Assembly (NCBI RefSeq): GCF_025151045.1
Contig: NZ_CP102285.1
Coordinates: 2,046,001-2,110,000, forward strand
Direction: 5' to 3'
DNA length: 64,000 nucleotides
Origin: Parabacteroides johnsonii DSM 18315
GTDB lineage: Bacteria > Bacteroidota > Bacteroidia > Bacteroidales > Tannerellaceae
Part shown: one piece after another, positions 1 through 64,000 of the stretch
How positions within the stretch are numbered: the first letter of the stretch is position 1
Layout: every line of letters begins with the position of its first letter
The notes under the pieces: generated by a model
Seen by the model: only the letters and a program-made list of their open reading frames with translations
Told to the model about the DNA's origin: nothing
Databases searched by the model: none
Made by a program: the position numbers and the translations under genes

Positions 1-692
1 TGCATCTGTTCGTTCGGTTGGCGCATCTGCTCGATGCTGTCGGCACGCAAGCGAAGGATTTCGCCCGGCCCGACAAATCGGTCTATTTCATAATCCAAGT
101 TAGGCAAACTGCTCGATTCGCTGGTAGCGGCATAGGCTCCGTCTTTTTTACCTATAATAATAGGTGTACGTCCCCACTTGTCACGGGCCACGATGATACC
201 GTCTTCCGTCAGCAACAGCATGGAACAGGAACCTTTGATCCGGTCGTAGACATTTTCAATACCTTCGACAAAATTCTTTCCCTGCGTAATCAGCAACGCT
301 ACCAGTTCGGTCTGGTTCGTCTTGCCCGAACTCAGTTCGGAGAAGTGCATATTCGCTTTCAGCAAATCCTGTTCCAATTCCTCGATGTTATTTATCTTGG
401 CAACCGTCACGATGGCGAACTTACCGAGATGGGAGTTGATGACAATCGGCTGCGCATCCGTATCGCTGATGATACCGATTCCGGCATTTCCCACAAACTT
501 GTCGAGAGCAGGCTCGAACTTTGTACGAAAATAAGAACTTTCCAGATTGTGAATCGAACGGGTAAAACCAGCTTCCTTATCGTATGTAGCCATACCGCCG
601 CGCCGGGTCCCCAAATGAGAATTATAGTCGGTGCCATAGAATAAATCAGTTGAACAGGCCGACTTAGAAATAGTTCCGAAAAAACCACCCAT
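1..692 (-). CDS. PurF-like class II glutamine amidotransferase, N-terminal part (runs off the window)
   Basis: The first 230 codons of a protein that continues beyond the window edge. The start MGGFFGTISKSACSTDLFYG followed by HLGTRRGGMAT has the fold signature of the Ntn-hydrolase glutaminase half of amidophosphoribosyltransferase (PurF), which makes phosphoribosylamine in purine synthesis. Canonical PurF and other class II amidotransferases start Met-Cys-Gly, with the Cys exposed as nucleophile after Met removal; here residue 2 is Gly, and the first Cys is residue 13. The phosphoribosyltransferase half is outside the window, so it cannot be judged. A TACCTTTG -7 box lies 35 nt upstream on the same strand. 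It may be a glutaminase-dead PurF paralogue rather than the pathway enzyme. The family call is firm, the function is not. Confidence 0.8.
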   Translation of the reverse strand, partial: MGGFFGTISKSACSTDLFYGTDYNSHLGTRRGGMATYDKEAGFTRSIHNLESSYFRTKFEPALDKFVGNAGIGIISDTDAQPIVINSHLGKFAIVTVAKINNIEELEQDLLKANMHFSELSSGKTNQTELVALLITQGKNFVEGIENVYDRIKGSCSMLLLTEDGIIVARDKWGRTPIIIGKKDGAYAATSESSSLPNLDYEIDRFVGPGEILRLRADSIEQMRQPNEQM

Positions 693-726
693 TGTAAATA
701 GTGTTTTTGATTTTTGAATTTGGTTG

Positions 727-734
727 CAAAGGTA
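727..734 (-). promoter_or_regulatory. -7 box of the PurF-like gene
   Basis: TACCTTTG on the minus strand matches the Bacteroidales -7 consensus TAnnTTTG, 35 nt upstream of the start codon. No clear TTTG -33 box lies at the usual 19-20 nt spacing, so the call rests on one box. Confidence 0.45.
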
Positions 735-760
735 CAAGATTATTTACAAAATGTCACTAC

Positions 761-830
761 TACCCCATCAAAATCGAATTTATACCCCATGTATTTAGAA
801 TTAGTAGCAAGGGTAATATTTTTTAACAAA
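761..830 (+). repeat. TACCCC/22-bp element, copy 1
   Basis: TACCCC boxes begin at 761 and 783, a third related box (TAGCAA) at 805, all exactly 22 bp apart. The element ends in the 20-bp block GGGTAATATTTTTTAACAAA (811-830), identical in two other places in this window. It points toward the SRP RNA promoter, whose -33 box is 161 bp downstream, and lies behind the divergent PurF-like gene. The rest of the 693-990 gap shows nothing recognisable; an open frame through it has no coding character. Confidence 0.7.
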
Positions 831-991
831 GCTATTTCACATCAATGTCCTGTTTTCACTACCAAAACGACAAATAGAACTTTCCAACAAATTACATGCT
901 CAAATATTTTGCATACATTTTTTAACACACCTAAAAACAAAAGGTTTCCAACCACTTACAAACAAATAAGGTCTGCCCCCGCAAAAAACAC

Positions 992-1021
992 TTGTATTGT
1001 AAAAAATAATATCTACTTTTG
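992..1021 (+). promoter_or_regulatory. Promoter of the SRP RNA / tRNA-Thr unit
   Basis: TTG (992-994), 19 nt, then TACTTTTG (1014-1021), a full match to the Bacteroidales promoter. The predicted transcription start, about 7 nt downstream, falls on the first base of the SRP RNA stem at 1027-1028. Confidence 0.8.
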
Positions 1022-1026
1022 CACCC

Positions 1027-1122
1027 GGGTAAGTCCTACACGGCATGCTCCCTCGGAATCCCCCAGGGCTTGACCGCAGCAAGGGTACTTGGTTGTAGCG
1101 GCGCGATGTAGTAAGCTTACCC
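1027..1122 (+). ncRNA. ffs: Signal recognition particle RNA, small bacterial type (4.5S)
   Basis: About 96 nt whose ends pair (GGGTAAG at 1027-1033 with CTTACCC at 1116-1122), giving the closed hairpin of bacterial SRP RNA. The distal arm holds CAGGGCTTGACCGCAGCAAG around 1063-1082, which fits the helix 8 region that binds Ffh, with its AGCA internal loop. The RNA works with Ffh to target nascent membrane proteins. A good promoter is placed exactly upstream, and tRNA-Thr follows 4 nt after the 3' end, so the two are probably cut from one transcript. The tip loop sequence differs from the common GGAA form. Confidence 0.82.
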
Positions 1123-1126
1123 ACCT

Positions 1127-1200
1127 GCCTCTTTAGCTCAGTTGGCCAGAGCACGTGATTTGTAATCTCGGGGTCGTTGGTTCGAATCCGACAAGAGGCT
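1127..1200 (+). tRNA. tRNA-Thr (UGU)
   Basis: Cloverleaf with acceptor GCCTCTT/AAGAGGC (1127-1133 and 1193-1199), D arm AGCTCAGTTGG, anticodon loop TTTGTAA reading UGU, and T arm GGTTCGAATCC. The CCA end is not encoded. Confidence 0.95.
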
Positions 1201-1210
1201 CAAAATAAAT

Positions 1211-1272
1211 GGACAATTGACAATTGACAATTAAGAAAAATATTTAATTGCGATTGTCAATTGTCCTTTTTT
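1211..1272 (+). terminator. Terminator after tRNA-Thr built from AATTGTC repeats
   Basis: Perfect 14-bp arms GGACAATTGACAAT (1211-1224) and ATTGTCAATTGTCC (1253-1266) followed by six Ts. The arms are made of tandem AATTGTC units. Further loose copies continue to about 1340 and run into the next promoter. Confidence 0.75.
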
Positions 1273-1346
1273 ATTTTCAATTGTTAATTATCTGTTAATC
1301 GTTCGTTAATTGTCAATTGTCAGTTGCCAATTGTCAATTCTAAGCA

Positions 1347-1376
1347 TTGTATATTCTCACAAAAGGATTAATTTTG
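1347..1376 (+). promoter_or_regulatory. Promoter of the DUF4199 operon
   Basis: TTG at 1347-1349, 19 nt, TAATTTTG at 1369-1376. The predicted start of transcription near 1383 argues for the ATG at 1407 and against the in-frame codons at 1347 and 1380. Confidence 0.7.
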
Positions 1377-1406
1377 CTGATGAGAACATTAAAAAACAGC
1401 ATTATC

Positions 1407-1937
1407 ATGGAAGAGAATAAAGGTTTACTGTTGAAGTGCGCGATGTCTTATGGCCTGGCGATGGGCATCTATTGGGTGATAAAATATCTGTTCCTTATTT
1501 TCGGATATTCCATCCCCTCGCTCATCTTTATTTATGAAGGCCTAAGCCTTGCCGTTCCTTTCATAGCCTACTACCTGACCAAGCGTTACCGGCAGGACAT
1601 AGGAGGAAGCATCAGTTTCTTCCACGCATGGCGGTTCGGAATCATGCTGTACTTCTTTGCTGCCTTGATCGTCTCGATCGAGCATTTCATATTCTTTCAG
1701 TTTATCGCTCCGCCCGACTTCCTGAGCAATACGATTACACAAGCTATAGTAGCGCTGAAGAACGCAGGCTTCAACAGCGAAGTGATCGAGACCATCAGCC
1801 GGACCAACTTCACTCCCATCCACATGGCTATTCAACAGATTTTCAATAATATATTTTACGGAATCATATTATCCATACCGGTAGCAGCACTGGTTTGCCG
1901 AGGTCGAACAGCAAGCCCTGTGCCCGAAGAAAAATAA
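1407..1937 (+). CDS. DUF4199 family membrane protein
   Basis: A 176-residue protein with about four transmembrane segments (roughly residues 10-30, 38-56, 72-95 and 140-165), typical of the DUF4199 family common in Bacteroidetes. Its biochemical role is not known. The start MEENKGLLLK was preferred because the promoter's -7 box sits at 1369-1376 and would place the two earlier in-frame starts before or at the transcription start. It leads a plus-strand operon: the glycosyltransferase starts 20 nt downstream. In this family the DUF4199 gene is often found beside a polyprenyl-phosphate glycosyltransferase, so a shared role in envelope glycolipid work is plausible but inferred. Confidence 0.8.
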   Translation: MEENKGLLLKCAMSYGLAMGIYWVIKYLFLIFGYSIPSLIFIYEGLSLAVPFIAYYLTKRYRQDIGGSISFFHAWRFGIMLYFFAALIVSIEHFIFFQFIAPPDFLSNTITQAIVALKNAGFNSEVIETISRTNFTPIHMAIQQIFNNIFYGIILSIPVAALVCRGRTASPVPEEK

Positions 1938-1957
1938 GAAGAAAATAAAAACAAATA

Positions 1958-2911
1958 ATGGACATATCAGTAGTTATACCACTGTACAATGAAGCCGAGT
2001 CTCTTCCAGAATTGTTTGCATGGATAGAGCGGGTGATGAAAGAACATAATTTCAGTTACGAAGTAATTTTTATCAATGACGGAAGCACGGACAACTCCTG
2101 GGAAGTGATCGAAGCCCTTAAAAGCAAGAACCCGGAAGTGGTACACGCGGTCAAGTTCCGTCGTAATTACGGCAAATCCCCCGGTCTGAACTGTGGTTTC
2201 CAACGGGCAAAGGGAGATGTGGTCATCACGATGGACGCTGACCTGCAGGACAGCCCCGACGAGATTCCCGAACTGTACAGGATGATCACCGAAGACGGTT
2301 ATGACCTCGTGTCCGGTTGGAAGAAAAAGCGCTACGACCCGCTGTCGAAAACCATCCCGACCAAGCTGTTCAACGCTACAGCACGCAAATTCTCCGGCAT
2401 TACGAACCTGCACGACTTCAACTGCGGGCTGAAGGCTTACAAAAACATCGTAATCAAGAACATAGAAATCTATAACGATATGCACCGCTACATTCCCTAT
2501 CTTGCCAAGATAGCAGGATTCAGCAAGATTGGCGAAAAGGTGGTGCAACACCAAGCACGCAAGTACGGAACGACAAAGTTCGGACTGAACCGCTTTGTAA
2601 ACGGTTACCTGGACCTGATCACCCTCTGGTTCACCTCCAAATTCGGCAAGAAGCCGATGCATTTCTTCGGATTATGGGGAAGCGTGATGTTTTTCATCGG
2701 TTTCATCGCACTGGTCATTGTGTTGAGCGCGAAACTGATTTCCATCTGTACGGGAGATTTGCGACCACTGGTCACCAACTCACCTTACTTCTATGTTTCG
2801 CTAACAGCCATGATCCTCGGAACGCAGATGTTCCTCGCGGGATTCATCGGAGAACTGATTTCAAGAGATTCACCTAACCGGAACAAATATAAAATCGAAA
2901 CGGAATTATGA
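1958..2911 (+). CDS. Family 2 glycosyltransferase, polyprenyl-phosphate type (GtrB/DPM1-like)
   Basis: 317 residues. The N-terminal GT-A domain (about 1-225) carries VVIPLYNEAESLPEL, the nucleotide-binding FINDGSTD, and the DXD-type MDADLQD. Two C-terminal transmembrane helices (about 233-258 and 275-300) anchor it in the inner membrane. Such enzymes move a sugar from a nucleotide sugar to undecaprenyl phosphate for later use in the periplasm. The sugar cannot be read from the sequence. The gene overlaps the nitroreductase start by 4 nt (ATGA), which suggests translational coupling, and follows the DUF4199 gene closely. Confidence 0.88.
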   Translation: MDISVVIPLYNEAESLPELFAWIERVMKEHNFSYEVIFINDGSTDNSWEVIEALKSKNPEVVHAVKFRRNYGKSPGLNCGFQRAKGDVVITMDADLQDSPDEIPELYRMITEDGYDLVSGWKKKRYDPLSKTIPTKLFNATARKFSGITNLHDFNCGLKAYKNIVIKNIEIYNDMHRYIPYLAKIAGFSKIGEKVVQHQARKYGTTKFGLNRFVNGYLDLITLWFTSKFGKKPMHFFGLWGSVMFFIGFIALVIVLSAKLISICTGDLRPLVTNSPYFYVSLTAMILGTQMFLAGFIGELISRDSPNRNKYKIETEL

Positions 2912-3432
2912 ACCTGTTGGAACTGGCACAGAAACGTTGTTCGGTACGCAAGTACGCGTCCTTCCCAGTAGAAGACGAGAAATTGGCATATATCCTGGAA
3001 GCCGGACGTATGGCCCCATCGGCAGTCAACTTCCAGCCTTGGTATTTCATCATAATCCGACAAGAAGCAGGAAGGACAAAAATCCAGGAATGCTATGCAC
3101 GCGAATGGTTCCGGTCCGCACCGCTCTACATTCTTATCTGCGGCGACCATAGCCAGTCATGGAAACGTTCTTCGGATCAGAAAGATCATATGGACATCGA
3201 TGTGGCAATCGCCACGGAACATATCAGCTTAGCAGCCGCTGAACAAGGTCTGGGCAGCTGCTGGGTTTGTAACTTTGACACGGATCTATGCCGGAAGCAT
3301 TTCAATTTACCAGAAACAATAGAACCGGCGATTATACTCACGATAGGTTATCCGGAAAGTCCGGACCTTTTCGAACAGACTCCCAAAAAACGGAAAGCGT
3401 TGGAGGAGATCATCAAGGAAGAAACATTTTAG
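2908..3432 (+). CDS. Nitroreductase family protein
   Basis: 174 residues with the FMN-binding pattern of the family: RCSVRKYASFPVEDEKL near the start, GRMAPSAVNFQPWYF around 30-47, and AAAEQGLGSCWVCNF around 110-125. Members reduce quinones, nitro compounds or flavins with NAD(P)H in the cytoplasm, usually as dimers. The true substrate is unknown. It shares an ATGA overlap with the glycosyltransferase and ends 6 nt before mntP, so it is co-transcribed with both. The length is at the short end for the family but no motif is missing. Confidence 0.85.
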   Translation: MNLLELAQKRCSVRKYASFPVEDEKLAYILEAGRMAPSAVNFQPWYFIIIRQEAGRTKIQECYAREWFRSAPLYILICGDHSQSWKRSSDQKDHMDIDVAIATEHISLAAAEQGLGSCWVCNFDTDLCRKHFNLPETIEPAIILTIGYPESPDLFEQTPKKRKALEEIIKEETF

Positions 3433-3438
3433 TGTAAT

Positions 3439-4005
3439 ATGTCATTTTTAGAAATAGTGTTACTGGCAGTGGGATTGTCAATGGACAGTCTCGCAGTTTC
3501 TGTCACCGGCGGAGCTCTCATACAAAACTACAGACATCACCACATGCTGAAGATCGGCTGCGTGATGGGGGTTTTTCAAGCAGGGATGACCATAGCGGGC
3601 TACCTGGCGGGGATGAGCTTCAAGAAATACATCACGGCATTCGATCACTGGATCGCTTTCCTTCTGTTACTTTACCTCGGAGGCAAAATGATATACGAAA
3701 GCACCCAGGAGCAGGAGGAGGATTGCAGAACGAATCCTCTGTGCTACAAGACTCTGTACGGATTAGGCATTGCGACAAGTATCGATGCACTGGCAGTCGG
3801 CATATCGCTAGCCTGCATCGAATCGGCCATTGCGCTGGAAGCCCTGACAATAGGGATCGTCACCTTCTTGCTTTCGGCTTTCGGAGTTTACTTCGGAAAC
3901 CACTTCGGCCGCAAGATCGATCTCAAACTGGACCTGATCGGCGGATTGATCCTAATCGGCATCGGGACCAAGATTCTGATTGAGCATCTTTATTTTAACG
4001 GATAA
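3439..4005 (+). CDS. mntP: Manganese efflux pump MntP
   Basis: 188 residues and six transmembrane helices in two repeats. The paired acidic motifs GLSMDSLAVSVTGG (about 13-26) and ATSIDALAVGISLA (about 113-126) are the hallmarks of MntP and hold the Asp residues needed for Mn(II) export across the inner membrane. It is the last gene of the four-gene operon. In many bacteria mntP follows a Mn riboswitch (yybP-ykoY); none can lie here because the upstream gap is only 6 nt. The gene faces the HU-like gene tail to tail. Confidence 0.9.
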   Translation: MSFLEIVLLAVGLSMDSLAVSVTGGALIQNYRHHHMLKIGCVMGVFQAGMTIAGYLAGMSFKKYITAFDHWIAFLLLLYLGGKMIYESTQEQEEDCRTNPLCYKTLYGLGIATSIDALAVGISLACIESAIALEALTIGIVTFLLSAFGVYFGNHFGRKIDLKLDLIGGLILIGIGTKILIEHLYFNG

Positions 4006-4034
4006 ATTATCATTTTTCACCTTCACATATTCTC

Positions 4035-4057
4035 AAACAACTATAAACCAGTTGTTT
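4035..4057. terminator. Possible two-way terminator between mntP and the HU-like gene
   Basis: Short hairpin AAACAACT/AGTTGTTT with a 7-nt loop, between convergent genes and spanning the stop of the HU-like gene. The T tracts on either side are short, so activity is uncertain. Confidence 0.4.
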
Positions 4058-4691
4058 CCTGTGAGCCTGGTGAATGCACCTCAAGGTTCTTCCCCACTAT
4101 ATAAATCGAAGCTCGTGCTGCACCGAGACAGTCGATCTTACCCGTCTCTCGAAGCTCCTTGAGGCAGCGGTTCGCCGTGGTACGGATAAAACCGTAAAGT
4201 GTTTGAAAACCAATACGAGTTATATGGTCATGCGTAGCAAAATAACCAGCAAGAAGCGCATCGAGCCGTTCGCCCGCCACAAGTCCGCTCGAATGGTTCT
4301 TACGCGGAGCCCGTTCGAAGCGTGCTATCCTAAGACGTTTCCTCAACTCGGCTTCTGACCGAAAAGCAACCGACTTGAAACGTATCGATTCCGCCCTTAT
4401 TTCCTTCGTAGATTGTATCGGCGGACATTCAAGCGTGATTTGCAAATACCCCAACCCTTCGATATGAATACGGTTTCCATCTTTCAGCTCTTCGATGACG
4501 ACATCACTGAGCGAAGAAAGGACAGCCTTCACATCGGCCGGCGTCACCGTACAACGACTATGTATCCGCTGTGTCAGTTTATTCGTGTCGACAGTTCCAT
4601 AAGGAACCACCCGCGCATGGTAGCGCACCCGTTTCTTGCTATCCTTTGGAGAAGGGTTCTTATAAAAATCATATTGTACAGCCATATTCAT
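4041..4691 (-). CDS. HU-like DNA-binding protein (HU-HIG type)
   Basis: 216 residues; a start two codons later (MAVQYDFYKNP) is equally possible. The first ~125 residues resemble the Bacteroidetes HU family, including AVQYDFYKNPSPKD and the central GNRIHIEGLGYLQITLE, which corresponds to the beta-arm region. A basic C-terminal extension (about 125-216) goes beyond the usual ~95-residue HU and looks helix-rich; its DHITRIGFQTLYGFIRTTAN part could be a winged-helix-like segment. Such proteins bind DNA and shape the nucleoid or mobile elements. It stands alone, with a 22-bp repeat array 50 nt upstream and an IS110 element beyond. Confidence 0.8.
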   Translation of the reverse strand: MNMAVQYDFYKNPSPKDSKKRVRYHARVVPYGTVDTNKLTQRIHSRCTVTPADVKAVLSSLSDVVIEELKDGNRIHIEGLGYLQITLECPPIQSTKEIRAESIRFKSVAFRSEAELRKRLRIARFERAPRKNHSSGLVAGERLDALLAGYFATHDHITRIGFQTLYGFIRTTANRCLKELRETGKIDCLGAARASIYIVGKNLEVHSPGSQETTGL

Positions 4692-4738
4692 CTGAATTTA
4701 GTCATGTTCTAATCCTGCAGCAGGCAGTTTTTAATCTT

Positions 4739-4804
4739 TCCACAAGCGTGAAACGTACTTTCCACACCTGTGGGCCATATTTTCCACATTTGTGGAACGA
4801 GGGG
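4739..4804. repeat. 22-bp hairpin array A (three units) upstream of the HU-like gene
   Basis: TTCCACA begins at 4739, 4761 and 4783, exactly 22 bp apart. The second and third units close as CCACA-N2-TGTGG and TTCCACA-N2-TGTGGAA; the first closes only weakly. Hairpin centres fall at 4746.5, 4768.5 and 4790.5. The remainder of the 4692-4966 gap shows nothing else clear. Confidence 0.7.
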
Positions 4805-4966
4805 GTGAATTCTAAGTCCTTTCCAAACAATATCTCTCAAATCTTACCCAAGTTTACGAACATTAACGTATCCTTGGGTAAGTTCGTATATAGACATAAC
4901 AACTCTTCAGAAGTGTATAGCTACTTCCTAAACCTAAGATGTTTTCGAAGTTAAGGACCTTTTTTA

Positions 4967-5962
4967 TTATACGGCTAATGCTACAAATGGAGTCTGCCTT
5001 CGTATCACAGCAAAAGATCTTGCTATGATTTTGGCTCTTACTGCATTGATTACAGATGCTTTATGTTTCCCCTCCGCTATTTTCCTTTTATAATATGCTT
5101 TCATCTGCGGATCCCAAGATATGGCAGTAATAGCTGCTCGGGTAAGGTATACTTTTACTTCTTTGTTAGCCAATGAAGAAGTCTGCGTTTTTCCCCGTAT
5201 GGAAATACCTGAAGTATGTTCAAATGGGGCAACCCCACAATAGCAGGCAAATTTCCTCGGGGTGTCAAATCTTTGAAAATTGTCAGTAACACACAGTAAT
5301 ACAATGGCATTGATAATTCCTATTCCTTTTATACTTCTTAATAGCAAGTAGTTTGTGTAAAGCGATGTACTGGCGGCTATTAGTTGCTCCATATCTTCTT
5401 CCACTTCCAGGATCTTTTCTTTTATCGACTTGAGCTGCTCTTCCAAAAAAGAAATGGATTCTGTCACATCAGCCAACTTAGCCATCTGGGAGAATGTTTC
5501 CAATAACTTTATGCTTGATACTTTTTGCTTGACCAAATTGTCACGTATAATAATCCATCCCCGCAGTCTCACCAAGTCTTTGTTAGGTAATTTGTATAAC
5601 TCTAGTTTTCGATAATGTAATACCGCATAGTTCGCTATCCTTTTGGCGTCAATGCGGTCATTTTTGCCTCGTTGTAGGCCCATGGACTTCTTGATGGTCA
5701 ACGGGCAAACCAAAGCCAGGGAAAATCCCATGGAGACACTGGAAACAGATAACTCTGTGACATAGCTTCCCATGTTTTCAGCACAGAACAAGAGTTTGGA
5801 TAAAGAGAGATGATAACCTGCTATCCAATCCAATAAAGATTGGATCCCTTCTGGAGTGTTATCAAAAGACTTGTGAGACAACTCTTTTTCGGCCGCAGAC
5901 ATTAATGATGCATCGAAAGTTTTTTTTCCTACATCAAGACCTACAAAATGAGAATAATTCAT
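4967..5962 (-). CDS. IS110 family transposase (DEDD recombinase), apparently intact
   Basis: 331 residues from MNYSHFVGLDVGKKT; a start nine codons earlier is possible but weakens the fit with the family. The N-terminal RuvC-like DEDD domain shows GLDVGKKTFDA, an acidic residue in LLFCAENMGSYV, and KNDRIDAKRIANYA (about 100-115). The C-terminal Transposase_20 domain shows LRSIKGIGIINAI and FACYCGVAPFEHTSG, with the conserved Ser region following. No frameshift is visible, so it could be active. IS110 enzymes recombine DNA guided by an RNA transcribed from the element's noncoding end; a structured noncoding stretch lies directly upstream here. Element ends were not fixed, as this family usually lacks terminal inverted repeats. 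Confidence 0.92.
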   Translation of the reverse strand: MNYSHFVGLDVGKKTFDASLMSAAEKELSHKSFDNTPEGIQSLLDWIAGYHLSLSKLLFCAENMGSYVTELSVSSVSMGFSLALVCPLTIKKSMGLQRGKNDRIDAKRIANYAVLHYRKLELYKLPNKDLVRLRGWIIIRDNLVKQKVSSIKLLETFSQMAKLADVTESISFLEEQLKSIKEKILEVEEDMEQLIAASTSLYTNYLLLRSIKGIGIINAIVLLCVTDNFQRFDTPRKFACYCGVAPFEHTSGISIRGKTQTSSLANKEVKVYLTRAAITAISWDPQMKAYYKRKIAEGKHKASVINAVRAKIIARSFAVIRRQTPFVALAV

Positions 5963-6023
5963 AATTTTGTATTTTACAGTATTAAACATGAAGGAGAAAC
6001 AGCTAATACATTTATTAGGTCGT

Positions 6024-6128
6024 GAACCTACAATTCTAACTGGCTAGGTTCTCCTATTAAGAGAGTTGCAGTCTGATTCAGCCTATAGTCATTTAAGACT
6101 AGTGTCAAAGTTAGTTCACTGCAACTCT
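6024..6128 (-). ncRNA. Candidate bridge RNA of the IS110 element
   Basis: On the minus strand a TATATTTG -7 box (6135-6142) is followed by two stem-loops. The first pairs AGAGTTGCAGT with ACTGCAACTCT (6062-6072 with 6118-6128) around a 45-nt loop; the second pairs GAACCTA with TAGGTTC (6024-6030 with 6045-6051) around a 14-nt loop. Two stems with open internal sequence, upstream of an IS110 transposase, is the arrangement described for IS110 bridge RNAs such as that of IS621. The assignment of target and donor loops was not attempted. Confidence 0.5.
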
Positions 6129-6134
6129 TCTTTT

Positions 6135-6181
6135 CAAATATACACTTATATTTTATTGTGATATTTAATACTGCAAATGTA
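6135..6181 (-). promoter_or_regulatory. Two -7 boxes reading into the IS110 noncoding region
   Basis: TATATTTG (6135-6142) and TACATTTG (6174-6181) on the minus strand both fit TAnnTTTG. Neither has a clear -33 box at 19-20 nt. Confidence 0.45.
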
Positions 6182-6246
6182 AATGTGTCAAAATTCCCCC
6201 TTTCTTTTTTTATGCTGGACAACATATAAAGTAAAGTCTAAAAAAA

Positions 6247-6385
6247 TTGTTTTGTATAAAATAAAATTGTTCCTTTGCAAAGTCACTCGTTTTAAGAGAT
6301 ATTATAAGTAGAGAGTAACCAAGCAAAAGAAGCCTTGATTATACGGGATGTGTAGCTTGACAACTTATCGTGTCAGGCTTTTTTT
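6247..6385 (+). ncRNA. Possible small transcript between the two insertion sequences
   Basis: TTG (6247-6249), 20 nt, TTCCTTTG (6270-6277, one mismatch to consensus), then no reading frame, then a terminator at 6354-6385. This would give an RNA of about 100 nt from near 6285. It may equally be a leftover promoter and terminator of a gene split by the insertions. Confidence 0.3.
6354..6385 (+). terminator. Intrinsic terminator upstream of the IS1182 remnant
   Basis: AGCTTGACA (6354-6362) pairs with TGTCAGGCT (6371-6379) through one G-T wobble, followed by seven Ts. Confidence 0.65.
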
Positions 6386-6451
6386 GTAATATGGGATTGA
6401 CAAGGATAAATAATAATATAATAATGACAGCCGAAACTTTAATTATGACGA

Positions 6452-6486
6452 GGAGCGTGTCCCATATTTGGGGCGCGCTCCTTTTG
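6452..6486 (+). terminator. GC-rich hairpin, terminator or left end of the IS1182-type element
   Basis: Twelve-pair stem GGAGCGTGTCCC (6452-6463) with GGGGCGCGCTCC (6470-6481), then TTTT. The outer sequence shares a GTGTC core with the hairpin at 8307-8347 read inward, so it may mark the left end of the insertion sequence. Confidence 0.5.
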
Positions 6487-6624
6487 TAAAAACCGGTATT
6501 CACACAGCAGTCTTATTCTTTTTATAAGATATGAAAATCAAGATAAATAACTTGATTTTCTATTGCAAGAACTTGCCCAAGTTCTGATATTTTTGTAATT
6601 TAGTGACATATAAACGCTTGCAAG

Positions 6625-8296
6625 ATGCCAGAAAATTTACACTTCAGAAGTTATGATCCCGATCAAACGCTACTTTTTCCCCAGAGGATCGACCGGGATA
6701 TCCCTAAGGATGATCCTGTACGTATCCTCAAGTCGGTTATCGAGAGCCTGGACCTGTCAGGTTTCAAGAAACTATACCATGAGCGTGGCCGTAGCCCTTA
6801 TCATCCCAAAATGATGCTCATGGTAATCCTTTATAGTTACATGAATAACGTATACTCATGCCGAAAAATAGAGAAACTCCTATACCGGGACATCTATTAT
6901 ATCTGGCTGTCGGGATACCAGAAGCCTGACTTCGCTACCATCAATCGTTTCCGCAACCGTGTCAAGAATGAGATCGGACATATATTCACCCTCTTAGTGT
7001 TGATATTGGTAGAGAAAGGTTTTGTCACGCTTGAGGTCGAGTACCTTGACGGGACGAAGATAGAATCCAAGGCGAACAAGTATACCTTCGTATGGCGCAA
7101 GAGCGTGGAAAGGAACTGTGAGAAGCTGTTGGAGAAAATCCGTGTGTTACTCCAGCAGATCAATGAGCAGATGGCACAAGACAAGGCGGCCGATGTTGAC
7201 CCCTTGGAGCTTACCCCCCAGACATTGTGCGAGATCTCCAAGGAATTCAAGGAGGCACTCGGTTCGGAACCTGAGGCAAAGACAAAGGAAGAGAAGGCTG
7301 CGCAAAGAGGAAAGAACAAGATGTTCAAAGAATTGGAGAGGCATGGCGAGAAGCTAGCGGAATATAACAGCCGCCTGGAACAGATGGAAGGCCGCAATTC
7401 CATCTCCAAGACCGATCCCTCGGCCACATTCATGCGCATGAAGGAAGACGCCATGTGTAATGGACAAACCAAGCCCGGCTACAACTTGCAGATATCCTCC
7501 GAGAACCAATTCATCACAGACTTCGCCCTCTTTCCGAACCCGACCGACACGCTGACCTTCCATTCCTTGGCTCTTTCCCGGGCCGTTACGGTCGTTTCCC
7601 AAAAAGGGTCGTCGCCGACTCCGGATACGGCTCGGAAGAGAACTACCGTTTCATGGACGAAGCCGGCATTGAGGGGTTCGTCAAATACAATCGTTTCCAT
7701 TTGGAACACCGTCCCCGCTATAAACCTGACACCTTTCATCCCGACAGCCTCTATTATAATGAGGAAGGAGATTATTACATATGCCCGATGGGGCAGCGCA
7801 TGTCCCGGACCGGTACGCTACAAACCCGGACGGAGGGCGGTTATATCTCCCAGAGCGCCTGTTATCGCGCCATACGATGCAAGGGGTGTCCCTTGCGCTG
7901 CCTCTGTTACAAGGCCAAGGCCAACCAAAGGACGATCAGGGTCATGCCTATAAACGAAAGGCCTGTGAATTATTGACTTCAGAAGAAGGGATCAAGGAAA
8001 GGGGAAGGCGGTGCATTGAACCGGAGGCAGTCTTCGGACAGATGAAGTCCAATATGGCTTACCGCCGTTTCAGGCATATGGGAAAAGACAAGGGCGTGAT
8101 GGATTTTACCTTCTTTGCCATAGCCTTCAATATAAAGAAACTATGTTCAATGATGAGAAAAGTGGACAAAAAGGGAAGAAAAGCGTCTTCTTATGGAAAA
8201 TTCATGGTTATTTTTATTTGTTACATGCATAAACTGGAGATATGCCAGGATAAGTTTGAAAAAAATGACGGCATAATCAAATTTATTGCTGTATAG
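6625..8296 (+). pseudogene. IS1182 family transposase with two frameshifts
   Basis: The reading frame starts with [20 protein letters not shown] and the DUF772-type N-terminal domain, and contains the first catalytic Asp region [15 protein letters not shown]. Family sequence continues in the first frame to FHS near 7567, then moves to another frame ([20 protein letters not shown], holding the second catalytic Asp) and near 7945 moves again ([15 protein letters not shown] to the end at 8296). Each change is explained by a one- or two-base indel. The encoded protein would be cut before the second catalytic residue, so the copy should be dead. Programmed frameshifting is unlikely because two shifts are needed and no slippery run sits at either point. 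Confidence 0.85.
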
Positions 8297-8306
8297 ACAC
8301 AAAAAA

Positions 8307-8347
8307 GAGGCTGCACATAATCAGGAATTATGACACAGCCCCTTTTT
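8307..8347. terminator. Two-way terminator between the IS1182 remnant and the GH105 gene
   Basis: GGCTGCACATAAT pairs with ATTATGACACAGCC with one bulge. It is flanked by six As on one side and five Ts on the other, giving a T tract for transcripts from both directions. Confidence 0.8.
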
Positions 8348-8367
8348 AATAACCATAGCAAATATGT

Positions 8368-9483
8368 TTATTCGCACAACAATGCGTAAGCACACCACAA
8401 CAGCGGAGCCTGCCCATGATAATCTCCCGTAATACGGGGGCGATCATAATAATATTGAAGATCGTTTTTCTTGTTCGTACCAACACAAACCTCTTCAACA
8501 TCTCCCTCTTTATTAATATAGGGGACTAAAGCAATCCAAGCCTTCCGTGCCGCCGGACCATACTCGGCAGCATCCAGCCAGCCTTTTTTCACTCCCATTA
8601 TCATTGCATAGGCGAACATTGCGGAACCGGATGTTTCTGGCCAGCAATCGGCTTTATCCACCAACTGATTCCACATGCCACTTTCACTCTGATAATCTTT
8701 CAAGCTCTTCATCATAAGACGATAACCTTCCAAAATACGGGTACGATCGGGATTGTCCTTCGGAGTGGACAATAGGAGTTCCGCCATACCAGCTGCCATC
8801 CAACCATTTCCTCTGGCCCAGAAATAAGGGACATCGGGGGCATGATAGAACAGGCCGTTAGGACGCTGCAATTCATCCAGATAAACAACCATTTCTTTGG
8901 CCGCCCGATCAATATACTCACGTTTTCCTGTTGCATGATAGGCTTGTGCCTGTACAATCGTAATCATAAACATATCATCGATCCAAAGACGGGTTTGCCA
9001 AGACAAGCCTTTATCCGCCCAAACTTTTTCTTCCGGTGTTGCTCCTTCAGGTAATGTCCATTGCGTATCGGCATACGGCATACCGAGTTCGAAATATTTT
9101 TTATCCTTTGTTATCTTATAAAATTCCAATGGGAGACATCCGAACATATTCAGGTCTACATGGTTCATAATCGGTTGATATGACTTCTCTGTGGTAAAAA
9201 GCAAATCGAATCGATCCTGTAATTGCTTGATCAACTTTTTATCCCCGACCACTTCAGCATATCTCAATGCTCCATACCAGGTACAGACCTCTGCATAATG
9301 AATCCATTTGCCTCCATGCAGCATATGTTTGGAAGGAATGAAACGCTGCCCTAAAATTGCCCCGACTTTTTGGGGAGAACACTCGTCCGGTAAATCTTTA
9401 AAATGGTCTTTTTGTGCACCTGCCGATTGTGCCAGACACATAAACAAGCACATGATTGAGAAAAAATTAACAAAATACTTCAT
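8368..9483 (-). CDS. GH105/GH88-type unsaturated uronyl hydrolase, exported
   Basis: 371 residues with a Sec signal peptide (cut near residue 23, SAGAQ). The (alpha/alpha)6 fold of YteR-like enzymes is marked by LWIDDMFM (about 166-173, with the catalytic Asp), WARGNGW (about 222-228) and the C-terminal GDYHGQAPLLWCAYALL. These enzymes remove the 4,5-unsaturated uronate that a polysaccharide lyase leaves on the end of rhamnogalacturonan or similar oligosaccharides. It is the last gene of the utilisation locus but has its own good promoter at 9528-9558, and a 700-bp gap separates it from the esterase gene. No lyase is in view, so another locus must supply its substrate. Confidence 0.88.
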   Translation of the reverse strand: MKYFVNFFSIMCLFMCLAQSAGAQKDHFKDLPDECSPQKVGAILGQRFIPSKHMLHGGKWIHYAEVCTWYGALRYAEVVGDKKLIKQLQDRFDLLFTTEKSYQPIMNHVDLNMFGCLPLEFYKITKDKKYFELGMPYADTQWTLPEGATPEEKVWADKGLSWQTRLWIDDMFMITIVQAQAYHATGKREYIDRAAKEMVVYLDELQRPNGLFYHAPDVPYFWARGNGWMAAGMAELLLSTPKDNPDRTRILEGYRLMMKSLKDYQSESGMWNQLVDKADCWPETSGSAMFAYAMIMGVKKGWLDAAEYGPAARKAWIALVPYINKEGDVEEVCVGTNKKNDLQYYYDRPRITGDYHGQAPLLWCAYALLCE

Positions 9484-9527
9484 GGTTTAAATTTTAAATT
9501 AGAAATCAATGGTCTGAGAATTGGTTA

Positions 9528-9558
9528 CAAATATAGAATATTCTGCTTAAATAGCAAA
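9528..9558 (-). promoter_or_regulatory. Promoter of the GH105 gene
   Basis: On the minus strand TTTG (9555-9558), 19 nt, TATATTTG (9528-9535), ending 44 nt before the start codon. It lets the hydrolase be expressed apart from the SusC/SusD transcript. Confidence 0.7.
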
Positions 9559-9913
9559 TCAACGAATCAAGAGGCAATATGGGTAGAGTCTATATGGACT
9601 GTTAATTATCCATATTCGCCTTCTTCACGAGCAGATAGAATAATCATTTAACCGTATCCCGAAATTTACAATAACCTCAATTTGGAGCTTTTTCTATTTC
9701 GCTTCCAAATACAGATCATTTTGGTTTGACATTTTTACACTGTTAATCCTGTTTTACCGACAATCGAAAATACGGAGTCGGAAGATAATGGATATATACA
9801 GTTTTTATGACAAAGAAAAGAGAGAAAAAACGACATTCCAGGAAACCTGAATTATTGGAGAATGGCTTATAGCAAAAAAATCAGGGGACGGATCCGAATA
9901 TCTAAAACGTATT

Positions 9914-10039
9914 TCCGAGCTTCATTGTGACTACGACCGTCTTCGTTATGATAAAGACCGTCTTCATCATAACGAAGTTCATCTTCATACGAAATGAAGA
10001 CGATCGTCGTAGAAACAAAGACGGTCGTCTTCACAACAA
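9914..10039. repeat. 21-bp hairpin array B (six units)
   Basis: Units begin at 9914, 9935, 9956, 9977, 9998 and 10019. GACCGTC recurs at 9935 and 9956, and its reverse complement GACGGTC appears in the last unit. Units close on themselves, for example CTTC-N8-GAAG and CTTCAT-N5-ATGAAG. A larger dyad pairs CTTCGTTATGAT with ATCATAACGAAG, and the outermost units also pair. The array shares its words with array D at 57380-57505. The rest of the 9559-10188 gap shows nothing recognisable. Confidence 0.75.
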
Positions 10040-10188
10040 ACTGTGCACCTCATACCGAAAAACTACTTTTTTAAGAGCAAAAGCTGAATTTCAGTACTGT
10101 TTATAAAGGATGTATAACATTGTAAAATAATCAATATTAGACAAGAACCTCAAATAAATGAATATCCAAATTAAGAAAACAACAAATA

Positions 10189-11634
10189 CTACAGGAATCC
10201 CTCTCTTTTCAAAAAATCATCCGTTAACTTCCGGACCTTATAATAATCTTCCGTCAGCGGCTTTCTATATAAAAAGATCGGATGCCCGGCTCCTTCAAAG
10301 AGATGGAGTTCGCAATCCACTCCTTTTTGCAAAAGTTTATCCTGATAGGATCTGATCGTTTCGACCGATACGATCGGATCTTTCGTTCCGAGCAATATCA
10401 GAGTGGAGGGAGTTGCTTCCGATACATGATGGATCGGTGAAATTTTTTCGAAATCTCTTTTGATTTCCGGAAAACCATAACCTCTCGAAACCATATCTAC
10501 AACCGGATAATATAACACGGAAAGGTTCGGCCTGTAATTAACAGCCTCATCACTTCCGATCGTTCCGAGTGCGGCAGCCAAATGACCTCCGGCAGAACCA
10601 CCCGCTACAGCAATCTTATCCGGATCAAGCTGATAGTCCGAAGCATGGCTACGCAACCAGCATATCGCATCTTTGGCATCCTCAAAACTATCGAACGGAG
10701 TAGAATGATGCAGATATTCTATCCGGTAATCAACCGATACGGCAACCATTCCTTTTGAAGCATAATAAGCACATTCACGATAAAACTGAAGCGGGGTACC
10801 TAACTTCCAACCTCCTCCGAAGAAATATACAATAACCGGCCTTTTTTCCCCTGCCTGCATATTCCGAGGCTTGAAGATGTGAAGTGCCAAGGAATCCCCA
10901 TTTTCCAATGTCTTATACCGGACGATATCAGGAGAGAATACTGTTTCCGATGAAGCCAGTACTTTTTTCAAGGCCTCGAACCAGACAGTCGCCATCTTCT
11001 CCGCACCAGCCTTATTCGGATGTACTTTATCGTGCACCGTATAGTCTTGCCAGTTAAAGTCTTGAGCCTGATTGACCAAAAAGACTTGTCCTGAGTTTAA
11101 TCCGGCAACCATTTCCGCTATCTTCTCGTTCAATTCCGGAATATACGAATATTTAGGTAATTTGCCGCTTGGTATTACCTGGGCGATTAAAATACGAACA
11201 TTCGGATTGATCGCCCGTATTTTGTTGATAATAGACTTATAGGAAGCAATCATTCCGGAAACAGGTTTCTCTTCCACAAAATGGTTATGACCGGCATGGA
11301 GCAATACGATATCTGACGGATAAAGCCGGTAGATACTGTCGATCTTCGATTCTAAAAACTCCACATTCTTACCGCTGAAACCACAATGATTAAGCGTCCC
11401 GATCCGGCATTTACTCTCACGAGGACCGATAAAATCAAACTGATACCCGGCTGTAAACAATTTCTCCCAAAGCGGATACAAATAGCAAGTGAAGAAATCC
11501 GCTCCTTCCGTAATGGAATCACCTAACCCCATCAGGGTAAACCGTTCCTGTTTTTTCTCCTGTCCTGTAGTAGTGACGGAACAGCATAATAAAGAAAATA
11601 ATAACAGATACAAATAAAGAGCTTTACGTTTCAT
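10189..11634 (-). CDS. Two-domain exported esterase: SGNH hydrolase fused to alpha/beta hydrolase
   Basis: 481 residues with a signal peptide (about 1-24). Domain 1 (about 30-225) is an SGNH/GDSL hydrolase with GLGDSITEG (Ser40), a GHN block in LLHAGHNHF, and the Asp/His pair in HDKVHPNKAG. Domain 2 (about 235-481) is an alpha/beta hydrolase with the oxyanion motif FFGGGW, nucleophile GGSAGGH (Ser347), acid in GTKDPI (Asp419) and GAGHPI (His451). All catalytic residues of both domains appear intact. Such pairs remove acetyl or similar esters from plant polysaccharides, which fits the neighbouring uronyl hydrolase. The exact ester is not known. Confidence 0.87.
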   Translation of the reverse strand: MKRKALYLYLLLFSLLCCSVTTTGQEKKQERFTLMGLGDSITEGADFFTCYLYPLWEKLFTAGYQFDFIGPRESKCRIGTLNHCGFSGKNVEFLESKIDSIYRLYPSDIVLLHAGHNHFVEEKPVSGMIASYKSIINKIRAINPNVRILIAQVIPSGKLPKYSYIPELNEKIAEMVAGLNSGQVFLVNQAQDFNWQDYTVHDKVHPNKAGAEKMATVWFEALKKVLASSETVFSPDIVRYKTLENGDSLALHIFKPRNMQAGEKRPVIVYFFGGGWKLGTPLQFYRECAYYASKGMVAVSVDYRIEYLHHSTPFDSFEDAKDAICWLRSHASDYQLDPDKIAVAGGSAGGHLAAALGTIGSDEAVNYRPNLSVLYYPVVDMVSRGYGFPEIKRDFEKISPIHHVSEATPSTLILLGTKDPIVSVETIRSYQDKLLQKGVDCELHLFEGAGHPIFLYRKPLTEDYYKVRKLTDDFLKREGFL

Positions 11635-11753
11635 GATTTTTGGACTTGCAATATTTTATGGGCATATATTAAAAAGAGAGGTGTCAAAATGTACTTGCCC
11701 CCATATCAAGCACAGAAACAAGACAATTTTGGCACCCACCCATACTTTTACAT

Positions 11754-13619
11754 TTATTGAACAACCGGTTTGTCTTTCAATATACCACCTTCGTTATAAC
11801 GCTGGTTGTTCGGCAGTCCTTTCTTATTCACACCTTCCTTCATCAACGTTTTCAAGTCTTCCAGATGAGAACGGTAAACACCACGAGGTGTCACATCATA
11901 TTTCTTACACAATGATGCAGCCATACCTACTACCTCTCCCATCATTCCTGTCGTACGCATCACACGGACCGTTCCCAATGCCACGTGGGTCACACTAATA
12001 TTACGGCCAGCCATAAACAGGTTCTCCACATTACGCGAATACAGACAACGATATGGAACAGCATACGGATGGATCAGGATATGCTTCGTCACAGCTTTGA
12101 ACTCATTGCCCGGAAAATGTTCACTGTTTTTCGGGTCCTGCCAATGCAAATCGATACTCCATGTCGTAGCGAAAGAGGCATCTTCATGGGACACGTTTTT
12201 CGTGATATCGTCTTCCTTTAAGATATAATCACCCATCAGACGACGAGATTCACGCTTGCCGGCTACATAAGCAACCCAACCTAATTTTCGGTTCTTATAC
12301 TGGTCATTTTCCTTCATACGGTTTTTCAGATAACTCCAGTTTGAATAGACAACCAGCATTCCATAATCACGGATACGTTCGAAGTCCTTGATCTGGTCGA
12401 AGTTCATACCTGTCTCCCACGTCCATTCTCCCATCATCACCTTTTCACAATTCTTGTCGTTGAACTCCACTCCATAGCTAAACTCCGGGAAAGGGCTCGA
12501 TTTCTTGTTATCCACAGAGTACCACTGTACGGAAGAGCCCATTGTCAACTTGTCTGCTTTCTCCGGAGCGATGCTCTCACCATATTCGTCACGACCTTCA
12601 CGCCCCATACGGTAATCAGCCCCTGCCAGGTAACCGATCGTCCCGTCTCCCGTACAATCGGAAAACAGAGGTGCCTCGAATTTTAATTCTTTACCGTTCT
12701 CGATGTGTTTGACAACAACCGATGTGATCTTATCGCCTTCCTTTGTCACTCCTATCGCGCGATAGTTCAAGAAAAGGGATACATTTTTCTCACCTGCCAA
12801 CCAATCCATTTTCTTCTGATCTTCATAATATTCTGCCGGTTGCGCATTTCCTCCCTTTTCCGGACCAAATTCTTTCTGCAGACCACCAAGTTCCTTATAA
12901 GTTCCTTCTTCGATACGGCCTCCTAAATGAACACGTATCTCCGAGCTATTATTTCCGCCTACCACAGGACGGTCATTGATCAAAGCCACCTTACAACCCA
13001 GACGGCCGGCCGACACTGCGGCACTCATCCCTGCTATACCGGCTCCCACGACTACAAGATCATATTCGCCGGCAACCGGTGCTTCATCCGGCAATCCCAA
13101 TGCTTGACGACGGAATGCTTCCAGCTCCTTTATATCCGACGGAGGCATCTTGCCTGCTTCCGTAGTAAAGTAGATCGCATCACAACGACCGTCAAATCCC
13201 GTCAAATCATGCAACTTGATTACTGTTTTCAGATTCTTGACAGATACCTTTCCAGCTATCTGCCACATCCAGGCAGAACCCTCCGCTCCCAATGGAGAAG
13301 TCATCTTCTTTCCTCCGACAGACAAACTGAATTTACCGGGACCTTCCCCTTTTTTCCATGGGGAAGTCCAGTTATAGGTCCGAACATATACATAATATTC
13401 TCCTTTTTCTGGAAACGTGACTTCCGTAGATGCATCATCGACGGGTACACCCATCCCATGCGCCAAAAGGTAAGGAGACCCCATCAAATCCATAAACTGC
13501 TGGTCAACCTTCCAACCTCCTTTGTTACTAAAACTTTCGGCTTCGACAAAAAGGTCGGCTGCTCGGACACTTCCCAAACTTAACAAAAATAATAATGATA
13601 AAATTACACGAGTCTTCAT
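11754..13619 (-). CDS. Exported FAD-dependent oxidoreductase with N-terminal carbohydrate-binding-like domain
   Basis: 621 residues. A Sec signal peptide (about 1-20, SVRAA) is followed by a beta-rich region (about 22-155, VEAESFSNKGGW) that resembles carbohydrate-binding modules. The FAD domain (about 185-600) has the dinucleotide motif VVGAGIAGMSAAVSAGRLG, INDRPVVGGNNSSEIRVHLG, and the C-terminal FMAGRNISVTHVALGTVRVM. This is the FAD_oxidored (pfam12831) type often found in Bacteroidetes glycan loci. The substrate is probably a sugar, but that is inferred. A flavoprotein in the periplasm must bind FAD after export, which is less common than cytoplasmic assembly. It lies 134 nt before the esterase and is likely in the same transcript. 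A TATTTTTG -7-like box at 13686-13693 is weak. Confidence 0.85.
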   Translation of the reverse strand: MKTRVILSLLFLLSLGSVRAADLFVEAESFSNKGGWKVDQQFMDLMGSPYLLAHGMGVPVDDASTEVTFPEKGEYYVYVRTYNWTSPWKKGEGPGKFSLSVGGKKMTSPLGAEGSAWMWQIAGKVSVKNLKTVIKLHDLTGFDGRCDAIYFTTEAGKMPPSDIKELEAFRRQALGLPDEAPVAGEYDLVVVGAGIAGMSAAVSAGRLGCKVALINDRPVVGGNNSSEIRVHLGGRIEEGTYKELGGLQKEFGPEKGGNAQPAEYYEDQKKMDWLAGEKNVSLFLNYRAIGVTKEGDKITSVVVKHIENGKELKFEAPLFSDCTGDGTIGYLAGADYRMGREGRDEYGESIAPEKADKLTMGSSVQWYSVDNKKSSPFPEFSYGVEFNDKNCEKVMMGEWTWETGMNFDQIKDFERIRDYGMLVVYSNWSYLKNRMKENDQYKNRKLGWVAYVAGKRESRRLMGDYILKEDDITKNVSHEDASFATTWSIDLHWQDPKNSEHFPGNEFKAVTKHILIHPYAVPYRCLYSRNVENLFMAGRNISVTHVALGTVRVMRTTGMMGEVVGMAASLCKKYDVTPRGVYRSHLEDLKTLMKEGVNKKGLPNNQRYNEGGILKDKPVVQ

Positions 13620-13696
13620 GATATTAATATTTTTAAATTAACTAAAACAACAGAAAACACAACACTCCTTAAATTTTCTATTTTGCAAAAATAGAA

Positions 13697-15145
13697 CTAA
13701 TTATAAATAAACCATGCTGTTGCTTTACAATTTTTATTTGCGGTTACACGTACCCATCGAGCAGAAAAGCTCTCAGGAAACTCATAATGCATATATTCAC
13801 CAGAACCAACAATCTTGGTTTCATAAATCTTAAACTGCCCATTGCCTACAACGTCTACTTCTATTTTAAAAGAAACAGCCTCATTAGAATCATGCCACAG
13901 ATGAAGAGATTTCTGATCAAATCCATACATCAAAAAAGGATCAGACGGGACATTGGCTATAACTTCATCATCAGACCAAACCCCTCCTTCACCAGAGGGT
14001 TTTCCCCACGACCACAAATCGTCTGTTTTACCAAACCATAATCCAGCCTGAGGCTGACCAGCCAAAGGATTTCCATCAGCAGAACCAAACTTCATTGGTG
14101 TCGCCTGATTTCCTCCCATCACCAACATACCTCTCCAAGAGCAATAGTCTGGAATTACACGCAAATGCGAACAAACCGGACGAATAGCCCATAGCTGATC
14201 GGCATATAGATGAAATCCTATTTCATAAAATAATCCATGACAATCCATCATTGCACGTTCCGTTTCGATTTCACGAATACGCAGCCACTCCGTACAACTC
14301 GTCTCATCGAATGTCTTACTGGATTTTGGCAAACGATATCTTTTCCATTTTTTCGTATTCGGGAAAAACACACTCATTACAGCAGATGCATTGTCCCAAC
14401 CTGTTGCCAAAATTGGTGCCCCAAAATGAGAAGAGCTCCATACTTCCGTATACGACTTCTCTTCTATTATTTTCCAAACTTTACCATCCCACTCTGCTAA
14501 ACGACCCGCTTTCCAATCCTTATTATAATCTTTTGTGGAATAACTATTGTTACACACGACAACCTTACCATGCCTCGTAAAACCAGATTTAAAATGAGGT
14601 TTTGACCCTTTCGGTTCTTTCAACTCATCATAAAGGTTAAACAATAATTTGGTATCTAAGGTATTTACATCCACTTCAAAAAATTGACCCTCCATAGCCA
14701 GAAAATAAACTTTATTCTCTGGATCCGTTAAATGCGTCATTGTTGCAGCCAAACGATGATCCTTTACTCCATCAATTACTCGTACATTTCCTTTCATATC
14801 AATTATATACGGACCTATGATCAACTGATTCGTAGGACCGTGTAACAATCTATTCGCATATGTTCCCACCACACTTTCCGGACGTTTATGTATTTCCATC
14901 TTATCATTAATCTCAAAAAGTCCCGTACCGGAACCGGTCGCGGAGAAATGTGCGACATAAGTAACGACCCATAATCTGTTTGCCCAAGGAAACAAGGCTC
15001 CCGTCCCAGCCTCAGTTCTCGGAGCTTGATCTGCAATCATGGCTAAATGCGGAAACACTCCGCTACAATTTATTTGTTGCTGCGATAAAACCTTATTATT
15101 CAGACATCCCCAAACTAACAAAACAGATATTAAAATGTATTTCAT
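13697..15145 (-). CDS. Secreted protein of unknown function, related to the next upstream gene
   Basis: 482 residues with an N-terminal signal (about 1-21); the Cys in VWGCLNN could be a lipid attachment site, though the lipobox is imperfect. I do not recognise a named family. It matches the N-terminal part of its neighbour: FPHLAMIADQAP and GTGALFPWANRLWVVTY here against YPRLAYYNNEGE and GTGAVVPWADRLWVITY there, and LIIGPYIIDMKGNVRVI against LFIGPYAIDKTGKVRVI. The middle looks like a beta-propeller, and the C-terminal end (ARWVRVTANKNCKATAWFIYN) like a small beta-sandwich. A glycan-binding or surface role within the locus is inferred from context only. Confidence 0.7.
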   Translation of the reverse strand: MKYILISVLLVWGCLNNKVLSQQQINCSGVFPHLAMIADQAPRTEAGTGALFPWANRLWVVTYVAHFSATGSGTGLFEINDKMEIHKRPESVVGTYANRLLHGPTNQLIIGPYIIDMKGNVRVIDGVKDHRLAATMTHLTDPENKVYFLAMEGQFFEVDVNTLDTKLLFNLYDELKEPKGSKPHFKSGFTRHGKVVVCNNSYSTKDYNKDWKAGRLAEWDGKVWKIIEEKSYTEVWSSSHFGAPILATGWDNASAVMSVFFPNTKKWKRYRLPKSSKTFDETSCTEWLRIREIETERAMMDCHGLFYEIGFHLYADQLWAIRPVCSHLRVIPDYCSWRGMLVMGGNQATPMKFGSADGNPLAGQPQAGLWFGKTDDLWSWGKPSGEGGVWSDDEVIANVPSDPFLMYGFDQKSLHLWHDSNEAVSFKIEVDVVGNGQFKIYETKIVGSGEYMHYEFPESFSARWVRVTANKNCKATAWFIYN

Positions 15146-15177
15146 GATTCTATAGATTTAAAGATTACAATTCAACA

Positions 15178-15216
15178 ACATCCGGTAATTGATTTATCAG
15201 TATCATCACCGGATGT
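15178..15216 (-). promoter_or_regulatory. Hairpin between the two unknown-function genes of the glycan locus
   Basis: ACATCCGGT pairs with ACCGGATGT across a 21-nt loop, with no T tract on the minus strand. It looks like an RNA stability or processing hairpin rather than a terminator. Confidence 0.5.
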
Positions 15217-15232
15217 CATTTCTACATTTTCT

Positions 15233-17713
15233 TTATTTATAATCCAACCAAGCAGTTGCTTTTGTATCTGTATCCGATACAAAACGAATCCATCTTGCTT
15301 GAAATGCCTCCGGGAGTTGCTGAACAAACCTTTCTCCAGGTTGTACAGTATAAGCGGCATATTCCATCCAATCTCCATTACCGGTAGGATCCACTTCAAC
15401 CGTAATGACAACTTTCTTATCAGACTGATGCGACAACGAAAGCTCTTTCTTGTCGTAGAATCCAATCAGATACGGATCAGAAGCGATACCCGCTTTTACA
15501 TTTGTATTCTTCCACGGACCACCATGACCTACCGGTTTACCCAATGTCCACAAATCATCAATAACACCGACCCAAACAGCAGCTTTTCCATCGTCCGAAA
15601 CAATAATATGCGGATTCCCTTTAGTATCTTCAGGTGTCACACCTGTCAAAACAAGCATACCTCGGTAAGAAGCATAATCGTTGATGCGGTAATTATGAGT
15701 TGATATAGGACGAATTTTTGCATATCCATCCGCATTCTCCGCAGGAAGTTCATAAAAAGTTCCCATACAAGAGAACATATCACGCTCCGTTGCCACTTCC
15801 CGACAAACACGCAGTACACCTTGGTTAGTCAATTCTTTATACGTTTCATCCCCCAAAGGAAGACGCCAACGCCGGTTCAAATCATCTACAATCAAGACAG
15901 AACCCTCTTCTATCGAAACGACTTGTTGAGGTATGGCAAACTTTGATCGAATAAAATCAGTCGTTTTTGTATCTTCCTTACGAACCAGTTCCAATTTATC
16001 TCCCATTTCATAATAACCGGTTTCCGATGTTTTTCCATCTACCGTCACATTTGCCAACACTCCCAATGCACGACGGTTGTCACCAAGCCCATACAACAAA
16101 CCTCCGATTGTCGTATTTTGTTTAACTGTTGTCAAACCTTGGTAAATCGGATCAGAAGAAGTCGAACGGGGATCGGCAGTCGTATAATTGAAACTAACCG
16201 TTGCCAATGTATTTTTATCCGTTTTTACACGAATCCATTCTCCCTTTTCGGTAGAAGCAAAAGGGACAGAGACCGACTTTCCTGCATTTACTGTTACACT
16301 CTTCAAGGTCTTCCATTCGTTTTTACCGGCTTCATCTATTTCAAAAGTAAAGATCACCGGTTGTTTTCCTTCATTTTTGACCCAACCGAAACGATGTGTC
16401 CAGCCACTAAAAAGAAACGGTTCAGAGCTCTCACCTGCCTTCACACTTTCCTTTGCCCAAACAGCACCTTCAGCAGTAGCCGGTCCTAATTCATCCGGTC
16501 TTGTCAAAGAGGTAAACCACAGGTTCGAATTCGATTGACCTGGTCCCTCTATACTCCCCTTTGCTTTTCGTTTGTTCAAGAATTCTTTCTGAGCCGAATC
16601 ATCACAACCGAAAACCAACTGATCGTTCCAACGTGTAAAATCACCAATCACCTTCAAATAAGCGGAGCGCGGACGAATACCTGCTGAATTATCAGCCGTA
16701 AACATTCCTGGAAAATGCCAGAACATTCCATGCATCGTCATCAGATAATCAGGCTGAGACTCTGTCCCGACATTCCGAATACGCGGCCATTCCGTATTCC
16801 ATCCATGCGCTCCGTCATAGCTATGACTGGCCTTAGGCAAACGATAAAAAGCCCATCCTTTTCGAACATCGCGTACACCTAAAATAACCGATTTATAATC
16901 CCAACCGGTAGCCCAAATCGGGTCTGTTTCCGAATTCGTATTCCCATAAATACCACCGGGACCCGTTACTTCGACAAATTGATTACGACGAACCACCTTC
17001 CACTCTTTTCCATTCCATTCAGCTAAGACACCAGCCTCCACGTCAAACTTCTTCAATGCTTCCTGTGTCCCTTCTCCATTGTTGGTAAAATACATACAGC
17101 CTTGCCCGGAATATAACCCCTTACCATGTACTCCCGGTAATAAAGCATTTATCGGCCCGGCATCCGTATCATTTTTTTTCTGTTGTTTCTTATTGCCATC
17201 TTGATACAATTCTTTTACTTCTAATGTATTCACATCCACTTCATAAAATCCTTCTTCCATTGTCCCATAATAAATCTTATTGGACGGATCTGTCAAATGA
17301 CGAGCATTTCCAGTATGTCGACCAGACATTACAGTATATGGAATAACACGAACTTTACCTGTTTTATCAATCGCATAAGGTCCTATAAAAAGTTGATCGC
17401 TTTCTTTATGAATCATTCTGTTTGCAGGTGTACCTCCAATACTCTCCTTATGCATGATCTGCCGATAATCGGACGTCACTTCATATAATTTATCAGAAGA
17501 GCCATTCGGTAAATGAGGCCCATAAGTAATCACCCATAAACGATCCGCCCAAGGTACGACTGCCCCTGTCCCACATTCGCCTTCATTATTATAGTAAGCC
17601 AAACGGGGATAAATACCGGAAATCGATTCCGGTATTTTTTTGACATCCTTTTGGGCAGTACATCCTAATACCGAAAATACAGTCAGTAATCCTATTACAC
17701 TATTCAGTTTCAT
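15233..17713 (-). CDS. Large surface lipoprotein of unknown function with an internal duplication
   Basis: 826 residues from MKLNSVIGLLTVFSVLGC, a good lipoprotein signal (VLGC); an upstream in-frame start would add 11 residues and spoil it. The protein appears to be two related modules. Module 1 (about 25-520) and module 2 (about 525-826) each end in the same beta domain: EWIRVKTDKNTLATVSFNYT in the first, ARWIRFVSDTDTKATAWLDYK-like sequence in the second. Both contain a propeller-like body. Module 1 is also related to the separate 482-residue gene next door. Position right after SusD suggests a surface glycan-binding protein (SGBP) or glycan-processing role, but no catalytic motif is visible. 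Confidence 0.7.
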   Translation of the reverse strand: MKLNSVIGLLTVFSVLGCTAQKDVKKIPESISGIYPRLAYYNNEGECGTGAVVPWADRLWVITYGPHLPNGSSDKLYEVTSDYRQIMHKESIGGTPANRMIHKESDQLFIGPYAIDKTGKVRVIPYTVMSGRHTGNARHLTDPSNKIYYGTMEEGFYEVDVNTLEVKELYQDGNKKQQKKNDTDAGPINALLPGVHGKGLYSGQGCMYFTNNGEGTQEALKKFDVEAGVLAEWNGKEWKVVRRNQFVEVTGPGGIYGNTNSETDPIWATGWDYKSVILGVRDVRKGWAFYRLPKASHSYDGAHGWNTEWPRIRNVGTESQPDYLMTMHGMFWHFPGMFTADNSAGIRPRSAYLKVIGDFTRWNDQLVFGCDDSAQKEFLNKRKAKGSIEGPGQSNSNLWFTSLTRPDELGPATAEGAVWAKESVKAGESSEPFLFSGWTHRFGWVKNEGKQPVIFTFEIDEAGKNEWKTLKSVTVNAGKSVSVPFASTEKGEWIRVKTDKNTLATVSFNYTTADPRSTSSDPIYQGLTTVKQNTTIGGLLYGLGDNRRALGVLANVTVDGKTSETGYYEMGDKLELVRKEDTKTTDFIRSKFAIPQQVVSIEEGSVLIVDDLNRRWRLPLGDETYKELTNQGVLRVCREVATERDMFSCMGTFYELPAENADGYAKIRPISTHNYRINDYASYRGMLVLTGVTPEDTKGNPHIIVSDDGKAAVWVGVIDDLWTLGKPVGHGGPWKNTNVKAGIASDPYLIGFYDKKELSLSHQSDKKVVITVEVDPTGNGDWMEYAAYTVQPGERFVQQLPEAFQARWIRFVSDTDTKATAWLDYK

Positions 17714-17733
17714 ATTATTTGATTTTTTACAAC

Positions 17734-17780
17734 AAGGGTTCCTCATCCTCTATATAACCATATAAAGCCGAGGAACCCTT
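17734..17780 (-). promoter_or_regulatory. Stable hairpin after susD
   Basis: AAGGGTTCCTC and GAGGAACCCTT form an 11-bp perfect stem around a 25-nt loop in the gap between SusD and the next gene. No T run follows on the minus strand. Such hairpins can protect the 3' end of susCD mRNA or attenuate reading into downstream genes. Confidence 0.55.
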
Positions 17781-17814
17781 AAATGAATATCATATCGAAT
17801 CTATCCCAAACCGA

Positions 17815-19608
17815 TCACCATTTCGGATTCTGTGACAGATTTTCGTTAATTAATCTATCTGCTGCAGGAACCGGCCACAAATAATCACGACTTTCATCGA
17901 ATTTACGTTCGGTTGCCACGGTAATATACCCTTTTTTCGCCATTTCGCTTAAATCTGCAATACCGTCTTCATCAATCTGTGGAATACCACCTATCGGATA
18001 GTTACCATCTTTCCAGTTCTGAATCAACTGCTTGTATTCAGCCGATACAGAACTTTCATCACCATTCCAAGAGGTATTACCGGACCATGCACGATTCAAG
18101 AAATAAATCGGACGATTAAAAACTTTACCGGCAATCTTCCACCGAATCAAATCACTATAACGATGACCTTCCCAAGCCATTTCAATAAAACGCTCGGTAC
18201 GGATAACCGTACGTAACTGCTGTTGTGATCCTTCCGTTACTCGCGGATACTCAAGATTTGTTCCGTTATAAGCCCTTTCACGCAATTTATTAATCGTTGC
18301 ATCCAGCACTTCTTGGCTACACTGATTCATCTCATTCATCGCTTCAGCATACATCAACAAAACATCACCGTAACGCAACATAGGATAAGTAGTCGGTGCC
18401 CCGGCTTTACCATTTTCCAAAAATGACTCATCGACATATTTCTTAAACAACAAACCAGTGTAGGAAGCATGTTCCGCTCTTGCTTTAGAATCATTATTTC
18501 CTACTTGTACACCGTCAGAAACTCTCAGAACGGTTGTTTTAACTGGCGATGGAGAATATTCATAACCCAACCACTTATAATCGTTTGGATCATACGTTCC
18601 TTCCAACACACTCTTGTTGTGCGCTGTGGCAAACGGAACAATCGTCATTGCCATACGTGGATCTCGGTTCTCGAAAAAGTCTTTCGGATTGTAAAGCGGA
18701 GATTCATCGATCGGTTTACCATCAATACAAGGATAAGCACAAACCAATTCGTAAGAAGGTGCTTTTTGACCACCCCATCCGCCTGAAAGGCGAGATATGC
18801 TATTCAACACATCACCCGCAGCCCAATAATATTTTTTCAACGTCACATCTCCACGGAAGAAGAAAATCCATTCGTCAGACCAAGAAGCCGTAAACAGGTC
18901 CTGATAATTGTCATGCAATTTATACACATTCAAATCCATACAATTTTTGGCAGCAGTAGCAGCAGTAGCATAATCCTCATTATAAATAGCAATTCTTGCT
19001 TTAAAAGCATAAGTAGCCCCCTTTGTGGCACGCTGGATGCCTGGATAACTATTGGGTAAACGTTCCGCAGCCTTGTCCAAACATTCGTAGCTGTAAGCCA
19101 ATACATCTGCTTTCGGAGATCGGGAAGCGGTATAAGCTTCATCTAAACTCATACCCACCTTATCCAAGATCGCATCCCCCCAATGAAAAGCCAACATGCC
19201 ATAAGCATATCCTAAATAGAAATAAGCTTCACCTTCATATTGCGCGATATCCTTTTCCGAAACACCCATAGCACGTGCTCGATCCATATTATTGATTATA
19301 CGCAAAGCACGTGCGATACCTTTATAATAGTTTTCCCAACGTTTGGCAATCGTTCCATCTTCTGAAGTCAATGTTCCGTTATTCACAGCCGATGTTTCAT
19401 TTCGAGCCGTTACATCATCTCCCCATTTCATATCATCAATCGGGAAAAAATCCGTACGATAGAAATCATTCAAAGACATTTCTATTTCTGCTTGAGAAGA
19501 ATACCAATTCTCGCTTGATCCTTCAGAAAGAGGATTTAAGTCTAGATCGACACACGACATCAGCAGGCAAAGAGAAGCTGTACATATAGAAAATTTTATC
19601 TGTTTCAT
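17815..19608 (-). CDS. SusD/RagB family glycan-binding lipoprotein
   Basis: 597 residues with a lipoprotein signal ending LLMSC (Cys19). The N-terminal VDLDLNPLSEGSSENWYSS and the tetratricopeptide-rich body are typical of SusD proteins, as is the C-terminal RTVIRTERFIEMAWEGHRYSDLIRWK (residues 460-490 or so). SusD sits on the cell surface as a lid on SusC and captures oligosaccharides for import. It starts 12 nt after the SusC stop, so the pair is translated from one message. The glycan cannot be read from SusD sequence alone. Confidence 0.95.
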   Translation of the reverse strand: MKQIKFSICTASLCLLMSCVDLDLNPLSEGSSENWYSSQAEIEMSLNDFYRTDFFPIDDMKWGDDVTARNETSAVNNGTLTSEDGTIAKRWENYYKGIARALRIINNMDRARAMGVSEKDIAQYEGEAYFYLGYAYGMLAFHWGDAILDKVGMSLDEAYTASRSPKADVLAYSYECLDKAAERLPNSYPGIQRATKGATYAFKARIAIYNEDYATAATAAKNCMDLNVYKLHDNYQDLFTASWSDEWIFFFRGDVTLKKYYWAAGDVLNSISRLSGGWGGQKAPSYELVCAYPCIDGKPIDESPLYNPKDFFENRDPRMAMTIVPFATAHNKSVLEGTYDPNDYKWLGYEYSPSPVKTTVLRVSDGVQVGNNDSKARAEHASYTGLLFKKYVDESFLENGKAGAPTTYPMLRYGDVLLMYAEAMNEMNQCSQEVLDATINKLRERAYNGTNLEYPRVTEGSQQQLRTVIRTERFIEMAWEGHRYSDLIRWKIAGKVFNRPIYFLNRAWSGNTSWNGDESSVSAEYKQLIQNWKDGNYPIGGIPQIDEDGIADLSEMAKKGYITVATERKFDESRDYLWPVPAADRLINENLSQNPKW

Positions 19609-19620
19609 ATCACTATAAAT

Positions 19621-22600
19621 TTAAAATTTAACGTTTACGCCAAATGTAAAAGAGGTAGATATAAAGTCGGAACTTGCACCGATTTCCGGATCCCATCCTT
19701 TAGGATAATGACTGATGGCAGGAAGGTCATTTACCGTAGCATAGAGTCGCAATCCCTTGACGAAGCACTTATCCATAAGAGTTTTTGGCAATGAATAGCC
19801 CAATGTAATGTTCTTGACACGGAAATAAGCCCCGTTAAACAACCAATAATCAGAACCTGTATAAGTGTTAGTCGTATTGGTATAGGTAAGACGAGGATAT
19901 AGGGCATTCCGATTTTGCTCTTCTGTATTATGCTGGCTCCAATAATTTCCCAATACAAGAGAAGGCACAGCTCCCCATTGCTCTTTCAGCGGTTGTATCC
20001 ATGCAGAATTGAAGAGAACATTCTGATGCCCCACACCTTGGAAAGAGAGAGAGAAGTCCCAATCCTTCCAGCCTAAAAACAGATTACCACCAAACTGGAA
20101 CTCCGGCAAGGAATTACCTAAACGGACTTTATCATCTGCATTGATAACACCATCTTCGTTCACATCGACATATTTAATGTTACCTGCCTTGTCATTAGCT
20201 GTCAATGTCGGATACTTGTTTCCTTCCGAATCATACAAATCAGCATCAGTAACGAACAGACCATCGGTCTTATACATAAACCACTCATAATAATAAGAAT
20301 CTTCTTCATAAATCTTATTACCATCTATAGTTCTTCTGTCTCCCAAATATCCCATTTTTGAACGATAATCAGATAAATTAAAAGATACACCATAAGAAAC
20401 CTCACCAATCTGGTCACGCCAACTTGCTTCAAATTCCCAACCATGAGTATACATATCACCTGCATTTTGTTTCGGAGCAGAAAAGCCAGCATAAGAGGGA
20501 AAGCCCAAAGTCAGAAGCATATCAGCCGTTTTCTTATAATAGTAATCTCCTGTCAAGCTCAAACGATTATTCAACAAAGTAATATCGACACCAATATCAT
20601 AAGTCGTCGTTGTTTCCCACGTAATATCACTAAATGCATAATTATATTGTGCAGCATTCTGTACAGCGGTCACCGATTGGGAACCCTTATCATACATATA
20701 GCTATTTCCGAAATTGATTGCCGCCTGATACGGAAATTCCGCATCACTGATACGCTCATTGCCTAATGAACCAATAGATGCACGTACTTTCAAATAATCG
20801 ATCTGCTTATTTTTAGGGAACCAAGATTCATTTGAGACAACCCAACCTGCCGATACAGAGGGAAATACTCCCCAACGATAATCGGAGGCAAAACGAGAAG
20901 AGGCATCAGCCCGGACATTCGCCTGCAACATATAACGGCTTTTGTATGAATACATGGCACGTCCGAAAACAGATTGATAAGCATTGTGGCCCGCTTTACC
21001 TGAATTATACTGATAATCTTCCGGCCCAAGATTCAAATAAGGATAAGTATCCAATTCATAATTATTTCTTGATGCACCCAAATTTTCCCATTTATACTTA
21101 TAGCCTTCATAACCGGCCATTGCATTCAAGGAATGGTCATTCCATTTGTTCTCGTAATTGGCATAAAATTGATAAGTACGGCTTTGCGTGTTATTACGCG
21201 CTTCGTTCAACTGAGTGGTCTTACTATTTTGTGCAGCAATAGCTGTCCCATCTTCATAATAAACATTCACTTTCTTATTAAATGCCTTTTTGTTCTCGAA
21301 AGTGTAACGAGGAGCAAAAACCGCCGTCAAAGTCAACCCTTTCATAGGGGTCAAACTCAACTGTGCTTTACCTCCGAATTTATAATAATTGGTATTGGTT
21401 GTTCCTCCCTCGTTCAACATAGCCAACGGGTTAGCACCTGATTTCACGTCAGCATAACTACCATCTTGCCAATACGGATTATAATAAGGAGTCGTCAAAT
21501 ATGCCCAATAAATCGGGTTAAAAGTTTGATCTTCAGAAAAATTGGTTGAAAAAGGATTTAGACTTTTCGAGGTTGAAAAATCAACATCGATATTGGCCCG
21601 AATCCAAGAGTTTATCTTATAATCATTATTGATACGACCCGCATACCGCTCATACGATTTATTCGCATAATACCCATCTGCAGTCTGATAATTGAACGAA
21701 ATCTTGGATTGTAATTTATCCGTTCCACCAGAAACGTTAATGTTATGTTGTTGATGAGAAGTCGTATTCTTCAACAACAAATCGACCCAATCTGTATTCG
21801 GATAATGATAAGGATCCGTTGCATTATTAGCCATCCAAGCATTAATGGTTTCCTGCGAATATTGCGAATAAGGATTAGAAGCGCCATCGTTCCATTTAAT
21901 CTCATTTTGGACATTCATCCAATCAATCACATTTCCATTAGTCGGGCGTGTAGTCGGTTTGTCAATGGAATATTCATAATTATAATCTAAATTGAATTTA
22001 TTCTCCTTGGCCCTCTTGGTCGTGATCAAAATGACACCCGCCGCAGCACGAGATCCATAAATAGAAGCCGATGCTGCATCTTTCAAAACACTCATAGTCT
22101 CTACGTCCGAAGCTACGACATCATTCAACGAACCTGGCACACCGTCAATAATAACAAGAGGATCATTGTTGGAAAGTGTCGTCACACCACGAACACGTAT
22201 TGTTGCCGAACTACCGGGACCACCGGAAGAACGCGTCACCTCCACACCCGAAATCTGCCCTTGCATAGCCGTAGACAACATTTGAGTAGAACGTTCTGTC
22301 AAAGAGGCCCCTTTGACACTGGATATCGGACCGGTCAAATCCCCTTTACGAGCCGATCCATAACCAATTACAACTACTTCCTCCAACAATTCCGCATCCT
22401 CTTTCATTGTTATAGACACAGATGTCTTATTTTTTACAGATATTTCACTCTGAACATATCCGATATAGGAAACTATTAACGTTGCATCAGATGCAACGTT
22501 AAGGGAGAACCTCCCTTCCGCATCCGTTATCGTACCATTAGTTGTTCCCTTCTCCACCACATTGGCACCAATGACCGGCAGACCGGATTCATCGAGGATT

Positions 22601-23010
22601 ACACCTGTAACAGTTTTCTGATTCTGTTGGGCACTGGCCAATGAGAGGTTGTCCGAAGCCTTGATCAACACCTGGCGATCAATAATCTGATACTTATAGC
22701 CGGTATTCCTCAACACCTGATCCAGTACATCTTCCAATGTAGCATTTTTAGCATTAACACTCGCAGTTTTATTGACATTCACACGATTATCGTTAAAAAA
22801 GAATGTAAACTCACTGCTTTTCTCAATTTCCCTAAGGATTTCAATAATACTGCTGTTCTGCTTGTTGATCGACACCTTGTAGCTCTGAGCATAAGTAGAA
22901 GCAGAGATACAACATGCAACTCCCAACGAAAATAAGGTTGTGATCTTCATGATACGTTTAGTTTTTCTAAATAACGGGATACAATAATCCCTGTCACTGT
23001 TTTTTTCCAT
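19621..23010 (-). CDS. SusC/RagA family TonB-linked outer-membrane transporter with STN signalling domain
   Basis: 1129 residues from MEKNSDRDYC; a start 22 codons upstream is open but less like the family. After the signal (MKITTLFSLGVACCISASTYAQ) comes an STN domain (about 50-115) that contacts FecR, then a carboxypeptidase-like beta domain (TVTGVILDESGLPVIGANV), the TonB box region (ELLEEVVVIGYG), the plug (about 225-350, DPLVIIDGVPG), and the barrel ending in SFTFGVNVKF. It imports oligosaccharides into the periplasm with energy from TonB. The STN domain links substrate binding to the FecR/ECF sigma pair upstream, so the locus should switch itself on when its glycan is present. Confidence 0.95.
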   Translation of the reverse strand: MEKNSDRDYCIPLFRKTKRIMKITTLFSLGVACCISASTYAQSYKVSINKQNSSIIEILREIEKSSEFTFFFNDNRVNVNKTASVNAKNATLEDVLDQVLRNTGYKYQIIDRQVLIKASDNLSLASAQQNQKTVTGVILDESGLPVIGANVVEKGTTNGTITDAEGRFSLNVASDATLIVSYIGYVQSEISVKNKTSVSITMKEDAELLEEVVVIGYGSARKGDLTGPISSVKGASLTERSTQMLSTAMQGQISGVEVTRSSGGPGSSATIRVRGVTTLSNNDPLVIIDGVPGSLNDVVASDVETMSVLKDAASASIYGSRAAAGVILITTKRAKENKFNLDYNYEYSIDKPTTRPTNGNVIDWMNVQNEIKWNDGASNPYSQYSQETINAWMANNATDPYHYPNTDWVDLLLKNTTSHQQHNINVSGGTDKLQSKISFNYQTADGYYANKSYERYAGRINNDYKINSWIRANIDVDFSTSKSLNPFSTNFSEDQTFNPIYWAYLTTPYYNPYWQDGSYADVKSGANPLAMLNEGGTTNTNYYKFGGKAQLSLTPMKGLTLTAVFAPRYTFENKKAFNKKVNVYYEDGTAIAAQNSKTTQLNEARNNTQSRTYQFYANYENKWNDHSLNAMAGYEGYKYKWENLGASRNNYELDTYPYLNLGPEDYQYNSGKAGHNAYQSVFGRAMYSYKSRYMLQANVRADASSRFASDYRWGVFPSVSAGWVVSNESWFPKNKQIDYLKVRASIGSLGNERISDAEFPYQAAINFGNSYMYDKGSQSVTAVQNAAQYNYAFSDITWETTTTYDIGVDITLLNNRLSLTGDYYYKKTADMLLTLGFPSYAGFSAPKQNAGDMYTHGWEFEASWRDQIGEVSYGVSFNLSDYRSKMGYLGDRRTIDGNKIYEEDSYYYEWFMYKTDGLFVTDADLYDSEGNKYPTLTANDKAGNIKYVDVNEDGVINADDKVRLGNSLPEFQFGGNLFLGWKDWDFSLSFQGVGHQNVLFNSAWIQPLKEQWGAVPSLVLGNYWSQHNTEEQNRNALYPRLTYTNTTNTYTGSDYWLFNGAYFRVKNITLGYSLPKTLMDKCFVKGLRLYATVNDLPAISHYPKGWDPEIGASSDFISTSFTFGVNVKF

Positions 23011-23092
23011 AACTTTGTAATAGTTTTTAATGAATAATAAATGCAAGTCCTTGGCTTGGACTCCTATGACAAGCATTTTTGAAAACTCTCTG

Positions 23093-23122
23093 ATAGGAAG
23101 GTGCTTGCCGGCATCTTCCTAT
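23093..23122 (-). promoter_or_regulatory. Hairpin in the fecR-susC gap
   Basis: ATAGGAAG pairs with CTTCCTAT around 14 nt, in the 171-bp region upstream of the SusC start. A second small dyad (AGTCC/GGACT, 23046-23060) lies closer to the start. No standard -7 box is seen, as expected if an ECF sigma factor drives susC. Confidence 0.4.
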
Positions 23123-23181
23123 TTTTGAAGGCTAACTCGTTTTTATACCATAAGCATTAGAATTAAGTTGTTTATAATAAG

Positions 23182-24162
23182 TTATTTTAAAGTCAATATA
23201 TAATCACCATTCTTCTCCTCTTTATATTGCAATGGAGAAGAGGCTTTCATCATAAAGAGTATTCGATCCAGCGACTCATCCCTCACCTTAAAAGTGAACC
23301 GGTATTTATCAGCCAGATCTTTCTGGCACATCACTTTTCTGCCGTACCACTGTTCGAGGCGCGGGATGATCATGGAAAGTTTTTCGTTTTCGAAACTCAG
23401 CATCTTTTGTTTGCGCCAAGCGGTATATTTGTCGGCATCCACAATCTGTTTGGCGATCTTGCCGGTCTGCCGGTCCACCAAGATCTTTTCGTCGGGAGAG
23501 ACGAAGTATTCTTTCATTTGGTTTGTTTCCTTATCCGCCACACTTACTTTGATCTTGCCATTCAGAAGAATCGCTTCCATCTTATTTTCCATGTCGTAGC
23601 TGAACAATTCGAACGCAGTCCCCAAAGCCTCCACACTCATATCCTCCGTATGAACAATAAAAGGTTTTTCGCGATTCTTCGCCACATCGAAAAAGGCTTG
23701 CCCGTCCAATCTTATCTCACGCGTCTTACCGGAAAAACTGGCAGGATAGGTTAAGCGGCTACCCGGTCCCATCTGCACTTTCGTTCCATCCGGTAAAGAG
23801 ACAGATTCCATATTTTGGATACCGGAACTTACAACATACATCGGGACATTCGCCTTATCTTGAGATACGAAATAAGCAGTTCCAACTCCCCCCAATACCA
23901 ATAAGATGGAGGCAACCATACTATATATCTTATAAAACACAACTTGCCGCTCTTCACCATGCCGCCAGACTTCCTTACAAATATTCCGCCAGATGGACGG
24001 CTCATCCGGGCAATCGCTTTCCACTGCATCAGGAGCATTATTCCATTGCCGCTCCATTTCTTTTGTCACCCGGCGAGAAGATTGCAAGGCTATGCGCTCT
24101 TCTTCGGTCAACGCATCCTTCATTAGTTTCTTTACTATATATTTTTTGTCTTTATATTCCAT
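23182..24162 (-). CDS. FecR family anti-sigma factor
   Basis: 326 residues from MEYKDKKYIVKKLM; ten further upstream codons are open but begin with a less likely start. The N-terminal cytoplasmic part binds the sigma factor, one transmembrane helix follows (about 85-105, YSMVASILLVLGGVGTAYFV), and the periplasmic FecR domain (about 120-215) holds VQMGPGSRLTYPASFSGKTR and GQAFFDVA. The C-terminal DUF4974 domain (about 255-326, LSFENEKLSMIIPRLEQWYG) interacts with the STN domain of the receptor. It lies between the ECF sigma gene and susC, the standard order of a trans-envelope switch. Confidence 0.93.
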   Translation of the reverse strand: MEYKDKKYIVKKLMKDALTEEERIALQSSRRVTKEMERQWNNAPDAVESDCPDEPSIWRNICKEVWRHGEERQVVFYKIYSMVASILLVLGGVGTAYFVSQDKANVPMYVVSSGIQNMESVSLPDGTKVQMGPGSRLTYPASFSGKTREIRLDGQAFFDVAKNREKPFIVHTEDMSVEALGTAFELFSYDMENKMEAILLNGKIKVSVADKETNQMKEYFVSPDEKILVDRQTGKIAKQIVDADKYTAWRKQKMLSFENEKLSMIIPRLEQWYGRKVMCQKDLADKYRFTFKVRDESLDRILFMMKASSPLQYKEEKNGDYILTLK

Positions 24163-24343
24163 TTCAATTGCTTTACATATATAAATACACACAAGTTACT
24201 TCTTTCCCCTACCCAGTCCGGGAAAAAACAGATTATTTTAGCACCTGACAGTACAAATTTCCAAAAAAATATGACAATATCCCCTCTAAAGACTAATATC
24301 TCAACTAATAAACTGATTTTTAATAGAATGCAACAACAACCAG

Positions 24344-24413
24344 TTTGTTAAAAAATATTACCCTTGCGGGTAATTTGAATTAGAAGGGGTAGAAAATCGA
24401 ATTAGATGCAGTA
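24344..24413 (-). repeat. TACCCC/22-bp element, copy 2
   Basis: On the minus strand TACTGC and TACCCC boxes (24408-24413 and 24386-24391) lie 22 bp apart, followed by CCGCAA and the invariant 20-bp block (24344-24363). It points toward fecR, whose start codon is 181 bp away. Nothing else stands out in the 322-bp sigma-fecR gap. Confidence 0.7.
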
Positions 24414-24484
24414 GTAGTTTCGATTTGCACCAATCACTTTTTGGGATAAATGACAATAAGAGATAGGAGACAGAATACATTCAA

Positions 24485-25027
24485 TCAGATAAAGAGAAGA
24501 AGCAATGTTATATTTTTCTTTAAGTACTTGAGGGCTTCGCCGATTTGATTTTCGACTGTTTTCTCTGAAATATTCAACAGGAGAGCTATTTCTTTGTAGC
24601 TCTTTTGTTCCTTTCGGCTCAAGTTAAAAATCTCACGGCGGCGTGGCGGCAGTTCGTCAATCAGGCGGTCTATGTATTCCTGAAGGTTGTGGGCATCAAT
24701 CTCTTCTTCTACGTCATACGGTTCTTCCAATGCAGCAAGGACCGTGACTTTGTAGAAATCTTCATTCACATTCTTGCGATGCCGGTTAAAGATCAGATTC
24801 CGGGTGATAATAAACAGCAAGCCTTTAAAATGGTCATCTTCACGAAGAAATTCACGCGTTTCCCATACTTTGATGAAGACCTCCTGCACGACTTCTTCGG
24901 CAGCATCGGCACGGGTTAAATAAAGGCGACTGAAATTATAGACCTGTTTCCAGTATTGCTTATACAGAGCAGTAAACGCGTCTTTGCTGCTCTGTTTCAA
25001 TAGTAGTATCAGTTCCCGTTCTTCCAT
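24485..25027 (-). CDS. ECF RNA polymerase sigma factor, FecI-like
   Basis: 180 residues. Region 2 (about 10-80) includes FTALYKQYWKQVYNFSRLYL and AEEVVQEVFIKVWE; region 4 (about 115-175) includes LPPRRREIFNLSRKEQKSYKEIALLLN, the helix-turn-helix for the -35 element. It directs polymerase to the susC promoter when FecR releases it. It has its own promoter (25047-25075), so it is expressed separately from the TonB receptor gene that ends 66 nt upstream. The 322-bp gap to fecR is wide for such a pair. Confidence 0.94.
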   Translation of the reverse strand: MEERELILLLKQSSKDAFTALYKQYWKQVYNFSRLYLTRADAAEEVVQEVFIKVWETREFLREDDHFKGLLFIITRNLIFNRHRKNVNEDFYKVTVLAALEEPYDVEEEIDAHNLQEYIDRLIDELPPRRREIFNLSRKEQKSYKEIALLLNISEKTVENQIGEALKYLKKNITLLLLFI

Positions 25028-25046
25028 ATCCTTTTAAAATTGCTCA

Positions 25047-25075
25047 CAAATGTAAAAAAAATTGTCAATTGTCAA
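25047..25075 (-). promoter_or_regulatory. Promoter of the ECF sigma gene, with -33 inside an AATTGTC repeat
   Basis: On the minus strand TTG (25073-25075), 18 nt, TACATTTG (25047-25054), 20 nt before the start codon. The TTG is part of an AATTGTC repeat tract (25061-25090). Confidence 0.65.
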
Positions 25076-25090
25076 TTATCAATTGTCAAT
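25061..25090. repeat. AATTGTC tandem repeat
   Basis: Four near copies of AATTGTC or AATTATC, like the larger tract at 1211-1340. The sequence is largely self-complementary. Confidence 0.6.
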
Positions 25091-25093
25091 TAC

Positions 25094-27511
25094 TTAGTGG
25101 TTCGTTCCTTCAAACAAATCATGATCTTCCTTTTTCTGGGAACTCTTGGCTTTGAAGTTATTGAACGTATAGCTCAACGTAAGCGTAATGAGCGGATAGC
25201 TGGGACGGATACGCGTAATGGATTGCAAGTCGGAGGTGATAATCTTACTTACATAACGAGCCGAATTGAAAACATCACGGAAAGAAAGCGTTGCCGCCAA
25301 TTTACGATTCATCAGCTGCTGGCGAACGGCAAGATTCACATACCAGAAAGCATCCGTACGTCCCTGGGTCGTGACAGACGGGCCGACAAAGTTGCCGTCT
25401 ACCTGGATACGGGTATATTTAAAGACATCGAAAGAGTTGTTCCACATAACATCGTAGTTCGTACTTGTTTCATTTTCACCGCCGGTTTTATACTGATTCT
25501 TTACCTTATAATGATACAGGCTGCCATTCAGATTCACATTCCACCAACGGGTAAGTTGTACTTGGCCACTCAATTCGATACCGGTCGAATAGTCGTGCCC
25601 GACATTCGCCATCGAATCCAGTGTCACACCGGCTTCATAGGGGACACGCAAACGTTCGATCTTATCCTTGCGACTCCGGTGGAACACCGTAGCTGAAACC
25701 GTATGCTCACCGATATTCTTTTTATAATTCAATTCGAAAGAATTGATATATTCCGAACGGATATCCGGATTACCGATCTCGGCCGAATAAAAGTCCCGAT
25801 AGGTGATATACGGTTCCATGAAAAAGAGTTCCGGACGAGTAATACGGCGCGAATAAGAAGCCAATAGCTTATGCTCCTTCGGAAACGTATAGCCCAAATG
25901 AAGGGAAGGGAAAAACTCGAACTTGTTGTATGTACGATCCTTGCCCGGGATCGAGCTCCGCAAGACACGATGCGTATGCTCCCCCCGTACACCCGCCTGA
26001 AAATCGAACGACTTATAGCTGTCGGCAACGATTGCATAAACCGAATTGATGCCATGTTGGAAATAGAATGTGTTATAGATATCGTCCCGGTTATAAAACT
26101 CTTTCTTTTGCGGGTCCCAGAAATGCATCGTGTAGTCACCGTCTTCCAAATACGAGAAATATTGGTAACCGCCTTCGAGCCGTCCTGTTTTGCTATACGG
26201 GTAAATATAGTCCAGATTGCCCCGTACCGTCCAACGATGTTCATCTTCCCAGGCACGATGTCCCTTTTCACGCTCGTTATTCTTATTAAAAAGGTCACTC
26301 TGGAAATACTCCATCGCATTGCCTCCGTATTTCAGATAGAAACTGCCCGTCAACTGATGCCCCTTATCGTCAAATTTATGATCGAAACCGATTGTTCCCT
26401 GAAAATAAGTTTCATGCAGGTCGTAATCGTCACGACTATAATAATCACCTTCACCGAAAGTAATCCCCTCCGCCAGGCGCTTCTCCTTATAATCCAGGTC
26501 ACCGTTACGCGTACGCCCACCATAACCACCTTCAAAGTCGGCATTCAAGGTGGTATGGGGTAATGTGTACATCCAACCCGCCTTCATCGAATAGTTGAAG
26601 TTGTTACTTTTACGCGGTCCGTTGGAATGGGAGGTCGTTGCCGTGTCTGAGATAATAGTTGTCTTCTCCTGATCGAAATCACTTTTACGCAGGCGATCAC
26701 TCCATACACCACCCAAATACCAGCGCGATGCTTTGTTCTGCTGAGACACCAGAAAATCCACCCCGCGTGAAAGGACCGTGCTTCCCGTCAGGTTCACCAT
26801 ACCACTAAAACCATGCTGGGCGTGTTTCTTTGTTACGATATTGATGATCCCTACATCTCCTCCCGTATCGTGACGAGCCGAAGGTGTAGTGATGATTTCT
26901 ATATTCTCGATATGTCCCGCGGGAATCTGCTCCAAAGCCTGAGTACCGCTGAATACACTCGGTTTGCCATCTACATAGACCGTGAAACCGGTACTTCCAC
27001 GAAAACTGACCTCTCCTTCCGCATCCACGCGTATGGAGGGCGTATTTTCCAGGATATCGACAGCCGATCCCCCTCCGGCAAGCAGGTTCGAAGAGGCTTC
27101 GATCACTTTCTTGTCCAATTTATAAATCACTTGCTTTTTCTGTGCTACTACTTCGACTTCCGCTAATCCCACTTCCAAGGGTTTCATGGCGATCATCCCT
27201 AAATCTACAGCTTTCGAAACCGCGTCTAAAACAATACCCGGTCGGTTATACAGATCGTAACCGACCAAGCGTACCAAAAGGTTATACTTTCCATCTTTCA
27301 CATCGGCAATACGAAACGTACCGTCAGGGTCGGGCAAAGCATGGAATACTGGATTAACGTCTCCTTCACGAAAAAGGAGGACATCGGCAAAATCAATCGG
27401 TTGGTTGTTATTGGCATCGACTATTTTCCCTTTTATACGGAAGCCTGGGGCCGCCATGACAGAATAGCTAATACACAATAAGGTCAACAAGAGACAAAAA
27501 CACTTCTTCAT
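25094..27511 (-). CDS. TonB-dependent receptor, outer-membrane beta-barrel (OMP_b-brl_3) family
   Basis: 805 residues with a signal peptide (cut near AAPG, residue 21). A carboxypeptidase-regulatory-like domain (about 24-105, RIKGKIVDANNNQPIDFADVLL) precedes the plug (about 120-225, with FTVYVDGKPSVFSG and IENIEIITTPSARHD), and the rest is barrel. It lacks an STN domain and a SusD partner, so it is not part of the adjacent sigma/FecR circuit by sequence. The ligand is unknown. It shares its family and plug wording with the receptor at 61168-63435. It diverges from the SDR gene. Confidence 0.85.
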   Translation of the reverse strand: MKKCFCLLLTLLCISYSVMAAPGFRIKGKIVDANNNQPIDFADVLLFREGDVNPVFHALPDPDGTFRIADVKDGKYNLLVRLVGYDLYNRPGIVLDAVSKAVDLGMIAMKPLEVGLAEVEVVAQKKQVIYKLDKKVIEASSNLLAGGGSAVDILENTPSIRVDAEGEVSFRGSTGFTVYVDGKPSVFSGTQALEQIPAGHIENIEIITTPSARHDTGGDVGIINIVTKKHAQHGFSGMVNLTGSTVLSRGVDFLVSQQNKASRWYLGGVWSDRLRKSDFDQEKTTIISDTATTSHSNGPRKSNNFNYSMKAGWMYTLPHTTLNADFEGGYGGRTRNGDLDYKEKRLAEGITFGEGDYYSRDDYDLHETYFQGTIGFDHKFDDKGHQLTGSFYLKYGGNAMEYFQSDLFNKNNEREKGHRAWEDEHRWTVRGNLDYIYPYSKTGRLEGGYQYFSYLEDGDYTMHFWDPQKKEFYNRDDIYNTFYFQHGINSVYAIVADSYKSFDFQAGVRGEHTHRVLRSSIPGKDRTYNKFEFFPSLHLGYTFPKEHKLLASYSRRITRPELFFMEPYITYRDFYSAEIGNPDIRSEYINSFELNYKKNIGEHTVSATVFHRSRKDKIERLRVPYEAGVTLDSMANVGHDYSTGIELSGQVQLTRWWNVNLNGSLYHYKVKNQYKTGGENETSTNYDVMWNNSFDVFKYTRIQVDGNFVGPSVTTQGRTDAFWYVNLAVRQQLMNRKLAATLSFRDVFNSARYVSKIITSDLQSITRIRPSYPLITLTLSYTFNNFKAKSSQKKEDHDLFEGTNH

Positions 27512-27570
27512 TTCCTACATTGGTTTGTTAACAATGCTGCGAAGATAGGATTTTCGTACGAAAGAAATCG

Positions 27571-27578
27571 TATATTTG
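27571..27578 (+). promoter_or_regulatory. -7 box of the SDR gene
   Basis: TATATTTG, 22 nt before the start codon. There is no clear -33 box. Confidence 0.5.
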
Positions 27579-27600
27579 CATATATAAATCACCATTTAAC

Positions 27601-28335
27601 ATGGCATCAGCAAGAAAAATCATTATCATCGGAGCTACTTCAGGCATCGGATACGAGATCACTCAACTGTACCGTAAGCAGGGATGGCGGATCGGGATTG
27701 CCGGACGACGGACGGAATTGCTCGCAAAAATCCGGTCGGAAGCACCTGACCAAATCGAAACGGCACAAATAGACATAACTTGTCAGGATGCCCCGAACAA
27801 ATTAGCGGAGTTAATCGATAAAGTCGGCGGAATGGATGTCTTCTTGCTTAGTTCCGGAATCGGCAGCCAGAATCGGGACCTGAATCCCGACATAGAATTA
27901 TCAACGGTCCAGACAAATACGGTCGGTTTCACCCGAATGGTCGTTGCCGCATACGACTACTTTAAAAGGCAAGGCGGCGGCCAATTAGCCGTGATCAGTT
28001 CCATCGCCGGTACAAAAGGATTGGGAGCCGCTCCTTCCTATTCCGCAACCAAGCGCTACCAGAATACTTATATCGAGGCACTCGACCAGTTGGCACGGAT
28101 GGAAAAGCTCCCGATCGTATTCACGGATATCCGCCCCGGATTTGTAAAGACAGATCTGTTGAAAAACGATAAATACCCGATGCTGATGTCTCCGCAATAT
28201 GTTGCCCGAAAAATAGTAAAGGCAATCGAACGGAAGAAACGACACTCCGTAATCGACTGGAAATATGCTGTTTTAGTATTTCTATGGAAGTTGATTCCCA
28301 ACGTTGTATGGAGGCGATTACCCATCCACAATTAG
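27601..28335 (+). CDS. Short-chain dehydrogenase/reductase
   Basis: 244 residues with the Rossmann motif GATSGIGYE (about 11-19), the catalytic Ser in VISSIAGTKG and the Tyr-x-x-x-Lys in YSATK (about 150-154). An NADPH preference is suggested by GRRTELL after beta strand 2. The C-terminal end (VLVFLWKLIPNVVW) is hydrophobic and may sit on the membrane. The substrate is unknown. The permease gene follows after 65 nt but has its own promoter. Confidence 0.88.
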   Translation: MASARKIIIIGATSGIGYEITQLYRKQGWRIGIAGRRTELLAKIRSEAPDQIETAQIDITCQDAPNKLAELIDKVGGMDVFLLSSGIGSQNRDLNPDIELSTVQTNTVGFTRMVVAAYDYFKRQGGGQLAVISSIAGTKGLGAAPSYSATKRYQNTYIEALDQLARMEKLPIVFTDIRPGFVKTDLLKNDKYPMLMSPQYVARKIVKAIERKKRHSVIDWKYAVLVFLWKLIPNVVWRRLPIHN

Positions 28336-28337
28336 CA

Positions 28338-28369
28338 TTTGTATATCATCCGGGCAATCCCTACCTTTG
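28338..28369 (+). promoter_or_regulatory. Promoter of the amino-acid permease gene
   Basis: TTTG (28338-28341), 20 nt, TACCTTTG (28362-28369), placing transcription about 24 nt before the start codon. It overlaps the end of the SDR unit. Confidence 0.75.
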
Positions 28370-28400
28370 TGTCCTATTTATAAATATGCACAAATAAACA

Positions 28401-30056
28401 ATGGGATTATTCATTAAAAAGCCTTTGGAAGCCTTGCAGGCCGAAGCCAATCAAACGGGAAGTAAATCATTAAAACGGGTATTAGGCCCCTGGAGTCTGG
28501 TCGCACTCGGTGTGGGAGTCATTATCGGAGCCGGACTTTTCTCCATAACCGGAACAGTCGCCGCCGGATATACAGGACCGGCCATTACACTTTCATTCGC
28601 CATTGCCGCAATCGGATGTTGCTTTGCCGGACTTTGTTATGCAGAGTTTGCTTCGATGATTCCGGTTGCCGGGAGTGCCTATACATACTCATACGCGACG
28701 ATGGGCGAACTGATCGCTTGGATTATCGGTTGGGATTTGGTTTTAGAATATACGGTTGCTGCAACGACGGTCAGCATCAGCTGGAGCCGTTATCTCGTCG
28801 TCTTTTTGGAAGGGATCGGAATCAACCTTCCGACAGCTTTCACCGCCTGCCCCTGGGATGGAGGGATTGTCAATATCCCGGCATTCCTGATCGTTGTCCT
28901 GATGAGTATCTTTCTGATCCGCGGGACGGAAGGGAGTTCTATCTTTAACGGGATCATCGTCTTTCTGAAAGTGTCGGTCGTCCTGATATTCGTCTTTTTA
29001 GGATGGAAATATATCAATACGGACAATTACATACCTTATATTCCGGCAAACACTGGTACGTTAGGCGAATATGGACTATCAGGTGTCCTACGCGGAGCGG
29101 CCATTGTGTTCTTCGCTTTTTTAGGCTTCGATGCTGTCAGTACAGCTGCCCAGGAAGCCAAAAACCCCAAAAGGGATATGCCGATCGGAATCCTCGTCTC
29201 ATTGCTTGTATGTACCATATTATATATGTTGTTCGCCCACGTCATGACAGGCGTAGCCCATTATTCCGAATTTGGCGGCCAACAGGGAATAGCTCCCGTG
29301 GCAATTGCGATAGGACATATGGGAGAAGTAGATGCTTCGGGTGTACTTCATCCGGATTACCCTTGGATGAATAAGGCAATCGTCCTTGCCATTTTATTCG
29401 GATATTGCTCAGTCATTATGGTGACATTGTTAGGGCAGAGTCGCGTTTTCCTCAGCATGAGCCACGACGGTCTGTTACCTCCGTTCTTTTCGCATATCAA
29501 TGAAAAGTTCAGAACACCCGCCCGCAGCAATCTGCTGTTTATGGTACTCGTCGGTCTGCTGGCGGCTTTCGTTCCGGCACGCCTGGCAGGTGAAATGACC
29601 AGTATCGGAACCCTTTTCGCCTTTACGCTGGTTTGTGCAGGTGTGCTTGTGGTCAGGAAAACAATGCCCGATGTACATCGTGCTTTCAAGACTCCGTTGG
29701 TCCCGTTTGTTCCGGTTGCCGGGATCATCACTTGTCTGTGCATGATGCTTTTCCTACCGGCCGACACTTGGATCCGACTGGTGCTGTGGATGTTGATCGG
29801 GCTGGATATTTATGCCTGCTACGGCATCAAACATAGCAAGCTGGAATACAATCAAGCCAACCGTCGCGGTCATCTGGCACTGAATATGATCGGGATCGTC
29901 CTTGCTATCCTTTGTGTGATCACGGGACTTTGGCATCAGCAAACCGTCGGTTGGGAAGAAAGTAAAGTCCTGCTGATCATCTCTTTTGTTTTTGCCTTTA
30001 CGCATCTGGCCTTTTATATGGTCCGGATATGGAAGCAAACGACTAAAGTTTTTTAA
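28401..30056 (+). CDS. APC superfamily amino-acid permease (cationic amino-acid transporter type)
   Basis: 551 residues with about 13-14 transmembrane helices. The first helix carries LGVGVIIGAGLFSITG, the glycine-rich substrate-binding motif of APC transporters, and FFAFLGFDAVSTAAQEAKNPKRDMP marks helix 6 and the following loop. GQSRVFLSMSHDGLLPPFF is typical of the CAT/YfnA branch. It takes up amino acids by proton symport or exchange across the inner membrane; the specific amino acid is not certain. It is a single-gene unit. Confidence 0.9.
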   Translation: MGLFIKKPLEALQAEANQTGSKSLKRVLGPWSLVALGVGVIIGAGLFSITGTVAAGYTGPAITLSFAIAAIGCCFAGLCYAEFASMIPVAGSAYTYSYATMGELIAWIIGWDLVLEYTVAATTVSISWSRYLVVFLEGIGINLPTAFTACPWDGGIVNIPAFLIVVLMSIFLIRGTEGSSIFNGIIVFLKVSVVLIFVFLGWKYINTDNYIPYIPANTGTLGEYGLSGVLRGAAIVFFAFLGFDAVSTAAQEAKNPKRDMPIGILVSLLVCTILYMLFAHVMTGVAHYSEFGGQQGIAPVAIAIGHMGEVDASGVLHPDYPWMNKAIVLAILFGYCSVIMVTLLGQSRVFLSMSHDGLLPPFFSHINEKFRTPARSNLLFMVLVGLLAAFVPARLAGEMTSIGTLFAFTLVCAGVLVVRKTMPDVHRAFKTPLVPFVPVAGIITCLCMMLFLPADTWIRLVLWMLIGLDIYACYGIKHSKLEYNQANRRGHLALNMIGIVLAILCVITGLWHQQTVGWEESKVLLIISFVFAFTHLAFYMVRIWKQTTKVF

Positions 30057-30088
30057 TCATTTTTTATATGAACTCAAACGAACGCGAC

Positions 30089-30119
30089 TTGTATAATAAC
30101 AAAAAGATATATAAATTTG
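30089..30119 (+). promoter_or_regulatory. Promoter of a candidate small RNA
   Basis: TTG (30089-30091), 20 nt, TAAATTTG (30112-30119). No protein-coding gene follows; a 19-bp palindrome starts 8 nt downstream. Confidence 0.7.
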
Positions 30120-30125
30120 CAGAAA

Positions 30126-30207
30126 CAGTTCTACAGTGTAGAACTCACATTAATTAAACAAACTATTCCTAAGTTTAAGGTATTAGTCAACTTCAGTTTG
30201 TTTTTTA
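30126..30207 (+). ncRNA. Candidate small RNA of about 80 nt
   Basis: A strong promoter (30089-30119) predicts a start near 30126. The RNA would open with the 19-bp palindrome AGTTCTACAGTGTAGAACT (30127-30145) and end in a stem AAACAAACT/AGTTTGTTT (30156-30164 and 30195-30203) followed by a T run (30201-30206). No reading frame or ribosome-binding context is seen. It does not match tmRNA, 6S or SRP RNA patterns I know. A second hairpin at 30226-30260 may be a backup terminator. Confidence 0.5.
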
Positions 30208-30225
30208 TATAAACTGATTTGGTAC

Positions 30226-30260
30226 AACCTCATCTACATGTGAATGTGGATGAGGTTTTT
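30226..30260 (+). terminator. Strong intrinsic terminator
   Basis: AACCTCATC and ACAT pair with ATGT and GATGAGGTT around one mismatch, followed by five Ts. It ends read-through from the permease gene or the small RNA. Confidence 0.75.
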
Positions 30261-30380
30261 GTATTCAAATAAAGCATGGAATCCATAACAATGAGAGCAT
30301 CCCGAACAGGAACGGGAGAAAGATACAAAAAAATAGTCCATATAATCAGCTTTTAAAACTAACTATATGGACTATCTGTG

Positions 30381-30464
30381 TACGCAGGATGAGACTTGAA
30401 CTCACACGCCGTAACCGGCACTACCCCCTCAAAGTAGCGTGTCTACCAATTCCACCACCTGCGC
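30381..30464 (-). tRNA. tRNA-Leu (GAG)
   Basis: 84 nt on the minus strand with a long variable arm. The anticodon loop TTGAGGG reads GAG. The acceptor GCGCAGG pairs with CCTGCGT through one wobble. Confidence 0.93.
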
Positions 30465-30473
30465 GAGAAAAGG

Positions 30474-30555
30474 TGCCCAGAACAGGACTCGAACCTGCAT
30501 GCCTCTCGACACACGCACCTGAAACGTGCGCGTCTACCAATTCCGCCACCTGGGC
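30474..30555 (-). tRNA. tRNA-Leu (CAG)
   Basis: 82 nt with a long variable arm. The anticodon loop TTCAGGT reads CAG, on a five-pair stem. It lies 9 nt from the other tRNA-Leu on the same strand. Confidence 0.93.
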
Positions 30556-30608
30556 CTTTCTTCAGTACATTAAAAAAGCGGCCTCATACCGCCTCTGTTA
30601 TCGATTTG

Positions 30609-30681
30609 AGCGGAAGACGGGACTCGAACCCGCGACCCTAACCTTGGCAAGGTTATGCTCTACCAACTGAGCTACTTCCGC
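30609..30681 (-). tRNA. tRNA-Gly (GCC)
   Basis: 73 nt, acceptor GCGGAAG/CTTCCGC, anticodon GCC in CTTGCCAAG, T arm GGGTTCGAGTCCC. It is first in the three-tRNA minus-strand cluster. Confidence 0.95.
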
Positions 30682-30780
30682 GATAACGGGTGCAAAGATA
30701 GAGGTATTTTTTTATTTTCCAAAACCTGACTGCACTTTTTTTGTACTATTTTACAGTCCGCACCCGCTCAAAATCATATC

Positions 30781-31551
30781 TTACTTTAATCCAGTTGCTT
30801 CCATCCACATGTTTGCCATTAGCTGGCGACCGGGTAAATCTGGATGCACACCGTCATTCGACCAATAACGTGCCGGAGCCAGTTTCACCGCAGCATCGAA
30901 TCCCGATTGGAAAGGTACGAATACAGTATTGAACTCCTCCGACAGTTTACGGGCGGATTTACGGAATTCATCGAACATCGGATACCATTTGGAATCTTCT
31001 ATAGCCGTTCCGTCACGCAAAGTGAAAGGCTCGCAAAGGACAATTTGCGTATTCGGAAGTTTCTCTTTCGTATACTTCAACAAGGCGCGCAGATCGTTTT
31101 CGTATGTCTCGACCGTTCCTTTATAAGCATGTGTCAACGTATGCCAGTAATCATTCACCCCGATCAGGATACTTAGGACATCCGGCTGGAAAGCAAGGCA
31201 ATCAATCTCCCAGCGTTCACGAAGCTGATAGACTTTATTGCCGCTGATACCGCGATTGTAAACCTTTGGCTGCAAAGCCGCTTTCTTCTCTAACAACTGA
31301 GTAGCGGTAAAGAGCACATAACCACTACCAAACTGTTCCATCGTATTGCAACGGTTACTATTCTTGTCTCGACCGCAGTCTGTGATGGAATCTCCCTGGA
31401 ACAGGATCACACAATCTTTTTTCAGATTAATCTTCGGAGCATGTACAGATGTATTTTCTTTTACAGCGGCTTTTGCGATCTCCGGGATCATCAGGGTGCC
31501 GAACCCTGCCAATGCTCCCTTTTTAAGGAAGTCTCTTCTGGAATTCTTCAT
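30781..31551 (-). CDS. Exported SGNH/GDSL hydrolase with Tat-type signal
   Basis: 256 residues. The start MKNSRRDFLKKGALAGFGTL has a twin-arginine motif, so folded export is likely. The SGNH blocks are clear: FQGDSITDCG (Ser near 54), a GN-type block in NRGISGN, LIGVNDYW, and the catalytic DGVHP near the C-terminus (about 237-241). It resembles acetylesterases and rhamnogalacturonan acetylesterase-like enzymes. The substrate is not known. It is a single gene, divergent from the dehydrogenase-like gene with promoters back to back. Confidence 0.87.
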   Translation of the reverse strand: MKNSRRDFLKKGALAGFGTLMIPEIAKAAVKENTSVHAPKINLKKDCVILFQGDSITDCGRDKNSNRCNTMEQFGSGYVLFTATQLLEKKAALQPKVYNRGISGNKVYQLRERWEIDCLAFQPDVLSILIGVNDYWHTLTHAYKGTVETYENDLRALLKYTKEKLPNTQIVLCEPFTLRDGTAIEDSKWYPMFDEFRKSARKLSEEFNTVFVPFQSGFDAAVKLAPARYWSNDGVHPDLPGRQLMANMWMEATGLK

Positions 31552-31594
31552 GGGTAGAAATAAGTTTATTTTATTACATTGATTGAATCGAATA

Positions 31595-31629
31595 CAAAGA
31601 TAGAAACTTTACAAAAAAACGTATCTTTG
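31595..31629. promoter_or_regulatory. Divergent -7 boxes between the SGNH and dehydrogenase-like genes
   Basis: TATCTTTG occurs on the minus strand at 31595-31602 and on the plus strand at 31622-31629. Identical boxes only 19 bp apart mean the two promoters overlap and may compete. Confidence 0.6.
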
Positions 31630-31661
31630 TTTCTTCATATTTTCAAAAAGAATAATTTACC

Positions 31662-32546
31662 ATGTTTAGTAAAATAGTTGCGATAGAGCCGGTCAGTTTG
31701 ATTCCCTCGGCAGAAAAAGCATTGCACACGTTTGCAAATGAAGTAGTGATGTACCCTGATATTCCAGTAGACGACGAGGAGATTGTCCGTCGCATCGGCG
31801 ATGCCGACGCGGTGCTGCTGAGTTATACTTCGAGTATCCGCCGCGAGGTAATGGAAAGATGCCCCAATATCAAATATATCGGTATGTGCTGTTCACTTTA
31901 CTCACCGGAAAGCGCCAACGTCGATATCATTTATGCCAACGAGCACGGTATCAAAGTCACAGGTATCCGGGATTACGGAGACGAAGGAGTAGTCGAATAT
32001 GTCATAAGCGAGCTGGTACGTTGCTTTCATGGGTTTGACGGACCGACCTGGGAGGACGAAGTCCGTGAAATCACCGGGCTAAAAGCTGGCATTATCGGCT
32101 TGGGCAAGTCAGGCGGCATGATCGCCGATGCACTTCGGTTCTTCGGTGCGGAAATATCTTATTTTGCCCGTAGCGAAAAGGAATGGGCACGTGAGAAAGG
32201 ATATCGCTTTCTCCCTTTGGACGAACTGCTCGCACAAAGCGAAGCCCTGTTCTGCTGCCTGAACAAAAACACCGTCCTGCTGCACGAAGCCGAATTCCAG
32301 AAGTTGGGTGATAAAAAGATACTGTTCAACACAGGGCTTTCTCCTGCATGGGACGAAGAACCGTTTGTCAAATGGCTATCGGGCAATAACCTTTGTTTTT
32401 GCGATACCGTCGGAGCCTTGGGCGATGCTCACCTTTTAGAGCATCCGCATATACGATGCGTACAGACTTCAACAGGCCGCACCCGCCAGGCGTTCGACCG
32501 CCTAAGCGAGAAGGTGCTGGCCAATCTTTCAGAATACAACGGGTGA
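31662..32546 (+). CDS. D-isomer-specific 2-hydroxyacid dehydrogenase-like protein lacking the catalytic triad
   Basis: 294 residues with the fold of the SerA/formate dehydrogenase-like family and a sound NAD motif, GIIGLGKSGGMIADALRFFG (about 145-164). The usual catalytic Arg, Glu and His positions are all changed: NTARG is NTGLS, the FEPEP region is VGALG, and the final H of the TPH region is QTS. It may bind NAD without the family reaction, or work on another substrate. It ends 18 bp inside the 3' end of the convergent aspartate dehydrogenase gene. A lone gene with its own -7 box. Confidence 0.75.
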   Translation: MFSKIVAIEPVSLIPSAEKALHTFANEVVMYPDIPVDDEEIVRRIGDADAVLLSYTSSIRREVMERCPNIKYIGMCCSLYSPESANVDIIYANEHGIKVTGIRDYGDEGVVEYVISELVRCFHGFDGPTWEDEVREITGLKAGIIGLGKSGGMIADALRFFGAEISYFARSEKEWAREKGYRFLPLDELLAQSEALFCCLNKNTVLLHEAEFQKLGDKKILFNTGLSPAWDEEPFVKWLSGNNLCFCDTVGALGDAHLLEHPHIRCVQTSTGRTRQAFDRLSEKVLANLSEYNG

Positions 32547-33317
32547 AACAATATTCAGCAGGGTGTTCACAACCGACCATCCTGCTATCTCCGCAGTAGC
32601 GCTATACACGTCCACCACAGCATGCACCTGGTCGTTCCTGATCTCGACCTTCTGCGTGTCTCCCTTAAATCCGGGAGTCGACTGTATGGTCACCTGCATA
32701 GCTTCCGGACCGACAGATGCGCGCGAGGCAGCCACCGTAACGTTCACTTTCGTAGGGAACAAGCGGATGGCTTCCACTGCATTGCCTGTAAACACCACTT
32801 TCTGTTCGCTTTGCATCGTCTCCTCATAAACCGGAGTACCCTTCAAAGCGTCAGGTCCCTTCTCATTGAAGAAACAGGCTGTCGCATTCCCCATCAAAGC
32901 AGCCGTACGCAAAACATCGAATCCTCCGGTAGCACCCGAAGCAATATAAACGCGTGTCCCGTTCTCTTTTGCCGTTTCACATACTTCCCTGTAAAACGAG
33001 TCGTCAGCTAGCGCTCCGATCGAAAGGGTAACAATAGAAGTTCCATTCTTCAAAGCCGGAATGGCAAACTCCCGAAGAGCGGCTGGAGAAGCCGTCTCCA
33101 CTAATATATCGGGTTTCAAAGCCAACAATCCATCCACCGTAGTACATACAGCACAACTTTTTCCAATCTTTTCCATCTCGCCGGCAATACGTTCAGCTTT
33201 GGCAACCGTACGCGAATAGACTCCTACCAACTCATATTCAGGCAATAATCCTTTAACGACAGCTTCCGAAACTATTCCGGCAAGCCGTCCACATCCTACT
33301 ATTACAAATGTTTTCAT
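32529..33317 (-). CDS. L-aspartate dehydrogenase-like protein (NadX/DUF108 family)
   Basis: 262 residues from MKTFVIVGCGRLAG; earlier in-frame codons would put extra sequence before the Rossmann strand. The N-terminal NAD motif is VGCGRLAG, and the C-terminal aspartate dehydrogenase domain shows SGATGGFDVLR and KVNVTVAASRASVGPEAMQVTI. The family oxidises aspartate to iminoaspartate for NAD synthesis. No other NAD genes lie nearby, so its use here could differ. Its final 18 bases overlap the convergent dehydrogenase-like gene. A 630-bp gap with repeat arrays lies upstream. Confidence 0.83.
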   Translation of the reverse strand: MKTFVIVGCGRLAGIVSEAVVKGLLPEYELVGVYSRTVAKAERIAGEMEKIGKSCAVCTTVDGLLALKPDILVETASPAALREFAIPALKNGTSIVTLSIGALADDSFYREVCETAKENGTRVYIASGATGGFDVLRTAALMGNATACFFNEKGPDALKGTPVYEETMQSEQKVVFTGNAVEAIRLFPTKVNVTVAASRASVGPEAMQVTIQSTPGFKGDTQKVEIRNDQVHAVVDVYSATAEIAGWSVVNTLLNIVSPVVF

Positions 33318-33462
33318 ACTTACAAAGGTAATGCTATTTTCTCTTCTCCAAAAACAAGTTATCAGGACTACCACATCAAAATTTTTGTACATAATTAGGA
33401 ATTTGTCTTTCACCTGTTTGTTCAATATTCTGTATGTTAATATCTTAACAAGTGAAAGCACT

Positions 33463-33576
33463 GACCGTTTTTGCCTTCACCCGGAGTTTTGCTTTCGCCG
33501 TGCTTTTTTATCCACATATATATACGGGGACGAAACGGTGAAGGCAAACGGTAAAAGGTGAAGGCAAACGGCAAGC
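33463..33576. repeat. Inverted and tandem repeat (GGTGAAGGCAAACGG)
   Basis: GGTGAAGGCAAACGG occurs twice in tandem at a 20-bp spacing (33537 and 33557), and its reverse complement lies upstream as ACCGTTTTTGCCTTCACC (33463-33480). A hairpin with the first copy or with either copy is possible. It differs in sequence from the 21-22-bp arrays but shares the style. Confidence 0.6.
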
Positions 33577-33648
33577 GTGCATTCATCCTTAAACACATTG
33601 AAAAATAAAGTACACAAGACAGGGGTGAATAATAGGGATACAAATTTC

Positions 33649-33880
33649 CCAAAACATTTAATCGCAGCCTATAACATTCCGGCAAAAAAGATATAGGCTG
33701 CCAATAAAAAAGGTATAGCCTATTCCGGCACAGCCTATACCTTTTTGAAAAGCGGTCGGCATCCCTGCCGGAAAATCTGCTGACCGTTTTCCAAAGAGAT
33801 GCTTTCCGGATTGTAAAGTTATGCTTTTTGACTCGTAAGGCTATGCATTACGAAATGCTAACGCATAGCTTTTCATCACC
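33649..33880. repeat. 22-bp array C (about ten degenerate units)
   Basis: ATA-starting units begin at 33671, 33693, 33715 and 33737, exactly 22 bp apart, and units ending TATGC or similar continue to about 33868 at the same period. Larger hairpins recur about every 44 bp: GCAGCCTATA/TATAGGCTGC, AAAAAGGTATAG/CTATACCTTTTT, GGTCGGCA/TGCTGACC and GCTATGC/GCATAGC, with centres near 33682, 33726, 33769 and 33854. The rest of 33318-33943 shows only the repeat at 33463-33576. Confidence 0.65.
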
Positions 33881-33943
33881 TCCCCTCTCAGCCATATTCA
33901 GATGAGGATCGGTTTACAATAGACAAGGTTGGCTAATTTCCTT

Positions 33944-34774
33944 TTATATCCTGGCAACCAACTCCCGGAAGAGGACGGTCATGACCGCAGCCGCTTTATT
34001 GGCGGCGACAATCACATCGGCTCCGTCATTGACGAAATCATCGGCAAAATGATAGCCTTCATTTGTAATCACAGACATACCGAATACACGCAAACCGGCA
34101 TGACGGGCCACGATCACCTCCGGAACCGTACTCATTCCGATCGCATCACCTCCTACCCTACCGTAAAAAGCATACTCTGCCGGAGTCTCGAAAGAAGGGC
34201 CTGTCAGTCCGACATATACGCCTTTCTTCAACGAGATATCGTGGGACGCGGCAATTTCCTCGACAAGCCCGATAAACTCCCGATCATACGCGCGCGTCAT
34301 ATCCGGGAAACGGGTTCCGAACTGCTCGTCATTCGGACCGATCAACGGGTTAGGCATCATATTGATGTGATCCCGTATAATCATCAAGTCACCGACTTTG
34401 AAATTCGTATTGATACCGCCTGCAGCATTGGAGACTAACAGATTCTTAACCCCCAACAACTTCATCACCCGAACCGGGAACGTCACTTGCTGCATCGTGT
34501 ACCCCTCATAATAATGGAAACGCCCCTGCATGGCAAGCACCTGTTTCCCTCCTAACCTGCCACAAATGAAGTTACCTTTATGTCCTGCGGCCGTCGAATG
34601 CATAAAATGCGGGATCTCACTATAGGGTATGACCACAGCCTCCTCGATCTGGTCGGCAAGGGAACCTAAACCGCTACCTAAGATAATCGCAGTTTCCGGA
34701 TTGCCGGTAATACGGGACGACAAGTAACCGGCCGCTTCCCGATAAATCGTATTGTCATTTGTATTCATATACAT
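33944..34774 (-). CDS. punA: Purine-nucleoside phosphorylase
   Basis: 276 residues; a start two codons later is equally possible. The trimeric PNP signature includes [15 protein letters not shown], the phosphate-binding [21 protein letters not shown], and the purine-contacting [18 protein letters not shown] and SVITNEG (about 240-250). It splits inosine and guanosine with phosphate to free base and ribose 1-phosphate. It is last in the operon after the MtaD-type deaminase (gap 26 nt), which makes inosine-type products for it. Confidence 0.93.
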
Positions 34775-34800
34775 TCAGATTTATTGTTCATACACTCCGT

Positions 34801-36060
34801 CTACGGTTCTCTCACCAATTTATAGGCAAGTTCGGCCGTACGCTCCAGAATTTCCTCCTCACCCGGAACTTTTTTATCCTGCATCAAGATTTTACCATCA
34901 CAGATAACGGTATCGATACAACTGCCGTTCGCTGCATACACCAGGTTGGAGACAAAGTTATGATTCGGAGTAAAAGCCGGGATATTCAAATCGACCAAAC
35001 AGAGATCCGCCAGATAGCCTTCGGCAATCCGTCCGGCTTTCAGCCCGATAGCCGAAGCACCGGCTTCTGTCGCCGCCCTGAATATTTCACCAGCAGGAAT
35101 CGCCTCCGGATCTTTCCGCCAGGCCTTGCCTAAAAGCGAAGCGAGCTTCATTGCCTCAACCATATCCAGGTTATTGGAAGAAGAACAGCCGTCAGTCCCC
35201 AAAGCAACAGTCACACCGGCCTTTCGCATCTCACAGAACTTAAATTGGATACCGGAAGCCAGCTTCATGTTGGATGCCGGATTATGCACCACTTTCACTC
35301 CGTGATCCGCCAGCATACGAATCTCATCATCATCGACATAGATACCGTGCGCAATGATCAGACGAGGGGACAATATGCCTAATTTATATAAATAACGTAC
35401 GGGAGTAAGACCAAACTGTTTGACGGAGTCCCTGACTTCGCCCTCCGTCTCTGCCAAATGCAAATGGATCGGGACGGAATGCTCGGCAGCAAAACCATGT
35501 ATCCACTGTAACAATTCGCCGGATACGGTATAAATGGCGTGAGGACCGATCGCATACCGTATACGTTTGCCATAGCCGGCCACATCGACAACCAGTTTCT
35601 CATTTTCCCGCTTGCTCTTTTCGGCCAGTTCCGGTTTGAAATGATCGAAGCAGACACCGGAAAGCAATGCACGCAACCCCATTTCCTCGACAGCATCGGC
35701 CGTAGCCCGGAACTTATGATACATATCGAAGAACGTTGTCGTCCCGCTTTTTATCATTTCGAGACAGGCCAGCTTCGTTCCCCAATAAACATCCTCGCGC
35801 GTCAATTTCGCTTCGTTCGGCCAGATCTTCTGTTCCAGCCAGGGCATCAACGGCATATCATCGCCAAAGCCCCGGAAAAGCGTCATGGCAGCATGTGTAT
35901 GCGCATTTACGAAACCAGGGATCAAGGCCTTACGCCTTCCGTCTATCGCCTGATCTGCCTGTACCTGAAGATCCTCCCCTATCTGCCTGATCTCCTTTTT
36001 CTCAATATAAACATCAGTTACAGCGCCATCCAACAAAGCGCCTTTTATTAATATGCTCAT
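34801..36060 (-). CDS. mtaD: Amidohydrolase of the MtaD/DadD type (5'-methylthioadenosine/S-adenosylhomocysteine/5'-deoxyadenosine deaminase)
   Basis: 419 residues with the metal ligands of cytosine-deaminase-like amidohydrolases: NAHTHAAM (about 53-60), HLHLAETE (about 200-207), AHGIYVDDDE (about 235) and GTDGCSSSNNLD (about 290-301). Enzymes of this clade deaminate the adenine of SAH, MTA or 5'-deoxyadenosine to the inosine form. The next gene is purine-nucleoside phosphorylase, which fits a salvage route. It overlaps the helicase stop by 4 nt (ATGA). Which adenosine derivative is preferred is not readable here. Confidence 0.87.
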   Translation of the reverse strand: MSILIKGALLDGAVTDVYIEKKEIRQIGEDLQVQADQAIDGRRKALIPGFVNAHTHAAMTLFRGFGDDMPLMPWLEQKIWPNEAKLTREDVYWGTKLACLEMIKSGTTTFFDMYHKFRATADAVEEMGLRALLSGVCFDHFKPELAEKSKRENEKLVVDVAGYGKRIRYAIGPHAIYTVSGELLQWIHGFAAEHSVPIHLHLAETEGEVRDSVKQFGLTPVRYLYKLGILSPRLIIAHGIYVDDDEIRMLADHGVKVVHNPASNMKLASGIQFKFCEMRKAGVTVALGTDGCSSSNNLDMVEAMKLASLLGKAWRKDPEAIPAGEIFRAATEAGASAIGLKAGRIAEGYLADLCLVDLNIPAFTPNHNFVSNLVYAANGSCIDTVICDGKILMQDKKVPGEEEILERTAELAYKLVREP

Positions 36061-37367
36061 ATAAACTTAGCTTTCATATTCTTTATCTTTTCATCCCGGA
36101 TGCGATCCAGCAAACCGGAAAGCTTGTCCCGCTTGACAGCAGCGAATGCACAACTTTCCTTTATCTCAACAATACCTAAATCATCCTTTTCCAGTCCACC
36201 TTTTTGGAAAAGAAAGCCGACTACATCCTTCTTACTCAGCTTGTCCCGCTTCCCCCGATTGATCGTCAACGTCACCCACTCCGAACGCATGGGCTTCTTC
36301 GCCACTTCCGGCAAGAAAAACTCGTCCGGCTCGCGGGTGATATATTCGGGAACCGTCTCCTCCGCATTCAAGATCAGATAAGCAACTCCTTCCGCGTTCA
36401 TACGGGCCGTACGTCCATTACGATGCACGTATGCCTCTTCACTCACAGGGAGATGATAATGGATCACATTCTTCACTTCCGGAATATCAAGACCTCGAGA
36501 GGCCAAATCGGTAGAGATGAATACGGTAGCACTGCCATTACGGAAATGCGACAAGGCACGTTCGCGTTCGGGCTGTTCCATTCCTCCATGGAAGTATTCG
36601 TTATCCACGCCCATTTCAGTCAGATAGTCGCTCACCCGTTCCACCGTCTCCCGGTAATTACAGAAGATAAGGGCAGAACCGCCTTTCAGTTCACCCAAAA
36701 GCTTGTACAATGTTTCCAGCTTATCCTTAACGGGAGACTTGACCACACGCAAAGTCAGTCCTTTCGCTTCTTTCACATCTTTCAGGAACGACAACCGCAC
36801 CGGAGCTGTGATTCCGGTGAAAGCAGGAATATCGACTGCTGCCGTAGCCGAAGTCAGTACCCGGCGGCGTACGCCGGGGAGATGTGCCAGAATCTCTTTC
36901 ATTTCGGCAAGAAAACCCAGTTCAAGCGACTTGTCGAACTCATCCAGGATCAGCGTACGCACACTGTCCAAGTCGATATTTCCCCGTTCCAGGTGGTCGA
37001 CGATACGTCCTGGTGTCCCGATCAGGACCGTCGGCGGATGTTCGAGACTCTTCTTCTCCGTGCGGATCGGATGTCCTCCGTAGCAACAATTCACCTTATA
37101 TCCGGCCCCCAACGAGCGCAATACCGTTTCGATCTGCAAGGCCAACTCACGGGAAGGAGCGATGATCAATGCCTGTATCTTTCTGTCTTCATCCGTCAAT
37201 GTCGTCAGCAAAGGCAAAAGGAAAGCCAGTGTCTTGCCCGACCCTGTCGGACTAAGCAGCACCATGTCTTTTATCGTCCCGGCATCCAATACCGCCTGCT
37301 GCATCTCGTTCAGAGCAGTAATGCCAGTATTGGCAAGCGCACGAGCGACTATTTCATTATTTGTCAT
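36057..37367 (-). CDS. DEAD-box RNA helicase, DbpA-like
   Basis: 436 residues. Motifs in order: Q-type NEMQQAVL, Walker A LLSPTGSGKT (about 39-48), IAPSRELALQ, GTPGR, motif II as DEFD rather than DEAD (about 148-151), SAT, and HRNGRTAR (about 315). A C-terminal domain (about 365-436) with KKDVVGFLFQKGGLEKDDLG resembles the DbpA RNA-binding domain, which targets 23S rRNA. A ribosome-assembly role is likely. The DEFD variant keeps both acidic residues needed for ATP hydrolysis. It sits between an M20 peptidase (1-nt gap) and the MtaD-type gene in one operon, an unusual mix. Confidence 0.9.
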   Translation of the reverse strand: MTNNEIVARALANTGITALNEMQQAVLDAGTIKDMVLLSPTGSGKTLAFLLPLLTTLTDEDRKIQALIIAPSRELALQIETVLRSLGAGYKVNCCYGGHPIRTEKKSLEHPPTVLIGTPGRIVDHLERGNIDLDSVRTLILDEFDKSLELGFLAEMKEILAHLPGVRRRVLTSATAAVDIPAFTGITAPVRLSFLKDVKEAKGLTLRVVKSPVKDKLETLYKLLGELKGGSALIFCNYRETVERVSDYLTEMGVDNEYFHGGMEQPERERALSHFRNGSATVFISTDLASRGLDIPEVKNVIHYHLPVSEEAYVHRNGRTARMNAEGVAYLILNAEETVPEYITREPDEFFLPEVAKKPMRSEWVTLTINRGKRDKLSKKDVVGFLFQKGGLEKDDLGIVEIKESCAFAAVKRDKLSGLLDRIRDEKIKNMKAKFI

Positions 37368-37368
37368 A

Positions 37369-38727
37369 TCAATTGAATCGTTTATAAAATTCGGCTACCG
37401 ACTCGATTCCCTTATAAAAGAAGTCAAGCGTACAGCTTTCGTTCGGCGAATGGATCGCATTCTGTTCGAGGCCGAATCCCATCAGGACCGTCTTGATGCC
37501 CAACACCTGCTCGAAAGTCGAGATAATAGGAATACTTCCGCCACGGCGCACGGCCAACGGACGTTTGCCAAAAGCTACGGCTACGGCATCTTCAGCTGCT
37601 TTATAAGCGGGAAGGTCGATCGGGCAAACATAGCCTTGTCCACCATGTTTAGGCGTCACTTTTACCTTGACATAAGCCGGAGCTACACGAGCGATGTACT
37701 CTTCAAACAGTTTTGAAATCTTCTCATGATCCTGATGTGGAACCAGGCGGCAGGAAACTTTGGCATAGGCTTTGGAAGGAAGAACCGTCTTGCTGCCCTC
37801 TTCCGTATAACCGCCCCAGATACCGCAGATGTCGAAGGATGGACGGCAACTATTGCGTTCCAACGTAGAATAACCTTTTTCACCGAACAGTTCATCCACT
37901 CCGATAGCGGCCTTGTATTTGGTTTCGTCAAACGGGATTTGTGCAATCATTTCGCGTTCGGCCGGGGAAACTTCCTCCACGTCATCATAGAAACCGGGGA
38001 TCGTGATCCGTCCGTCGGCATCAGTTATGTCAGCCATCAATTTGCACAGCACATTAATCGGATTAGCGACTGCACCCCCGAAATGCCCGGAATGCAAATC
38101 GCGGTTGGGACCAGTCACTTCTACTTCCCAATAGGCCAATCCACGAAGACCGGTGGTTAAAGAAGGTGTTTCGGCACTGACCATGCTGGTATCGGAAACC
38201 AGGATAACATCAGCATTCAACAATTCTTTATGTGTACGGCAGAAAGCTTCGAGGCTCGGCGAACCGATCTCTTCTTCTCCTTCGAAGATAAATTTCACAT
38301 TACATTTCAGCAAATCCAGATTCAGGGCAGTCTCGAAGCCTTTTACCTGCATCATGGCCTGCCCTTTATCATCATCCGCACCACGCGCCCAGATACGACC
38401 GTCCCGGATTTCGGGTTCGAACGGGCGGCTCTTCCAAAGATCAAGCGGTTCGGCGGGCATTACGTCGTAGTGCGAATAGACCAAAACGGTCTGCGCCTCG
38501 GGAGCAACCATCTTTTCTCCATACACGACCGGATTGCCTTCGGTCTGCATCACAACCGCTTTATCGGCACCGGCCGCAAGCAAGAGTTCTGTCCAGCGTT
38601 TTGCACATACCTCCATATCAGGCTTATGTTCATTTTTAGCACTTATCGATGGAATACGGATCAAAGAGAAAAGCTCTTCGATGAAACGGTCTTTGTTGGA
38701 CTCGATGTATTTTTTTACGGATGTCAT
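37369..38727 (-). CDS. M20 family dipeptidase/carboxypeptidase
   Basis: 452 residues. The di-zinc site is visible in YSHYDVMP (about 87-94), GRIWARGADDDKGQAM (about 112-126), FIFEGEEEIGSPSLEAF (about 150-166) and a His near the C-terminal end (NAIHSPNESC). A dimerisation domain lies in the middle. It hydrolyses dipeptides or similar small amides in the cytoplasm; no signal peptide is seen. It is first in the operon leading to the helicase, deaminase and nucleoside phosphorylase genes. Confidence 0.9.
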   Translation of the reverse strand: MTSVKKYIESNKDRFIEELFSLIRIPSISAKNEHKPDMEVCAKRWTELLLAAGADKAVVMQTEGNPVVYGEKMVAPEAQTVLVYSHYDVMPAEPLDLWKSRPFEPEIRDGRIWARGADDDKGQAMMQVKGFETALNLDLLKCNVKFIFEGEEEIGSPSLEAFCRTHKELLNADVILVSDTSMVSAETPSLTTGLRGLAYWEVEVTGPNRDLHSGHFGGAVANPINVLCKLMADITDADGRITIPGFYDDVEEVSPAEREMIAQIPFDETKYKAAIGVDELFGEKGYSTLERNSCRPSFDICGIWGGYTEEGSKTVLPSKAYAKVSCRLVPHQDHEKISKLFEEYIARVAPAYVKVKVTPKHGGQGYVCPIDLPAYKAAEDAVAVAFGKRPLAVRRGGSIPIISTFEQVLGIKTVLMGFGLEQNAIHSPNESCTLDFFYKGIESVAEFYKRFN

Positions 38728-38755
38728 ATCTATTCTTAATTTTAATCTGTGCCTA

Positions 38756-39112
38756 CTATAATACTGCCGCTATTTTTCTAATATGGGCCAATCTCTCCAA
38801 AAAAGAGGTATCGGATTTTGCCATTTGCATGTCGTACCGGGCTTGCTGACGAATCCAAACTTCTGCATCAATGCCAAGCGCAGCTTCAAACAAAAGGGCA
38901 TATTCTGTCGAAACAGAACGCTTTCCATTCAATATTTCATTCAGCAATGTCGGAGAAACCCCCATTTGCAATGCCAATTTCCGCTGCGAAATACCTCGAT
39001 ATTCTATCTCATCCTTTATCAACTCGCCTGGATGTATGGGGTTGGATGGAGTCAAATTATTGGCGATCATTTTAGGATCAATACCTTGAAGTGTAATCAT
39101 AGCTACAATCAT
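38756..39112 (-). CDS. higA: HigA-type antitoxin, XRE helix-turn-helix
   Basis: 118 residues. HPGELIKDEIEYRGISQRKLALQMGVSPTLLNEILNG (about 28-65) is the helix-turn-helix of HigA antitoxins. The start at 39112 is supported by a 4-nt ATGA overlap with the end of the toxin gene; a start four codons later is also in frame. It should neutralise the upstream toxin and repress the shared promoter. Confidence 0.9.
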   Translation of the reverse strand: MIVAMITLQGIDPKMIANNLTPSNPIHPGELIKDEIEYRGISQRKLALQMGVSPTLLNEILNGKRSVSTEYALLFEAALGIDAEVWIRQQARYDMQMAKSDTSFLERLAHIRKIAAVL

Positions 39113-39426
39113 TTATAATGGTTTGATAATTCTATTATATTACATACGGTAACAATCGGTTCTTCTATCGAATCCCTTACGGTAAACTCAACTCGATACT
39201 TATTATTCACCCGTACAGATGAAATACCAGCCTTATCGCCTTTCAGCATCTCATAATTCAAGGAATTTATCAAAAGAAGTTCTTCTACCTTCTTGGCATC
39301 CAAAAGAAAATCTATACACTTTTGATAACGCCTTATCACATCAGGCTGATAACGATGCTTCTTGGCATCAGTCTTTCCTTTCTCGTAAAGGTCACGCAAA
39401 TATGCTTCTCCGAATGTAACAACCAT
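39109..39426 (-). CDS. higB: HigB-type RelE superfamily toxin
   Basis: 105 residues. RRYQKCIDFLLDAKKVEELLLINSLNYEMLKGDKAGISSVRVNNKYRVEF fits the HigB fold in a toxin-first order, with the conserved basic residues in the SVRVNNKYRVEF strand. Such toxins cut mRNA at the ribosome. A TATATTTG -7 box (39447-39454) lies 20 nt upstream, so the toxin-antitoxin pair has its own promoter. It is a self-contained accessory module between metabolic genes. Confidence 0.88.
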   Translation of the reverse strand: MVVTFGEAYLRDLYEKGKTDAKKHRYQPDVIRRYQKCIDFLLDAKKVEELLLINSLNYEMLKGDKAGISSVRVNNKYRVEFTVRDSIEEPIVTVCNIIELSNHYK

Positions 39427-39446
39427 ATCGTTCTCGTATTTGCGTA

Positions 39447-39454
39447 CAAATATA
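39447..39454 (-). promoter_or_regulatory. -7 box of higBA
   Basis: TATATTTG on the minus strand, 20 nt upstream of higB. There is no clear -33 box. Confidence 0.5.
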
Positions 39455-39518
39455 ACGTATTCTTTTCAGTATTCACAAAAATGTGAACAACTTCTTTGTG
39501 GAATCTTCAAGTTTTATT

Positions 39519-40085
39519 CTATTTTTTCCGCTTATACAAAAACGACTGCCAGCGTTCCTCCGCATTCCCTTGGCGAAACATTTCATAACGTGCCATTGTA
39601 AAAAACAAATCGGAAAGGCGATTCACGAACCGCATGATCCCGGGTGAAACCGGGTCTTTCCGGTTTAACGTCCACAGGCGGCGTTCGGCACGGCGTACAA
39701 TCGTACGGGCCAACTGCAAGTGAGCAGAAACCAAAGAGCCGCCAGGCAGGATAAAATAACCGTTATCCTCCATCTTCGCCGACAAAGCATCGATCTGTTC
39801 CTCACAAACGAGAACCAGGTCATCGGATATTTTGTTCGGATTCTTATCACGAATAGCCGATGGAGTCGCCACATGCGACATCACCGCCATCATCTCCATT
39901 TGTATTTTCCCCAGCAAATCCTGCCACTCATGTCCGGCCGGGAGTAGTGCACGGACAATTCCAATTTCGGCATTCGCTTCGTCCAACGTCCCGTTCGCTT
40001 CGATCCGGATATCGTCTTTATCCACCCGCTCGCCCCCATGAATTCCGGTGCGGCCTTTATCTCCTCCACGCGTGTATATTTTCAT
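39519..40085 (-). CDS. Corrinoid (cob(I)alamin) adenosyltransferase, PduO type
   Basis: 188 residues. The N-terminal KIYTRGGDKGRTGIHGGERVDKDD holds the ATP-binding loop, and ARTIVRRAERRLW (about 128-140) with NRLSDLFFTMARYE is the PduO/EutT-type core. It adds the 5'-deoxyadenosyl group of ATP to reduced corrinoid, giving coenzyme B12 forms. The 4-nt overlap with the CbiA gene shows co-translation, consistent with late steps of cobalamin synthesis or salvage. It stands at the 3' end of this set. Confidence 0.92.
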   Translation of the reverse strand: MKIYTRGGDKGRTGIHGGERVDKDDIRIEANGTLDEANAEIGIVRALLPAGHEWQDLLGKIQMEMMAVMSHVATPSAIRDKNPNKISDDLVLVCEEQIDALSAKMEDNGYFILPGGSLVSAHLQLARTIVRRAERRLWTLNRKDPVSPGIMRFVNRLSDLFFTMARYEMFRQGNAEERWQSFLYKRKK

Positions 40086-41407
40086 TTAATGATAAATTTG
40101 GTAAACCAGTCGTTCCCGGCCGGATCTGCCCAGTACAAATGCGTATATCCGGCTAAAACATTTTTATAACGATAAAGCGGAGTATCCGTTTTCACACCTT
40201 TGGCCGTATAAGCGACAGCACAGGACGGAAGCGGATCCTGTTGTTCCACCAAACGGGAATAGTGAAATTCATGCCCTTTCAGACGAGCATCGTTATACAA
40301 TAGGGTACGATACCCCAGACGTAACTTCATATTCTCCATTGTTGCAGACTGATGCAATACGCCTACCATCGGAAAAACATCTCCATTTTTATCTCGTATC
40401 TCGTCACATAGATACATCATACCGCCACATTCGGCCAACAACTTTCCCCCATTCTCGACATACCGGCGAATGGATTGAAGCATCGGCCTGTTTGCCGATA
40501 AAGCAGCCAGATATAACTCCGGATAACCTCCGGGAAGATAAACAAAACCGGCATCTGGCAAAGAAGTGTCTGCCAACGGGCTGAAGTAAGTAACTTCTCC
40601 TAAATGATGCAGATAACGGATATTCGCTTCATACATAAAATTGAATGCAGGATCACGAGCAATCGCAACAGTGAAAGAAGGTTCACGTCTATAGGTACGA
40701 TGGCTTACGGACATAGGAAGGGCTGCTGGCGCAACCTGCTTCGTCAATTCCAGCAACCGGTCGATGTCCACATACTTCTCGACAAGTTCCGCTACACGGT
40801 CGGCGAACTCTTCAAAGCAAAAATCTTCATCGAGAGACAACCCTAAATGACGGCAGGGAATCTCCACATCCGCACACTTGGGAAGATATCCCAACGCCTC
40901 GACTCCGGCATCTTCACATGCCTGTTTCAAAAAAGAATAATGGCTTTCGGAAGCGACAAAGTTAAAGATAGCTCCTACTACCTGTACTTGCTTTTTGAAA
41001 TGCTTAAACCCGTACAATAAAGGAGCTACCGAATATGCCGTACTTTTTGCATTTACAATCAGGACTACCGGTATTTTCAGCAGACAAGCGATTTCCGCAC
41101 TGCTCCCTTTCATACCGTCATACCCGTCAAACAACCCCATCACCCCTTCGGTCACCGCCACATCCGCTTTTTCTGTATAACCAGCATACAAGTCGTGCAC
41201 ATGTGCCTCCGACATCATAAAAAGATCCAAGTTCACAGACGGATTGCCGGCAGCCATCCTATGATGGCGCGTATCGATGTAGTCCGGCCCACATTTAAAA
41301 GGCTGCACCTCAAACGAACGATTCTTCAAGGCACGAAGCAAACCGAGCGTAAAAGTTGTTTTCCCGCTTCCCGATGAAGCGGCACCGATAAGGAGATGAG
41401 ATTGCAT
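40082..41407 (-). CDS. cbiA: Cobyrinate a,c-diamide synthase
   Basis: 441 residues. The N-terminal domain has the P-loop GAASSGSGKTTFTLGLL, and the C-terminal class I glutaminase-like domain has LLAECGGMMYLCDE with the nucleophile Cys (about 330). The enzyme amidates carboxyls a and c of cobyrinate using glutamine and ATP. The gene overlaps the PduO gene by 4 nt and the panB stop by 1 nt. In a strain without the rest of the corrin pathway in view, it may serve corrinoid salvage. Confidence 0.92.
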   Translation of the reverse strand: MQSHLLIGAASSGSGKTTFTLGLLRALKNRSFEVQPFKCGPDYIDTRHHRMAAGNPSVNLDLFMMSEAHVHDLYAGYTEKADVAVTEGVMGLFDGYDGMKGSSAEIACLLKIPVVLIVNAKSTAYSVAPLLYGFKHFKKQVQVVGAIFNFVASESHYSFLKQACEDAGVEALGYLPKCADVEIPCRHLGLSLDEDFCFEEFADRVAELVEKYVDIDRLLELTKQVAPAALPMSVSHRTYRREPSFTVAIARDPAFNFMYEANIRYLHHLGEVTYFSPLADTSLPDAGFVYLPGGYPELYLAALSANRPMLQSIRRYVENGGKLLAECGGMMYLCDEIRDKNGDVFPMVGVLHQSATMENMKLRLGYRTLLYNDARLKGHEFHYSRLVEQQDPLPSCAVAYTAKGVKTDTPLYRYKNVLAGYTHLYWADPAGNDWFTKFIIK

Positions 41408-42234
41408 TAGTACTGTTCTTTCTCGTTCGGGAAATCCAGCGTCTTTACATCCTCAATATATGCTTGTACGGCACGCGTTATTTCCTCTGCCAAATTCGCA
41501 TAACGGCGCAAGAAACGGGGAGAAAATCCCTGGTTGATCCCTAACATGTCATGCATAACCAGCACCTGTCCGTCCACACCTCCGCCAGCACCAATACCAA
41601 TAATCGGAATCGTCAGTTCGGAAGCAACCTGTGCAGCCAAAGCAGCCGGAATTTTTTCCAATACGATTGCGAAACAACCAATCTCTTCTAACAGATGAGC
41701 ATCTGCGATCAGTTTCTTCGCTTCCGCTTCCTCACGGGCACGAACTGTGTATGTCCCGAATTTATTAATGGACTGAGGCGTCAATCCCAGATGGCCCATG
41801 ACAGGAATACCCGCACACAGAATACGTTCGATAGATTCCCGAATTTCAGAACCTCCTTCAAGCTTAATACAATCCGCATGCGTTTCCTTCATCACACGGA
41901 TGGCCGAAGCCAACGCTTCTTTCGAGTTACCTTGATACGTCCCGAAAGGCAGATCCACGACAACTAAGGCACGCTTTACCGCTTTCATGACCGATTTACC
42001 ATGATAGATCATCTGGTCAAGCGTGATCGGCAATGTTGTTACATTACCAGCCATTACGTTGGAAGCCGAATCGCCCACCAATATAACATCCATACCGGCC
42101 TGATCGATTAGTTGAGCCATCGAATAATCGTAAGCAGTCAACATGGAAATTTTCTCTCCACGCTGTTTCATTTCTATCAGGCGATGTGTGGTCACCTTTC
42201 TATTATCCTCTAAATCCCTCTTTGCAACTGACAT
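41407..42234 (-). CDS. panB: 3-Methyl-2-oxobutanoate hydroxymethyltransferase
   Basis: 275 residues. [32 protein letters not shown] (about 34-64) and the metal/substrate residues in [10 protein letters not shown] and IKLEGGSE are those of PanB, the first committed step to pantoate for coenzyme A. It starts the overlapping panB-cbiA-PduO set (TAATG junction with cbiA) and has a TACCTTTG -7 box of its own, overlapping the end of the TonB receptor gene. A pathway link between pantothenate and cobalamin is not obvious; the grouping may only be a shared transcript. Confidence 0.94.
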
Positions 42235-42262
42235 AATGATTTTTATTAAATGTTACAAGGCG

Positions 42263-42270
42263 CAAAGGTA
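42263..42270 (-). promoter_or_regulatory. -7 box of the panB-cbiA-PduO unit
   Basis: TACCTTTG on the minus strand, 29 nt before panB. There is no good -33 box. Confidence 0.5.
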
Positions 42271-42280
42271 TACAAAATGT

Positions 42281-44164
42281 TTAGAAAGTGACATCGATAC
42301 CTCCCATAAAGGTTGCCTTCGGCATTGGGTATCCCGCATTTATCGAATAACGGGTAGCCGTTAGATTTTCACCTTTTATAAAGAGTTTCAATCCCTTATC
42401 CAACGAGCCGAAACGATAAGAAGCACGAGCGTTCAGAACCGTATAGTCCTCTTTTCTATTATCTTCCGGCGTCTTCCCAACCGTAGTATAGAGATCGAAA
42501 ATAGACTGTACACTCATATTAAAAGTAAAGCGTCCAGGCGTATAAGTAGCACTGGCATATAATTTATGTGCCGGAGCCGCTTCTATTTCTTTATTCATAT
42601 ATAAATAACTATAGTTCATATCCAGATTCAAGTTCTTACAGACTTGATAACCAGCTTCGAATTCTATACCTTTATTATAAAATCGCCCGATATTGGACAT
42701 CTGTCGGTTTACAACCGAAATCATGTCTTTACCATCAATATAGAAAGCTGTCAGTTCGGCATGTAAACGATTATCCAATAGGAATTGGCCGATAGACAAT
42801 TCATAAGTCAACATACTTTCCGGTTTCAGGTCCGGATTAGCTTTCGAATAAGGAAGATAAGAAATGTACAATTCACGCAACGTCGGACTTCTATAACCTT
42901 TAGAAAAAGAAGCTTTTATCGTATTTCCTTCAAACGGACGAATTGCAAAACCGGCTTGTGGAACCCACTCTCCCCCGTAAGCACTACTATGTTCATAACG
43001 TACACCGGCATTCAAACTCAAAATATCAAATAAATCCTGCTGCATGATGGCATATCCCGCCACTTCATGGACCGATTTATCGACAACTTCCCCTATCGTA
43101 CCTTTGATCGAATCATTCCAAGCATGTCCTCCCCAGTTTTTATAATCGACACCAGCCGTAAATGTATTCCCTTTCACCAAACGGAAAGACTGGTATAATT
43201 GGATTCCTGTATTGTGATCGTCCGAATAAAATAAAAATGGACTCGGTTGCTCTCCTTCCGAATAGCCATCGTTGATTTTATGATGCCCCCAATTATAGAA
43301 AACACGAAGTGCTCCACTTGTTTTTTCATGGTGATTCTCCAATGCAAAAGAGGTCGTCCCACGTAAGATATGCATTACATGATCGAACTTGGGACTAGTG
43401 ATCATACCGGGATCTTCCGTATTATATTTAGCAAGACTCAAATTTCCAGTTACTTTATAATGATCATCAATCTGGTATCCCAAGTTTGCAAAACCATTCG
43501 TGATGTCAAATTTGGAATCAGGCCGGTGTCCATCTGTACGATCATGATTGACAGATACGAAACTACTGAAATTCCCGACATTATACCCATTGTTAATCAT
43601 ATACTTCTGCGTATTATACGAACCGAACATGACACGTGCCTGTGTCCGTCGTCCCTGCTGTTTATGCTGGCGAGTAATGATATTCACAACCCCTCCCATC
43701 GCATTAGAGCCATATAGTAAAGAACCAGGACCACGGATTACTTCCACACGCTCTATATCCGAAGCCACATAAGTATCAGGCAAAGAATGTCCGAACACTC
43801 CAGCCCATTGCGGCTGCCCATCGAACAACATCAATACCTTATTGCCCTGTCCGACACCACGAATATTCACCGTACCGGCTGATCCAGAAGAAACCCCAAA
43901 CCCGGTAACCCCCTTTTCTGTCACAAACAACCCCGGTATACGTTCTGACAGCACCGGCAACAATGCCGATTCGCTGCTCGCCTCGATCTGCTCCCGATCA
44001 ATCACCGAGATAGTAAGTGGCACACTGCTCCGGTTCACTTGTACCTTATTCGCTGAAATCACAACCCCCTGTAAGTTAATCAGGCTATCGATGGCAGTCG
44101 GATCATTTGCAAAAACCAGAGAACTGCACAAAAGCCCAGAGGCAAGTAAAATTACTTTTTTCAT
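42281..44164 (-). CDS. TonB-dependent receptor (BtuB/CirA-like)
   Basis: 627 residues with a signal peptide (about 1-19). It has a TonB-box region (QGVVISANKVQVN), a plug (about 45-155) with VNIRGVGQGNKVLMLFDGQPQWAG and VEVIRGPGSLLYGSNAMGGVVNIIT, then a 22-strand barrel ending SATF-like in FMGGIDVTF. It is a small-molecule receptor without SusD. Neighbours suggest corrinoid or metal uptake: cobalamin genes lie downstream and a NikR-like regulator 91 nt upstream. No cobalamin riboswitch fits in the 91-bp leader. The ligand is therefore a hypothesis. Confidence 0.88.
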   Translation of the reverse strand: MKKVILLASGLLCSSLVFANDPTAIDSLINLQGVVISANKVQVNRSSVPLTISVIDREQIEASSESALLPVLSERIPGLFVTEKGVTGFGVSSGSAGTVNIRGVGQGNKVLMLFDGQPQWAGVFGHSLPDTYVASDIERVEVIRGPGSLLYGSNAMGGVVNIITRQHKQQGRRTQARVMFGSYNTQKYMINNGYNVGNFSSFVSVNHDRTDGHRPDSKFDITNGFANLGYQIDDHYKVTGNLSLAKYNTEDPGMITSPKFDHVMHILRGTTSFALENHHEKTSGALRVFYNWGHHKINDGYSEGEQPSPFLFYSDDHNTGIQLYQSFRLVKGNTFTAGVDYKNWGGHAWNDSIKGTIGEVVDKSVHEVAGYAIMQQDLFDILSLNAGVRYEHSSAYGGEWVPQAGFAIRPFEGNTIKASFSKGYRSPTLRELYISYLPYSKANPDLKPESMLTYELSIGQFLLDNRLHAELTAFYIDGKDMISVVNRQMSNIGRFYNKGIEFEAGYQVCKNLNLDMNYSYLYMNKEIEAAPAHKLYASATYTPGRFTFNMSVQSIFDLYTTVGKTPEDNRKEDYTVLNARASYRFGSLDKGLKLFIKGENLTATRYSINAGYPMPKATFMGGIDVTF

Positions 44165-44255
44165 ATCTCTTTTTATGTATTAAATTTCTATTGTCAAACC
44201 CTTAATCGTGTCACTTTTTTCGTAATTCGTGCTACCATTCGAATAAAAAATATAT

Positions 44256-44663
44256 CTAATCCGCCCGACTCATAACTAACTTGCCATGTTTAAGTCCCTT
44301 TATCGTAGTCAGCCGGTCCGACAGTTCGGTCAAACGATAGGCCGTACCCATCACAGTTGCGATGTGCAGACAGAAATTCCGGTTCACATAATATTGGGAA
44401 GAGGACAAGATAACATCCTGATAATTTTGTTGAATATCGGCAATCCGGGAAGCAATCTCCTTTTTTACCTGATCATACATAAGGATAATCGTACCTGCCA
44501 CGATATGGTTACACTGCCATTTCTTTTCAGCGACATTCTTCTCCACCAGAAAACGGATAGCCTGCGAACGGTTGGCAAAACCATTCTCGTTCACATATTG
44601 GTCCAAAGATTCCAATAAATTATCTTCTAAGGAGACTCCAAAACGCTTTAAAGACATATACAA
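44256..44663 (-). CDS. NikR-like ribbon-helix-helix regulator with altered metal site
   Basis: 135 residues; a start two codons later is possible. The N-terminal RHH domain (about 3-50, KRFGVSLEDNLLESLDQYV and NRSQAIRFLV) and the C-terminal ACT-like domain (about 55-135, GTIILMYDQVKKEIASRI) align with NikR throughout. Of the four Ni(II) ligands of E. coli NikR (His76, His87, His89, Cys95), only the Cys is clearly kept; the three His positions read Gln, Gln and Tyr in my alignment. It probably represses itself and the TonB receptor from the dyad at 44691-44717, but the signal sensed may not be nickel. Confidence 0.82.
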   Translation of the reverse strand: MYMSLKRFGVSLEDNLLESLDQYVNENGFANRSQAIRFLVEKNVAEKKWQCNHIVAGTIILMYDQVKKEIASRIADIQQNYQDVILSSSQYYVNRNFCLHIATVMGTAYRLTELSDRLTTIKGLKHGKLVMSRAD

Positions 44664-44690
44664 CTTTTTATTAAAATTTCGGGCGTAAAG

Positions 44691-44717
44691 ATAATATATT
44701 TTGTGAAAACATATTAT
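44691..44717. promoter_or_regulatory. Candidate operator of the NikR-like regulator
   Basis: A 27-bp near-perfect dyad, ATAATATATTTT-GTG-AAAACATATTAT, centred at 44704, 28 nt before the regulator start. It overlaps a -7-like TATCTTTA on the minus strand, where bound protein would block polymerase. The known NikR operator GTATGA-N16-TCATAC differs in sequence but has a similar span. Confidence 0.6.
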
Positions 44718-44869
44718 ATTATTTGATAATAACTCCTTATTGTCCGACCGGTAATTATTGCTAAAGAATTTGTATTATAATAAAAAGAGATTTTTTCAGG
44801 AATCTGTAAAATCTTTTCCATCACTTTATTTGTTATACTAATAATCAGTCAGTTATAAAGATTAAGAAT

Positions 44870-45619
44870 ATGAAAAAAATAGTATTACTTCGCCATGGCG
44901 AAAGTGTTTGGAATAAAGAAAACCGTTTTACCGGATGGACAGATGTCGATCTTACCGAAAAGGGTATAAAAGAAGCGACAAAAGCCGGTAGTTTGTTGAA
45001 AGAGAAAGGATTCAAATTCGACAAAGCCTATACATCTTACCTAAAACGTGCTGTTAAAACCCTGAACTGCGTTCTTGACCGCATGGATCAGGACTGGATC
45101 CCTGTAGAAAAAAGTTGGCGGCTGAATGAGAAACATTATGGTTCATTGCAAGGACTGAACAAAAGTGAGACAGCCGAAAAATATGGAGACGAACAAGTCC
45201 TGATCTGGCGAAGGAGTTATGACATTGCTCCCCAGCCCCTGAAAGAAGACGACCCACGCAACCCACGTTTCGAACTCCGTTATAAAGATGTACCCGATAA
45301 CGAGCTTCCCCGTACCGAATCACTGAAAGATACGGTAGAACGAATTCTGCCTTATTGGAAAGAGGTGATCTTCCCTTCGCTTAAAACATCCGATGAGATA
45401 TTGGTAGCCGCTCATGGGAATAGTCTGCGCGGGATCATCAAATATTTGAAGAACATTCCAGACGATGAGATCGTACACCTCAATCTGCCGACAGCCATAC
45501 CATATGTATTTGAGTTCGACGATAGTCTGACTTTAGTGAAGGATTATTTCCTCGGTGATCCGGAAGAAATCAAAAAACTAATGGATGCCGTAGCTAATCA
45601 GGGGAAAAAGGCGAAATAA
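44870..45619 (+). CDS. gpmA: 2,3-Bisphosphoglycerate-dependent phosphoglycerate mutase
   Basis: 249 residues, the usual length. [20 protein letters not shown] (about 5-24) holds the catalytic His, ERYG-type [16 protein letters not shown] (about 85-100) the Glu, and [10 protein letters not shown] (about 183-192) the second His. It interconverts 3- and 2-phosphoglycerate in glycolysis and gluconeogenesis. It is a single-gene unit with no clear standard promoter boxes in the 206-bp gap before it. Confidence 0.95.
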
Positions 45620-45642
45620 TAATTATTTGATTAAAGACAAAG

Positions 45643-45703
45643 AATGTTCCCGGGTATCCCTCCAAAACTTTATCCCCTTTTTATTTCAATGCCCGGGAGC
45701 ATT
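45643..45703 (+). terminator. Long-loop hairpin after gpmA, possible terminator
   Basis: AATGTTCCCGGG (45643-45654) and CCCGGGAGCATT (45692-45703) form a 12-bp stem with one wobble around a 37-nt loop. No T run follows, so it may instead shield the mRNA end. A shorter hairpin with Ts (AAACTGC/GCAGTTT near 45908-45923) lies further on. Confidence 0.45.
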
Positions 45704-45767
45704 TCAGAAAGCACTTCTTGCTTATTGTCATATTTATCTCAATACCCGTTGGTCCAAATCGAAACAA

Positions 45768-45837
45768 TAGCACATAAAATTTGATTTTATACCCCATATA
45801 TTTCAAATTAGCCGCAGGGGTAATATTTTTTAACAAA
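45768..45837 (+). repeat. TACCCC/22-bp element, copy 3
   Basis: Boxes TAGCAC (45768), TACCCC (45790) and CCGCAG (45812) are 22 bp apart, followed by the invariant 20-bp block (45818-45837). It points toward the EamA gene, whose -7 box is 179 bp away. Besides this, the hairpins noted and that -7 box, the gap 45704-46044 shows nothing clear. Confidence 0.7.
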
Positions 45838-46016
45838 CACGTTATCACATAATTCTATAATTATCAAGCAAATATAAACATACGACCTTATTATAGGGGT
45901 TATTGTAAACTGCAGCAGTTTTTCTCCCTCTGTCCAGCTCCCTCAAAAGGGAGAGATACAAGGGTGCGAAACTATAATTGTAGGGTTTAACGGAACAAAA
46001 AACACCAAATATATAT

Positions 46017-46024
46017 TACATTTG
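46017..46024 (+). promoter_or_regulatory. -7 box of the first EamA transporter gene
   Basis: TACATTTG, 20 nt before the start codon. There is no clear -33 box. Confidence 0.5.
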
Positions 46025-46044
46025 CACCTCAAATTCTACATGAC

Positions 46045-46983
46045 ATGAATGCAAAGGTAAAAGGATATTTTTTGGGAGCGATCGCCGCTGCAACTTACGG
46101 AACTAACCCATTGTTTGCTCTTCCATTATATAAAGACGGGATGGACCCTGATTCGGTTCTTTTTTTCAGGTACTTATTCGCAATTCCCATACTTGGCATG
46201 ATGATAAAAGGGAGAGGGAGAAGTTTCAAAGTAGAACGTAAAGCAGTAGCTCCACTGATTGTCATGGGACTGTTGGTCGCCTTTTCTTCACTTGCCTTGT
46301 TCCAAAGTTACAATTATATGGAAGTCGGGATTGCCTCGACACTTCTTTTCGTCTACCCGATCATGGTCGCATTGATCATGGCACTTGTCTTCAAAGAGAA
46401 ACTGACCTTGCAAACAGTCTTTTGCATCTTATTGGCATTGGCAGGTATCGGTCTGCTCTATAAAAGCAGTGACGGCACGACGCTCAATCTTACCGGTGTC
46501 TTGCTGGTCATGGCTTCAGCCCTCTCCTATGCCATCTATATAATAGGTGTGAACCAGTCGACACTAAAAACCGTAGCTACACTCCCACTGACTTTTTACA
46601 TACTACTTTTCGGCGTATCCCTGTTTTTAGTCCGTGTCGGATTCGGGAAAGACCTCTATATCGTAGACAAATGGTATCTTTGGGGAAATCTGATCGCACT
46701 TGCCGTCTTTCCGACCGCCATCTCATTCCTTTGTACAACCAGCGCTGTCCAATATATCGGCTCGACACCGACAGCCATACTGGGAGCACTCGAACCGGTC
46801 ACAGCTGTATTTTTCGGGGTAGCTGTGTTCGGAGAAGCCTTGACACCAAGGATCGGTTGCGGGATATTATTAATCATTCTTGCCGTGACGATCATCATTG
46901 CGGGCAGCAATATCACAAGCCATTTGATCCGTTTCAGGAAGCTCTTCCCTCGGTTGCCGATCAAAAGAAAACGGCTAAATTAA
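46045..46983 (+). CDS. EamA/DMT family transporter
   Basis: 312 residues with ten transmembrane helices in two EamA repeats (about 6-138 and 150-290); FFRYLFAIPILGMM and YPIMVALIMALVFKEKLTLQ in repeat 1 and LGALEPVTAVFFGVAVFGEALT in repeat 2 are typical. It moves small metabolites across the inner membrane, usually as exporter; the substrate is unknown. It is clearly related to the gene cut at the window end (MKVKGFLYGLIASATFG against KVKGYFLGAIAAATYG). A basic tail after the last helix is slightly long. Confidence 0.9.
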   Translation: MNAKVKGYFLGAIAAATYGTNPLFALPLYKDGMDPDSVLFFRYLFAIPILGMMIKGRGRSFKVERKAVAPLIVMGLLVAFSSLALFQSYNYMEVGIASTLLFVYPIMVALIMALVFKEKLTLQTVFCILLALAGIGLLYKSSDGTTLNLTGVLLVMASALSYAIYIIGVNQSTLKTVATLPLTFYILLFGVSLFLVRVGFGKDLYIVDKWYLWGNLIALAVFPTAISFLCTTSAVQYIGSTPTAILGALEPVTAVFFGVAVFGEALTPRIGCGILLIILAVTIIIAGSNITSHLIRFRKLFPRLPIKRKRLN

Positions 46984-47074
46984 TATTGTCAATCTAAACA
47001 AAACGTAGCGCTACCTGTTTTTTTATTGAAAGACGTCTTTAATTAATTACAACTTAAAAAAACACAGAATTGAA

Positions 47075-47956
47075 ATGAAACGTATATTTTTAACAGTAGC
47101 GCTCGCAATGGGAAGCCTTGCCGGCTATAGCCAAACAGATGATAAAGGTTATGAAGAGGGAAAATGGGTATTGAAAGGTATCACTGGTATAAATATGTCA
47201 CAAACAGCCGTCAGCAACTGGTCGGCCGGTGGTGAAAACTCTTTTGCCGGAAATGCCTATCTGAACGGTTCGCTTACGCATAAAAGCGGGAATTGGCTAT
47301 GGATCAGCAATCTCGGACTGGACTACGGATTGACGAAGACAAAATCACAGGGCGTACAGAAAACATCCGACAAGATCGCTTTCTCCACCCAGTTAGGCTA
47401 CCAGGCAAGCGAAAAATGGTATTACACGGCGATGGCCGACCTCAACACCCAGTTCTATAAAGGTTATAATTATCCGGATAAATCGCATTATATCTCCAAA
47501 TTCTTTGCTCCCGCCTATTCCAATATTTCTTTAGGTATGGATTTCCGTCCAAAAAGCAATTATTCCCTCTACCTCTCCCCAATCGCTGGAAAACTAACAT
47601 TTGTGGAAGATGACTATCTATCCAAAGAAGGAGCGTTCGGTGTCGATCCCGGCGACCGTTTCAGGGCGGAGATCGGAGCTTATATCAAGGCAAAAGCAGA
47701 GCAAAAGATCATGGAGAACGTGAATCTGATCACAAGCGTAGACTTTTTCACCCCCTATGACAAACAGTTCGGCAATGTAGACGTGAACTGGGATGTCCTG
47801 ATCAACATGAAAATTAACAAATACCTCAGTGCTACGCTCAACACCACGCTCAAATACGACAACGACGTGAAAACCTTTAATGATGAAGGCGAAAAACACG
47901 GTGCTAAAGTTCAGTTCAAAGAGGTTTTAGGTATCGGCGTAGCTTATAATTTCTGA
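47075..47956 (+). CDS. DUF3078 family outer-membrane protein
   Basis: 293 residues with a signal peptide (about 1-19, LAGYSQ). KWVLKGITGINMSQTAVSNWSAGGENSFAGNAYL and the alternating polar/hydrophobic strands through the rest fit the Bacteroidetes DUF3078 family, predicted to be a small beta-barrel; the last residues GIGVAYNF end in an aromatic, as barrel proteins do. The function is not known. It is a single gene; an upstream GTAGCGCTAC palindrome has too small a loop to be a terminator. Confidence 0.85.
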   Translation: MKRIFLTVALAMGSLAGYSQTDDKGYEEGKWVLKGITGINMSQTAVSNWSAGGENSFAGNAYLNGSLTHKSGNWLWISNLGLDYGLTKTKSQGVQKTSDKIAFSTQLGYQASEKWYYTAMADLNTQFYKGYNYPDKSHYISKFFAPAYSNISLGMDFRPKSNYSLYLSPIAGKLTFVEDDYLSKEGAFGVDPGDRFRAEIGAYIKAKAEQKIMENVNLITSVDFFTPYDKQFGNVDVNWDVLINMKINKYLSATLNTTLKYDNDVKTFNDEGEKHGAKVQFKEVLGIGVAYNF

Positions 47957-48007
47957 TAAAAAGCGGATAGTTGCCTCTCTTTTTTCAAAAAAACCCGCCG
48001 TAATCGG

Positions 48008-48037
48008 TTGCAGTATTCAAAGAAAGGAGTAAATTTG
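48008..48037 (+). promoter_or_regulatory. Promoter of pheS
   Basis: TTG (48008-48010), 19 nt, TAAATTTG (48030-48037), 26 nt before the start codon. Confidence 0.75.
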
Positions 48038-48063
48038 CACGTTGAAAATAAAAATGATTAGAA

Positions 48064-49083
48064 ATGATCAATAAGATTAACGCTCTGCTTAAGGAAATAG
48101 AGAACCTGAAAGCGGCAAACGCTGAAGAACTGGAAGTATTACGCATTAAATACCTCAGCAAAAAGGGTGAAATATCCTTGCTGATGAACGATTTCCGCAA
48201 TGTAGCGGCAGATCAGAAGCGTGAAGTCGGCCAGCACCTCAACAAACTGAAAGAGGCAACCCAAAATAGAATAAACGAGCTGAAAGCCAGCTTCGAGAAT
48301 GTACAGACGACGAACGATGACATCGACCTCACCCGTACAGCCTATCCTATCGAATTAGGTACCCGCCATCCGCTTTCACTCGTAAAGAAAGAAATCTGCG
48401 ACATTTTCGGACGTTTAGGATTCAGCATTGCTGAAGGACCGGAAATCGAAGACGACTGGCATGTGTTCTCTTCTCTGAATTTTGCAGAAGACCACCCTGC
48501 CCGCGACATGCAGGATACTTTTTTTATTCAACATAATCCGGATGTATTGCTTCGCACACATACTTCTTCCGTACAGACACGTGTCATGGAGAACCAAGAG
48601 CCTCCTATCCGTATCATCTGTCCGGGACGTGTATATCGTAACGAAGCGATTTCCTATCGCGCACACTGTTTCTTCCATCAGGTAGAAGCCTTGTATGTGG
48701 ACAAAAACGTTTCTTTCGCCGACCTGAAACAGGCATTACTGTTCTTCGCCAAAGAAATGTTCAGCGCAGATACGAAAATCCGCTTGCGCCCGTCTTATTT
48801 CCCGTTCACCGAACCTTCTGCCGAAATGGATATTTCTTGTAATATCTGCGGGGGAAAAGGTTGCCCGTTCTGTAAAGGAACCGGTTGGGTAGAAATCCTC
48901 GGTTGCGGTATGGTAGATCCGAATGTACTTGAAAACTGCGGTATCGACAGCAAAGTATATTCCGGTTATGCTTTAGGAATGGGTATCGAGCGTATAACAA
49001 ACCTGAAATACCAAGTAAAAGACTTACGCATGTTCTCCGAAAACGATGTCCGTTTCCTGAGACAGTTTGAGTCAGCCAATTAA
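48064..49083 (+). CDS. pheS: Phenylalanine--tRNA ligase alpha subunit
   Basis: 339 residues, the normal length. The N-terminal coiled coil (about 1-90) precedes the class II catalytic core. Motif 2 is IICPGRVYRNEAISYRAHCFFHQVEALYVD and motif 3 is GYALGMGIERITNLKY (about 300-315). With PheT it charges tRNA-Phe; pheT is not in this window, so the subunits are unlinked here. The downstream gene crcB is separated by a GC-rich hairpin. Confidence 0.96.
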   Translation: MINKINALLKEIENLKAANAEELEVLRIKYLSKKGEISLLMNDFRNVAADQKREVGQHLNKLKEATQNRINELKASFENVQTTNDDIDLTRTAYPIELGTRHPLSLVKKEICDIFGRLGFSIAEGPEIEDDWHVFSSLNFAEDHPARDMQDTFFIQHNPDVLLRTHTSSVQTRVMENQEPPIRIICPGRVYRNEAISYRAHCFFHQVEALYVDKNVSFADLKQALLFFAKEMFSADTKIRLRPSYFPFTEPSAEMDISCNICGGKGCPFCKGTGWVEILGCGMVDPNVLENCGIDSKVYSGYALGMGIERITNLKYQVKDLRMFSENDVRFLRQFESAN

Positions 49084-49109
49084 GTTGAGAACCTAAATCA
49101 TTTACCATC

Positions 49110-49138
49110 TTCCCCGGGTCCTTAACCAGCCCGGGGAA
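49110..49138 (+). terminator. GC-rich hairpin after pheS
   Basis: TTCCCCGGG and CCCGGGGAA form a 9-bp perfect stem with an 11-nt loop, 26 nt after the stop. As follow rather than Ts on the plus strand, so termination is likely but not textbook. Confidence 0.5.
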
Positions 49139-49162
49139 AAACACACTAAAAACGTAAATGGT

Positions 49163-49549
49163 ATGATAAAGGTTTTACTACTTATAACAGGAGGGGCAAT
49201 CGGCACGGTATTCCGCTATGGAGTTTCCACGTGGATACAGCGTTCGATGCTACACTCCTTCCCTTTCGGGATACTTTCGGTCAATGTGATCGGCTCTTTT
49301 CTGATCGGCTTCTGCTGGAGTATAGCCGAAACTTGTAATCTATCTGCGGGCGCAAGAGTATTCCTCTTCACCGGACTGTTCGGCGGATTTACCACATTCT
49401 CTTCGTTTGCACTGGATACGATGTCGCTGATGAAAACAGGCGAATATAAGTTGGCACTTTTGAATCTGCTCGCCAGCAATGTATTAGGATTGTTAGCCGT
49501 ATTCTCCGGACTGCTTCTTGGTAAAAATTTCATGTCACTAATAAAATAA
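49163..49549 (+). CDS. crcB: Fluoride exporter Fluc/CrcB
   Basis: 128 residues, four transmembrane helices. GGAIGTVFRYGVS, NVIGSFLIGF (Asn of the pore) and GLFGGFTTFSSFALD (the central Na+ site and Phe track) are the family marks. As a dual-topology dimer it passes fluoride out of the cell. The 79-bp leader lacks a fluoride riboswitch pattern. It starts an apparent plus-strand set with nth (gap 3 nt) and a protein of unknown function. Confidence 0.94.
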   Translation: MIKVLLLITGGAIGTVFRYGVSTWIQRSMLHSFPFGILSVNVIGSFLIGFCWSIAETCNLSAGARVFLFTGLFGGFTTFSSFALDTMSLMKTGEYKLALLNLLASNVLGLLAVFSGLLLGKNFMSLIK

Positions 49550-49552
49550 GAT

Positions 49553-50197
49553 ATGCGTAAAGAGGAACGATATAAAGGAGTCTTGAACTGGTTCAACGAA
49601 AATGTGCCGGTCGCTGAAACGGAATTGCATTACGACAACCCGTATCAGTTGCTTATCGCCGTGATCCTGTCCGCCCAATGTACAGACAAACGGGTGAATA
49701 TGATCACTCCCGCCCTCTTCCGGGATTTTCCGACTCCCGAAGTTATGGCCGCTTCCACCCCGGAAGTGATCTTCGAATATATCCGGAGCATCTCTTATCC
49801 CAACAATAAATCGAAACATTTAGTCGGCATGGCAAAGATGCTGATGTCCGATTTCGGCGGTGTCGTACCATCCGATATCGACGAGTTGCAAAAGTTGCCT
49901 GGCGTAGGCCGCAAGACGGCCAATGTCATTGCCTCAGTCGTCTACAACAAGCCAGCAATGGCTGTCGACACACATGTGTTTCGCGTAGCCAACCGTATCG
50001 GCCTGACAAACAACAGTAAAACTCCGTTGGAAACAGAAAAGGAGCTGGTGAAGCACATCCCGGAGGAACAAATCCCGATCGCCCATCACTGGCTGATCCT
50101 ACATGGACGTTACACCTGCATTGCACGCAAGCCCAAATGTGAAGAATGCGGGCTCAAACCTTGGTGTAAATATTTCCTGAGTCCCAAGAAAACATAA
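49553..50197 (+). CDS. nth: Endonuclease III
   Basis: 214 residues. The helix-hairpin-helix LQKLPGVGRKTANVIASVV holds the catalytic Lys (about 124), AVDTHVFRVANRIGL the catalytic Asp (about 142), and CIARKPKCEECGLKPWC (about 187-203) the four-Cys site for a [4Fe-4S] cluster. It removes oxidised pyrimidines from DNA and cuts abasic sites. It is 3 nt after crcB and 6 nt before the next gene, so it is likely co-transcribed with both. Confidence 0.95.
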   Translation: MRKEERYKGVLNWFNENVPVAETELHYDNPYQLLIAVILSAQCTDKRVNMITPALFRDFPTPEVMAASTPEVIFEYIRSISYPNNKSKHLVGMAKMLMSDFGGVVPSDIDELQKLPGVGRKTANVIASVVYNKPAMAVDTHVFRVANRIGLTNNSKTPLETEKELVKHIPEEQIPIAHHWLILHGRYTCIARKPKCEECGLKPWCKYFLSPKKT

Positions 50198-50203
50198 CGC
50201 ACA

Positions 50204-51103
50204 ATGAAAGCTGACAAGCGGGAAATAGTGACATTCGTTATAGCTGCTCTCGCTACGCTGGTGGCAGTCTGGTTCTTTTTAAGCAAAATGCAAAAAGAGA
50301 AAGAGACGGTGCGGACTGATCTATATACCTTAGTCGCCCCGGCATCGGATGCGATCCTGAGTGTAAATCGCCCTGCCGCTTTCACAAAATATATCTTATC
50401 CCGGAATTCGGAACGGGATGCTTTCGCCTCAAAGGTCCCGGATATCTATCTTTCCATCATCCAAAACAACCGCGATCTTCCGTGGCTGCTTCTCTCTTTC
50501 CATCCCCAGGGAGTCGTCTTTTACGCACAGGCGGGAAACAGCCTCGCAGGTCGGATAGAGAAAAATACATTGCAAAAGTCTTTCGGCTCATTCGCCCCAC
50601 AAAAGCAGAAAAGGAACGGCATCACTTTTACCTATTACCCGGACGCCGGAAACCGTTTTTTCGGTTATTACCAGCACGAAGGCATATGGGTGGCAAGTTA
50701 CAGCAAGAAGTTGCTCGAAGAAGTAGCCCAAATCCAACGAAACCGGCAAAGCTACCTGTTTCCCGACCAAGATCGCCTGCGCCATTCATTCGATCGGAAC
50801 GCTCCGTTGAACCTGATGGTACAATCGGACAGCCTCGACCTCTACATCTCCCTCCCCGATTCGGCCGAATGGCGTATCCGGAAAGAATGGGTAGGCGCCG
50901 ACCTTTTCATGAACAAAAATCATCTTTGTTATTTCGGTAGCCTCCCTTATAATTCGGCCGCCGACAGTTTATATACATTTTTAGGCGACACGCTGGCACT
51001 ACGACTGGAACAGGCCTTTCCGCAATTCGAGGTTTCCAACCAAACGACACGGGAGAATGGCCGGGTGTTTTATACGGGATGTTTTATTTCTAAGGATCAA
51101 TAA
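50204..51103 (+). CDS. Membrane-anchored protein of unknown function
   Basis: 299 residues with one N-terminal transmembrane helix (about 9-27, VTFVIAALATLVAVWFFL) and a periplasmic remainder, since no further membrane segment is visible. The body is rich in beta-strand patterns and aromatic residues (FGYYQHEGIWVASYSKKLLEEV, about 145-166). I do not recognise the family with confidence; a DUF3352-like relation is possible. It lies 6 nt after nth and faces pncC 10 nt away, tail to tail. Confidence 0.7.
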   Translation: MKADKREIVTFVIAALATLVAVWFFLSKMQKEKETVRTDLYTLVAPASDAILSVNRPAAFTKYILSRNSERDAFASKVPDIYLSIIQNNRDLPWLLLSFHPQGVVFYAQAGNSLAGRIEKNTLQKSFGSFAPQKQKRNGITFTYYPDAGNRFFGYYQHEGIWVASYSKKLLEEVAQIQRNRQSYLFPDQDRLRHSFDRNAPLNLMVQSDSLDLYISLPDSAEWRIRKEWVGADLFMNKNHLCYFGSLPYNSAADSLYTFLGDTLALRLEQAFPQFEVSNQTTRENGRVFYTGCFISKDQ

Positions 51104-51113
51104 TGGAAAATAT

Positions 51114-51578
51114 TTATAACAACTGCTGCAGCATCCTCAACGCCCTTCTCGCCGCCAACCAGATATTCTCTTCACGCTCCGTCCCGAAATGATAACATTC
51201 GGATACAACTTTGTCTTTCAAGGCGGCAGCAATCCAGACGGTTCCGACAGGTTTTTCGGGTGAACCTCCACTGGGGCCAGCAATGCCGGAAGTGGCAACG
51301 GCACAGTCGCAACCTAACACGCGGATCGCTCCCAACGCCATCTGCTCGACAACCGGACGGCTGACTGCTCCGTATTGTGCCAAGCTCTCTTCCGAAACGC
51401 CTAAAACATGATGCTTCACTTCATTGCTGTAGGAAACGACTCCCCCGCAAAAGTAATCGGAACTGCCGGCCACACGTGTTATCAGATGTGCGATATATCC
51501 GCCGGTACAACTTTCAGCCGTCCCCATCGTCAGGTGACGGGCACGGAGACACTCGCCTATTTCTTTTTCTATAGCCAT
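51114..51578 (-). CDS. pncC: Nicotinamide-nucleotide amidase, CinA C-terminal type
   Basis: 154 residues, only the amidase domain without the CinA N-terminal domain. MGTAESCTGGYIAHLITRVAGSSDYFCGGVVSYSNEVKHHVLGV and the GIAGPSGGSPEKPVGTVWIA block are the family marks; the Ser in AESCTGG is the likely nucleophile. It deamidates NMN to NaMN in NAD recycling. The start at 51578 puts a 22-bp hairpin array (51617-51704) in its 5' leader if it is transcribed with tsaD. Confidence 0.9.
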   Translation of the reverse strand: MAIEKEIGECLRARHLTMGTAESCTGGYIAHLITRVAGSSDYFCGGVVSYSNEVKHHVLGVSEESLAQYGAVSRPVVEQMALGAIRVLGCDCAVATSGIAGPSGGSPEKPVGTVWIAAALKDKVVSECYHFGTEREENIWLAARRALRMLQQLL

Positions 51579-51616
51579 TCTTACCTTCTCTATTTTTCCT
51601 CACGTCATACAAACAG

Positions 51617-51704
51617 TTTCCTCGGCAGGAAACCTTTGTTCCATGCGCATGAAAATTTAGTTTCATAGGCATGAAACTTTTGCTCCATAGGCATGGAATA
51701 AAAT
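51617..51704. repeat. 22-bp hairpin array E (four units) between tsaD and pncC
   Basis: Units begin at 51617, 51639, 51661 and 51683. Each has its own small hairpin: GTTTCC/GGAAAC, ATGC/GCAT, TTTCAT/ATGAAA and TCCAT/ATGGA, with centres at 51624.5, 51646.5, 51668.5 and 51690.5. Loop AGGC is shared by the last two units. The arms differ between units while pairing is kept. Confidence 0.8.
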
Positions 51705-51709
51705 TTACA

Positions 51710-52738
51710 TTACTTCAACTTCGCCTCTACCCTTGCAAAGGGAGCGGCATCCATCGGACAGAACTCCTTGTCGAGATATTTATAATACCCCGTTATGGCA
51801 ACCATCGCTGCATTGTCCGTCGTAAAAGAGAACTTCGGGATATGCACCTTCCAACCAAAACGTTTCGCATGGTCGAGGAAAGCATCCCGAAGGCCGGAAT
51901 TGGCCGATACGCCACCGGCAACAGCCACCTCCTTAATGTTCAGATCTTTCGCTGCCCGACGCAATTTGTTCATCAGGATATCGATCACCGTCGCTTGCAA
52001 AGAGGCACAAAGGTCCTGCTTGTTTTTTTCGATAAAATCGGGATCTTCCTGTAGTTTGTCACGCAAGGTATAAAGGAAAGAGGTTTTCAATCCGCTGAAA
52101 CTATAGTCATAACCGGGGATATGCGGCTTACTGAATGTAAAAGCCTTCGGATTTCCTTCGTTAGCAAGGCGGTTCACGACGGGACCACCGGGGTAACCTA
52201 ACCCCATCACCTTTGCACATTTGTCAAACGCTTCACCGGCAGCATCGTCGATCGTCTGCCCGATCACTTCCATATCGTTGTAAGCATTCACCTTGATAAT
52301 CTGCGAATTTCCACCCGAAACCAACAGGCAAAGGAACGGGAACGAAGGAGCATGATCATCTTCCGGCGTCTCCTTGATAAAATGAGCCAGCACGTGTGCC
52401 TGCAAGTGGTTGATCTCGATCATCGGAATATCCAACGAGACAGCCAAGCCTTTGGCAAAGGAAGTCCCAACCAGCAATGATCCCATCAAACCCGGCCCAC
52501 GGGTGAAAGCAACGGCACTTAATTCGGATTTATCGATACCGGCACGCTTGATCGCTTCGGCAACCACTGGGATAATGTTCTGTTGATGTGCGCGGGAAGC
52601 CAGTTCGGGAACAACACCGCCATAGGCTTCGTGAACAGCCTGACTGGCAATTACATTCGACAGCATCACGCCGTCGCGTATTACAGAAGAGGAAGTATCG
52701 TCGCACGACGATTCGATTCCTAATATTGTCACACTCAT
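51710..52738 (-). CDS. tsaD: tRNA N6-adenosine threonylcarbamoyltransferase
   Basis: 342 residues. The ASKHA fold shows ILGIESSCDDTSSSVI at the start, the metal-binding INHLQAHVLAH (His pair, about 109-119), LLVSGGNSQI, and GGPVVNRLANEGNP. It transfers the threonylcarbamoyl group to A37 of ANN-decoding tRNAs. It ends 5 nt from the array that leads into pncC, and diverges from the TamB gene over a short gap. Confidence 0.95.
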   Translation of the reverse strand: MSVTILGIESSCDDTSSSVIRDGVMLSNVIASQAVHEAYGGVVPELASRAHQQNIIPVVAEAIKRAGIDKSELSAVAFTRGPGLMGSLLVGTSFAKGLAVSLDIPMIEINHLQAHVLAHFIKETPEDDHAPSFPFLCLLVSGGNSQIIKVNAYNDMEVIGQTIDDAAGEAFDKCAKVMGLGYPGGPVVNRLANEGNPKAFTFSKPHIPGYDYSFSGLKTSFLYTLRDKLQEDPDFIEKNKQDLCASLQATVIDILMNKLRRAAKDLNIKEVAVAGGVSANSGLRDAFLDHAKRFGWKVHIPKFSFTTDNAAMVAITGYYKYLDKEFCPMDAAPFARVEAKLK

Positions 52739-52797
52739 ATCTTCGTTTTAATTTTTGTGCAAATTAACGAAATCTATCGGGATATTGTTGTAGTTTT

Positions 52798-55700
52798 GTG
52801 CTTAAATATAGTAAAGATATCAAAGGACTTAAATACATAATCATCACCCTGCTCACCCTGTTCTGGATATTCTACGCAACTCCAGCCATCTTGTTGCGCA
52901 TTCCCTATGTGCAACAAAAAGTGGCAAATACGGCAACGACAGAATTATCCGAACGTTTAGGTGTGCCCGTACGGATCGGGAATGTAGACATCGAGTGGTT
53001 CAACCGCCTGGTGCTGGAAAATCTGTATCTCGAAGATAAAAGCGGAGCCGTACTGTTCGATGCCAACCATGTGTCGGCCGGTTTCGAAATCCTACCTTTG
53101 CTGAATGGAAAGATTGTGTTCTCGACAGTCCGCCTGTTCGGTTTCTCCGTCAACCTGAACAAGGAAACGCCGGCAGACAAGTTGAACCTGCAATTCGTTA
53201 TCGATGCTTTCGCCAGCAAAGATACGGTGAAAAAACAATCCAATATCGACCTGCGTTTCAACTCGATCCTGATACGCCGCGGTAATTTCCGTTACGATGT
53301 GAAGAATGCAGCCGTCACCCCCGGAAAGTTCAACGCCAAGCATATCGACATCCGCAATATGAGTGCTAAAATTTCGATGAAGGCATTCAACAAGGACAGC
53401 CTCAATGCCAACATCAAGAAGATGAGTTTCGACGAGGCTTCGGGCTTTTCGTTGAACAAATTGTCACTCAACATAGTGGCCAACAAGGACAGCGCGATCA
53501 TTAACAACTTTGAAATCAAGCTGCCTGACACGGACCTCAATATAGACCGCGCCCATATCCATACTAGGGAAGCTACCAGTGCATCCGATTGGCTGGACCG
53601 TTCGCCCATCGAACTAAATATCGCACCTTCGCAAATTTGCCTGAAAGACCTCTCCACCTTCGTCCCGGCATTCCGTAACTTCTCGGAAACTATCGAACTT
53701 TCGGCCGAGGCATCAGGCTACATAAACAATATCGACCTGAAACGGCTGACACTGAAATACAGCGACAAGATGCTTTTCGTCGGCAAGATGGAGATGAAAG
53801 GGATCACACATCCGGAAGACGCCTATATCTTCGGGCAAGTCAATAAGATGTATATCACGACCGAAGGAATTTCGGGCCTGGCTAACAACTTCAACCAGCG
53901 TCCGGTCAAACTGCCGGATGCGATCGTCAAATTAGGCACGATCAATTTTACTGGCGAAATATCCGGTTTCTTCGACAACCTGGTCGCTTTCGGCAAGTTC
54001 TCGTCGGCGATCGGTTCCGTCCAGACCGACCTGATATTCGGGAATGACAAGGAGAAGAATATCGCCGCCTACCTGAAAGGGCACCTTTCGACCTCCACCC
54101 TGCAACTGGACGAACTTTTTCCAGACGGCAATCCGTATGGAACAGCCAAATTAGCCGTTACACTGGACACGCACCGTCCTGTAGGAGGATCGTTTTCGGG
54201 TAATATCAAGGCTAATATAGATGAGTTCGAATACAAAGGCTATAAATACGAAAACATACTCCTATCAGGTAACTTCAAGAAAAACGGATTCAACGGAGTG
54301 CTGGACATCGACGATCCGAACGGCAAACTGTATGCTGAAGGGTTGTTCCTGCATGAAGGCAAGAATTCCATGTTCAACTTCACTTCACGTCTGGAACATT
54401 TCCGTCCGGACAGTCTCCATCTGACGAATAAATACGAAGCACCGGACATCTCCTGCTCGCTGAATGCTGATTTCACAGGCAACAACATCGACAATCTGGA
54501 AGGAAGCATTACGCTTGACAGCCTCTCTTTCAAAACCAAGCCGGACACCTTTTTCCTGAAAAAGCTCAAGGTGGAGGCTACAGGCCATTCGCTGAACCGC
54601 CATCTGACCATCACCTCCGACGTTCTGAATGGCGAAGTAACGGGGGCTTACTCCTTCACAACAATCGTTCCCAGCCTTATGCAGACATTAAAAGGGTATG
54701 TTCCAGCTCTGATCAACGTCACGCAAAAGAAACAGAAAGTGATGGAAAACAACTTTTCTCTCTTGCTGACGATCGAAAACACAGAAGTCATATCCAACAC
54801 TCTGAAACTCCCTTTTACGATGCTGAACCAGGGACGTATCACAGGGCATTATAACAACCAGTACAACCGCTTCCGTTTCGAGGCCTACCTACCTAAATTC
54901 AACATCGGTAAGTCTATGTTCGAATCCGGCTATCTGACCTGTGACAATCCCGAAGACAAGGTAAACTTGAAACTCAAGGCAACCAATTACAATGCCAAAG
55001 GATTACGCAACTACATGGATCTGAAAGTAGATGCAAAAGACAACCAGATAAAGACGCAGATCAGCTGGGCAAACAACAAAGAACGACTATTTAAAGCAGA
55101 CCTTTCCGCCTCCACGCTCTTCATCGAGGAAGAACAGGAAAAAGGGCCAACCAAACTACGCACAGAAATCTCGCTGAACGAAAGTCCGCTGATCCTGAAC
55201 GATTCCACCTGGCACATCGCCCCGTCCACCATCACCATTGCAGACGGCAAGATCGGGATACAAGACTTTTCCGTCTCCAACGGCACCGAATATCTCCACA
55301 TGGAAGGAACGGTTTCGAAAGATCCGGCCGACACACTGTTGCTGGACCTGAAACAAGTCGAACTGAGCTACATCTTCGACATCCTGAACATCCCGGTGCT
55401 CCAGTTTGCCGGAAAGGCTACCGGAACCTTCAACATCACCGACCTCTACGGCAGCCGGATGCTGAACACCGACCTCGAAGTACAAGACTTTTCGTTCAAC
55501 CAAGTACCCTTAGGACGCCTCAACCTTTTCAGCGAATGGGATGACCAGCAAAAGGGCATTCTGATGCTAGGCAGCATCTACAAGAACGATACGACCTGGA
55601 CCGATGTCAGTGGCTATATCTATCCGGTCGGCAAAAACGCAGGCCTTTCCCTCTTCTTCGGGGCGAATGACCTGGACGTCGCTTTCCTGCGGCCTTTCGT

Positions 55701-57330
55701 CGAGAATATCGCCAAGAACATGAAAGGACGAGGATTCGGCAATGTCCACCTGCATGGTCCATTCAAGGAGCTGAATGTAGAGGGAGATGCCTTTGTTCTC
55801 GATGGTGGCCTGGGTATCGAATATCTGAACACCTACTACACGTTTTCCGACTCCATCCACCTGACTCCGGGAGCCATCATCGGACGCAACGTAACAGTGC
55901 ATGACAAGTTCGGCAACTCGGCAAAAGTAAACCTGACCGTCAATCACAAACATTTCAAGGATGTCAGCTTCGATGTAGGAGTCCAAACAAACAATATGTT
56001 GGTATTCGATGCACCTCAAAAGCAAAATCCGCTGATCTTCGGAACCGTCTTCGGAACCGGAACAGCCTCCATAAAAGGGAATGGACAATTGATCAACTTC
56101 GACATCAATATGCGAAGTGATCCCAAAACATCCGTCAAACTCGACTTCATGAACAACTCTTCTGCGGCAGAATATGATTTCATCACCTTCGTGAATAAAA
56201 AGGAATTACGGGAAATGGCACTTACACAACCGGTCGATTCCATTAAACCTCTTATTTTCAAAAACGAAGATGAAGGGGCGGAATTGCGCATGAACTTCCT
56301 TCTCGACATCACACCAGATGCCGACATCGAACTGATCATGGATCCGGTCGCAGGAGATAAAATAACTGGGAACTGTAACGGAAGCCTTCAGATACAATAC
56401 GGGACGAAAACCGACTTGCGTATGTATGGAAACATCGGGATCGTGCAAGGAAACTATAATTTCAGCCTGCAACAACTCATCCATAAAAACTTTAAGATAC
56501 GGGATGGCAGTATTATCAACTTTCGGGGAGATCCTTTCGAGGCAACGATGAATGTAAATGCCATCTATAACGTGACAGCCAACATACAGGATTTGGACCC
56601 CAGTCTGACGTACGAAAGTTCCCGACGCAATACGCCGGTCAACTGCGTATTGAAATTAGACGGTGTGCTGCGGAACCCAACTATTTCGTTCGACCTCGAA
56701 CTGCCGAGCTCCAACGAAGAACTCCAACGGCAGGTCAAAAGTTTGGTCGATACAGAAGACATGATGACCCGGCAAATCATCTATCTGCTGGTTCTGAACA
56801 AATTCTATACACCGGAATACAATGCACAATATAAATCGAACGATTTCAGCGCAGTGGCCTCATCCGCCCTTTCCTCCCAGATATCCAGTATCATGAACAG
56901 CTTCACCGACAAAGTGCAACTCGGTACAAATATCCGAACCAGCCAGGACGGTATCGAAGATACAGAAGTAGAAATGCTGCTGTCCAGCCAATTGCTGAAC
57001 AATCGCCTCATATTCAACGGAAACTTCGGATATAAGAACAGCATCGTAAACAACCAGAAGAATGCTTTCATCGGTGAGTTCGACCTCGAATATCTGCTGA
57101 CACCCAGCGGTGATATCCGCCTAAAAGCCTACAACCATGCCAACGATATGTACATGATCCTTAAACAAGCCCTGACAACACAGGGAGTAGGCATCATGTA
57201 CAAGAAAGACTTTACCCGCTTCTCCGACATTTTCCGTCGCCGGAAAAAATACCCTTTAATTCCTCTACGCCCGGCCACACCGGACAGCACGCGGCAAATA
57301 CCGACAGCAACAGAACAGACAAAAAAGTAA
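52798..57330 (+). CDS. TamB/DUF490 family envelope protein
   Basis: 1510 residues. An N-terminal membrane helix (about 12-34, YIIITLLTLFWIFYATPAILL) is followed by a long beta-rich body of repeating strands, an AsmA-like entry (RLGVPVRIGNVDIEWFN), and the C-terminal TamB domain (about 1080-1440). Such proteins form a hydrophobic groove spanning the periplasm and help outer-membrane lipid or protein traffic. No ATG lies before the membrane helix, so GTG at 52798 is the only sensible start; oddly it overlaps a TAGTTTTG box that looks like a -7 element. If that box were used the message would lack this codon, so either the box is not used or translation begins at a rare codon. Confidence 0.87.
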   Translation: MLKYSKDIKGLKYIIITLLTLFWIFYATPAILLRIPYVQQKVANTATTELSERLGVPVRIGNVDIEWFNRLVLENLYLEDKSGAVLFDANHVSAGFEILPLLNGKIVFSTVRLFGFSVNLNKETPADKLNLQFVIDAFASKDTVKKQSNIDLRFNSILIRRGNFRYDVKNAAVTPGKFNAKHIDIRNMSAKISMKAFNKDSLNANIKKMSFDEASGFSLNKLSLNIVANKDSAIINNFEIKLPDTDLNIDRAHIHTREATSASDWLDRSPIELNIAPSQICLKDLSTFVPAFRNFSETIELSAEASGYINNIDLKRLTLKYSDKMLFVGKMEMKGITHPEDAYIFGQVNKMYITTEGISGLANNFNQRPVKLPDAIVKLGTINFTGEISGFFDNLVAFGKFSSAIGSVQTDLIFGNDKEKNIAAYLKGHLSTSTLQLDELFPDGNPYGTAKLAVTLDTHRPVGGSFSGNIKANIDEFEYKGYKYENILLSGNFKKNGFNGVLDIDDPNGKLYAEGLFLHEGKNSMFNFTSRLEHFRPDSLHLTNKYEAPDISCSLNADFTGNNIDNLEGSITLDSLSFKTKPDTFFLKKLKVEATGHSLNRHLTITSDVLNGEVTGAYSFTTIVPSLMQTLKGYVPALINVTQKKQKVMENNFSLLLTIENTEVISNTLKLPFTMLNQGRITGHYNNQYNRFRFEAYLPKFNIGKSMFESGYLTCDNPEDKVNLKLKATNYNAKGLRNYMDLKVDAKDNQIKTQISWANNKERLFKADLSASTLFIEEEQEKGPTKLRTEISLNESPLILNDSTWHIAPSTITIADGKIGIQDFSVSNGTEYLHMEGTVSKDPADTLLLDLKQVELSYIFDILNIPVLQFAGKATGTFNITDLYGSRMLNTDLEVQDFSFNQVPLGRLNLFSEWDDQQKGILMLGSIYKNDTTWTDVSGYIYPVGKNAGLSLFFGANDLDVAFLRPFVENIAKNMKGRGFGNVHLHGPFKELNVEGDAFVLDGGLGIEYLNTYYTFSDSIHLTPGAIIGRNVTVHDKFGNSAKVNLTVNHKHFKDVSFDVGVQTNNMLVFDAPQKQNPLIFGTVFGTGTASIKGNGQLINFDINMRSDPKTSVKLDFMNNSSAAEYDFITFVNKKELREMALTQPVDSIKPLIFKNEDEGAELRMNFLLDITPDADIELIMDPVAGDKITGNCNGSLQIQYGTKTDLRMYGNIGIVQGNYNFSLQQLIHKNFKIRDGSIINFRGDPFEATMNVNAIYNVTANIQDLDPSLTYESSRRNTPVNCVLKLDGVLRNPTISFDLELPSSNEELQRQVKSLVDTEDMMTRQIIYLLVLNKFYTPEYNAQYKSNDFSAVASSALSSQISSIMNSFTDKVQLGTNIRTSQDGIEDTEVEMLLSSQLLNNRLIFNGNFGYKNSIVNNQKNAFIGEFDLEYLLTPSGDIRLKAYNHANDMYMILKQALTTQGVGIMYKKDFTRFSDIFRRRKKYPLIPLRPATPDSTRQIPTATEQTKK

Positions 57331-57379
57331 TCCCGATTTCTATAATATAAAAGCAGAAGTCATATTGCTATAAAAAAAC

Positions 57380-57505
57380 GACCGTCTTCATCGTCGTAAT
57401 GACCGTCCTCATCGCGATGAAGTCAATGTTCATAGGAAACGAACATTGACTTCATGGAAATAAAGTCGGTCGTCACAGTGATGAAGACGGTCGTCTTTTT
57501 GCCCC
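57380..57505. repeat. 21-bp hairpin array D (six units) between TamB and the AspT-type gene
   Basis: Units begin at 57380, 57401, 57422, 57443, 57464 and 57485. GACCGTC opens the first two; GGTCGTC closes the last two. Unit hairpins include TCAT/ATGA, TCATC/GATGA, GTTC/GAAC and ACTT/AAGT. A strong central stem pairs ATGAAGTCAATGTTC with GAACATTGACTTCAT (15 bp, 9-nt loop), and the outer arms CGACCGTCTTCAT and ATGAAGACGGTCG also pair. Words are shared with array B. Confidence 0.78.
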
Positions 57506-57529
57506 TCTTCTACGACAATAATTATACAG

Positions 57530-59206
57530 TTATGCGAAGAACAGAATCAACAGCTGCGCTGTCAATACCCGAAGGAACATAGTCAACGGATAGACAGTTG
57601 CATACCCTACCGATGGAGCGTCGTTTCCGGCTGTCGCATTCGAATAAGCCAATGCAGGCGGGTCGGTCGTACTACCGGCAATAAGCCCCATAAGCGTAAA
57701 GTAATTGACTTTGCAGAAATAACGGCCAATACAACCGATGATCATCAACGGCACAAACGTAATAATGAAACCGTAGCCGATCCAGGCAAAACCGCCATTA
57801 TTCACAATCGTATCGACAAAACCATCACCTGCACTGATACCTACGCAAGCAAGGAAAAGTGTAATACCGATCTCACGTAACATCAAGTTCGCACTCTGTG
57901 TCGTGTAAGTAATCAATTTATAATGGTAACCGAAGCGGCTGATCAAAATAGCCACAACCAACGGACCGCCCGCCAGACCTAACTTGACCGGCTGCGGAAT
58001 ACCAGGGAAGGTAATTGGAATACTACCCAGCACGATACCTAACGCAATACCGACAAAGATCGTGATCAAATTCGGTTCGTTCAGGCGCTTCATCGAATTA
58101 CCCAAAACCTTTTCCACATTGGAAACCGCTGTTTCGGTACCGACTACATTCACACGGTCGCCAACCTGCAACGTCAATTCCGGTTTGGCAACCAGATCGA
58201 CACCGGCACGATTGATACGGGTGATATTGATACCATATAATTTACGCAGTTTCAATTGGCCTAGACGCTTACCGTTCAGTTCCGGTTTCGTAATCAGGAT
58301 ACGGCGGTTGATAAACTGGCTCTCCATACGGATCCACTGTTTACGTTCCATATCGATCTCTTCTCCGACAAAAGTCTTGATCGTCTCGGCATCCGCCTCG
58401 GTCGTGATGACAAAAACCTTGTCGTTTTCCCTTAAAATGGTATTGGCGGAAGCAATTTCGATCTGCTTGTTGCTGTCACGCCAGACACGGGAAATAACAA
58501 AATCACGATGTTCCAGCAGGTTCGACAATTCTGCGATCGTCTTGTCGAAGATAGCCGGATTCTTCACGAGCAACGAGATCGGCTTGGCGCCATTGATATG
58601 CGAAGAATCCTCACTGTTCAACTGCTCGTTCTCCTTATCGAAACTTACACGAAAAATATACTTAATCAGGATAATAGACAGGATAATACCGATCACACCC
58701 AACGGATAAGCGACAGCATATCCCAAAGCAATCGTATTGTCAGACACTCCGTGCATATCGGAAAATGCCTGCTGGGCAGCACCCAATCCAGGTGTATTCG
58801 TTACCGCCCCCGACAAGATACCAACCATCGTAGGCATCGGGATACCAGTCACATAGTGCAGAATGACAGCCGTCAAGACTCCTAAAAACACAATACCGCA
58901 CGCCAGCATATTCAGCGTAACTCCTCCCTGCTTGAAAGAAGAGAAGAAACCCGGCCCGACCTGCATACCTACAGAGTAGACAAAAAGTATCAATCCGAAC
59001 TCTTTAAAAAAGTGAATCACATTGTGGTTGATCGTAAAACCGAAATGCCCTAAAATGATCCCCACAAACAACACAAGAGTAATTCCCAAAGATACGCCGA
59101 AGACTTTGATCTTACCTAATTGTATGCCCGCAGCGATCACAAAGGAAAGCAGAAGTATGGAGTGGCCGATGCCCTCGCCCCATAACAAATCATTAATCCA
59201 ATTCAT
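57530..59206 (-). CDS. AspT/YidE-type putative transporter with RCK_C domains
   Basis: 558 residues. Two membrane halves (about 1-185 and 385-558) with the repeated motifs [13 protein letters not shown] and [15 protein letters not shown] flank two TrkA-C/RCK_C domains (about 205-290 and 295-370). This is the aspartate:alanine exchanger superfamily; the substrate in Bacteroidetes members is not known. The good promoter at 59250-59280 drives it alone. It faces TamB tail to tail with array D between. Confidence 0.88.
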
Positions 59207-59249
59207 AATAATACGTGTAGTTATAATCTTAAATTTGCCTTAAAGGCTG

Positions 59250-59280
59250 CAAAGGTAGCCATTTACTTTGTGTTTAACAA
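59250..59280 (-). promoter_or_regulatory. Promoter of the AspT-type gene
   Basis: On the minus strand TTG (59278-59280), 20 nt, TACCTTTG (59250-59257). It overlaps the divergent promoter at 59267-59297. Confidence 0.65.
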
Positions 59281-59297
59281 CATATATACTATCTTTA
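59267..59297 (+). promoter_or_regulatory. Promoter of the cyclophilin gene
   Basis: TTTG (59267-59270), 19 nt, TATCTTTA (59290-59297, one mismatch), 20 nt before the start codon. Confidence 0.6.
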
Positions 59298-59317
59298 CCC
59301 ACCAAATATTTTAAAAG

Positions 59318-60166
59318 ATGAAAAAGAGCTATTATATCTTATTAGGCTTGCTGACCTACCTCTCTCCTATCTTCGGACAGAGCGATGCGGACACCGTAAC
59401 CTCCGCATCAGAACAGACTCCAGCAAAAATAGTCACCATCAACACAAGTGCTGGAATCCTGAAAGCGAAACTGTATGACGATGTTCCCAACCACGTCCGT
59501 ACCTTTATCGAACGCGCCAAACGAGGCGAATACGACGGAACGCTATTCACTCGCGTACTCCCGGAATTTATGATACAGGGCGGCGCTCCCGATTCACGCA
59601 ATGCTCCCGCTGGTGCTCGTTGCGGTTTCGGAGACCGAAATTCGGAGATCATGCCGGAGATGCGGCCTCACCATTTCAACAAACGGGGTGCGTTGGCTGC
59701 TCCCCGCCAGAACGACGACATCAACCCGCAAAAGAAATCGGATATGTCGCAATTCTATATCGTACAAGGAAAAGTCTACACTAATGGTGAACTGGACACG
59801 CTGGAAATGATCGCTAACCAGGATATCAAGGAGAAGGCCATGCAGAAGTTCTTCTATCCCGTCCGCGCCGAACTGCGCATGCAGAAAGCCAGCAATAAAC
59901 GCGAATACCAGAAACGTCTGCGCAAGATCAACGCCCAAGTAGATTCAATGGTACGTGCCACACCCGGGCACCTGCTGTTCACCAAAGAGCAACGGAAGGC
60001 CTACACCACTGAAGGAGGTTGCCACCATCTGGACGGCAACTATACCGTATATGGCGAACTCATTGAAGGATTCGACGTGCTCGATGCCATCGCCGGACAA
60101 CCTCGCGACGAATATGACCGCCCTAAGAAGGATGTACGCATTATTCAATTGACAATCGAGAATTGA
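59318..60166 (+). CDS. Exported cyclophilin-type peptidyl-prolyl isomerase with helical insertion
   Basis: 282 residues with a signal peptide (about 1-20). The cyclophilin core is split: residues 38-150 (VTINTSAGILKAKLYDDVPNHVRTFIERAKRGEYDGTLFTRVLPEFMIQGG and SQFYIVQGK) and residues 228-282 (GCHHLDGNYTVYGELIEGFDVLDAIAG). Between them lies a charged helical insert of about 75 residues (about 153-228). The active-site Arg (FTRVL) and Gln (MIQGG) are present. It assists folding in the periplasm. This insert is common in Bacteroidetes cyclophilins, though its role is unclear. Confidence 0.9.
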   Translation: MKKSYYILLGLLTYLSPIFGQSDADTVTSASEQTPAKIVTINTSAGILKAKLYDDVPNHVRTFIERAKRGEYDGTLFTRVLPEFMIQGGAPDSRNAPAGARCGFGDRNSEIMPEMRPHHFNKRGALAAPRQNDDINPQKKSDMSQFYIVQGKVYTNGELDTLEMIANQDIKEKAMQKFFYPVRAELRMQKASNKREYQKRLRKINAQVDSMVRATPGHLLFTKEQRKAYTTEGGCHHLDGNYTVYGELIEGFDVLDAIAGQPRDEYDRPKKDVRIIQLTIEN

Positions 60167-60190
60167 CCATTTTAAAAGCTGATATTTCTT

Positions 60191-60580
60191 ATGCTTAAGA
60201 GAGATTTTATCCTGGTACAGATCGAGGAGCTTACCAAAGTGGTTCTTCAGATCATTATGAACCGCAACACAAATGCGGCCCGCCATACACCGGAGTTGAT
60301 CCAAACCGTATACAGTTCCCTCAAACTGGACCGTCCCACCCTTATGACGGTCCAGCCCGAAGAACTTATCCGCCAGCTCGACAGTGACGATAACGGCGGA
60401 ATCCCCCGTCTTGAGATAGCCGTCAAGACCTTGATCGAAGAAAGTTATCTCTACCCCGACGAGGAACAGGCAATGTTGCAAAAGGCCAAGACACTCTTGG
60501 AATATATCCAAACACATGACAACACATTCTCTTTGGAACGCGTGAATATGCTGGACGAATTGGAACGGCGCATTCTTTGA
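60191..60580 (+). CDS. Small helical protein of unknown function
   Basis: 129 residues, predicted mostly alpha-helical, no signal peptide or membrane segment. MLKRDFILVQIEELTKVVLQIIMNR opens it and the end (LLEYIQTHDNTFSLERVNMLDELERRIL) looks tetratricopeptide-like. The opening resembles DUF6483-type proteins of Firmicutes, but I am not certain. It lies 24 nt after the cyclophilin gene and 69 nt before marR, whose own -7 box suggests a separate unit. Confidence 0.7.
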   Translation: MLKRDFILVQIEELTKVVLQIIMNRNTNAARHTPELIQTVYSSLKLDRPTLMTVQPEELIRQLDSDDNGGIPRLEIAVKTLIEESYLYPDEEQAMLQKAKTLLEYIQTHDNTFSLERVNMLDELERRIL

Positions 60581-60621
60581 CCGACAGTCAAACATCTAAC
60601 CGATATCTCAAGGATATTCCT

Positions 60622-60629
60622 TATTTTTG
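60622..60629 (+). promoter_or_regulatory. -7 box of the MarR gene
   Basis: TATTTTTG, 20 nt before the start codon. The -33 region is not clear. Confidence 0.5.
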
Positions 60630-60649
60630 TGCCGTAAAAGTAAACAGCA

Positions 60650-61090
60650 ATGGCAAATAACGAAACGGCACACGAACTAATACTCCAAATCCTGAAAACG
60701 CGAATGACCTTTCGCCAGACCATACAAAGAGTATTAAAAACCAATAATGTCGACATGACATTTGAAATGCTCCAGGTGATGCACCGTCTATGGAAGAAAC
60801 CCGGAGTCAGCCAGCAATATCTGGCAGAACAGACAGCTAAAGATAAAGCCTGCCTGACCAATCTTATCAATAACCTAGAAAAGAAAGGCTGGGTGGAACG
60901 ACGGGAAGACCCGACGGACCGGCGTAACAAACAAATCCACCTGACAGAAGCAGGCGAACGGCTCGCCCTTCGGGTAAAACCTCTGCTACATGATATATAC
61001 GACCTGATAGGAGACGAAATGCCTTCTCGGCAAATCGTCTCATGCAAAAATAATTTACAAAAAATAAATAGCATACTGGACAAGCTGTAA
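60650..61090 (+). CDS. MarR family transcriptional regulator
   Basis: 146 residues. The winged helix-turn-helix (about 45-105) shows LWKKPGVSQQYLAEQTAKDKACLTNLINNLEKKGWVERREDPTDRRNKQIHLT, with the DxRxx wing motif. MarR proteins bind as dimers and release DNA on small ligands. The regulated target is likely nearby, perhaps the TonB receptor that converges with it, but nothing fixes this. Its stop codon lies inside a 12-bp stem (61070-61105). Confidence 0.93.
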   Translation: MANNETAHELILQILKTRMTFRQTIQRVLKTNNVDMTFEMLQVMHRLWKKPGVSQQYLAEQTAKDKACLTNLINNLEKKGWVERREDPTDRRNKQIHLTEAGERLALRVKPLLHDIYDLIGDEMPSRQIVSCKNNLQKINSILDKL

Positions 61091-61105
61091 CTCGTCCAGT
61101 ATGCT
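61070..61105 (-). terminator. Hairpin spanning the marR stop, likely terminator for the convergent receptor gene
   Basis: AGCATACTGGAC and GTCCAGTATGCT form a 12-bp perfect stem around 12 nt. On the minus strand it is followed by ATTTATTTTTT, a good T-rich tail for the receptor transcript. On the plus strand no T run follows. It includes the last coding bases of marR. Confidence 0.65.
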
Positions 61106-61167
61106 ATCCATAAAGACGGAGGCAAGTACATTTGGCATACAGCCCCAAAAGAAAAACAGGCCCCATT

Positions 61168-63435
61168 CTAATGTCCGAACCTTGAGGTATCGACTTTTCT
61201 GACTTCTTTCTTCTTATATCCACCGAAACGGTAACTGAAATGTAAGGTGAAAGCACGTGAATAGAAACCATTGTTCATATCCAAATGCTGCCCTTTAAAA
61301 CGGACTTTCAAGTCAGGCATACCGGAGTTGAAAAGATCACTGCAACGGGCTGACAGACTTATCCTATCGTTAGCAAAATTCCATTTCAATCCGGCAGTAA
61401 GATTATAGACCGCTTCAATATCGAAAGTTCCCTGAATCATCGGGGTTTGCAGGCTTCCTATCAATTCGAAAGCCAGATTTTTATTGACTTTAAACGTGTT
61501 ATCCAGTGAACCGTTGAACATCCATTTTCTCCGGTTAAACGGGATATCGAAAAAGTCGTCACAACGCTGGTGAACCTGCATACCGACCAAAGTTAGCCGT
61601 GAATCCAGCCAATTTCCGGCTTTAAAGGGCAGGATGATGTTTGCCCCCCACATCTGCATATAGTTCCAGTTCGTATTCTTATAGATTAATGCTAAACGGT
61701 CGGTTGATTGATAGCCCGTCTGAACAAAAAAGTCAGATGTATGCATGAAGAACAGGCCGAAAATATACTTTTGTTTCCATATATAATTGCCATTCAAATT
61801 ATAGGTTGTCGACGGCTTCAATCCTGGTGTTCCCCAAAGCTCGGTATATCCGTTCAGATGACTGACGGAAGACTGCATATCCCAATAACCCGGATAAGTC
61901 TTATCCGTTGATAACGAAAGCTGGAATAAATGTTTGGGAGATTTTACATACGTCAGGGATGCTTGTGGATAAACCGCCCACTTACGATAACTGCCAATGG
62001 TATAATATTCACCTGTAGCAGAGACAGAAACCGACGTACCGGTCGCATAATTCCTACTCAGGGAGACATAGAAGTTGGCAGTTTGCTCGCGAAGCCGGGA
62101 ATCTGTATTTTCGGTCGGAATATCACCTGTAACCTTATCATAGGTCTGAAAATCACGATCTTTCGCAAATCGATAAGATATACCATAGCCTAAATTCCAT
62201 TCTTTAGCCAAATGACGCTTCCGGTCGGCATAAATAGAATACCGGTCTATCTTTTGACCACCGATTATAGAGAAACTGCTCTGACCGCCATCCGCATAGT
62301 CCGCAAGCAACGTCTGGTTATTATCGGACGTATAATGCGTGTAATCTCCACCGACATCAAATCCGACTCCGGAATGATATTGCAAAGTGACATTGTGCAT
62401 ACGGGTCTCAACATATTTGTCTACATTGCTTGCCTGGTAATTGCCGGAAGTCAAGCTATTACTATACTGGTCAGGAGTGAAACTGCCGGTATAAGCGATA
62501 TTGAGATGGTCCTTATCATTCAGATTATACTCGAATGCAGTCCTAAGATTGTGGTTCCAATACTTCATCCGCAATTGCTCGTTTTGCCTGATATCATATA
62601 CTTGATTTTTCAATGTATGCTTAGAATAGAGATTCATATATTCCATCTTTTTTACATCATTGGCTCCATACATGACATCAAAAGCCATTTTAGGCGTCGA
62701 TAAGCGAAAATTGCCGTTCGCTCCACCACTATTGAAATATTGGTTTGTATAATCGGCATTGACTTCTCCCTGGAAAGAATAATCATTCGAGCGTTTCAGG
62801 ACAACATTAATCACAGCTCCTCTTACATGATATTCGGGAGGTGCACTGTACATGACTTCCGCCTTCTCCACCCGGTCTAACGGAGTGTTGCGCAAAAGCG
62901 TCTCGAGTTGTCCGGTGTCCATTGTGGTCGGCTTTCCATTCAAGATCACAGTCAAGTTTCCCGTACCAGCTAAAGTAAGTGCGCCTTTACTCTCCGTGAC
63001 ACCGGGGAGTTTAGTCAGAGCCTCGTAGGCATTGTTCACCACTCCGTCGCCGGCAAGAACAGACAGATCATACCCCAAACGCCCTTCTTCCACCTTCACA
63101 AAAGGACGCTCCGCTTTTATCACGACTTCCTCCAAAACATAGTCTTGCGGATCAAGTCGAATGAGACCGACATCTTTCCCCTTTCCTATGATTTCCTTGG
63201 TCTTGTACAAGAGATGTTGTATGATCAAGCGGTATTCTTCCGGCAGGCTATCCAGCACAAAAGTTCCGTCTACATTTGAGATAGAGGCGTTTATATAAGT
63301 AGAATCTATTGCCTGCAAAACGATAGTTGCACCATCTACCGGTCGGTTTTTATTGTCCGTAACCTTTCCTGTTATATTCTGTGCCTGCAAGGAAGCAACA
63401 AAGAATAATAGTAAAATACCGATTCCGACTTTCAT
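61168..63435 (-). CDS. TonB-dependent receptor, outer-membrane beta-barrel (OMP_b-brl_3) family
   Basis: 755 residues with a signal peptide (about 1-18, ASLQAQ). A carboxypeptidase-regulatory-like domain (about 20-98, ITGKVTDNKNRPVDGATIVLQ) leads into a plug with VILNGKPTTMDTGQLETLLRN and VEKAEVMYSAPPEYHVRGAVINVVLKR (about 165-215), then a barrel ending LHFSYRFGG followed by a short basic tail. It is paralogous to the receptor at 25094-27511. No SusD or sigma/FecR partner is adjacent. The ligand is unknown. Confidence 0.87.
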   Translation of the reverse strand: MKVGIGILLLFFVASLQAQNITGKVTDNKNRPVDGATIVLQAIDSTYINASISNVDGTFVLDSLPEEYRLIIQHLLYKTKEIIGKGKDVGLIRLDPQDYVLEEVVIKAERPFVKVEEGRLGYDLSVLAGDGVVNNAYEALTKLPGVTESKGALTLAGTGNLTVILNGKPTTMDTGQLETLLRNTPLDRVEKAEVMYSAPPEYHVRGAVINVVLKRSNDYSFQGEVNADYTNQYFNSGGANGNFRLSTPKMAFDVMYGANDVKKMEYMNLYSKHTLKNQVYDIRQNEQLRMKYWNHNLRTAFEYNLNDKDHLNIAYTGSFTPDQYSNSLTSGNYQASNVDKYVETRMHNVTLQYHSGVGFDVGGDYTHYTSDNNQTLLADYADGGQSSFSIIGGQKIDRYSIYADRKRHLAKEWNLGYGISYRFAKDRDFQTYDKVTGDIPTENTDSRLREQTANFYVSLSRNYATGTSVSVSATGEYYTIGSYRKWAVYPQASLTYVKSPKHLFQLSLSTDKTYPGYWDMQSSVSHLNGYTELWGTPGLKPSTTYNLNGNYIWKQKYIFGLFFMHTSDFFVQTGYQSTDRLALIYKNTNWNYMQMWGANIILPFKAGNWLDSRLTLVGMQVHQRCDDFFDIPFNRRKWMFNGSLDNTFKVNKNLAFELIGSLQTPMIQGTFDIEAVYNLTAGLKWNFANDRISLSARCSDLFNSGMPDLKVRFKGQHLDMNNGFYSRAFTLHFSYRFGGYKKKEVRKVDTSRFGH

Positions 63436-63608
63436 ATAATATAAAGTTTGTATTAATTTCCACTCTCCCTAAACAAGGGTTTTCATCATGCACCCGGACA
63501 CAATTATCTGTCCATCATTTTCTAATACGCCGTAAACATACAAAATTAATCGAAAAGAATAGCAAAGCATGAATCCCATTTCGTTAGAAAAGGTTCGGAA
63601 AGATTTGC

Positions 63609-63616
63609 TACTTTTG
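63609..63616 (+). promoter_or_regulatory. -7 box of the last EamA gene
   Basis: TACTTTTG, 30 nt before the start codon. No firm -33 box is seen. Confidence 0.5.
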
Positions 63617-63646
63617 TCCCCTCATTTCAATAGACAGTGAATTTAC

Positions 63647-64000
63647 ATGAAGGTAAAAGGATTTTTGTACGGACTTATCGCATCCGCCACATTCGGATTG
63701 ATTCCTCTTTTTTCCATTCCCGCACTTGAAAACGGCGTAGGTTTGGATTCGTTGCTGTTTTACCGTTTTTCTTTAGCTTCCGTACTGGTTGCCGTACTGA
63801 TGTGGATGAAAAAGATTCCGTTCGATATACAGAAAGATGAATTCGGGATCGCTTTTATCTTAGGTACGCTCTATGCCATCACGGCGCTTTGGCTGACGGA
63901 GGCTTATCTTTATATTCCGAGCGGGGTAGCGACAACCATCCATTTCCTTTATCCGGTGGTAGTCAGCCTGATCATGTTTGTATTTTATAAGGACAAGCTG
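63647..64000 (+). CDS. EamA/DMT family transporter, N-terminal part (runs off the window)
   Basis: 118 codons visible. MKVKGFLYGLIASATFGLIPLFSIPALENG opens the first transmembrane helix, and YPVVVSLIMFVFYKDKL marks the end of the first EamA repeat. It is a paralogue of the transporter at 46045-46983, matching over the whole visible part. The substrate is unknown. The second repeat lies outside the window. Confidence 0.88.
   Translation, partial: MKVKGFLYGLIASATFGLIPLFSIPALENGVGLDSLLFYRFSLASVLVAVLMWMKKIPFDIQKDEFGIAFILGTLYAITALWLTEAYLYIPSGVATTIHFLYPVVVSLIMFVFYKDKL

Follow-up and report, generated by a model that had tools for sequence, protein, structure and literature searches.

Repetitive extragenic palindromes (REP/BIME), the systems that come with RAYT, are dispersed intergenic palindromes that occur in clusters. 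The sites of ParB (parS) and of Noc are palindromes with a GTTYC half-site core, and BldC is a small regulator that reportedly lies as a cooperative multimer, side by side, on direct repeats (PMC5859096). The BrickBuilt MITE of Porphyromonas gingivalis is reported to have a 23-nt tandem unit at 19 dispersed loci, leader and tail segments, and inverted-repeat ends (PMC4596501). The same paper refers to tandem repeats of 22 nt in strain W83 of this species, whose sequence it does not give (PMC4596501); these might belong to the family described below. Finally, TAACTGA direct repeats are described from Beggiatoaceae, Cyanobacteria and five Bacteroidetes, the heptamers lying mostly just upstream of start codons in the genome studied (PMC4679880).

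The arrays described here were traced from one locus in a window (the whole stretch of DNA analysed) of 64,000 nucleotides of the Parabacteroides johnsonii DSM 18315 genome, hereafter G000. They proved, like REP/BIME, to be dispersed intergenic palindromes, but are set apart by an exact 22-bp phase, near-independent half-sites and the confinement of units to arrays; moreover, five array-rich genomes (G000, G012, G013, G015, G023) lack the Y1 transposase (RAYT, PF01797). With BrickBuilt they share a short tandem unit, dispersed loci and the order, but not its leader, tail and terminal repeats: in the 40 positions beyond 392 array ends no base exceeds 0.45. As with the TAACTGA repeats, the repeats are short and lie in dispersed intergenic sets; unlike those direct heptamers, the present units are inverted pairs found in all gene orientations. 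Whereas parS halves abut, array half-sites stand 4 bp apart and in tandem. The working may be analogous to that of BldC, a regulator placed side by side on repeats, although the array repeats are inverted and those of BldC direct. The initial annotation was right that the locus is not a CRISPR array: long unique spacers are replaced by 4-bp A/T-rich ones, and the units are diverged rather than near-identical.

The tsaD-pncC array and its family

In the window, positions 51616-51699 hold four 18-bp dyads of the form GTTYC-N8-GRAAC, with 4-bp A/T-rich spacers and a period of exactly 22 bp, the tsaD stop codon lying 10 bp from the array (Table 1). The four units between tsaD and pncC, and their period, are thereby confirmed, and Tandem Repeats Finder detected the array independently (period 22, score 88, 51624-51695). 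A repeat search at default settings missed it because the copies have diverged. The four stems named at the outset are all present but not all intact: in unit 2 the ends are unpaired and pair 4-15 is a C/A mismatch, and unit 4 is off-core at positions 2 and 18.

Table 1. Features of the tsaD-pncC junction (window coordinates)
Feature	Position	Strand	Basis and remarks
Unit 1, GTTTCCTCGGCAGGAAAC	51616..51633	.	sequence; 10/10 core positions matched
Spacer 1, CTTT, 4 bp	51634..51637	.	sequence
Unit 2, GTTCCATGCGCATGAAAA	51638..51655	.	sequence; 9/10 core positions matched
Spacer 2, TTTA, 4 bp	51656..51659	.	sequence
Unit 3, GTTTCATAGGCATGAAAC	51660..51677	.	sequence; 10/10 core positions matched
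Spacer 3, TTTT, 4 bp	51678..51681	.	sequence
Unit 4, GCTCCATAGGCATGGAAT	51682..51699	.	sequence; 8/10 core positions matched
tsaD	51710..52738	-	upstream co-directional neighbour; named from annotation of the matching P. distasonis region
pncC / CinA-family gene	51114..51578	-	downstream co-directional neighbour; the P. distasonis record has a CinA-family gene at the corresponding position

This array is one member of a large dispersed family, with about 40 arrays in this genome. Used as a query, the 96-base array matched 16 places in the 4.75-Mb genome. The 27-base pattern GTTYCN8GRAACN4GTTYC has 43 forward and 47 reverse exact matches, where the reversed control pattern has 0 on either strand, and 103 and 106 at one mismatch, where the control has 2 and 3; the array is therefore not a product of chance. 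Curation left 38 arrays with 168 units, 3 to 7 units each, in 40 stretches plus the window (864 kb), which were picked around pattern matches and so are not a random sample; 11 of 49 chains had been removed before counting, 9 as chance or off-family (three of them weak 22-bp pairs) and 2 as duplicates. The step between units was 22 bp in 126 of 130 cases and 21 bp in the other 4, the search permitting 20-24.

Comparable arrays, which the initial annotation had proposed to look for in related genomes, turned out to be abundant. Of 25 genomes from the genus, 18 contain one or more exact pattern matches (a single match in one of these), and copy number is very uneven between close species, from 0 to 82 forward matches; among 16 other genomes of the order one had a match, a single one. 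When 84,980 species genomes were searched for two exact units, at least 117 stretches matched. Among the matches listed (80 titles), 76 are Bacteroidales, including Bacteroides, Phocaeicola, Mediterranea, Porphyromonas and Parabacteroides; the remaining four are a Chryseobacterium with a longer array (L226), whose comparison with phages led nowhere, and three with two units. In an order-wide draw 12 of 392 genomes matched: 4/6, counting G000 itself, in f1 (the family of the window), 3/6 in f83, 1/6 each in f57 and f87, and single matches in f6, f22 and f41. The f87 match consists of near-identical copies and is perhaps another element; f57 and f83 are, judging from sequence, probably the Bacteroides and Porphyromonas families. 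With one mismatch allowed, another genome of the draw reaches as many as 93 two-unit matches on a strand. The same grammar recurs with other inner letters, and the GTTYC half-site core is common to three families of the order. A literature search mostly confined to journals open without subscription, preprints excluded, found no published description of these arrays, and six unit and spacer strings matched only unrelated papers. The arrays are thus abundant in major gut bacteria, and the search turned up no account of them; between families their sequences change and the grammar persists.

Two look-alikes should be mentioned. In G381, a genome of another family, contigs C3, C5, C6, C9 and C11 carry a near-identical 40-base element of two-dyad layout, unlike the diverged arrays elsewhere and possibly a transposon end. 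Viral stretches matched the pattern in 14 cases, and one phage contig (L322:5557-5640) has four dyads at 22-bp steps inside a single gene. I read this gene as a phage O-like replication initiator, by analogy with the lambda iterons; the resemblance to the arrays would then be convergent.

Genomic setting

The arrays are mostly intergenic and lie in all gene orientations. By mechanical gene calls, the 38 arrays of G000 fall between co-directional (20), convergent (7) and divergent (5) genes or inside predicted frames (6, namely one frame of 377 aa and five of 71-108 aa), and 103 arrays elsewhere are distributed as 47 co-directional, 16 divergent, 11 convergent, 10 inside and 19 at a contig edge. 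With a second gene caller the G000 figures become 17, 11 and 2 for co-directional, convergent and divergent, so that classes shift while all three persist.

A linked gene was rejected, as no flanking family or cluster recurs in the sets examined. Among the best 25 of 158 Pfam families, the top one is carried by 3 neighbours out of 109, counted without duplicates among frames of 100-520 aa no more than 600 bp away; among the 20 clusters listed of 549 flanking proteins, the widest, by my reading an ABC-type ATPase, covers 5 source groups. By the GC skew of sampled stretches, the terminus is at about 1.55 Mb and the origin at about 3.8 Mb, and array positions show no trend between them (KS p 0.58, n=27), which disposes of an exclusion from the terminus in the style of nucleoid occlusion. 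Near the GC-skew origin stands a single exact parS (G000:C1:3731668-3731683), far from dnaA (379-861, at the record start). Apart from the usual ParB, six genomes of the genus encode a second protein with an HTH_ParB domain, of 572-647 aa (G000 at C1:211601-211858, G002, G004, G018, G042 and G045), and several of the six are array-rich. The PM2 promoter motif of B. thetaiotaomicron was also dismissed as the identity of the arrays, PM2 being a -10/-30 element (PMC7366714).

The junction itself was compared at 30 tsaD loci, out of 38 genomes with tsaD, using mechanically called pncC starts. An array lies in the tsaD-pncC gap at six of them (G000, G002, G013, G015, G016, G023), while 19 of the 24 array-free junctions have 53 bp or less between the two genes. 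The six arrays differ in unit sequence, and in three of them the first unit starts 13 bases on from where the stop codon of tsaD begins. P. distasonis has three units at this junction, partly degenerate. A comparison of the window array with plasmids matched one record, the tsaD of P. distasonis, and comparison with phages led nowhere.

Unit grammar, turnover and pairing

Each 22-bp unit comprises two inverted half-sites, GTTYC and GRAAC. Since a 4-bp gap separates the 7-bp arms of a dyad and another of 4 bp precedes the next dyad (7+4+7+4), arms alternate in direction every 11 bp, about one helical turn, and all of them therefore lie near one face of the DNA. Of 392 array ends, 40 have a further GRAAC half-site, pointing the same way, that starts at +6 beyond the last unit.

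The core of the unit is under purifying selection, while inner letters and spacers change fast. This was established from 15 ortholog alignments (12 with G013, 3 with G020) covering 13 G000 arrays, with 34 gapped columns set aside. Divergence was 17/336 = 5.1% at the six core positions and 90/437 = 20.6% at the inner letters, compared with 230/1790 = 12.8% in the 60-bp flanks and 3046/38520 = 7.9% in the mostly coding surroundings further out; elsewhere in the arrays the two edge positions gave 11/111, the Y/R positions 28/112 and the spacers 40/164. The core is below the inner letters (Fisher p 1e-10) and below the flanks (p 2e-5), and the inner letters are above the flanks (p 7e-5), sites not being fully independent. 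Ascertainment does not account for core conservation: in a simulation of the detection threshold, a core evolving like inner sites (true value 0.204) would measure 0.198, against the observed 0.051. Exact units outside arrays number 8 in 864 kb, equal to the level of other gap lengths (2-11), compared with 77 inside; four control patterns gave 6, 2, 38 and 2, the one with 38 also fitting array units. A conserved core together with lone exact units at chance level implies that what is kept is the whole array and not the single dyad.

Inner letters have a flavour of their own in each genome. The inner dinucleotides of G000 are AT (129), CC (52) and CT (41) of 266, and those of G012 AT (109), AC (40) and AA (17) of 194, with CC at most 2; this could reflect shared descent of units instead of a preference of the protein. 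At another locus, G000 and G020 differ by three units gained or lost as a single 66-bp block. Seven identical units (GTTTCCTGCAAGGGGAAC) stand at G000:C1:1820398-1820547 with spacers TACC plus one TGCC, in what looks like a recent whole-unit expansion.

The initial annotation had taken the differing stems for compensating changes. Among 809 units from 199 arrays, pair 6-13 is indeed in excess over a global shuffle (z 10.4). However, when right halves were shuffled within arrays, pairs 4-15, 6-13 and 7-12 showed no covariation (z -0.7, -1.2 and 1.0). The test had room to detect it, as re-pairing within arrays could add 0.13-0.16 at these three variable pairs (observed 0.60, 0.53 and 0.46; attainable 0.73, 0.67 and 0.62). 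Of the remaining pairs, the nearly invariant 3-16 gave z 2.4, 1-18 gave 1.6 and 8-11 gave -3.0. In G000 alone (146 units), observed and expected pairings are 84/76.4 for 4-15, 73/64.7 for 6-13, 88/76.2 for 7-12 and 96/85.9 for 1-18. Arrays therefore share a flavour and partner halves scarcely co-vary; the claim of compensation fails at the three variable pairs. Bases 18 and 1 also match across the spacer, in 76 of 104 cases in G000 (expected 64.3, p 0.0002) and with z 6.7 over all arrays, in both instances against the global shuffle only.

Explanations for the arrays

The best reading of these observations, to which I give a probability of about one half, is that the arrays are dispersed tandem operator arrays for a putative dimeric, cooperative, sequence-specific DNA-binding protein. 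The initial annotation had left a choice between RNA structure and dyad protein sites on one face of the DNA. The near-independent, conserved half-sites at helical spacing are as expected of a tandem operator array and favour the latter. A protein of the dimeric helix-turn-helix type would bind the 18-bp dyads, one dimer each, and adjacent dimers would bind cooperatively along one face; with such cooperation between neighbouring dimers, single sites would not be kept. Less firmly, the bound tract may be an element of DNA architecture or a transcriptional roadblock between genes, and would not serve as operator for a shared regulon. It appears that arrays gain and lose units whole, through slippage or recombination, which would keep the 22-bp phase.

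Several results count against the operator reading. Independence of the half-sites is imperfect, pairs 3-16 and 1-18 keeping positive z values in the within-array test, and the match across the spacer does not sit well with it either. The lack of a recurring flanking gene and of an ori-ter pattern weighs in the same direction. The patchy distribution over the order, with close relatives that can be array-free, is odd for a basic chromosome function and is the strongest point against an essential role.

Were the units RNA hairpins instead, acting as terminators or as 3'-end stabilisers in mRNA like REP, strong folding would be natural. Both RNA strands of the tsaD-pncC array fold better than 200 of 200 shuffles (z -4.9 and -6.2), but this is due to the dyads themselves. 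The array does lie between co-directional genes, unit 1 has two terminator-like matches, one per strand, where 0.5 are expected, and in G000 pairs 1-18 and 7-12 exceed the global shuffle (p 0.005 and 0.012). Against this stand the loss of the pairing excess in the within-array shuffle, the presence of arrays in divergent spacers too, and the lack of a preference for G.U, which on the transcribed strand of co-directional arrays numbers 127 against 157 A.C (29 against 55 in an earlier count of seven pairs in G000). Rfam has no match to the tsaD-pncC array at the gathering level, and only far sub-threshold ones at E up to 10. Selection for RNA structure, as offered by the initial annotation, is accordingly not supported: an excess of paired changes, for which it had suggested a check, is essentially absent within arrays, which removes the RNA option, and the missing within-unit covariation, G.U preference and Rfam match speak against a structured RNA family. 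Hairpins as such are thus improbable. Scarcely better or worse is the idea that the arrays are secondary sites for chromosomal ParB, prompted by the resemblance of GTTYC-A/C-C/T to the parS half-site GTTYCAC. HTH_ParB occurs in 37 of 38 genus genomes; TGTTYCACGTGRAACA with abutting halves, the parS consensus, has one exact match each in G000, G012, G013, G015, G017 and G009, five of the six combining one T-type and one C-type half as arrays often do (two-mismatch matches in the genome search were close to control level). The same consensus has no match in the 362 loci searched, and the window contains none even when 2 mismatches are allowed. Arrays lack the abutting CACGTG centre, their halves are 4 bp further apart, and T stands at position 7 in 54% of units, C in 26%. 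G017 and G009 possess ParB and parS yet no exact array match, and the second, longer HTH_ParB protein is absent from array-rich G012 and G041. ParB was hence rejected as the obvious binder, the half-site resemblance being a lead only.

The main rival, tentative though it is, concerns origin and is compatible with the operator reading: the arrays would be selfish or mobile elements of REP type, put in place and multiplied by a trans-acting machinery that recognises the core, with any host function secondary. Dispersal between genes, the contrasting copy numbers of close species, patchy presence over the order and an array at a minority of tsaD-pncC junctions, most others being short, all speak for it, as do the Y1 transposase of array-rich G018, G021 and G041 and the near-identical copies in G381. 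Yet PF01797 is found in just 8 of 38 genus genomes, and the five array-rich genomes without it exclude RAYT as a requirement. Nor do the 392 array ends have a terminal repeat or conserved flank, no transposase is among the best 25 of the 158 flanking families, G000 has no set of identical arrays, and array loci are retained between species. That the arrays are instead remnants of older elements, in decay and functionless today, agrees with the inner letters, Y/R positions and spacers outpacing the flanks (20.6-25% against 12.8%), but a core that diverges less than both flanks and surroundings, and a strictly maintained phase, make it very unlikely.

Returning to the operator reading, the arrays predict one protein that recognises GTTYC-N8-GRAAC in 22-bp phase, and they may bear on chromosome organisation or insulation in Bacteroidales. 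A more specific form, which I consider rather doubtful, is that they are nucleation tracts for a putative filament-forming DNA-architecture protein of Bacteroidales; offered beside it are the shared GTTYC core, inner letters that drift by species, and the gain and loss of arrays as cassettes and of whole units. In this connection, a Hi-C study that looked at two Bacteroidetes species reports that it found no known homologue of condensin in them (PMC10197239).

Two other repeat sets were seen in the window. Spaced in steps of 22 bp across 4737-4798, three dyads of the TTTCCACA type (TTTCCACAAGCGTGAAAC, TTTCCACACCTGTGGGCC, TTTCCACATTTGTGGAAC), left out of the array count, look like a different binding-site cluster. 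Tandem repeats of the 7-bp motifs AATTGAC / AATTGTC lie at 1208-1232, 1308-1339 and 25060-25091, two of these three sites standing soon after the small SRP RNA and tRNA-Thr genes.
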